Positions 1-24,116 of a DNA stretch of 24,116 nt are shown here, piece by piece. Origin of the DNA: a virus. Within the stretch, counting starts at the first letter, position 1, and every line of letters starts with the position of its first letter. Made by a program: the position numbers and the translations under genes. The stretch is taken from positions 1 to 24,116 of IMG/VR virus record IMGVR_UViG_3300025413_000126. One strand, written 5' to 3'. The notes below the pieces were generated by a model. The model was not told the origin of the DNA, did not search any database, and saw only the letters and a list, made by a program, of their open reading frames with translations.

Positions 1-2
1 CT

Positions 3-1247
3 AGTATCAGTGGTAATTCTTTAACTATTGGTCAAATTACTGGAGCATTAGGTTATACTCCGTTGTCAACAAACAGTTTGAGTATAATAACAAACGGTGC
101 TAGCGGAAATGGATCGTTGAGTTATCTAAACAATGTGTTTACATTTACTCCTCCAGCTCCTTATAGTTTACCAACAGCAAGTGCATTAGTGCTTGGCGGA
201 GTCAAAGTAGATGGAACTAGTATTACAATTAACGGTGGCATAATTAGTGCAACACCTTATAGTTTACCAACTGCAACAACTGGTGTACTTGGTGGTGTTA
301 AAGTAGATGGTTCAACTATTACAATTAATAATGGCGTGATTAGCAGTGTTGGCGGCTATACATTACCGACAGCAACAACAAGTGTACTAGGCGGCGTTAA
401 AGTAGACGGATCAACCATTTCAATTACTAATGGAATCATTAGTGCCAACTATACAAATTATACATTGCCAACTGCTACAACAAATATTTTAGGTGGTGTT
501 AAAGTAGACGGAACCACTATTACAATTAGTAATGGAGTAATTAGTAGTGCTAGTGCTTATTCATTACCAACAGCTACTACGAGTATATTAGGTGGTGTAA
601 AAGTTGATGGAACTACTATTACAATCAACGGTGGCGGCGTAATTAGTTCTGCTCAATATACTTTGCCAACAGCAAGCACAACAGTTTCTGGCGGAATTAA
701 AATTGATGGATCAACTTTAACATTTAATGGCAGCGGTCAATTAGTTGCTAATTATACAAATTATTCATTACCAACTGCAACAACTGGTGTACTTGGTGGT
801 GTTAAAGTTGACGGTTCTACAATTACTATTAGTAATGGTGTAATTAGTTCAGTACAACCAACTGGATTACAAAGTCGTTCAACTGTACAAGTAATAACAG
901 GCAGCCTTGCTTATCAATCTTATACGTTGACTAATACAGCAATGGCCAAAGGATATGTTTTATACAGTATACAAGTTAATGCAGGAGCATGGGTAACAGT
1001 TTACACAAGTTCTACAGCACAATCGAATGATGCTTCAAGAGCAATTACAACAGATCCAACACCAGGTAGTGGTGTTGTAGCGGAAGCAATAACAACAACT
1101 GCAACAACAACATATTTTACACCTGCAGTTTATGGATATAACGCAGATCCTTCAATTAGTTCAACAACTTATTTGAAAGTTTACAATAATAGTGGGTCAT
1201 CAAATACTATTACAGTAACATTAACATATCTTAAATTAGAAGTATAA
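3..1247 (+). CDS. Tail fibre / receptor-binding-like protein, 5'-truncated by the window edge
   Basis: The frame is open from the left edge. The 60 bases before the TTG at 63 already encode fibre-like sequence ending in the motif GYTP, common in phage fibres, so TTG63 is not the start and the true start lies outside the window. Seven tandem units of about 31 residues follow, each of the form Y-[ST]-LPTA...LGGVKVDG-[ST]-TITI..G.ISS, consistent with a repetitive beta-structured fibre shaft. The last ~125 residues are a different, non-repetitive domain with a GYVLYSIQ...GAWVTVY pattern that resembles C-terminal domains of marine myovirus fibre proteins (from memory of the family). The sedolisin gene starts 1 base after its stop, so the two are probably co-translated. 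Exact fibre role and receptor are unknown. Confidence 0.8.
   Translation, partial: SISGNSLTIGQITGALGYTPLSTNSLSIITNGASGNGSLSYLNNVFTFTPPAPYSLPTASALVLGGVKVDGTSITINGGIISATPYSLPTATTGVLGGVKVDGSTITINNGVISSVGGYTLPTATTSVLGGVKVDGSTISITNGIISANYTNYTLPTATTNILGGVKVDGTTITISNGVISSASAYSLPTATTSILGGVKVDGTTITINGGGVISSAQYTLPTASTTVSGGIKIDGSTLTFNGSGQLVANYTNYSLPTATTGVLGGVKVDGSTITISNGVISSVQPTGLQSRSTVQVITGSLAYQSYTLTNTAMAKGYVLYSIQVNAGAWVTVYTSSTAQSNDASRAITTDPTPGSGVVAEAITTTATTTYFTPAVYGYNADPSISSTTYLKVYNNSGSSNTITVTLTYLKLEV
162..860 (+). repeat. Seven in-frame tandem repeats of a fibre-shaft unit
   Basis: Seven consecutive coding units of about 93-105 bases, each beginning with codons for Y-S/T-LPTA. Most have diverged at synonymous sites, but units 2 and 7 share an exact 41-base stretch (264-304 and 768-808), pointing to recent duplication or gene conversion. 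Unit 6 is the most divergent (SGGIKIDG instead of LGGVKVDG). Confidence 0.9.
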
Positions 1248-1248
1248 C

Positions 1249-2475
1249 ATGGACTTTAAACCAGCTAACCTTGTTCTAGTAACTGTAACAGATCCTGATA
1301 CAGGAGCAGTGCCAAATGCACTGCCTGTTAACGGATATCTTACCCCGCCACAAATTGCCACAGCATACGGATTACCGGCAAGCACTGGATATGGAGTTAA
1401 AATTGGAATTATCAGTCTTGGTGGTGGGTTTTTACAAAGCGACCTTAATAAATCTTTTGCCGATTTACAAACTGCTGGACTAATAGCATCAACTCTTACA
1501 GTTCCGACAATACAACAAAAATTATTTGATGGCGCAACAGGAACTTTTAGTGCTGGTGATAATTCAAGTGGAGAAAATACTGTTGATATTTTTTGTATAG
1601 CTACTATGGTGCCACAAGCTAATATAACTATATATATTGGACAAACTTGGGCTAGTCCTATTAATCAAGCTATAGCAGATGGTTGTCATATAATTAGCAT
1701 TAGTTGGGGAACTTCTGAATCTAGTGATTTTTTATCAACACAATTTTCTACAGCACTTAATAACAAACAAACAATACTTATTGCATCCGGAGATTCGGGA
1801 TCTGAATGGTACACAGGTGCAGGCGGATTATCGGTTGGTTATCCAGAATCGAGCCCGTTAGTAATTTCAGTAGGCGGCACCAAACTTACACTAACAGGTG
1901 CTAATGCTAGGTCGGCAGAAACAGATGATAATAGAGATTCAAATTTTGGAACAACTTGGGGCGGCGGCGGAGGCCTAAGTACATTATTTTCTTTACCAAG
2001 TTGGCAAAATGGATTAAACTATACAAAAATTACAAATGGAGTCACAGGAAGTCCTACTGCATTAACAGTAAGAGGAGTTCCTGATATTTCAGCTCCAATG
2101 AATGTATATTCATTATATTTTAATGGTTCAATATCTGGCTACGGCGGCACAAGTCTAGCATGTCCTGTAATGGCCGGAATGTTAGCCAGATTCCAACAAC
2201 TTACTGGAATACAAAGATCTAGTGTTGACTATAACACACTTTTTTACTCTAATCCTAATGCATTCTATGATATTACAGTAGGATCTAATAATGATGTAAT
2301 TACTACAGGGTATGCAGGAACAACAGGATGGGACTGTGTTACAGGCTTAGGACCACCGACAGGAACGACACTTTATACTAAAATTCGACCAAATGTAACT
2401 TTCCCTAAACAAAATTATGGATTTCGCCCGGCATCGGGTGCAGTATATCCAAGAAAAACAACAGGTGCTCGATAG
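1249..2475 (+). CDS. Sedolisin-family (S53) serine peptidase, no propeptide
   Basis: 408 aa. The catalytic pattern of sedolisins is complete: Glu109 and Asp113 spaced E-x3-D within SSGENTVDIF, the oxyanion Asp182 in ASGDSGS, and the nucleophile Ser302 in GGTSLACP (family consensus SGTSxxxP). The C-terminal calcium site also looks intact: FYDITVG with Asp341-Ile342, and GWDCVTGLG with Asp362. Family members are usually secreted and made with an N-terminal propeptide of roughly 150-200 residues. Here the catalytic domain begins by about residue 30 (LTPPQIATAYGLP) and no signal peptide is visible. A tail of about 30 residues after the domain ends in GAVYPRKTTGAR. The gene sits between fibre genes, 1 base after the first. 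A virion-associated protease acting on fibres or on host surface protein is inference. Confidence 0.9.
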   Translation: MDFKPANLVLVTVTDPDTGAVPNALPVNGYLTPPQIATAYGLPASTGYGVKIGIISLGGGFLQSDLNKSFADLQTAGLIASTLTVPTIQQKLFDGATGTFSAGDNSSGENTVDIFCIATMVPQANITIYIGQTWASPINQAIADGCHIISISWGTSESSDFLSTQFSTALNNKQTILIASGDSGSEWYTGAGGLSVGYPESSPLVISVGGTKLTLTGANARSAETDDNRDSNFGTTWGGGGGLSTLFSLPSWQNGLNYTKITNGVTGSPTALTVRGVPDISAPMNVYSLYFNGSISGYGGTSLACPVMAGMLARFQQLTGIQRSSVDYNTLFYSNPNAFYDITVGSNNDVITTGYAGTTGWDCVTGLGPPTGTTLYTKIRPNVTFPKQNYGFRPASGAVYPRKTTGAR

Positions 2476-2499
2476 TTAAACTAGCACATAATTGATACG

Positions 2500-2507
2500 G
2501 ATAAATA
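2500..2507 (+). promoter_or_regulatory. T4-type late promoter candidate (GATAAATA)
   Basis: GATAAATA differs from the T4 late core TATAAATA at one base. It lies in the 52-base gap after the peptidase gene, 20 bases before the next ATG, with an AGAGAG-like Shine-Dalgarno sequence between. The same octamer recurs at 6707-6714 in the same gene block. Confidence 0.6.
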
Positions 2508-2527
2508 TAAGATAAAGAGAGATTGAT

Positions 2528-3136
2528 ATGCAGACTAAAGACGCAACAGGAATACATATTGAGGGACATATTAAAATATATGACCCTGAATCTAAAGAAA
2601 TCTACATTGACAAACGCAATGCAATTCACTATGAAAACATTAGTGTAGCTTTGGCTCAAAGCCTAGCAGATAGCGGCAACGGTTTTGTTTACAATATGGC
2701 CTTTGGTAACGGCGGAACTAGTATCGATCCAACAGGAATTATTACATACCTTACACCAAACACTAGCGGAACAAATGCTAGTCTTTACAACCAAACATAC
2801 GCAAAAGTAGTCAATCAAAATAGTGCAAACAATACAGACCCTAGTAGAAATTTTATAGAAACACGACACACAACTGGAACAAATTATACAGATTTGTTTG
2901 TAACTTGTTTGTTAGATTATGGAGAGCCTAGTACTCAAAGTGCTTTTGATGTAGTGAACAACAGCAACAGTCAGTTTGTGTTCGATGAATTAGGTCTGCA
3001 AGCCTATAATGCCAACGGGTCATATCTACTATTGACACATGTTATTTTCCATCCTGTACTAAAAAGTCTTAATCGATTAGTTCAGATTGATTATACAGTA
3101 CGTATTCAAAGTTTAACTGGATTGGTAGGAGTATAA
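2528..3136 (+). CDS. Virion structural protein, conserved in marine T4-like phages
   Basis: 202 aa; no signal peptide or membrane segment seen. The N-terminus (HIEGHIKIYDPESKEIYIDK, then RNAIHYENIS) resembles structural proteins encoded beside fibre genes in marine myoviruses (recognised from memory, no search run). The middle is rich in Asn, Thr and Ser, and the C-terminus is beta-like, ending VQIDYTVRIQSLTG. The start is the ATG 20 bases after the late-promoter-like octamer. The gene ends 3 bases before the collar-domain fibre gene. It may be a baseplate- or fibre-attachment component, but nothing visible decides this. Confidence 0.65.
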   Translation: MQTKDATGIHIEGHIKIYDPESKEIYIDKRNAIHYENISVALAQSLADSGNGFVYNMAFGNGGTSIDPTGIITYLTPNTSGTNASLYNQTYAKVVNQNSANNTDPSRNFIETRHTTGTNYTDLFVTCLLDYGEPSTQSAFDVVNNSNSQFVFDELGLQAYNANGSYLLLTHVIFHPVLKSLNRLVQIDYTVRIQSLTGLVGV

Positions 3137-3139
3137 TAG

Positions 3140-5557
3140 ATGACTTATCAAGTTACATTTACGCAATCTAATAATCCTGACAAACCACCAATTACAGTTG
3201 CCGACGGTACTATCAATAGTACTACCAGTATTAACTTTGTTGGTAAAAATTACGCAGGCTATGGAGCAGTTATTGCCACTGACATGCTACACATGTTGGA
3301 AAATTTTGCTAATGATACTGCTCCAGTTAACCCTGTTCAAGGACAACTGTGGTTTGATACTGCTAGCGGAATTAATTTATTAAAAGTTTATGACGGCACT
3401 ACTTGGCAACCAGCTGGTAGCCTTAAAAAAGCTACAAGTGCTCCAGCTGCCGCATTAGCAGGCGACTTATGGGTTAACACAAATACAAGTCAGTTGTTTT
3501 TATATTCAGGCAGTACTTGGGTATTAGTTGGTCCTCAATATAGTGCAGGGCTAACTTCAGGACCTGTAGTAGAATCAATTGTAGACACTACCAATGTTAG
3601 CCATAATGTTGTAACTATCTATGCCAGCAGTAGCGCAAGTACTACTGTAAGTTATCGTGTAGCAATTATAAGCGAAGATGCATTTACACCTAAAGCCGCA
3701 ATTAGCGGATTTCCTACAATTAATACTGGAATTAATATTGCCAGTAAAAAAACAGTAGCAGATACTGGTAGTGCATATACTGGCTTATGGGGAACAGCTA
3801 GTTCAGCAGACGCTTTGTTAATAAACGGTGCGGCTGTAGCTAGTTCAAATTTTTTACGCAGTGATATTGCTACTATTGCCAATAACACAATTAGTGTTCG
3901 TAATGATGGCGGTATAACAATAGGTGCTAACTTAGGATTTAATATTGGTATCAATGCCAATACTACATTGTTTTATAGTAAGAATAGTGGAAATCCTATT
4001 GAATTTTCTTTAAACAATAATGGAACAGTAGGCGTTGCATTACATTTAACTGCAAATGCTAGACTAGGTATTGGTAATAGTAATACTAATCCACAAGGAA
4101 CACTAGATGTTATCGGTGGTGCTTACATAAAAGATGATCCTAGTTCTCAAGCAACTGCATGGACAAGTCAAACCGCAGTAACCGCAGGGCAATATCTTAG
4201 TGTTAACATCAGCGGAACATACAATTATTATCAAGTAGTTACAAGTGGTACTACTGGTACAGTTAGTCCAGTAGATACTACCGGTTCAAATGTATCAGAT
4301 GGTAGTGCAACTATCAAATGGATTGGAATTGTTCCAAGTAGTCCAGTACCAGGAAGACTAATTGTCCAAGGAACTACAGACGTTGGTGCTACAAGTACCG
4401 GCCCATTTGATGTGGGCGGTGCAAGCATTCAAACAGCGGGTGGACTACAAGTTGCAAAACAGGCAACATTTGGCGGAAACATAACAGCTAACGGTGTTAT
4501 TTCTGTTAATAGTTTAGACAGCAACAGTAATCCTGTAGCGGGAACAGTAATTCAACCAGGAACAGACAGCGCCGCCAACCAATATGACATTGGTTCTGTA
4601 TCAAGACCTTTTAGAAATATTTTTGCACAAACATTTAGTGGTAACTTTAGTGGTACATTAAATGGTGCTACACTAACAGGTAGTCAAGGCGTGGCGGCCA
4701 GTGCGGCAAAATTACAATCAGTTACTACATTACAGTTACAAGGTGATGTAACTAGTGATGGAGTAGAGTTTAACGGACAATCGTTAACTGGTACTCAACT
4801 GTTTACTACTAGTATTAATCAATCAATTATTACGAATAAGGTTGCAGCCACTGATTCTGTTCCTACTGACACATTCTTAGTCTATAGAAGTGGTACTGGA
4901 TTAATCAGTATGACTAAGAGTACACTATTAAATCATGTGGCCACAGTTCCTGTTGGTTGTATATTCCCTTACGCAGGTCCTGTTAGTAATATTCCTAATG
5001 GTTATTTGTTATGTGATGGTAGTGAAGTTAGAATTAGTCAATATTCTGCTTTATTTGCAGTAGTACAATATACATATAAAGCACCAGGATTACTAGTTGG
5101 ACAAAGTACATTCGGCCTACCAGACCTAAGAGGACGTTTCCCACTTGGTGCAGACAACATGAATAACGGTCTTGCTGTACCAAATAAAGACGGATCAGGC
5201 AATTTAATAACCGCAGGTGGCGGCGCAGCCAACAGAGTTACTGATGTAACAGCAGATACTGTAGGCGCAGGTGGTGGTAGCAATACAATTACACTAGCAA
5301 CAGCTAACTTACCCGATCATAAACATAATCTTAATGACGGTGTACAACAGTTCTATGCAGTTGGAGCTCCAAATAGTGCTACAGACCCAAGTACAAACAT
5401 TAGTTCAGGTAAGGGATTGACAACAACAGCACAAAGCGGTCAAGGATATGGATTGTCAGACAGTGGAAGTGTTGTTTCATCATCACATGCAACTCCGGTG
5501 GTAACAATGAATCCATACCAAACTATTAATTACATAATTTTCACTGGTGTACTATAA
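3140..5557 (+). CDS. Tail fibre protein with C-terminal tail-collar domain
   Basis: 805 aa. Residues 1-130 are an N-terminal module shared with the next two genes: DGTINSTTSINFVGKNYAGYG, LENFAN and GQLWFDT, then a second GDLWVNT...QLFLYSG repeat. This shared module probably docks each fibre to a common partner (inference). The middle is a long Ser/Thr/Asn/Gly-rich shaft. At about residues 600-675 there is a phage tail-collar domain: VPVGCIFPYAG, GYLLCDGSEV and FGLPDLRGRFPLGAD. The end (MNPYQTINYIIFTG) is the usual close of collar-type fibre tips, which often bind the receptor. Its stop shares a base with the next start (TAATG). Confidence 0.85.
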   Translation: MTYQVTFTQSNNPDKPPITVADGTINSTTSINFVGKNYAGYGAVIATDMLHMLENFANDTAPVNPVQGQLWFDTASGINLLKVYDGTTWQPAGSLKKATSAPAAALAGDLWVNTNTSQLFLYSGSTWVLVGPQYSAGLTSGPVVESIVDTTNVSHNVVTIYASSSASTTVSYRVAIISEDAFTPKAAISGFPTINTGINIASKKTVADTGSAYTGLWGTASSADALLINGAAVASSNFLRSDIATIANNTISVRNDGGITIGANLGFNIGINANTTLFYSKNSGNPIEFSLNNNGTVGVALHLTANARLGIGNSNTNPQGTLDVIGGAYIKDDPSSQATAWTSQTAVTAGQYLSVNISGTYNYYQVVTSGTTGTVSPVDTTGSNVSDGSATIKWIGIVPSSPVPGRLIVQGTTDVGATSTGPFDVGGASIQTAGGLQVAKQATFGGNITANGVISVNSLDSNSNPVAGTVIQPGTDSAANQYDIGSVSRPFRNIFAQTFSGNFSGTLNGATLTGSQGVAASAAKLQSVTTLQLQGDVTSDGVEFNGQSLTGTQLFTTSINQSIITNKVAATDSVPTDTFLVYRSGTGLISMTKSTLLNHVATVPVGCIFPYAGPVSNIPNGYLLCDGSEVRISQYSALFAVVQYTYKAPGLLVGQSTFGLPDLRGRFPLGADNMNNGLAVPNKDGSGNLITAGGGAANRVTDVTADTVGAGGGSNTITLATANLPDHKHNLNDGVQQFYAVGAPNSATDPSTNISSGKGLTTTAQSGQGYGLSDSGSVVSSSHATPVVTMNPYQTINYIIFTGVL

Positions 5558-6690
5558 TGAGTTATACAATACAACTAACAAACGGCAACACATTAACTGA
5601 ATTAATTGATGGAACAATTAATCAAACAGCCACTGACCTTACTCTGATTGGTAAAAATGCTACTGGATATGGATTGTACGTCAATGATAACTTCATTCAC
5701 TTGTTAGAAAATTTTGCAAATACAAGTCAGCCTAATAATCCTATTATTGGACAACTATGGTTTGATACTACACAAAATAGATTAAAAGTTTATAACGGAA
5801 GCCAGTTTGTTGTTAGTGGCGGCACACTAATTAGTAGTACAGTACCTAGTAGTTTAACTACTGGAGATCTTTGGATTGACAGTGCAAACGGCCAATTATA
5901 TTTTAATGACGGTGTTGAAAACATTCTAGCAGGTCCTATATACTCTTCTGCCCAAGGCCAAAGCGGTTTTATTGTAGATTCTATTATTGACACTAACAAA
6001 CTTGCACATACAGTAACTTATTTGTATAACGGCGGTAATTTATTAGGTATATTTGCATCAGAATCGTTTACTCCTGCTAGTGCAATTGGTGGATTTACTG
6101 GAAGTATTAGTATAGGATTTAACGTTAGTAGTTTAACAGGTGTAGAATTTAACGTTCCAGTTTTAACTGCTAATAATTTATTAGGACAAGATGGTGTTAC
6201 TTTATATTCTGCTAGTAGTTTTGTAACAACATCTGGTAATAGCACAATTAGCGCAGGAACATTAACAGTACAAAATAGTGCAGTTAACCCAGCTTTAATA
6301 CTAGGTCCAGGTAGTAACAGCGAAATTAATGTTTCGCCGGTACTATTCCAGATACAATCGAACTCATCAAATCAGAATTTTCAAATATCTACTTTAAATG
6401 GCAACGGTTTAAATTCTGCGTTATATGTTAATGCACAGAACAATTTTGTTGGAATATTTACAGGTAGTCCTCAACATACATTAGATGTAGCTGGAACTAT
6501 TAATAGTTCAGGAGCAATTAGCACTGGTACAGGGTTAACCACACCAACATTAAGTGTAACTACTACTGGAAATGCACCGGCTAGTGCAACTAGTACTGGT
6601 ACAAAAGGGCAAATTGTATGGGACGCTAATTACATATATGTGTGTACAGCAACAAACACTTGGCGCAGAGCGGCTCTAAGTAGCTGGTAA
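5557..6690 (+). CDS. Fibre protein with shared N-terminal module (paralogue 2)
   Basis: 377 aa. The first ~120 residues are paralogous to those of the two flanking fibre genes (DGTINQT...LIGKNATGYG, LLENFAN, GQLWFDTTQNRLKVYNG, GDLWIDSANGQLYF). The rest is a shorter shaft containing a HTLDVAGTINSSG segment and ending in WRRAALSSW, in the manner of many marine phage fibre proteins. It lacks the collar domain. The start overlaps the upstream stop by one base. It is probably a second, shorter fibre or an alternative adhesin; the receptor is unknown. Confidence 0.75.
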   Translation: MSYTIQLTNGNTLTELIDGTINQTATDLTLIGKNATGYGLYVNDNFIHLLENFANTSQPNNPIIGQLWFDTTQNRLKVYNGSQFVVSGGTLISSTVPSSLTTGDLWIDSANGQLYFNDGVENILAGPIYSSAQGQSGFIVDSIIDTNKLAHTVTYLYNGGNLLGIFASESFTPASAIGGFTGSISIGFNVSSLTGVEFNVPVLTANNLLGQDGVTLYSASSFVTTSGNSTISAGTLTVQNSAVNPALILGPGSNSEINVSPVLFQIQSNSSNQNFQISTLNGNGLNSALYVNAQNNFVGIFTGSPQHTLDVAGTINSSGAISTGTGLTTPTLSVTTTGNAPASATSTGTKGQIVWDANYIYVCTATNTWRRAALSSW

Positions 6691-6706
6691 TAACAGTTAA
6701 AACAAT

Positions 6707-6714
6707 GATAAATA
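6707..6714 (+). promoter_or_regulatory. T4-type late promoter candidate (GATAAATA)
   Basis: Same octamer as at 2500-2507, in the 48-base gap before the third fibre gene, 24 bases upstream of its ATG. A clear AGGAG lies at 6731-6735. Two identical octamers in the only sizeable gaps of the late block support a real late-transcription signal. Confidence 0.6.
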
Positions 6715-6738
6715 CTCAAGAATAAGGAAACAGGAGCA

Positions 6739-8229
6739 ATGGCATATACAATCAATCACTATAACGGAACGTTACTTGTAACAGTCGCCGACGGTACTGT
6801 TGATGCTACCACAGATTTAAAATTAGTTGGTAAAAATTACGCAGGTTACGGATCAATTCAGAACGAAAATTTTGTCTATTTGCTAGAAAATTTTGCTAAT
6901 AGTACTGCTCCTGCTAGCCCATTAACTGGACAAATTTGGTTCGATAGTGGCAACAGCAAATTGAAATTTTGGGACGGTAATCAATTCCGTACTACTGGCG
7001 GTGCTGAAATTGGGTCAGTAGCACCAAGCGGCTTAACAATAGGCGATTTTTGGTTTGATACTACAACTAATCAGTTGTTTGCGTGGGGCGGAACTAGCTT
7101 TACTTTAATTGGACCCCAAGCAGTAGCTGGTTCAGCTACTACTGAAATGTTAAGTACTAGTGTTAAAGACACATTTGGTACAAGCCATACTGTAATTGAA
7201 GCTATTGATAACGGACAAACTATTTTTATTGTTAGTGCTGACAGTGCATTTACTCTAGATAGTACTGTAAACCCTATTACTGGTTTCACACAAATACAGC
7301 AAGGTGTAACATTAGTTAATACAAACAATGGTTCACAGCCTGGACAAACACAAAGCAGTCACAGATTCTGGGGTACAGCTACAAATGCTGATCGTTTGGG
7401 CGGTCAATTAGCTAGCAATTATGTTCAAGCAGGCAGTGCATCTTTTAGCACAGTTGTTAACTTTGCAGACGTTGGCTATACCGTTGGTAATCCTGTTGCA
7501 CGTTTACGTGTATTTAATAATAACAGTAGTACACCTACTATTCAAAACGAAAGCAACAATACTATTGTTTTCCAAACAACAAATAATGCAACAACATTAA
7601 CTCCACTACAATTAGTTAACTCAGATGTATTACCAGGTGTTACTGCAACTAGTAATTTAGGTAATGGATCTTACTCTTGGTTAAGTGTAACAGCTACTAA
7701 TTTTTACGGAACAGCTACTAATGCTAATAATTTAGTTATTGGTGGAACTGCTTACGCAGGAAGCGTATCAACAAGTCCTGGTACAGTTGTTGCTCGTGAT
7801 GGTAGCGGTAATATTAATGCTAATACATTTAACGGTGCAAGTACAACAAGCTACTACGCTGACTTGGCAGAAAAATACTTAACACAAGAAGAATATCCAC
7901 CAGGAACAGTAGTTTGTGTAGGCGGGTCAGCTGAAGTTGTAGCGGCAAGTTATGGCGATAAACCAATTGGGGCTATCAGTACAAACCCAGCTTATAAGAT
8001 GAATTCTGCACTAGAAGGCGGCCAGTATGTAGCACTTAAAGGTCGTATTCCAGTTAGAGTAGTTGGCGGATGCAGTAAAGGAGATCAAATGGCAGCTTAC
8101 GGTCACGGATTAGCTGTAAGTATGAATGTCATGTTTAGCCCAGATGATACAGTACCTATTTGTTTTGCTGTTGCTCTTGAAGATTGTTCTGAGAGCGGTG
8201 AAACACTAGTTGAATGCGTAATACTTTAA
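6739..8229 (+). CDS. Fibre protein with shared N-terminus and C-terminal 'DLAEKY' domain (paralogue 3)
   Basis: 496 aa. The N-terminus again carries the fibre module (VADGTVDATTDLKLVGKNYA, LLENFAN, GQIWFDS, GDFWFDTTTNQLF). From about residue 371 a distinct domain begins (YYADLAEKYLTQEEYPPGTV) and continues with PIGAISTNPAYKMN, VALKGRIPVRVVG and GDQMAAYG. This domain is common at the ends of phage fibre proteins; in some relatives it is linked to self-cleavage or chaperoning, but no catalytic residue can be assigned here. The start follows AGGAG at good spacing and a late-promoter-like octamer. Confidence 0.8.
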   Translation: MAYTINHYNGTLLVTVADGTVDATTDLKLVGKNYAGYGSIQNENFVYLLENFANSTAPASPLTGQIWFDSGNSKLKFWDGNQFRTTGGAEIGSVAPSGLTIGDFWFDTTTNQLFAWGGTSFTLIGPQAVAGSATTEMLSTSVKDTFGTSHTVIEAIDNGQTIFIVSADSAFTLDSTVNPITGFTQIQQGVTLVNTNNGSQPGQTQSSHRFWGTATNADRLGGQLASNYVQAGSASFSTVVNFADVGYTVGNPVARLRVFNNNSSTPTIQNESNNTIVFQTTNNATTLTPLQLVNSDVLPGVTATSNLGNGSYSWLSVTATNFYGTATNANNLVIGGTAYAGSVSTSPGTVVARDGSGNINANTFNGASTTSYYADLAEKYLTQEEYPPGTVVCVGGSAEVVAASYGDKPIGAISTNPAYKMNSALEGGQYVALKGRIPVRVVGGCSKGDQMAAYGHGLAVSMNVMFSPDDTVPICFAVALEDCSESGETLVECVIL

Positions 8230-8253
8230 AATAGAAGTTAAAAAGGATAAAAA

Positions 8254-9156
8254 ATGGCTGGACAAGGCACCCAAATACTTGCTAGTGACTTTAATGCAAT
8301 ACAGTCAATTATTGCTACAGTGTTAGGCGCTGGCTCAGGCACACTAGGATACGGACAAACAGTTACTAGTAGTCAAGTTGCTGTGGGACAAAAGATCACT
8401 GCGGCACAATGGATTGCATTAAGAAACGATTTACTTGCGGCTAGACAGCACCAAACTGGTAACAATGAAAGTGGAAATTTAACATTGCCTAATACAGGTA
8501 TACTTGTTAAATATTCAGACTGGAATGCTTATTATCAATATGCACAACTTATACAAACTAATGCACTAGTTCAACCTCCAGCTGGACAAGCATCACTAGC
8601 TACACTATCTTCTTCTCAAAGAACAACTGCATGGAATGGTACAATTAACCATACTGTAACTCTTAATTTTGGTAGTAATGCTAATGCAAGATATTACTTT
8701 AATTCAGGGAGTAATATACAATTTAGTGCAAACCTAACAAATATTCCAGTCGACGGTAGCCAAGCTAAAGGCAACGACTGGGCAACTTTGTTATCCAATA
8801 TGGGTACTATTACTATGAATTACAATAGCACTACAAATACTGGATCAGGAACTCCTGCAAGTAGTATTGGTTTTTATCAATTAACAACTAGCCCACAAAC
8901 TTTGTTTACTAAAGCTACAAGCAGTCCTACATATACACCGAACCAATATGATATATATGGACAAGTAGACGGTACTGGTAGTATTGTTACATTTACAATT
9001 TCTTTCCAAGATTTATCTGGTCAACCAAATGCTCCATGGGGAACAGATGAAAACGTAGAAGGTACTTTAACAAGTACAGTTCAAGGCTACTATGCTTCTG
9101 GTTCAAACGTTACAGTTGGCGGATATACTCCAAGTGTAACTAGTTCAGGACCTTAA
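8254..9156 (+). CDS. Putative virion structural protein
   Basis: 300 aa. The N-terminal ~110 residues look helical (LASDFNAIQSIIATVLG, KITAAQWIALRNDLLAARQH), and the rest is Thr/Ser/Gly/Asn-rich and beta-like (TINHTVTLNFGS, SIVTFTISFQDLSG). This helical-then-beta layout after the fibre genes is familiar from marine T4-like phages, where the proteins are annotated as structural or hypothetical. AAGG lies before the ATG. It is the last gene of the late block; a sigma70-like promoter follows within 20 bases. Function unknown. Confidence 0.6.
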   Translation: MAGQGTQILASDFNAIQSIIATVLGAGSGTLGYGQTVTSSQVAVGQKITAAQWIALRNDLLAARQHQTGNNESGNLTLPNTGILVKYSDWNAYYQYAQLIQTNALVQPPAGQASLATLSSSQRTTAWNGTINHTVTLNFGSNANARYYFNSGSNIQFSANLTNIPVDGSQAKGNDWATLLSNMGTITMNYNSTTNTGSGTPASSIGFYQLTTSPQTLFTKATSSPTYTPNQYDIYGQVDGTGSIVTFTISFQDLSGQPNAPWGTDENVEGTLTSTVQGYYASGSNVTVGGYTPSVTSSGP

Positions 9157-9168
9157 TTACCTAATCCA

Positions 9169-9197
9169 TTGACAAGATAATTAAAGTAGTATATTAT
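9169..9197 (+). promoter_or_regulatory. sigma70-type promoter for the glycosyltransferase cassette
   Basis: TTGACA (9169-9174), a 17-base spacer, then TATTAT (9192-9197): a perfect -35 and a 5/6 -10 in a 61-base gap. Transcription would start near 9204, just ahead of the GGAG at 9208-9211 and the ATG at 9218. The -10 covers the upstream TTG at 9197, which argues against that codon as a start. Confidence 0.8.
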
Positions 9198-9217
9198 TGT
9201 ATACTACGGAGTTGTCT

Positions 9218-9568
9218 ATGGATGAGAGAATTGAAAAAGCGTTTAGTGTTGCCAACTACATGTCAACACTATCTAATCAACGCAGAATAATATTAGAAGA
9301 ATACAATCAAAAGTTGATATACTATATCAACGGTGCCACGTTCAAAATTAGTCCTGAACTAATTAATTTTACCAAAACAGTTTTGGATATGGGTCATACA
9401 GAAGATGTGGCATTCTTAGATTCAAATAATTTCCCTGTTATTATCAACGATGTCCAAAAGTTTTTCGATGATATCTCACTGATATACTTTGAGTCAACTA
9501 ACGACTATGCAGTTAAATATGCAGAATTAAGAAGTAAACGAAAAATTTCAGATATAGTTGAACTATGA
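9218..9568 (+). CDS. Conserved hypothetical phage protein
   Basis: 116 aa. The start is placed at ATG9218, which has GGAG six bases upstream; an in-frame TTG at 9197 lies inside the promoter -10. The protein looks largely helical (ERIEKAFSVANYMSTLSNQR, ILEEYNQKL) with an acidic middle. No catalytic motif is visible and I do not recognise a named family. It is first in the glycosyltransferase cassette, overlapping the next gene by ATGA, so it is probably co-translated with it. Confidence 0.7.
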   Translation: MDERIEKAFSVANYMSTLSNQRRIILEEYNQKLIYYINGATFKISPELINFTKTVLDMGHTEDVAFLDSNNFPVIINDVQKFFDDISLIYFESTNDYAVKYAELRSKRKISDIVEL

Positions 9569-10413
9569 CAACAGGCGCAGTAATTTTTGCACAAAATAAT
9601 TCATCTATCGATTATATAAAACTAGCGATTTTTGCGGCTAGTAAAATACACGAGCATTTAGAAATTCCTGTAAGCATAGCTACAGACAGTAAAGACTATT
9701 TGTTAAATGCATTTCCTGATCATAAATTTGATCAAATAATTGAATTACCATATTCTAATCAAGCATCTACAAAAAAATTCTATGACGGAGCATTAAGCTC
9801 TAAATCATTGTCTTGGAAAAATCAGGACCGTGTTAACATTTTTAACTTAACGCCTTATGATAGAACACTAGTTATTGACAGTGATTATATCATTAATTCT
9901 CCTGTTTTAAAATCTGCTTTAGAAAACAATTACGATTTTCAAATTTATCAAAATAGTTTTGATCTAGCGTTCGAACGATACAACGAAGAATTCCAAAGAA
10001 TTAATCAATACAGTATTCCGTTTTTCTGGGCAACAGTTTTTATCTTTCAAAAAAATGAAGTTAATGAACTGTTTTTTAATTTAATTTCTTATATAAAAGA
10101 AAATTGGCAATATTTTAGATTGCTTTACAATATATCTTCTAATTTGTATAGAAATGATTTTGCTTTTAGTATTGCTATACATATCATGAGTGGTAAAATT
10201 AATAATAATTTTGCCATAGAATTACCGGGAAAAATGATATATGCAACTGATAACGATATATTAATCAGCGCCGATGGAAATAAGATGAAATTTTTAACAC
10301 AGAAAAAAGATTATCTTGGAGAATACCTAGTGACAAAAACTACAGGATTAGACGTTCATGTAATGAATAAATTAAGCCTTAGTAGATTTATAGATGGAAG
10401 TTTAGGTGTCTAA
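9565..10413 (+). CDS. Putative glycosyltransferase, GT-A fold (pair 1, copy A)
   Basis: 282 aa. It opens with a Rossmann-like start (TGAVIFAQNNSSIDYIKLAI) and carries TPYDRTLVIDSDYII, with Asp105-Ser-Asp107 as the DxD metal/sugar-nucleotide motif and the preceding strand typical of GT8-like enzymes. It is paralogous to the next gene: both share the 'G.(V/L)(I/F)FAQN..S(I/V)DYI' start and a 'TPYD.T.V.D.D' core, but divergence is strong. The start lies in an ATGA overlap with the upstream gene. Donor and acceptor cannot be read from the sequence. Position after the fibre genes suggests modification of virion or host surface (inference). Confidence 0.6.
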   Translation: MTTGAVIFAQNNSSIDYIKLAIFAASKIHEHLEIPVSIATDSKDYLLNAFPDHKFDQIIELPYSNQASTKKFYDGALSSKSLSWKNQDRVNIFNLTPYDRTLVIDSDYIINSPVLKSALENNYDFQIYQNSFDLAFERYNEEFQRINQYSIPFFWATVFIFQKNEVNELFFNLISYIKENWQYFRLLYNISSNLYRNDFAFSIAIHIMSGKINNNFAIELPGKMIYATDNDILISADGNKMKFLTQKKDYLGEYLVTKTTGLDVHVMNKLSLSRFIDGSLGV

Positions 10414-11251
10414 AGGATTTTTAGTTTTTGCACAAAATTCAGATAGTGTTGATTATATTCAACAGGCCTATGCGTTGGCATTAAGTATCAAATACAGTCA
10501 AAGCACAGTTAAGAATATTAGTCTAGTAACCAATGATGTAGTTCCTGAAAAATATAGTAAAGTATTTGATCAAATAATTCCAATTCCCTGGTTTGATTCT
10601 GCAGGTGAAAGTCCGTTACAAGCCGAACATCGCTGGAAACTTTATTATACTACACCTTATGATGAAACAATAGTGTTAGATGCAGACATGTTTGTGTTAG
10701 GAGATATTAGTCTATGGTGGGATTATTGTAGTAATTTTGATATCAAATTTTGCAATAAAATAAGAAATTATAAGTTAGAACCAATATTACAAGATACTTA
10801 CCATCGTAAAACATTTATTGCTAATAATTTACCTAACCCATATTTTGCTTTACACTATTTTAAAAAGAATCAACCTAGTTTTGAATTTTATAAAATATTA
10901 GAATTTGTTGTAAAAAATTGGGAATTTTGTCGTGGAACATTTGCACCATTAGAACCTCAAGAATGGATCAGTATGGATTTAGCCGCATCTATTGCACTAG
11001 TTATCTCTGGCATGCAAGATGACGCTATTGACATATTAAATCCTTTAGAATTTATACATATGAAACCGGCAATACAAGGTTGGAATTCTACACCAATCAG
11101 TTGGAGAAATTATGTTAATTCTGTATTGAATTCTAAAGGAGAATTTGTAGTAGGTAACATCAAGCAAGAAAAGATTTTTCATTATGTTGAAAAATCTTTT
11201 ATAAATGAAAAAATAATTAATCGTTTAGAGGAGTTAGCATATGGCTCGTAA
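10406..11251 (+). CDS. Putative glycosyltransferase, GT-A / GT8-like (pair 1, copy B)
   Basis: 281 aa. The start is GTG10406, inside the upstream gene's end. The N-terminus is GFLVFAQNSDSVDYIQQAYA, and YTTPYDETIVLDADMFVLGD places Asp92-Ala-Asp94 as a DxD motif. The pattern 'YD..I.LDAD..V..D...LW' is characteristic of GT8-type nucleotide-sugar transferases. A C-terminal EFIHMKPAIQGW segment could help form the donor site, as His-containing segments do in GT8 (weak inference). It overlaps the next gene by 11 bases. Of the four transferase-like genes here this is the most convincing. Confidence 0.68.
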   Translation: MSKGFLVFAQNSDSVDYIQQAYALALSIKYSQSTVKNISLVTNDVVPEKYSKVFDQIIPIPWFDSAGESPLQAEHRWKLYYTTPYDETIVLDADMFVLGDISLWWDYCSNFDIKFCNKIRNYKLEPILQDTYHRKTFIANNLPNPYFALHYFKKNQPSFEFYKILEFVVKNWEFCRGTFAPLEPQEWISMDLAASIALVISGMQDDAIDILNPLEFIHMKPAIQGWNSTPISWRNYVNSVLNSKGEFVVGNIKQEKIFHYVEKSFINEKIINRLEELAYGS

Positions 11252-11852
11252 AAAACCGGCTCCTCCACCTAAGCATATTTCCGATATATTTTATGCATAT
11301 TATGATGCTGAGACAAAACAATTATTATCTATTACAAACGAAAAAATAAATCTTTATAAAGATTATCTTGAAGTAGATTACGATACCTATGAAAGATTAG
11401 TTTCGGGTAAAGAAAAATTTAGCGACTATTTACTAGGACTAGTTAAGGAAGGTGAAACAACTAGTTTGCAATTAATTTCAGCAGTCGAACAAGCGTATAA
11501 TTTTAAAAATACCATGCTGGAAGTTGTAACTGAAAATTCAGTTAAAGATCCTGAATTATTAGTTGAGTGGAATGGTCCTAAAAAAGAATGGAATTTCTTT
11601 TTATCAGTCTCGGCTAAAAGCAGACTTACTGTAAAATTAGACAATGCAAAAGTTTTGTTTTTTATTATTTTAGAAAATGATTATGATTTTTTGATTAGGA
11701 CTATTATTATTGATTCAAATGATTTGTTTTCAAAACAATGTGTTGGAGTTGCATTTGAAAGTGATTTTGAATTAAAGATAGATAAAATTAATATTGCAAC
11801 AAAACTAATTTTTGAAAGTCAAAAATTAAGGATTATAAATGACAACAATTAA
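11241..11852 (+). CDS. Hypothetical protein in the glycosyltransferase cassette
   Basis: 203 aa, not recognised. It has a basic, proline-rich start (MARKKPAPPPKHI) followed by an apparently alpha/beta body with many Lys, Glu, Asp and aromatic residues. There is no DxD motif in a transferase-like context, no membrane segment and no signal peptide. It overlaps the neighbours on both sides (11 and 14 bases), so it is translated with the flanking transferase-like genes and may serve the same process. Confidence 0.65.
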   Translation: MARKKPAPPPKHISDIFYAYYDAETKQLLSITNEKINLYKDYLEVDYDTYERLVSGKEKFSDYLLGLVKEGETTSLQLISAVEQAYNFKNTMLEVVTENSVKDPELLVEWNGPKKEWNFFLSVSAKSRLTVKLDNAKVLFFIILENDYDFLIRTIIIDSNDLFSKQCVGVAFESDFELKIDKINIATKLIFESQKLRIINDNN

Positions 11853-12738
11853 AGTTATAGAACAAGACATTATATTTCTCAGCTACAACGAACCAAATGC
11901 TGAAAAAAACTATGCAGATTTATTAACAAAAGTGCCTTGGGCTAAACGTGTACATGGAGTAAAAGGTTCGGATGCGGCACATAAAGCCTGCGCGGCATTA
12001 AGTGAAACAGAATACTTTACTACAGTAGATGGTGATAATATAATTGATCCAAAGTACTTAGAAGTTGAAATTGAAATAGATGGTAAACAATTTACTGACG
12101 AAAATGTGTTTAGTTGGGCAGGTAATGTTCATGTTAACGGACTAAAGTACGGTAATGGCGGACTTAAATTATGGACACGTAAATTTGTCAACGAAATGAA
12201 AACACATGAAAATAGTGATCCAGATGATGTGCAAGGTCGTGTTGAGTTTTGTTTTGATCAAAGATATTACCAGTTTAATGAGTGTTATAGTGAAAGTTTT
12301 ACCAATGCAACTCCTGAGCAAGCATGGAGAGCAGGATTCAGAGAAGGTGTTAAAATGTGCCTAGTACAAGGTGCAAGAGTAAACAATATAAGTGAAATCT
12401 GGTGGCAAAATTATCATAGATTATTAATTTGGTGTAGTGTTGGCGCTGATGCCGAAAACGGTATTTGGTCAATATTAGGAGCTAGAGAAGGAGCTTATAA
12501 AACTCTTTTAACAGATTGGGATTATAGTAATGTTAGAGATTTTGATTGGTTAACTGAATTTTGGGCAACTACTCACGCACAGGCAGAACCCGAAGAAATA
12601 ACAAAATACATAAACACTCTTGCAAAAGAATTAATGGCTAAATCAAAATTAGAAATTGCCAATTTAGATGGAGCAGGTAGCAAATTTTTTAAAACTGTTT
12701 ATAGCCCTATGCCTCGTAGTATCCGTAAAAAAGTATAA
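11839..12738 (+). CDS. Putative glycosyltransferase-like protein (pair 2, copy A)
   Basis: 299 aa. Starts DIIFLSYNEPNAEKNYADLL, then KRVHGVKGSDAAHKACA and YFTTVDGDNIID, where Asp64-Gly-Asp66 is a DxD-like motif after a hydrophobic strand. The next gene shares this whole layout (DIIFISYNEVYAEENFAKL, VQGIHNAH, WVVDADAII), so the two are paralogues. A 'YGNGGLKLWTRK' segment matches 'YGYGGVKLLPKK' in the partner and is probably an acceptor- or nucleotide-side loop. Similar proteins occur in marine myoviruses. The chemistry has not been shown and the call rests on fold-like motifs. Confidence 0.58.
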   Translation: MTTIKVIEQDIIFLSYNEPNAEKNYADLLTKVPWAKRVHGVKGSDAAHKACAALSETEYFTTVDGDNIIDPKYLEVEIEIDGKQFTDENVFSWAGNVHVNGLKYGNGGLKLWTRKFVNEMKTHENSDPDDVQGRVEFCFDQRYYQFNECYSESFTNATPEQAWRAGFREGVKMCLVQGARVNNISEIWWQNYHRLLIWCSVGADAENGIWSILGAREGAYKTLLTDWDYSNVRDFDWLTEFWATTHAQAEPEEITKYINTLAKELMAKSKLEIANLDGAGSKFFKTVYSPMPRSIRKKV

Positions 12739-13412
12739 TGTACGATATAATTTTTATCAGCTATAACGAAGTATATGCAGAAGAAAATTTTGCAAAACTT
12801 AAAGAGCGATTTCCTCTAGTAAAACGTGTGAGCAATGTACAAGGAATACACAATGCTCATATAGCTGCCGCCAAAAGATCATTTACTAAAATGTTTTGGG
12901 TAGTAGATGCTGATGCTATTATACTAGATTCATTTGATTTTAAATATCAAATTCCAGGTGATTGGGAATTAGAAACTGTGCATGTTTGGCGCAGTCGTAA
13001 TCCAGTCAATAATTTAGAATACGGCTATGGTGGTGTTAAACTGTTACCAAAAAAATTAACATTAGCTATGGATACGTCATCTATAGACATGACAACAAAT
13101 ATCAGCAAGAACTTTAAGGTAATGGACGAAGTTAGTAACATAACTGCATTTAATACTGATGAATATAGTACATGGCGCAGTGCATTTAGGGAGTGTGCCA
13201 AACTAGCTGTGATTGCCGATACTGAAGCAAATGAAAGATTAGATATATGGTGCAATGTTGCCCAAGGTGACTATGCAGAATTTGCTATAAAAGGCGCTTG
13301 TGCTGGTAGGAGTTACGGAGAAAAAAATGCCTCCAATCCGGAGGCACTGTCTAAGATAAATGATTTTACTTGGCTACAAGATCAGTGGCAAGCGGAAAAA
13401 TTTCAGCAATAA
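12738..13412 (+). CDS. Putative glycosyltransferase-like protein (pair 2, copy B)
   Basis: 224 aa, paralogue of the preceding gene but about 75 residues shorter. DxD is Asp57-Ala-Asp59 in FWVVDADAII; NLEYGYGGVKLLPKK is the matching conserved loop. It starts in a TAATG overlap. It is the last + strand gene and converges on thyX with 47 bases of coding overlap; its codons at 13327-13345 also form the intrinsic terminator of the opposing operon. That shared use may constrain its C-terminus (NASNPEALS). Function is inferred only from motif and context. Confidence 0.58.
   Translation: MYDIIFISYNEVYAEENFAKLKERFPLVKRVSNVQGIHNAHIAAAKRSFTKMFWVVDADAIILDSFDFKYQIPGDWELETVHVWRSRNPVNNLEYGYGGVKLLPKKLTLAMDTSSIDMTTNISKNFKVMDEVSNITAFNTDEYSTWRSAFRECAKLAVIADTEANERLDIWCNVAQGDYAEFAIKGACAGRSYGEKNASNPEALSKINDFTWLQDQWQAEKFQQ
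13321..13345 (-). terminator. Intrinsic terminator of the thyX operon
   Basis: On the - strand a perfect 7-bp stem (TGCCTCC / GGAGGCA) with a 5-base loop is followed at once by six T residues. It begins 20 bases after the thyX stop. On the + strand the hairpin has no U-tract, so it should terminate only leftward transcription. It lies entirely inside the convergent glycosyltransferase-like gene. Confidence 0.88.
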
Positions 13413-14052
13413 CTTTTGCACATGCAATAGCAACTTCTTGATGCTCTTTTTGTGTGCCATTAGCACTACGTAATTCAATAAAATGAATCCAACTACGTAG
13501 TGTGCCATTCATATACAAACGACTTTCAATCAATCCTTCTGGTAGTACAGCACGAGCTTGTTCTTTAGCAATACCTTTTAGTATAGCCCATTCATATGCG
13601 TCACGTGATTGTTTAATCACTAGCTCTTGCATACGTTCCCACTGATAGGCAAGGAATCGATCTTCGTCATTATTATGAACATCTAACTCTACACTATTTT
13701 GTCTATTCTTGAAGTCTTGCCTTCTGGCATCTCTAAGTACAAAGTTGAGATCCTTTGTCGGGTCAGCATAGCGTTGGCTAAACTCTTGGAAACTAAAACT
13801 TCTGTGTCTAAGGATTTGACGGGCAATGTCTCTAGTTGTTGTAATTTCGATGCAAGCTGAGACCATTTCAAGTGGGCTCCAATGCTGGTGTTTGATGAGA
13901 TACTTGATAAGCTTCTCACTAGTTTCTGTGTTGAGTTGATTGCTTGGGTTTGAAACTCGGGCACAGAAGGCAATGAGTTCTTGGGCGTCAGTGATTCCCA
14001 TGCTAGCAAATTCTTCAGTTGGCTGGCTGTAACTAAGTAATCTAACATTCAT
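13366..14052 (-). CDS. thyX: Flavin-dependent thymidylate synthase ThyX
   Basis: 228 aa, normal length for the family. ThyX methylates dUMP to dTMP using methylene-tetrahydrofolate, with FAD and NADPH. The signature RHRxxSxxxxSxR is present as RHRSFSFQEFSQRY (residues 82-95), and the C-terminal half has ARAVLPEGL and NGTLRSWIHFIELR, matching the family's dUMP/FAD-binding segments. It overlaps the upstream stop by one base (TAATG) and is last in the VWA operon. It replaces the ThyA-type enzyme (td) of T4 and fits a phage that must make thymidylate for AT-rich DNA. Confidence 0.95.
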   Translation of the reverse strand: MNVRLLSYSQPTEEFASMGITDAQELIAFCARVSNPSNQLNTETSEKLIKYLIKHQHWSPLEMVSACIEITTTRDIARQILRHRSFSFQEFSQRYADPTKDLNFVLRDARRQDFKNRQNSVELDVHNNDEDRFLAYQWERMQELVIKQSRDAYEWAILKGIAKEQARAVLPEGLIESRLYMNGTLRSWIHFIELRSANGTQKEHQEVAIACAKVIAEIFPLATDLVAK

Positions 14053-14372
14053 TATAACTTTTTCTTTCGTAAAAATTTCTGTGTACTACGTTCGATATCT
14101 TTTTTAACTCGATTTGTATCTAATTTAAAATCGATATCACTAATTTTTTCTTCGTAATTTTTAACTAGTTCGGCCAAGTTCCTTTCGAAGGCATGCCATC
14201 CATCTCGCTTGGTTTTTTGAGTTATTTTTATTTCCCAAGTTTTACCATCTTTAAAATTAACCAGTACGGTATGTAAGTACCCTAAGGGTACTACATTTAA
14301 CTGTACATCGCCGAAGACTTCTGGCCAATGCTTAATGACGTCCTTGGGAAGATTTCTTCCCGATTTCGTCAC
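14052..14372 (-). CDS. Conserved hypothetical phage protein
   Basis: 106 aa, starting with GTG in a GTGA overlap with the upstream gene. Lys-rich and probably basic, with a beta-like middle (YLHTVLVNFKDGKTWEIKI) and a helical, strongly basic end (RSTQKFLRKKKL). Such proteins occur in marine T4-like phages without known function; a nucleic-acid-binding role is only suggested by charge. Next gene is thyX, overlapping by one base. Confidence 0.7.
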   Translation of the reverse strand: MTKSGRNLPKDVIKHWPEVFGDVQLNVVPLGYLHTVLVNFKDGKTWEIKITQKTKRDGWHAFERNLAELVKNYEEKISDIDFKLDTNRVKKDIERSTQKFLRKKKL

Positions 14373-14998
14373 TTTGCTTTTTTGGTCGGAACCAACTCCT
14401 CGGCTTTGCGGCGCATTTCAGCGGCTTGCTTGCTCAAACGATCTGCTTGACTACGATAGAACTTTGCTTGATCTTCTGGGCTAGCATTTTCTGCTGGTGC
14501 TGTAACTTCTACAGTTGCAGTTGGTTTAGCACTTGTTGTATCAGCTTTGATTGGCGTATCAATTTGTTCTACATCTTCAATACGGCGAGCTTCTGTTTTC
14601 TCTTTTGTATCTGATTTAATAGACAAATCATCGATAGCAACTCCACGCTGTTCAGCAATGATTTGATTTAACTCGCTTAACAAAATACTAGCTTGTGTGT
14701 TTGGAGTCATTTCAATATCGCTTGTAGGTGCTTTGATTAACCGACCATTACCATGCAACCAGCGTAGCATGTTACTGCCATCTGGAAATTGATTACGATC
14801 TAATGCATCTGCAAACTCGTATGCATCTTGACCACTACCACTTTCTACTAGATTAATAATAGCATCGTGATAGATGTCAGGCATATTTTCTGTTGGAACG
14901 ATTAGGCAATGATGTGCATCGCCAGGCAAAGTGCGATAAGCTACCAAACATTTTTTGTTGGTAGCTTTAACACGAGCCACGTGTTTTATTTCGGCCAT
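14369..14998 (-). CDS. Conserved hypothetical phage protein with C-terminal helical tail
   Basis: 209 aa. Residues 1-95 form a compact domain (KKCLVAYRTLPGDAHHCLIV, then a helical part with DAYEFADALDRNQFPDGSNM). A low-complexity linker rich in Thr, Ala, Pro and Glu follows, then a charged helix likely to form a coiled coil (AKFYRSQADRLSKQAAEMRR). Proteins of this type are shared by marine myoviruses; function unknown. It begins 1 base after the upstream gene's stop and overlaps the next by GTGA. Confidence 0.7.
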   Translation of the reverse strand: MAEIKHVARVKATNKKCLVAYRTLPGDAHHCLIVPTENMPDIYHDAIINLVESGSGQDAYEFADALDRNQFPDGSNMLRWLHGNGRLIKAPTSDIEMTPNTQASILLSELNQIIAEQRGVAIDDLSIKSDTKEKTEARRIEDVEQIDTPIKADTTSAKPTATVEVTAPAENASPEDQAKFYRSQADRLSKQAAEMRRKAEELVPTKKAK

Positions 14999-14999
14999 A

Positions 15000-15254
15000 T
15001 TAAGCTCCTGCTGGTGCGGATGCTTTTTGTGCTTCAGCTTGTTTTGCTACTGTGTCTAGGAATGATTCTAACTTGTTGTAAGTTTGACCGACTGCAACCA
15101 TTTCATTTGGCTTAAATGCGCCACGTGAACTAGCGATATCAATGATAACTTTCATTGCTTGCAAATCGTTAATTGTTAATTCGTTAGAATTTTGTCCTGC
15201 TGGTGCAGTAGTATCAGCCGCTTGTGCTGGTTGTTGTGTAGTTTCATCACTCAT
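15000..15254 (-). CDS. Small conserved phage protein
   Basis: 84 aa. An Ala/Gln/Thr-rich N-terminal tail is followed by a helical segment LTINDLQAMKVIIDIASSRG, then FKPNEMVAVGQTYNKLESFL, a pattern I associate with a small protein conserved across cyanophage-type myoviruses. AAGGAG lies upstream of the ATG. No motif points to an activity. Confidence 0.75.
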   Translation of the reverse strand: MSDETTQQPAQAADTTAPAGQNSNELTINDLQAMKVIIDIASSRGAFKPNEMVAVGQTYNKLESFLDTVAKQAEAQKASAPAGA

Positions 15255-15283
15255 TTAGAGTTCTCCTTAAAGTACTAATTTAA

Positions 15284-15571
15284 TTATCTACTTTGTAGGA
15301 GCGGACATGCAATCGTGAAAAAACTAAGTTCCTTTTCACTTTCAAATCCAATACGTGTATTATAAACTATCGTATTGCTTGAATCTAATGTAATGCCCTG
15401 CCCTACATAGTACCTATTATTTAAATTCTTACGTATCCAAGCATCGATAGATTTGGCTAGCTGTGGATTGAATTTATCTATAGTTGTGTACTTAAAATGA
15501 GGGCAGGCAAACTCAACCCTGCGTAGATTGTAATAATCTAAAGGATTAGGTTTACCATTTTTTAAAGCCAT
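15284..15571 (-). CDS. Small conserved hypothetical protein
   Basis: 95 aa. Starts at an ATG overlapping the VWA gene's stop by one base (TAATG). It has alternating helical and beta-like segments (FACPHFKYTTID, KSIDAWIRKNLNNRYYVG) and two Cys in similar ACPHF / ACPLL contexts near the two ends. Not recognised. Tight linkage to the HExxH/VWA gene suggests shared expression, not necessarily shared function. Confidence 0.7.
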   Translation of the reverse strand: MALKNGKPNPLDYYNLRRVEFACPHFKYTTIDKFNPQLAKSIDAWIRKNLNNRYYVGQGITLDSSNTIVYNTRIGFESEKELSFFTIACPLLQSR

Positions 15572-16755
15572 TATGCAGTTTCCGTAGCAAATTCGTAATA
15601 TGCATATTCACCAAACGGTGGAACAATCTTATCATTTCCATGGATAATGAATACTGTATCACAGTAATTTTCATCACCCCAACTACCCCAAGGATAACCG
15701 TCTGTAAACATGATAAACTTTTTAGGTTGAATATCGTGTTCCTTCATGTATTCCCAGTTGGCATCGAACTCAGTTCCGCCACCACCCATAGGTTCGTAGT
15801 AGTCAAACTCGTCAATGTTATAGCCATCAAAGTCTGCTTCATTATAGACTTTAGTGTCAAAGCACCAAACTTTAATTTTAAAGTCTTTGTACTCTTGCAT
15901 AATACCTTTAATCTCTGACAAGAAGTCTTTAGCTTGCTCGTCACCAATTGAACCTGACATGTCAATTGCTACACAAATATCGATTGTCTCATCATATTGT
16001 GTACCTGGCAAAATAGCGTTCATGTGCCAGCCCTTACGATTAGGACGCATAAATGAATAGTCATTTTTAATAGTGCTTTGGATTTGTTGACGCAAGATTT
16101 CACGCCAATTCATCTTAGGCTCTGTTAGTTCCTTAATCATGCGTTGTACACTAGCAGGAGTGTTACCAGCACCTGCGGCCTGTGCGGCCTGCATTGTAGC
16201 TTCGCGAATCTCATCACGAATTTGTTTTAGTTCTTCTTTGCTATATTTTGGCTGTCCATCTTTGCCATTCTCGCCCCAGTCAATGTGGTCGTCAAGTAAT
16301 TGACCCAACTGGTTAAGTTCTTCTTCATCCATGTCATCATATATCTTGTCATAGATTTCTTCTGCACCCATACCATAGTATTTTGGATCATGGAAGATTT
16401 GAATGCCTTCGATTTTGTGTTCGCCAATACGATCACGTACCAATTGTCCGTTTACACAATAGTCTGCGGCAATATTAAAAATACGTGGGTTGCGAGTTTC
16501 GCGACGACCCATATGATCAAACACATTATGTAAAATTTCGTGAGCAATAACGAACTCAACTTGTTTAACACTAAGTGGTTCAAAAAATTTGCGATTAAAA
16601 TAGATAGTGCGACCGTCGGTAGCGGCAGTGCCCATCCATTCGGAGCCTTCTTCAATTTTTAAGCGTGTAGCCATGTTGCCAAAAAATGGATGGCGAAGTA
16701 GTAGACCCACACGGGCTACGATAATTTTGTCGATAATTGGATCTGTATGTGACAT
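15571..16755 (-). CDS. HExxH metallopeptidase-like / VWA-domain protein (DUF2201-like)
   Basis: 394 aa from ATG16755, chosen because AAGGAG sits at 16761-16766; the longer frame to 16809 would start inside the promoter. The N-terminal domain has the zinc motif HEILH (72-76) in VEFVIAHEILHNVFDHMG. A long acidic helical linker follows (about 130-235), then a VWA domain with MIDAS motif DMSGS (265-269) and GGGGTEFD, TDGYPWG further on. The combination HExxH domain plus VWA-like domain matches the DUF2201 family. It lies directly after a MoxR-type ATPase, and such ATPase/VWA pairs act together in remodelling or metal-insertion complexes in bacteria (family knowledge). The phage substrate is unknown. 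Confidence 0.85.
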   Translation of the reverse strand: MSHTDPIIDKIIVARVGLLLRHPFFGNMATRLKIEEGSEWMGTAATDGRTIYFNRKFFEPLSVKQVEFVIAHEILHNVFDHMGRRETRNPRIFNIAADYCVNGQLVRDRIGEHKIEGIQIFHDPKYYGMGAEEIYDKIYDDMDEEELNQLGQLLDDHIDWGENGKDGQPKYSKEELKQIRDEIREATMQAAQAAGAGNTPASVQRMIKELTEPKMNWREILRQQIQSTIKNDYSFMRPNRKGWHMNAILPGTQYDETIDICVAIDMSGSIGDEQAKDFLSEIKGIMQEYKDFKIKVWCFDTKVYNEADFDGYNIDEFDYYEPMGGGGTEFDANWEYMKEHDIQPKKFIMFTDGYPWGSWGDENYCDTVFIIHGNDKIVPPFGEYAYYEFATETA

Positions 16756-16780
16756 CGATGCTCCTTTACTGTATGTATAT

Positions 16781-16809
16781 ATTATAACACCTCCCGAAGG
16801 AGGTGTCAA
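16781..16809 (-). promoter_or_regulatory. Perfect sigma70 consensus promoter for the VWA-thyX operon
   Basis: Reading leftward: TTGACA (16809-16804), a 17-base spacer, TATAAT (16786-16781). Both hexamers are exact consensus. The VWA gene's AAGGAG and ATG follow 15-30 bases downstream. The spacer contains the CUUCGG hairpin described separately. Confidence 0.85.
16787..16806 (-). terminator. CUUCGG tetraloop hairpin after the ATPase gene
   Basis: On the - strand ACACCTCC / GGAGGTGT forms a perfect 8-bp stem closed by C(UUCG)G, the very stable tetraloop found repeatedly between T4 genes. It begins 20 bases after the ATPase stop. What follows is UUAUAAUAUAUA, not a clean U-tract, so it may be a partial terminator or an mRNA 3'-end stabiliser. 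It sits inside the promoter spacer of the next operon. Confidence 0.75.
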
Positions 16810-16825
16810 ATAGCCTTAAACCGAT

Positions 16826-17914
16826 TTATTTCTCAGTTGCGGCACTAATATACTTGCCGTATTTGGCATGGAAATCATCAAAGCATTTGATTTCATCTGG
16901 ATCCAATGGCAGTTTGTAAGTGCTCAAAGCCAATTTAGTACCCATAATAACCAATTCTGTTTCAAAGTTATTCATCATAAATTCGAAAAAGTTGTTAACT
17001 TGATCATTCCAGTTTTTAACGTTCTTTTCGCAAGAATCTTTCAATTCATAGCACAAAGACACAGTCAAAGAGTACATGGCACTAATTTCTTTAGAGTCCA
17101 TTTTCTTAACTTTGCCATTCAAAATGTCGCTTGGATTAGGCATTTTGCCGGCAATTTTACGGTGGGCCATAAAGCTAACAGCCAATCCTTCACCAACTGA
17201 GCCTGATACCAAGTCTGTTAGTGTATCTACATCTACGTCATCATCCGTTAGCAATTCGCTTACAAAACTCCAAGAACGTGGAGTAGCAAAAGCACGTGAG
17301 CTAGATTTTGGATCGAAATCGTACAAGCTCTTTTTAGAGAAGCTCAAGAAACCAACTACGTCCTTATGGATCTTGTTCTCAACTGCCCACTCGAAATAGT
17401 CATCCCAGTTAACAGTCATTTCCAAGTGTACAAAACGGTTAGCCAACGGAGCAGGCATACGGAATGTAACACCTTTGTCAGTTTCACGATTACCAGCCGC
17501 AACAATTGAAACATTGTCTGGCAAGTGGTAAGTGCCTACACGACGATTCAAAATCAATTGATAAGCCGCCGCCTGTACAGCAGGAGCCGCAGAGTTCATT
17601 TCGTCTAAGAATAAGACGATTTGTTTATGCTGACTTGCTAGTTCTTTGCTAGGCAATTCAGCAGGAGGTGCCCAGCGCATGGTACCATCGTTGCTATCAA
17701 AATATGGAATACCTTTAATATCTGTAGGTTCCCACAAACTCAAACGTACATCAATTACGTGAGCTTCTAATTCTTCACCCAACTGTTTAATAATATCAGA
17801 CTTGCCAATACCTGGAGGACCCCAAAGGAAAATTGGACGCTTATTTTTAAAAGCCTTACGCAAAGACTTTTTGGCGCCGCTTGGGCCCACTGTACGGCTG
17901 GAAATTTCTGGCAT
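16826..17914 (-). CDS. MoxR-type AAA+ ATPase
   Basis: 362 aa. Walker A GPPGIGKS at residues 32-39, Walker B with LFLDE at 101-105, a sensor-1 Asn142 in SIVAAGNRE, and the MoxR-like APLANRFVHLEM segment with a probable Arg finger. The N-terminal half is the nucleotide-binding domain; the C-terminal ~170 residues are helical. MoxR ATPases usually work with VWA-domain partners to remodel or activate protein complexes, and the next gene downstream encodes one. It has its own sigma70-type promoter upstream and a CUUCGG hairpin downstream. The phage function of this conserved pair is not known. Confidence 0.85.
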   Translation of the reverse strand: MPEISSRTVGPSGAKKSLRKAFKNKRPIFLWGPPGIGKSDIIKQLGEELEAHVIDVRLSLWEPTDIKGIPYFDSNDGTMRWAPPAELPSKELASQHKQIVLFLDEMNSAAPAVQAAAYQLILNRRVGTYHLPDNVSIVAAGNRETDKGVTFRMPAPLANRFVHLEMTVNWDDYFEWAVENKIHKDVVGFLSFSKKSLYDFDPKSSSRAFATPRSWSFVSELLTDDDVDVDTLTDLVSGSVGEGLAVSFMAHRKIAGKMPNPSDILNGKVKKMDSKEISAMYSLTVSLCYELKDSCEKNVKNWNDQVNNFFEFMMNNFETELVIMGTKLALSTYKLPLDPDEIKCFDDFHAKYGKYISAATEK

Positions 17915-17929
17915 TTTAGTTCCTATCTT

Positions 17930-17952
17930 AAAAAAATGTTATTTAAAATAAC
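17930..17952 (-). promoter_or_regulatory. AT-rich hairpin plus T7 tract in the ATPase leader
   Basis: On the - strand GTTATTTTAAATAAC (17952-17938) is self-complementary and is followed after one A by seven T residues (17936-17930). The stem is A/T-only apart from its ends, so it is weak. It could be an attenuator between promoter and ATPase start, or chance in an AT-rich leader. Confidence 0.35.
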
Positions 17953-17967
17953 GCTGTGTAAGTATGT

Positions 17968-17996
17968 ATTGTATAGGAAAGTAGAGTGTATGTCAA
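17968..17996 (-). promoter_or_regulatory. sigma70-type promoter for the ATPase gene
   Basis: Reading leftward: TTGACA (17996-17991), a 17-base spacer, TACAAT (17973-17968). The -35 is perfect and the -10 matches 5/6. It overlaps the last codons of the upstream gene and leaves a leader of about 48 bases before the ATPase ATG. Confidence 0.78.
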
Positions 17997-18400
17997 CTGT
18001 TATCTGTGTTAGCAAGTTCTTTTTCTCGCTCATTCATGGCTTTAATTATGCCAAATTTTCTAATGTCGTCTGAAAACAACATTAGCTCAAAACCTTTGCG
18101 TTCTGAAAAGACAGTGATTGACATTGGAGTTAGGTAATATGGACAATCAACATACCTTTCCAAAAATATGATAGTTTGGGGACTTAGTTCGATTGGTTCA
18201 GTAAATGGAATCTCGTACTCTTTCAAATCCAATTCTTGAACTAAAAATTCATAGCCCTCTTCACTTAAACGAAAATTATTTTGTTTACCTGCTCTAGTAC
18301 TTTGCCACCATTTACGACTGAACAGTTGTAAATTGGCATCATCTGTACTCTTGCCCCATTGTTGCAAAAAAATCTTAGTTAGGGCATCGCGTGTTATCAT
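17993..18400 (-). CDS. Conserved hypothetical phage protein
   Basis: 135 aa. The first third is helical with a KWWQSTRAGKQNNFRLSEEG segment that could be a small winged-helix-like or nucleic-acid-contacting domain. The rest includes ELSPQTIIFLERYVDCPYYL and MSITVFSERKGFELMLFSDD. Similar proteins occur in marine T4-like phages but have no known role. It overlaps its upstream neighbour by 4 bases, and its last codons contain the -35 of the ATPase promoter. Confidence 0.72.
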   Translation of the reverse strand: MITRDALTKIFLQQWGKSTDDANLQLFSRKWWQSTRAGKQNNFRLSEEGYEFLVQELDLKEYEIPFTEPIELSPQTIIFLERYVDCPYYLTPMSITVFSERKGFELMLFSDDIRKFGIIKAMNEREKELANTDNS

Positions 18401-18681
18401 TTTATTATAGTGCCTTGAGTTAGCATTACTACTTGGAAATCGTCGACACCAAAAGTTTGGTTCAATTTCTTTGCCAAATTATGTGCATGGCCAGGATTTG
18501 AGAAAGAAACTTTTTTGTACTTCGGGCCTGGATAGCTGGTAAGGCTATTGAATGACTTTAGATTAAAAGGCTCGTTCTTATAGAATACTGCCCAGATGGC
18601 CTCTGCCTCTAATACTTGTTCGGCTTTGTACGTTTTCTTGTTAATGTGTTCTAATAGTATCTTTGGTTTTGGTCTTGCCAT
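18397..18681 (-). CDS. Conserved hypothetical phage protein
   Basis: 94 aa, Lys-rich: MARPKPKILLEHINKKTYKA, AIWAVFYKNEPFNLKSFNS, YPGPKYKKVSFSNPGHA. I recognise this as a small protein well conserved in cyanophage-type myoviruses, with no assigned function. Its ATG directly follows a perfect 8-bp stem and a late-promoter-like octamer, so its translation may differ between early and late transcripts. Confidence 0.78.
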   Translation of the reverse strand: MARPKPKILLEHINKKTYKAEQVLEAEAIWAVFYKNEPFNLKSFNSLTSYPGPKYKKVSFSNPGHAHNLAKKLNQTFGVDDFQVVMLTQGTIIK

Positions 18682-18682
18682 A

Positions 18683-18709
18683 ATATGCGTCCCGGTAATG
18701 TACGCATAT
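18683..18709 (-). promoter_or_regulatory. Start-codon-proximal hairpin overlapping a late promoter
   Basis: On the - strand ATATGCGT (18709-18702) and ACGCATAT (18690-18683) form a perfect 8-bp stem around an 11-base loop. The ATG at 18681 is one base past the stem, and the only Shine-Dalgarno-like bases (GGGA) fall at the loop/stem border. The 5' arm shares a base with the late-promoter octamer, so transcripts from that promoter would lack most of the arm. Confidence 0.6.
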
Positions 18710-18716
18710 ATTTATC
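18709..18716 (-). promoter_or_regulatory. T4-type late promoter candidate (GATAAATA)
   Basis: GATAAATA on the - strand in the 36-base gap upstream of the gene ending at 18397. It is followed by ...CGTACATTAC and CGGG, a leader also present after the octamer at 19485-19478. Confidence 0.6.
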
Positions 18717-18717
18717 T

Positions 18718-18963
18718 TTATTTGTCTTCAAAACCACCACCATCCATTGTAACACTAATAACTTCAGTATCTTGACTTGTTTTTAATTGGTTAAACAACG
18801 TTTCGTAATCTTGTAGTAGCTTATCTTGTATTTCAGCAAGTGCTAAACTTAACAACCTAGCCGTTTGAATAGGTATTCTTACTTCTTTTTGTTGAGTAAG
18901 TTCAGCACTTCTGATTACTTGAATAAGATTTGTGATTGGTGTTAGATTAATCTGATTTTGCAT
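18718..18963 (-). CDS. Small conserved hypothetical protein
   Basis: 81 aa from ATG18963; a TTG two codons upstream is possible but less likely. Mostly helical: LTPITNLIQVIRSAELTQQK, IPIQTARLLSLALAEIQDKL, with a Gly/Asp-rich end (VTMDGGGFEDK). The start overlaps the upstream gene by 17 bases. No known motif. A late-promoter-like element begins almost at once after its stop. Confidence 0.7.
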   Translation of the reverse strand: MQNQINLTPITNLIQVIRSAELTQQKEVRIPIQTARLLSLALAEIQDKLLQDYETLFNQLKTSQDTEVISVTMDGGGFEDK

Positions 18964-19426
18964 TAGCAAGTACCTGTTTCATTTCAAATTCAGTTTTAAA
19001 AGGTCCACGATACTCATTGCGTTCTAAAGTAATAACCTTAGGACAAAAGCTCTTAACCCAACCTTTATTGAATTTAATTACATAATAGCCTGCACAGTAT
19101 AGACTTTTACTAGCATTGCTCTTGGTAAACAATGGAAGTTTGCGTCTTACATCATACATACTATTATAAGGCTTTACACTTGTGGCAAACCCGTGACATT
19201 CATTAGGTTCTGCTTGTGTAACTTTAACTTTAGTGTTGTTTAAAAAGAATCCTTCTCCAAATTGCTTGGTAAGGTCTTGTTTTTTGTTAAACATAACTTC
19301 ACCTGATGTACTGCTCAGTATGAATTTATTGTTTTCTTTTTTGTGTAGTGTTGCGATCTTAGCGCCGTCTTGCTCTACGATCCAAAACTTACCATCCACA
19401 ATAGGCTTGGCATGTATCTCTGTCAT
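18947..19426 (-). CDS. Conserved hypothetical phage protein
   Basis: 159 aa, basic, probably beta-rich: FWIVEQDGAKIATLHKKENN, FILSSTSGEVMF, GYYVIKFNKGWVKSFCPKV, LERNEYRGPFKTEFEM. Related proteins appear in marine myoviruses and I know no function. AAGGAG lies 7 bases before the ATG. It is preceded by a 61-base leader containing a late-type octamer and a short GC-rich hairpin, so it can probably be expressed late as well as by read-through. Confidence 0.72.
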   Translation of the reverse strand: MTEIHAKPIVDGKFWIVEQDGAKIATLHKKENNKFILSSTSGEVMFNKKQDLTKQFGEGFFLNNTKVKVTQAEPNECHGFATSVKPYNSMYDVRRKLPLFTKSNASKSLYCAGYYVIKFNKGWVKSFCPKVITLERNEYRGPFKTEFEMKQVLANAKSD

Positions 19427-19477
19427 AATTTTCTCCTTAATATTACAAGGGCCCTGACGGCACCCGAGTAATGTACG

Positions 19478-19485
19478 TATTTATC
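19478..19485 (-). promoter_or_regulatory. T4-type late promoter candidate (GATAAATA) with GC-rich leader hairpin
   Basis: GATAAATA on the - strand, 51 bases upstream of ATG19426. It is followed by CGTACATTACTCGGG, the same leader motif as at 18716-18695. The leader then has a bulged hairpin at 19465-19449 (GGGTGCC / GGGCCC) ahead of AAGGAG. Confidence 0.6.
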
Positions 19486-19487
19486 TC

Positions 19488-19991
19488 TCATTCTTCGACA
19501 AAATCTACTACATTGCCGTCAGCATCTGCACAGATAATACGCACGGTTTCGCCAGCTTCGTTTTTAATTTCAATTGGTCCCCAGATCCACCATTCAGTTT
19601 CATCTTGATACCAACCGTCTTCGTCACGATCCTCTAAATCGTAGATGCTGTTTTCATCAATGAACTCTTGAAGCTCATCTTCCTCTTCTTCAGTAAGATC
19701 TACAAACTCAGTATCATACCAGCAACCGCCGTCAAACATTTCAACAAGTTCAACACTTTCAATATTATTAACTTCACAGTCTAGCATATTAATGCTGTCT
19801 TTCTTGCCATCGCCTCCGGGAACAAAAGTAAACTCAAACTCTGGAGGATTGTCGTCTGTAGTTTCTACAGTCCATTCACCATAACGGAAACCGTTAGTAG
19901 TGATAATTTTACCTTCGCCTTCACGTCGAACCCAAAATTCAACTTCTTGACAAGATTTTTTATAATGTGTGCTAACGGTCCATGTTGCCAT
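19488..19991 (-). CDS. Highly acidic conserved hypothetical protein
   Basis: 167 aa with roughly 47 Asp/Glu and only about a dozen Lys/Arg. The most acidic stretch is DLTEEEEDELQEFIDENS. The N-terminal part is beta-like (EFWVRREGEGKIITTNGFRY, FEFTFVPGG) and the end has WWIWGPIEIKN. AGGGG precedes the ATG. Proteins like it are shared among cyanophage-type myoviruses. The charge resembles DNA-mimic proteins, but nothing else supports that role. Confidence 0.75.
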   Translation of the reverse strand: MATWTVSTHYKKSCQEVEFWVRREGEGKIITTNGFRYGEWTVETTDDNPPEFEFTFVPGGDGKKDSINMLDCEVNNIESVELVEMFDGGCWYDTEFVDLTEEEEDELQEFIDENSIYDLEDRDEDGWYQDETEWWIWGPIEIKNEAGETVRIICADADGNVVDFVEE

Positions 19992-20001
19992 GTTTATCCC
20001 C

Positions 20002-20196
20002 TTATTCTGCTAATGGTAAAGACAATGCTTCTTTGATAGCGTCAATCAGTTCTTCTTCTGTACCAACAATAACTTTAGCATTTTTCCAATCGTCGGTGTC
20101 ATCACGTCCGCCGACTTCAATCATAAATCCATTGTCGTAACGATTGATTGTAAATGACTCGTTAGCCTTAACTAGTTTATCTGTAATTGCACTCAT
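20002..20196 (-). CDS. Small acidic conserved hypothetical protein
   Basis: 64 aa: SAITDKLVKANESFTINRYD, MIEVGGRDDTDDWKNAKVIV, then a helix EELIDAIKEALSL. The beta-then-helix layout suggests a small compact domain, and similar proteins occur in cyanophage-type myoviruses. It overlaps the exonuclease stop by ATGA, with AAGGAG inside the exonuclease's last codons. Function unknown. Confidence 0.75.
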   Translation of the reverse strand: MSAITDKLVKANESFTINRYDNGFMIEVGGRDDTDDWKNAKVIVGTEEELIDAIKEALSLPLAE

Positions 20197-21185
20197 TTAA
20201 TTTCTCCTTGATATTTTGCCTGAAATGGCTCTGCATACTGCTGAATGTTATCAGCGATCTTTTTCATATCCCAAGCATTGCAGAACTTGAGCATACGAAT
20301 ACCTACTTGACTAACTTCTTTTGGCACCGCGTTAGTTTTGATTGTTTCTTTAATTTTATTCTTAATGTCTTCAGGCTGTGCTGTTAAGTCGCACAACTGT
20401 ACATTGCGTTGATAATCTTCTAGGACTCTGTGTTCGACACCATTATGGTCGACCCAACGTTGCAACATTAGATTGTTCCAATTATATCCGCGAGTCTTAC
20501 GATCTTGAAATGCCTCCATGAGACCAACTTTATTCTTTGACCCTTTCGTACGAACTCCCGGGTAAGCCGAAAACACATTGTCGGATGTGTCGCCTCGCAT
20601 ACATTTTTCGAATAGCATCCATTCTGGATCTTGTGCAGGCTTAGGCTCTCCCGTCTTTTTGTCTTTAACTGGTTTACCTTTTGCATCAAATATTCCTTCG
20701 TGTGTAATATGTAAGTCACCTACACCGTTATATTGACTTACATTAGGGCCGATTAGCTGTGCAAAATCGCCATCTGTCGAAATAATAACATGTTTTGCAT
20801 CTGGATGTGCTTGTATCCAACCTGCAATCAAGTCATCTGCTTCTAAGTTTTCATGACGCATTACAGTACAGTTAGTCTTTTCTGTAATGAAATTTTTAAA
20901 TTCGTCAAATGCTTCCCAGAACAATTTATCTTCATCTTGTTCTTTTTGTGTCATAGCCGCACGAGTTTCTTGCCTATTAGCTTTGTATGGCTTATAAACA
21001 TCTTTACGCCAGCTACGACCTTCGAGACAGAATACTACATGTGTGCCTCCAAAGTCTTGCCATGCTTTCTTAATACTGTTAAAAGTAATATGAAATGCCA
21101 TGCCAAGTTTAATATCAGCACTACCTTGTACTACATGTCTAGCACGAAAAAACGTATTAGCAGTATCGACTACAATATATGTCAT
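20193..21185 (-). CDS. 5'-3' exonuclease / T4 RNase H-like (FEN family)
   Basis: 330 aa. The metal-binding acidic residues of FEN-type nucleases are in order: Asp7 in VVDTANTFFRARH, Glu115 with Asp117 and Asp118 in NLEADDLIAGW, Asp138/Asp140 in IISTDGDFAQL, and Asp199/Asp202 in MRGDTSDNVFSAYPGV at the start of the helix-turn-helix segment. GRSWRKDVYKPYKANR carries the basic residues of the arch region. In T4 the enzyme (rnh) removes RNA primers and flaps from lagging strands in the cytoplasm. Length is close to T4 RNase H (about 305 aa). It overlaps both neighbours by ATGA. Confidence 0.9.
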   Translation of the reverse strand: MTYIVVDTANTFFRARHVVQGSADIKLGMAFHITFNSIKKAWQDFGGTHVVFCLEGRSWRKDVYKPYKANRQETRAAMTQKEQDEDKLFWEAFDEFKNFITEKTNCTVMRHENLEADDLIAGWIQAHPDAKHVIISTDGDFAQLIGPNVSQYNGVGDLHITHEGIFDAKGKPVKDKKTGEPKPAQDPEWMLFEKCMRGDTSDNVFSAYPGVRTKGSKNKVGLMEAFQDRKTRGYNWNNLMLQRWVDHNGVEHRVLEDYQRNVQLCDLTAQPEDIKNKIKETIKTNAVPKEVSQVGIRMLKFCNAWDMKKIADNIQQYAEPFQAKYQGEIK

Positions 21186-21634
21186 TGAACCTCGGCTCTT
21201 CCGCCGCCTAATTTACTTACATTAATAAAACCAGCACTTGATCTACTAGGATCCTGTCCTGCCTCTGCTAGCATGTTTGCGGCCAAATCTCTAAACCAGC
21301 GATCAACAATTTCTTCTTCAGGATCGCCTTCAAAACCATAACCAGCTGCCTTTAATTGTACTATAAACTCTGGGTTCCAGTCAAGCTCAAAGAAGCCATT
21401 ACGAATGTTTTCCTTGTTTACATGTGTATCCAACACACTAACCCAAGGTTCGCCACGTATTGTTGCACGTTCTTTGGGAGTTAATTTGGCAATGCGTTCA
21501 GATTCTACTGCATCTTTTTCAGCACTTTGAGCTTCTGCGGTACGTGCTAGTGCATCGGCTTCCATTTGTTTAAGTACTGCTAAGTTTTCTTCTAACTTAT
21601 CAATACCTAACAGTCGTTTAATCAATTTTTTCAT
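21182..21634 (-). CDS. Conserved hypothetical phage protein with charged N-terminal helix
   Basis: 150 aa from ATG21634 (MKKLIKRLLGIDKLEENL), preferred over the longer frame because that extension overlaps the whole Cys-rich end of the upstream gene. An amphipathic basic start is followed by a coiled-coil-like helix (LKQMEADALARTAEAQSAEK), then a compact domain: KERATIRGEPWVSVLDTHVN, NGFFELDWNPEFIVQLKAAG, EEEIVDRWFRDL. I recognise the C-terminal part as conserved in cyanophage-type myoviruses; role unknown. Confidence 0.8.
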   Translation of the reverse strand: MKKLIKRLLGIDKLEENLAVLKQMEADALARTAEAQSAEKDAVESERIAKLTPKERATIRGEPWVSVLDTHVNKENIRNGFFELDWNPEFIVQLKAAGYGFEGDPEEEIVDRWFRDLAANMLAEAGQDPSRSSAGFINVSKLGGGRAEVQ

Positions 21635-21779
21635 TTTTTGGTTCCATACAAGTACAGTCTCTTCCTTGCCTACAATTACCAGTGCAAGCACTATTGGTAA
21701 AACTAGCGCCTTTTAAAAAAAGTAAAACCAGTAATACTAATAGTATCCAACCAATAATAATGCAAGCATAAAAGAACAT
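21618..21779 (-). CDS. Small membrane protein with cytosolic Cys cluster
   Basis: 53 aa from ATG21779, which begins 1 base after the queE stop. Residues ~2-23 are one hydrophobic helix (FFYACIIIGWILLVLLVLLF), followed by KGASFTNSACTGNCRQGRDC and a further TC, giving the pattern C-x3-C-x5-C-x-C. Short single-helix proteins ending in a CxxxC...RxCxC cluster are seen in other phages; the cluster might bind metal or form disulfides. The last 17 bases overlap the next gene. Confidence 0.7.
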   Translation of the reverse strand: MFFYACIIIGWILLVLLVLLFLKGASFTNSACTGNCRQGRDCTCMEPKNEKID

Positions 21780-21780
21780 G

Positions 21781-22638
21781 TTAAGTACCCCATTCGTTTT
21801 TAAATAAAGGCACTTGTAGTCGATCACTGTAGCGTAAGCCTGCCTTCATAGCCAATTCTGCTACACGACGATTGTTTAATGCATAGACACTTTCGACACC
21901 ACCAACTGGCATTAGATATACTGCGCCTGTAAATCCTGCAAGTCTGTAAATGTCCATAACTTCGATAGCTTCATATGCATCATCTTCTGTTGCTACTACA
22001 AATTTAAGATATGTATAGCCTACATCTTGATATTGTAGCAATACATCTGGGCGAATAGCATCTTGACGCTTTTCACCACTATTACTTAACTTAGCACTAA
22101 CACTAAATGTAACATCTCTGGCATACAACTGCCCTTCGCTCTTTTGCCATTTTAGCAAATAACGTTGGAAGTCATCCGTTAATGCTTGAGTTCCGTTTGT
22201 TTCAAATGTAAGTTCTTTCAATGCTAGCATGTTAGGATGATCTAGAAGATCAGGATAAACACGTTGCCAGCCTAATAAAGGTTCTCCACCTGTAATAACT
22301 AAATGTTCGTCTTGCCATTGATGGTATGGGAGAATTTCCATAATACGATCTGCTATAGCATCTGTAGTAAGCATTGGACTAAGGTCCTTAAAACTAGGAT
22401 GCCAGCTAGCATAGCTATCACAGCCAGTAGACACTAGTGGAAGTTCTTCATATTTGTTATATAAATGTACTACAGTAGCAATATCTTCGGCTTCCGTACT
22501 TAACTCACCACGTGGCATACCAAAACCTTGACAGCGGAAATTACATCCAAAAGTTCTAAGGAACACACTGGGCACTCCCATATATCTACCCTCTCCCTGT
22601 ATAGAGTAGAAAAGTTCCGCTATCTTAATCTTTGACAT
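21781..22638 (-). CDS. queE: 7-carboxy-7-deazaguanine synthase QueE, phage type with loop insertion
   Basis: 285 aa. QueE is a radical-SAM enzyme turning 6-carboxy-tetrahydropterin into CDG, the step after FolE and QueD on the route to preQ0 (queuosine tRNA or 7-deazaguanine DNA). Family marks: FYSIQGEGRYMGVPSVFLRT at the N-terminus, HLVITGGEPLLGW, FETNGT and a Pro/Gly-rich C-terminal part. The cluster motif is unusual: Cys32-x3-Cys36 is present, but the third Cys expected three residues on is Phe39. A Cys in the right sequence context (GCDSYASW, Cys73) follows a ~34-residue insertion, giving C-x3-C-x36-C. The start overlaps the HNH gene by 14 bases. Its first 15 codons are repeated, synonymously recoded, upstream at 23265. 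Confidence 0.92.
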   Translation of the reverse strand: MSKIKIAELFYSIQGEGRYMGVPSVFLRTFGCNFRCQGFGMPRGELSTEAEDIATVVHLYNKYEELPLVSTGCDSYASWHPSFKDLSPMLTTDAIADRIMEILPYHQWQDEHLVITGGEPLLGWQRVYPDLLDHPNMLALKELTFETNGTQALTDDFQRYLLKWQKSEGQLYARDVTFSVSAKLSNSGEKRQDAIRPDVLLQYQDVGYTYLKFVVATEDDAYEAIEVMDIYRLAGFTGAVYLMPVGGVESVYALNNRRVAELAMKAGLRYSDRLQVPLFKNEWGT

Positions 22639-23164
22639 TACAATATTCCTTTATTTCATTTAATGACATATATTTTTTCTCACAACTATAACCTTCTTTT
22701 TTATATTTTCCAGGCAAGCACCAATTTCTAATCGTAGTAGCATTAACATTATAATGTTTTCCTGCATGTTGTAAAGACGGAAAACTCCCGTCTGGAGTTA
22801 TAACTAACATTTTCCAATTAGGTCTATCATCACGATCTTTTTTAGTTATAGTATCTTCTATAAACGGAACTTCAAAATTTCTATCTAAATAATCTATTGC
22901 GGTTTTAAGGTATTCAACATTGTCCTGAAATTTTCCAAGAGCTGTATTACAATTAGTACACAACAATCCTCTAACTTTAAGAGTAGTGTGGCAGTGATCT
23001 ACCGCAAGGGCTCTTTCTAACGGATCTGGATTTTTACAAATAGCACATACAAAATTTTGTTCTTTTAGAACAAAATCGTATTGATTTTTGTTTATTCCAA
23101 ATTTTCTCATTAAGTCATTCTTTTTTCTACGGTTTTGTGTTTGTTCTTTAGACTGTTTAGGCAT
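22625..23164 (-). CDS. HNH / endonuclease VII-like putative homing endonuclease
   Basis: 179 aa from ATG23164, which has GAGGAG at good spacing; a GTG at 23209 lies upstream of the late promoter and is rejected. The nuclease core is CAIC (Cys40, Cys43), VDHCHTT (Asp56-His57, His59) and GLLCTNCNTALGKF (Cys69, Cys72, Asn73), the zinc-bound beta-beta-alpha-metal fold of endonuclease VII/HNH proteins. Residues ~122-150 (TPDGSFPSLQHAGKHYNVNA, then TTIRNWC) resemble the helix-turn-helix DNA-binding modules found at the ends of homing endonucleases. It sits between a 17-codon queE fragment and complete queE, its stop lying within queE's first codons. This context supports intronless homing; target cleavage is inferred. 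Confidence 0.85.
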   Translation of the reverse strand: MPKQSKEQTQNRRKKNDLMRKFGINKNQYDFVLKEQNFVCAICKNPDPLERALAVDHCHTTLKVRGLLCTNCNTALGKFQDNVEYLKTAIDYLDRNFEVPFIEDTITKKDRDDRPNWKMLVITPDGSFPSLQHAGKHYNVNATTIRNWCLPGKYKKEGYSCEKKYMSLNEIKEYCNVKD

Positions 23165-23182
23165 AAGTGTCTCCTCACACTT
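23165..23182 (-). promoter_or_regulatory. RBS-sequestering hairpin of the HNH gene
   Basis: On the - strand AAGTGT (23182-23177) and ACACTT (23170-23165) form a 6-bp stem with GAGGAG, the Shine-Dalgarno sequence, as the whole loop. The ATG follows immediately. A second AAGTGT plus an anti-Shine-Dalgarno TCCTC at 23211-23196 could pair with the same GAGGAGACACTT in longer transcripts. Confidence 0.7.
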
Positions 23183-23189
23183 ATTTATA
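23182..23189 (-). promoter_or_regulatory. Perfect T4-type late promoter (TATAAATA) for the HNH gene
   Basis: TATAAATA on the - strand is identical to the T4 late core. Start is expected about 6 bases downstream, near 23176, which is after the 5' arm of the RBS hairpin. Late transcripts would therefore expose GAGGAG, while read-through transcripts would hide it. Confidence 0.75.
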
Positions 23190-23211
23190 CAAGGCGAGGA
23201 AATATACACTT

Positions 23212-23265
23212 TTAATGAACACCTTGTATGCTATAAAATAATTCTGCGATTTTAATTTTACTCAT
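23212..23265 (-). pseudogene. queE: 5' remnant of the displaced resident queE
   Basis: The 17-codon frame reads MSKIKIAELFYSIQG-VH-stop. The first 15 residues are identical to those of the intact queE at 22638, but 11 of 15 codons and 16 of 45 bases differ, all synonymously. Homology ends after the Gly codon. The ATG overlaps the upstream gene's stop (ATGAGTAA), which is the native-style junction expected for the original queE. It may still be translated as a 17-residue leader ahead of the HNH gene. Confidence 0.88.
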
Positions 23266-23488
23266 CTTCATCTTTCTCTAAAAATTGTGTTACTTGATCT
23301 TCTGCGTCTTGTAAAAACTCTGCGTATACTTTGAAAGTAGCAACACCGTTTTTAGCTGTAATATCAAAAGGAATAGTTCCGTTTGGAATCCAATTAGGAC
23401 CTACTTCTCGTTTAATCTCGAACAACTGTAATGTTGAGCTACGAAGACGATTTATTAAATTATCAGTTATGTCTTTGGCGTTTTGCAT
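23258..23488 (-). CDS. Small conserved hypothetical protein
   Basis: 76 aa from ATG23488 (MQNAKDITDNLINRLRSSTL); in-frame upstream starts lie deep in the preceding gene. Helical N-terminus, then PNWIPNGTIPFDITAKNGVA and a strongly acidic helical end (AEDQVTQFLEKDEDE). It overlaps the gene upstream by 26 bases and its stop overlaps the remnant queE start. Not recognised. Confidence 0.7.
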   Translation of the reverse strand: MQNAKDITDNLINRLRSSTLQLFEIKREVGPNWIPNGTIPFDITAKNGVATFKVYAEFLQDAEDQVTQFLEKDEDE

Positions 23489-23810
23489 TTTTAAATTCCT
23501 CAACATCTTCAACAGCACTCAATAATGTATGAGCATAATTAAATGCTTGTTGTTTGCGCATGATTACAGTAGACTCTGTATCAATATAGCCCTTAGTTAA
23601 CAATGTCCAAATAGCATGCCAGCGAGTTTTACTCCACCAATTGCTTCGTACAGTTGTATAGACAGTAACACTGACATCGTTTCCGTCAGCTTCTACCCAT
23701 ACATGATGATCGTGATCCGATGCACCGCATTCGCACGTAACGCGGTAAACTTTTGAGTCTCCCCAATCGTTCGTTTGCATAATGCCTTCAGCTGGTACTT
23801 GCACTATCAT
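23463..23810 (-). CDS. Conserved hypothetical protein with possible Cys/His metal site
   Basis: 115 aa. YRVTCECGASDHDHHVWVEA has Cys26, Cys28, His33, His35 and His36 close together, which could bind zinc. The middle is VSVTVYTTVRSNWWSKTRWH and the end is helical and basic. It begins in an ATGA overlap with folE. I considered QueD, the missing enzyme between FolE and QueE, because of the His cluster. It lacks the QueD hallmark segments and is not called as such. Confidence 0.68.
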   Translation of the reverse strand: MIVQVPAEGIMQTNDWGDSKVYRVTCECGASDHDHHVWVEADGNDVSVTVYTTVRSNWWSKTRWHAIWTLLTKGYIDTESTVIMRKQQAFNYAHTLLSAVEDVEEFKNAKRQRHN

Positions 23811-24116
23811 TTTGATGCCCAGTCTTGTTGTAGTTTAATATTGTCAAAGAACTCTTTCTTTGTACCCATATCTGTATTAAACGCACCGCGCAATACAGTG
23901 GTCTGTGTTAAACTACTCTTAGCCATAATGCCTCGATTCTCACAGCAACCATGCGTAGCTTGAATGTATACACCTAAGTCTGTAGCGCCTGTGGTTTTTT
24001 CTATTTCCCTAGCAATATCGTTACACAACTCTTCCTGGAGAGTGCCGCGACGAGCACACCACTGAGCAATACGAGTGTACTTAGACAAACCAATAAGTTT
24101 TTGTGCGGCGATGATA
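23807..24116 (-). CDS. folE: GTP cyclohydrolase I FolE, C-terminal part (start beyond right edge)
   Basis: About 103 codons are visible, open to the right edge, so the gene begins outside the window. IGLSKYTRIAQWCARRGTLQ, IQATHGCCENRGIMAKSSLT and TQTTVLRGAF match the C-terminal half of FolE; the Cys in HGCCENRG is the zinc ligand region. FolE makes 7,8-dihydroneopterin triphosphate from GTP, the entry point for both folates and the 7-deazaguanine route. With queE nearby, a role in preQ0 supply is likely. The in-frame TTG at 24088 lies inside the conserved GLSK segment and is not a start. Confidence 0.93.
   Translation of the reverse strand, partial: IIAAQKLIGLSKYTRIAQWCARRGTLQEELCNDIAREIEKTTGATDLGVYIQATHGCCENRGIMAKSSLTQTTVLRGAFNTDMGTKKEFFDNIKLQQDWASK

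Follow-up and report, generated by a model that had tools for sequence, protein, structure and literature searches.

In coliphage T4, the genes e, soc, 49 and I-TevI, like segB and Aeh1 mobE, have a late promoter that lies in or adjoins the 5' arm of a hairpin. According to passages of PMC3014915 and PMC2988022, early read-through RNA of e, soc, 49 and I-TevI folds so that the hairpin covers its ribosome binding site, and late RNA is made without the arm. The T4 late octamer spans positions -13 to -6, and changes at -13 are tolerated, Aeh1 having a/gC there (passages of PMC2988020). An octamer so placed puts +1 at the sixth base past it, and every predicted +1 given below carries this T4 spacing over to the phages studied here. 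Additionally, seg43(25) of Aeromonas phage 25 has a stable hairpin just upstream of a ribosome binding site that it leaves unhidden (a passage of PMC2988022), and 5'-terminal stem-loops stabilise the ompA and papA mRNAs of E. coli, to go by reference titles in PMC3997798.

The window analysed here is an entire IMG/VR virus record of 24,116 bases. Read from the sequence, several genes on its plus strand up to 13.4 kb resemble tail-fibre genes, and the minus strand from 13.4 kb carries genes like thyX and queE (both named by eye) and an exonuclease. A scan of the minus strand from 13.4 to 24.1 kb found no terminator-like sites, and the genes there form a same-strand block. A perfect sigma-70 promoter (TTGACA and TATAAT 17 apart, with TG) lies within this block at 16809-16781 on the minus strand, ahead of the gene at 15571-16761. 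By protein searches, gene A, gene B and the exonuclease have their closest cultured relatives among jumbo phages of the PA5oct group, and gene A additionally matches Phosso, Atu_ph07 and SCTP-2; the gene order queE, RNaseH, B, A, ATPase is identical in PA5oct. Where these protein searches succeeded, a DNA search of cultured phages with 17.9-20.2 kb and 22.3-23.6 kb returned zero matches. Neither leader reaches the gathering score of any Rfam model in 18600-19600, the sole match there with E below 1 being to a microRNA model on the opposite strand and elsewhere (17.5 bits against 77 required). We recognised no description of these leaders in the open-licence literature, a search that a transcriptome study in a subscription journal would escape; the words promoter, sigma and hairpin are absent from the main text of the MIJ3 genome paper.

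Two octamers within the minus-strand block, at sites A and B, are in our judgement likely to be T4-type late promoters, with a lock at site A that opens late and no lock at site B. Within this explanation we infer where the RNAs start (from T4), that transcription reads through, that translation is repressed at all and what the hairpin at site B is for. The features concerned, with a comparison case elsewhere in the window, are these:

18709 to 18716, minus strand: T4-type late promoter octamer of site A, GATAAATA, a type present in every gene A leader collected
18704 to 18695, minus strand: 10-mer of site A, CGTACATTAC, seen in the sequence
18702 to 18709, minus strand: 5' arm of the site A hairpin, ATATGCGT; the late +1 predicted from T4 spacing, about 18703, falls within it
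18691 to 18701, minus strand: loop of the site A hairpin, ACATTACCGGG, with a Shine-Dalgarno-like GGGA at its 3' end, the last A of which is in the arm
18683 to 18690, minus strand: 3' arm of the site A hairpin, ACGCATAT, between the Shine-Dalgarno sequence and the ATG
18397 to 18681, minus strand: gene A, 94 aa, of no known family, with homologues in the PA5oct group and the three further phages named above
19478 to 19485, minus strand: T4-type late promoter octamer of site B, GATAAATA, from the sequence and the leaders of relatives
19477 to 19468, minus strand: 10-mer of site B, CGTACATTAC, directly after the octamer
19442 to 19472, minus strand: tetraloop hairpin of site B, outer stem AUUAC...GUAAU, inner part GCC-GUCA-GGGC; its first paired base, 19472, is the predicted late +1
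19433 to 19438, minus strand: Shine-Dalgarno sequence of site B, AAGGAG, outside the hairpin
18947 to 19426, minus strand: gene B, 159 aa, weakly matching phrog_15898 (unknown function)
23163 to 23189, minus strand: comparison case, TATAAATA with an 8-bp hairpin, AUAAGUGU/ACACUUAU, and loop GAGGAG, ahead of an endonuclease VII-like HNH gene

Site A and the leader of this HNH gene share with T4 e, soc, 49 and I-TevI the arrangement of late promoter and hairpin. Site A differs from the T4 cases in that gene A belongs to no named family, the phage is a relative of PA5oct-like jumbo phages and the lock is a predicted one; moreover, its 3' arm lies between the Shine-Dalgarno sequence and the AUG, with the Shine-Dalgarno sequence in the loop. 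Site B is similar to seg43(25) in its non-hiding hairpin upstream of the ribosome binding site, but here the hairpin is coupled to a late octamer at a nearly fixed distance, the foot of its stem coincides with the predicted +1, and it shows covariation among relatives; the genes are unrelated in kind. Like the ompA and papA stem-loops, it would stand at or a few bases from the 5' end, although at site B that position follows from the predicted +1 and the message is a phage late mRNA. As we read them, site A is a known T4 device on an uncharacterised gene and site B is less familiar.

Both copies of GATAAATA come close to the T4 late consensus, TATAAATA. In the window alone the octamer is weak evidence, with four copies found against 1.9 expected and as many in 12 of 100 shuffles (the plus-strand copies lie 20 and 24 nt ahead of ORFs 2528 and 6739), so the case depends on the relatives, and it is they, rather than the window, that exclude chance. 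Seven long relatives, 1.06 Mb in total, contain 71 copies of GATAAATA, shuffles giving 76; 49 of the 71 sit outside called ORFs, which occupy 94-97% of the DNA and leave a remainder of 3-6%, and many of these non-ORF copies are 18-30 nt upstream of an ATG. Furthermore, a gp55-type late sigma (phrog_234, a family identified using T4 gp55 itself in place of phrog_177, a wrong guess) is encoded in 8/8 related records, the window fragment not being among these, with E from 4e-18 to 8e-27, and in 0/14 controls. One gp45-type clamp family (phrog_223) matched 0/8 related records, but it had no matches in any control either. The placement outside ORFs and the gp55-type sigma support the octamers behaving as late promoters. 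The alternative that they are chance AT-rich matches, and the leaders ordinary intergenic spacers, fits the non-significant count within the window; it is already contradicted by the octamer in all 81 gene A leaders described below, by the concentration outside ORFs, by the presence of the late sigma and by compensatory changes in the hairpins, and we give it next to no chance. Facing octamers, GTGCGTATATAAATAC...TATTTATC, about 15-20 nt apart, occur in G007, G008, G010 and G002 near 5.5 kb, 5 kb, 98.6 kb and 2.9 kb, respectively (strand coordinates), and make opposed, overlapping late promoters in several relatives.

At site A, ATATGCGT (18709-18702) is perfectly complementary to ACGCATAT (18690-18683), and the stem runs from the octamer's last base to one base (T18682) short of the ATG at 18681. 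The earlier note had described this perfect 8-bp stem exactly, and its coordinates, 18716 and 19485 on the minus strand, are right to the base. It had also called the genes behind the two leaders unrelated, which agrees with the lack of similarity between A and B (BLASTP E = 10).

Conservation of site A was assessed in 81 leaders (71 unique), namely the window and the best 80 of 598 relatives; seven loci (L003, L004, L006, L021, L028, L031, L035) that share one common other sequence with different spacing, unrelated by eye, were excluded. All 81 have a NNTAAATA octamer 18-32 nt upstream of the start (exactly GATAAATA in 71), and 79 have GGA, GAG or AGG within 16 nt of the start. The fold of the window's own leader beats shuffles only modestly (z -1.7). 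Because MAFFT misaligned the right arm, we examined the stem leader by leader and tabulated two columns. In 62 of the 71 unique leaders a perfect stem of 7 bp or more lies between the octamer region and the start codon, and in nine it is missing; shuffling the right part of the leaders over 200 rounds gave a mean of 6 such stems and a maximum of 12. The one clearly variable pair of the stem is G-C in 50 unique leaders, A-U in 11, G-U in 3 and A-C in 0, the remaining leaders lacking an arm (three) or having a different left arm (four). On a gene A tree of 81 rows, 74 of them with both letters scored, the left letter of this pair undergoes a minimum of 10 changes on the best tree and of four on well-supported branches, where the right letter follows the left in 3.3 of four pairs on average and the opposite direction never occurs; with four pairs only, this last test (median p 0.25) cannot reach significance. 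Leaders L125, L128, L137 and L142, on other contigs, also carry a palindrome, for example GTAAACTACGTAGTTTAC, just upstream of the A octamer.

Opening the region from -14 to +4 is predicted to cost 10.5 kcal/mol on read-through RNA and 3.8 kcal/mol on late RNA, as means of the 81 leaders; for the window the values are 10.4 and 3.0 kcal/mol. That read-through RNA costs more in 81/81 leaders is partly built in, because a longer RNA has more pairing options. Fairer controls are a scrambled left arm, with which read-through RNA costs a mean of 5.7 kcal/mol in the same 81 leaders and 3.7 kcal/mol in the window, and 93 other octamer leaders, with medians of 4.8 (read-through) and 2.9 kcal/mol (late). 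Some leaders depart from the pattern: L134 and L142, in which the usual stem is absent, are predicted to form another hairpin from upstream of the octamer (12.9-13.8 vs 0.8-1.0 kcal/mol), L075, L133, L138 and L144 differ by just 2 to 4.5 kcal/mol, and L143 has no predicted lock and nearly no difference (4.4 vs 4.1 kcal/mol). Structure prediction and covariation together support a conserved site A hairpin with compensatory changes, predicted to mask the Shine-Dalgarno sequence and/or the AUG on read-through RNA only. The hairpin probably keeps gene A untranslated until late infection.

The inverted repeat adjoining the octamer could also be read as a DNA operator, on which a dimeric protein bound to ATGCGT...ACGCAT represses the promoter and the hairpin is a by-product; T4 offers a precedent, since I-TevI binds an operator over its own late promoter (a passage of PMC2988022). 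G-U pairs are tolerated, however, both at the covarying pair (the three unique leaders above) and in others such as L093, L096 and L139, the variation of the octamer-start distance from 18 to 32 nt changes the arm spacing, and the position of the 3' arm follows that of the start codon. Such properties suit an RNA better than a protein dimer on DNA, and we regard the operator as quite improbable.

In the preferred explanation, the RNA lock, both late promoters would sit within a gene block transcribed from upstream, in keeping with the lack of terminator-like sites found on that strand. On read-through RNA, the last base of the site A octamer and the next seven would pair with the bases just before the AUG, and gene A would be made poorly from this paired start region. 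A gp55-type sigma starting RNA at the octamer would yield a transcript that begins within the left arm, T4 spacing leaving two of the eight arm bases; the hairpin could then not form, and gene A would be translated. Site B, being unlocked, could be translated early from read-through RNA, and its late promoter would provide a second, late supply whose RNA starts with a stable tetraloop hairpin.

Cultured phages retain the octamer more widely than the predicted lock. Gene A of PA5oct (whose group is Arenbergviridae), Phosso, Atu_ph07 and SCTP-2 has, as in the window, an upstream octamer, N(A/T)TAAATA, here 27-55 nt before the ATG. A clear lock is predicted only in Atu_ph07 (12.9 vs 3.2 kcal/mol, read-through against late), with little or none in PA5oct (7.6 vs 4.2), Phosso (5.9 vs 3.5) and SCTP-2 (4.1 vs 4.8). 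By eye, PA5oct has a terminator-like hairpin with paired A/T tracts ahead of its gene A promoter, one that the scan did not list. The idea that a terminator replaces the lock fits PA5oct alone by eye, and the scan gives 3/80 upstream of gene A in relatives; it was dropped. Pfam has nothing for gene A or gene B. Protein A is predicted to fold as strand-strand-strand-helix-strand (pLDDT 74.6), and since its model has zero PDB matches at E up to 0.001, no function was assigned.

Site B has a conserved hairpin of its own that does not block the start and that the earlier note had missed. Among the best 80 of 593 gene B relatives, 64 have an octamer within 60 nt of gene B and 16 have none there; in seven of these 16, as seen by eye, the hairpin lies farther upstream, ahead of an extra small ORF. 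The loops are mostly UNCG-like or else GUCA, with a free AAGGAG downstream. In an alignment of 34 of the 35 unique leaders (L221, of TATG type, omitted), 91% of cells are paired. The covariation score of 0.261 vs 0.159 and the 32 vs 10.6 cells changed on both sides were both unmatched in 500 shuffles. Five pairs have a double change vs 3.1 (reached by 36/500 shuffles), and the count of pair types is not raised (11 vs 12.0). Three inner pairs fail in 10-16 of the 34 leaders, largely because the GUCA group pairs differently. RNAalifold unaided draws eight pairs at the site. The hairpin scarcely affects the start region (0.9 vs 0.2 kcal/mol) and so does not hide the start.

With T4 spacing, transcription of 26 of 40 unique B-type leaders is predicted to start on the first paired base of the hairpin, so the late gene B mRNA should begin as a hairpin, and 30 of the 40 have at most four unpaired 5' bases. 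The hairpin probably forms the very start of the late message. As for its purpose, a 5'-terminal stabiliser, which would slow RppH- and RNase E-type decay from the 5' end, is a reading we hold tentatively, at somewhat less than even chances. The first 36 nt of the predicted late RNA fold at a mean of -10.9 kcal/mol, against -1.8 kcal/mol in 99 other octamer leaders; in passages of PMC3997798, a review, B. subtilis RppH, which may not be the host's enzyme, is said to require two or more unpaired nucleotides at the 5' end, and the stabilisation of E. coli mRNA by 5' stem-loops is covered by work cited there. Against this, in 10 of the 40 leaders (TATG type and L221) the 5' end has 5 to 10 unpaired bases, and other late leaders dispense with a hairpin. 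Alternatively, a regulator of gene B, an RNA-binding protein of the phage or of its host, might bind the hairpin, a reading that seems unlikely. It would account for the conserved tetraloop and the conserved spacing to the Shine-Dalgarno sequence, and T4 gp43 is an autoregulatory RNA binder on a leader hairpin (a passage of PMC3014915); but in the seven relatives with an intervening small ORF the hairpin stays with the promoter, and the loop type varies while the pairing persists, which implies that structure rather than sequence matters. Late re-expression of gene B is likely, and from the RppH requirement and the stabilising stem-loops together we infer, as a best guess, that the re-expressed message has a protected 5' end.

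Are the two sites copies of one cassette? The exact 10-mer CGTACATTAC has two copies in the window, each just after an octamer, and the earlier note had taken it to be conserved there and the whole to be a repeated regulatory cassette. In relatives, the exact 10-mer is present in just 4/140 unique A and 7/35 unique B leaders, so it is not a conserved unit there. The pairing part of CGTACATTAC is CGT in A and ATTAC in B. Moreover, A and B cores within one contig resemble each other no more than shuffled cores do (6.98 vs 6.95 of 10 positions, p = 0.37, n = 55), in a comparison whose B pattern required ATTA and did not reach loss of those letters; the shared 10-mer as the site of a common trans-acting factor was rejected on this lack of co-variation. 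The A pattern (octamer, ATGCGTA, ACGCAT) has at least 80 loci, and among the matches listed 80/80 precede the gene A family. A covariance model of B finds one strong site per record in 6/8 records searched whole (the window and seven relatives) and no strong site in G001 and G002. The regulatory reading of the earlier note is supported for the late promoters and for a conserved site A hairpin predicted to hide the start, and is not supported as a single repeated cassette. The two leaders, each of them real, are distinct devices that in this phage happen to agree over ten differently used bases.

The late-promoter/hairpin arrangement also precedes endonuclease genes in this phage family. The leader of the endonuclease VII-like HNH gene (PF02945, E 9e-24 by Pfam) has a predicted opening cost of 12.2 vs 2.2 kcal/mol (read-through vs late). 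Its ORF (22625-23270, minus strand) sits between a short ORF start (MSKIKIAELFYSIQGVH, then a stop) and queE. The short ORF start and queE both encode MSKIKIAELFYSIQG. The codons for it differ, which makes the queE start look like a recoded version and not a copy, as though queE had been split by a homing endonuclease and its former start had stayed in place. At L168:15679-16440 (plus strand) and the matching place in G012, the gene directly after gp55 carries TATAAATA within a long hairpin ahead of its start (11.1-11.5 vs 1.9 kcal/mol in the two relatives); its counterpart in G002, the one scanned, matches GIY-YIG homing endonucleases. At L257:16995-18467 (minus strand), a gene matching virion and tail-fibre families has a leader, GATAAATACTCGAAAGAGAGTGTTTATCCATG, in which the hairpin's left arm contains the whole octamer and its loop the Shine-Dalgarno sequence; none of the other leaders among 99 has so large a predicted difference (20.8 vs 2.4 kcal/mol). 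A genome-wide lock was considered and rejected. Among the 99 octamer leaders, drawn from the window and seven relatives, only nine reach a stem score of 16 (1.4 expected by shuffling; 19/925 control starts), and six of the nine belong to gene A, so the lock is not general.

These comparisons extend the late-unlocked switch of T4, of which a handful of cases are known, to a gene of jumbo phages that is conserved and uncharacterised, in a group that includes cultured laboratory phages and in which natural compensatory mutations provide support. The predicted lock implies that gene A acts late only, which would be a first clue to its role. If the start at site B matches that of T4, the leaders suggest that these phages encode a late mRNA whose first bases form a hairpin. 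The same octamer may then serve two opposite hairpin settings, a rather doubtful conjecture: with the hairpin foot on the octamer, the promoter's start would destroy the hairpin and free the start codon, and with the foot six bases on, the hairpin would become the 5' end and seal the late mRNA against decay. If this is true, sliding a hairpin by about six bases would turn a switch for late translation into a stabiliser of late mRNA.

Follow-up and report, generated by a model that had tools for sequence, protein, structure and literature searches.

Homing nucleases usually avoid harm by being sited in introns, inteins or between genes. Several described systems nevertheless approach the arrangement considered here. 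In fungal mitochondria, mobile ORFs encoding LAGLIDADG or GIY-YIG nucleases make gene hybrids, as in Allomyces atp6 and Glomus atp6, atp9, cox2 and nad3, where the nuclease ORF lies in a gene, brings a foreign, largely synonymous 3' end (C-terminus) and leaves the native end as a scar (PMC3630166). HNH nucleases also lie inside conserved phage genes, including Aeh1 mobE in nrdA and T4 mobA in gene 60, and these genes stay split in two coding parts (PMC2988022). T4 segB and the HNH gene mobE of Aeh1 combine hairpin-sequestered ribosome sites with late promoters, and in both of them, as in T4 I-TevI, I-TevII and I-TevIII, only the read-through RNA can hide the ribosome site (PMC2988022). In addition, I-TevI represses itself via a homing-site-like operator (15/20 identity) over its late promoter (PMC2988022). 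F-CphI of cyanophage S-PM2 is a free-standing phage homing endonuclease of the DHHRN family with an Endonuclease-VII catalytic domain, and its own psbA copy is protected by an intron (PMC6083498). Finally, in the engineered, Cas9-based HomeR home-and-rescue drives of Drosophila, the nuclease homes into a gene and brings the rescue (PMC7968924).

Here we analysed a 24,116-nucleotide stretch of viral DNA (the window), in which an HNH nuclease gene lies at the 5' end of queE. Like the fungal ORFs, it is a nuclease ORF in a gene with a foreign, largely synonymous gene end and a native scar, but the affected end is the 5' end, the replacement has its own ribosome site, the host is a phage and the nuclease is of the HNH type. 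The nuclease sits inside a conserved phage gene, as mobE and mobA do, whereas the whole of queE is restored downstream. It shares the catalytic domain and the free-standing nature of F-CphI, but protection would come from a re-spelled gene start, and its likeness to HomeR is one of principle only. As in the I-TevI-type switches, only the read-through RNA would hide the ribosome site; unlike in those, the nuclease family is another one, the stems vary by lineage, no intron is present and the fold is a predicted one. On the sequence evidence set out below, a free-standing homing endonuclease probably invaded the 5' end of queE, replacing the part that it broke and carrying a late-expression switch. 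A preliminary description of this DNA had dealt with the switch; it overlooked the scar, the new start of queE and the inverted copy of the target beneath the promoter, and the scar with its replacement is the larger finding.

The nuclease gene (22625-23164, -) encodes a 179-aa Endonuclease-VII-type HNH homing endonuclease with a C-terminal helix-turn-helix. The protein matches PF02945 (E 9e-24), and D56, H57, H59, R65 and N73 are invariant in the alignment of 14 nuclease homologues, so that it has the Endonuclease VII domain with the conserved catalytic residues of the DHHRN type. In the AF2 model (pLDDT 84), the N-terminal half resembles T4 Endonuclease VII (Z 4.7, 35% identity) and the C-terminal half the DNA-binding domains of I-TevI (Z 4.9) and I-HmuI (Z 4.2) by alignment, all with modest Z scores; a Foldseek search of the PDB with the model yielded nothing at E < 0.001. 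Members of the family as little as about 50% identical lie immediately upstream of queE in further lineages, with several scars legible or decaying; queE-start remnants precede the nuclease in several further lineages whose proteins are 50-66% identical, and the nuclease stop runs into queE in nearly all lineages. An Endonuclease VII resolvase role would be compatible with the sequence, but the position upstream of queE, the scars and the I-TevI-like DNA-binding half point to homing.

Upstream of the insertion lies a gene of 86 aa in the ORF list (23258-23518, -), and its stop codon shares bases with the start of the original queE (ATGAGTAA). In one relative (L012) this gene end lies directly against the uninterrupted queE, and in another (L131) the gene precedes a different HNH cassette. 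Between this gene and the nuclease, the DNA reads ATGAGTAAAATTAAAATCGCAGAATTATTTTATAGCATACAAGGTGTTCATTAA and is translated as MSKIKIAELFYSIQGVH followed by a stop: it is the scar of the original queE start, 17 codons long (23212-23265, -) and cut off after ATACAAGGTG. The scar is identical to the uninterrupted start in L012 as far as the junction, where L012 continues from ATACAAGGTG into AAGGACG and the window continues from ATACAAGGTG into TTCATTAA. In this comparison, ATACAAGGTG (23220-23229, -), which ends at the insertion junction, is the left half of the probable homing site. A search for scars across loci with a tight DNA pattern gave no match, the pattern being too strict.

The replacement start (22594-22638, -) overlaps the nuclease stop codon and encodes MSKIKIAELFYSIQGEG, the same 15 residues as the scar, with 11 of the 15 codons spelled differently. 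Its ribosome site (AAAGGAATATTGTA; 22639-22652, -) lies within the 3' end of the nuclease gene, and AGGAATATTGTA also precedes the queE ATG in L007 and L008. The result is a complete queE-like radical SAM gene of 285 aa (21781-22638, -; phrog_2076, E 8e-51). The element thus bears a replacement gene end and the native one persists as a scar, as in the gene-hybrid mobile ORFs, but at the 5' rather than the 3' end. Two features of the queE region are recorded separately. The queE-like protein has CNFRC without a third cysteine at the usual CxxxCxxC spacing, and a conserved GCDSYASW motif further along may supply it. A sigma-70-like TTTACA-16-TATAAT (11/12; 22775-22748, -) lies within the coding sequence of the nuclease, some 110 nt upstream of the queE start, and could serve the restored gene, with such matches in the region being no commoner than in shuffles.

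We compared filled and empty alleles. L012 equals the window over 128 nt with one mismatch up to ATACAAGGTG, after which its queE is intact. L131 carries a sister cassette between window-like flanks, with 8 mismatches in 535 nt upstream and 97.3% identity over 2.7 kb downstream. Therefore, window-like phages occur without the insert, as judged from the left flank only, and carrying either the window's or the sister cassette. A DNA-pattern search found 75 viral loci with a re-spelled queE start, and many of them carry other insertions before queE, namely an HNH homing endonuclease of phrog_655, either alone or together with a second ORF of 216 aa; the scars of these insertions end after codon 23 or nearby. 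Within this sister type, the empty L017 and the filled L154 differ once in 452 nt upstream and have the first 53 nt of queE in common. Past these 53 nt, L154 has the cassette and then a queE start 60-67% identical to L017 over about 225 nt; the last mismatch is at nt 237, and the two are essentially identical thereafter. This is the pattern that homing with co-conversion would leave. Close filled and empty relatives are thus available on both sides for the sister cassette (L017/L154), as a near-identical pair, and on the left side, at the left junction, for the window's nuclease (L012). Nucleases of the window or sister type were found in none of the 67 queE loci from a protein search that had enough upstream sequence, versus 24 of 62 loci with re-spelled starts.

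The alleles also yielded some observations of their own. The 216-aa ORF (L154:1583-2230, +; equivalents in L094, L096, L100, L102, L118, L137 and L165) belongs to no Pfam or PHROG family at normal cut-offs, is apparently mobile alone or with the HNH gene, and is possibly an undescribed homing nuclease. In the element-free L022, queE is a mosaic, with ordinary spelling to ATACAAGG and cassette-type spelling directly after, as if the homing site had been the exact point of a repair or a deletion, and the element-free L015 and L016 have cassette-type queE spelling from about codon 7. Protease-like genes occur as well: a subtilase-family gene (Peptidase_S8 hit, 408 aa) lies among tail or virion genes in the window (1249-2475, +), and another ORF of 679 aa lies upstream of queE in L103 and L164.

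Restoring the peptide restores the probable target, and a changed spelling is expected if the nuclease is specific. In nine pairs encoding the same or nearly the same peptide, a scar and its own replacement start have 28-32 of 45 nt in common, whereas element-free alleles with identical peptides have a mean of 37.5/45 (sd 3.3, minimum 28), in a sample picked by closeness to the window's queE. The observed identities are merely at the low edge of the element-free range, and similar starts, of the TCA-AAG type, are found in phages without any nuclease (L097, L099, L101). Because of the biased element-free sample and these nuclease-free starts, passive import of the spelling, rather than selection for it, is possible. 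The corresponding reading of the whole locus is that an ordinary free-standing nuclease lies upstream of a naturally divergent donor queE, and that the re-spelled start was passively co-converted, as in the intronless homing of T4, where co-conversion of flanks is standard (PMC2988022). We give this reading not much less than an even chance. However, plain intronless homing does not break up its target gene, and no scar of a gene start remains, while here queE is interrupted and begins anew, and unrelated cassettes likewise come with a duplicated start.

The preliminary description had named a perfect late promoter, and a T4-type TATAAATA does lie before the nuclease gene at 23189-23182 (-). 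In the window, TATAAATA occurs once against 4 expected by chance, and the seven-base core ATAAATA five times against 12.9 expected; all five copies lie just 5' of a same-strand gene, as judged from their positions and the ORF list. Across 81 loci of the phage group, 52 of 96 ATAAATA sites (54%) have a gene start 8-70 nt downstream, compared with at most 23% for permutations of the same letters in these loci, indicating that the motif class is real. Of 10 long related contigs, 5 encode a protein resembling gp55, the late sigma factor of T4. The sequences thus support a T4-type late-promoter system in this phage group, short of proof because the identity of the gp55-like proteins is only 31-36%.

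An inverted copy of the queE target, TATACAAGGCGAGG (23186-23199, +), overlaps this promoter and matches TATACAAGGCGAAG of queE at 13 of 14 bases (shuffle P 0.013), making it a candidate operator. When the leaders of 12 lineages were compared with queE, a 13/14 inverted copy was the best match in eight, at the same place and on the same strand (P 0.007-0.023 each); L008 had a 12/14 copy (shuffle P 0.12), and the leaders of L007, L172 and L173 gave no significant inverted-copy match. A homing-site-like element over a late promoter is, at the level of the letters, what autorepression by I-TevI employs, and by this analogy the nuclease may repress itself through the copy. The copy might instead be a relic of the insertion, produced by template switching at the broken site, and no operator. 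It does form an inverted repeat with the target half in the window's scar, and in front of a distantly related nuclease in L173 (2925-2976), TATAAATA is enclosed by a perfect inverted repeat of 19 bp (TTATACAAGGTGTGTGGTA / TACCACACACCTTGTATAA) that contains ATACAAGGTG. We consider a relic plausible enough to keep in mind but rather doubtful, as the 13/14 match, in every case over the promoter, is kept in L166, L168 and L171, lineages with decayed scars.

The leader RNA is the second putative layer of control. On the minus strand, AAGTGT (23182-23177) and ACACTT (23170-23165) form a stem whose loop is exactly GAGGAG (23176-23171), the nuclease ATG following at 23164, and TATAAATA ends on the first base of the stem; these letters had been described correctly. 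The stem extends to eight perfect pairs, ATAAGTGT/ACACTTAT, giving the hairpin ATAAGTGT-GAGGAG-ACACTTAT (23163-23184, -). By itself it is modest (-7.5 kcal/mol), with an equally good stem in 2% of leader shuffles. A second, upstream AAGTGT (23211-23206) and TCCTC (23200-23196) had been proposed to offer longer pairing, and this pairing proved to be the dominant fold of the read-through RNA: a long hairpin of AAGTGT..TCCTCGCC with GAGGAGACACTT (23165-23211, -), with an MFE of -19.9 kcal/mol against a shuffle mean of -9.2 (z -4.5; 0/200 shuffles as good). The late promoter sits between the 5' arm and the ribosome site, as in the I-TevI/mobE-type switches, and the predicted late start (+1 at 23176) is the sixth base after TATAAATA and the first G of GAGGAG. 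Late transcripts from this +1 would begin with GAGGAG and lack the 5' arm, as had been suggested, making the long fold impossible. The predicted mean unpaired probability of the ribosome site is 0.01 in the read-through RNA versus 0.64 in the late RNA. Hiding of the ribosome site in the read-through RNA, claimed earlier, is therefore predicted, but not by the short stem named for it.

The short stem is also not conserved. It had been expected to be conserved or covarying in homologues; it is broken in L004 (AAGTGT/AACATT) and absent in other lineages, including L007-L009. The stems vary by lineage, with TCCTC pairing with GAGGA in L004, CCUUGUAU pairing with AUAUAAGG in L168, L171 and L174, and the inverted repeat of L173 giving a 19-bp hairpin about the promoter. 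When the read-through and late RNAs were both folded, the ribosome site was predicted to be freer in the late RNA in 10 of 11 nuclease lineages, L007 showing no difference. Because this contrast recurs, the regulatory logic appears to be kept, with sequestration of the ribosome site maintained across lineages through differing predicted pairings. The evidence for this is good but not conclusive, because the tests give weak results in most individual lineages (shuffle P 0.005 to 0.60, most >0.05) and the lineages are related rather than independent.

Could AT-rich leaders simply fold by chance, the nuclease being a plain late gene with its own promoter? The frequency of the short hairpin in shuffles, its unconserved stem and the weak tests in most lineages would suit such a coincidence. 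Against it stand the z score of the window's leader and the lower accessibility of the site in the read-through RNA of 10 of 11 lineages. In addition, the second ORF of the sister cassette, the 216-aa ORF, carries an ATAAATA of its own in the apical loop of a hairpin overlapping its ribosome site in the five loci examined, although the late RNA is clearly freer only in some of them and the read-through/late contrast is strong only in L102. We regard coincidental regulation as unlikely. The I-TevI-like switch of the preliminary description thus stands as logic supported by computation; its novelty for an HNH gene does not, as Aeh1 mobE is a precedent and the logic was already known. A terminator was looked for in the leader, and none was found. 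As a separate observation, the window has 12 perfect stems of 8 bp or more with a loop of 4-8 nt, roughly three times the 3.7 seen in shuffles.

An assembly artefact joining two queE alleles, which metagenomic contigs and a gene start present twice might suggest, is ruled out for practical purposes, since the same structure is present in L001 and L003, at 99.9% identity over 4 kb, and the architecture recurs in several divergent lineages. A group I intron was rejected as well: Rfam has no match in the window, 47 nt of non-coding DNA separate the scar from the nuclease gene, and queE is complete downstream.

Taken together, the insertion, the scar, the replacement start, the filled and empty alleles, the promoter class, the predicted folds and the target copy are what can be read from the sequence, and they are consistent with the following cycle. 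In a co-infection, the nuclease would cut the queE of an element-free phage around codons 15-17 (IQGEG). Repair would then copy the cassette in. Its left arm would be the upstream gene together with queE codons 1-15, which survive as the scar, and its right arm the body of queE. A complete queE start with its own ribosome site and different codons would come from the 3' end of the cassette, so that queE would be restored; the restored site would probably no longer be cut and would hardly recombine with the scar. Read-through RNA from the upstream genes would fold the ribosome site away, whereas RNA from TATAAATA would start at the ribosome site without the 5' arm, leading to expression late in infection, and the nuclease may bind the inverted target copy over the late promoter and repress itself. 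From these features we infer the cutting, the exact cut site, the immunity of the re-spelled start, the timing of expression and the autorepression. Homing by the window's own nuclease is suggested by the left junction, the conserved architecture and the analogy with L017/L154. A bolder proposal, which we make tentatively and with more doubt than confidence, is that these are natural home-and-rescue elements of phages, in which several unrelated cassettes converged on one conserved queE stretch, selection re-spelled the starts so that queE is repaired but safe from the cassette's own nuclease and from recombinational loss, and the target doubles as an operator over a late promoter, beside an RNA switch. 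What we rate as new is the phage version, at a gene 5' end, with its own ribosome site and common to unrelated nuclease cassettes; in the literature searched, with subscription journals mostly outside its coverage, no phage nuclease bringing a replacement gene start was found.

The locus shows how a nuclease inside a coding region pays for the damage with a new gene start. Because the nuclease supplies that start, the protein sequence of the cut site is restored, and the site has to be disarmed through the choice of codons. It can thus be tested whether selection on synonymous codons produces self-immunity, and also whether the combination of a late promoter, an RNA fold and a target-derived operator recurs in nucleases unrelated to I-TevI. 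For annotation, when a truncated gene start precedes a complete copy, it can be the scar of homing rather than a frameshift or an assembly error.
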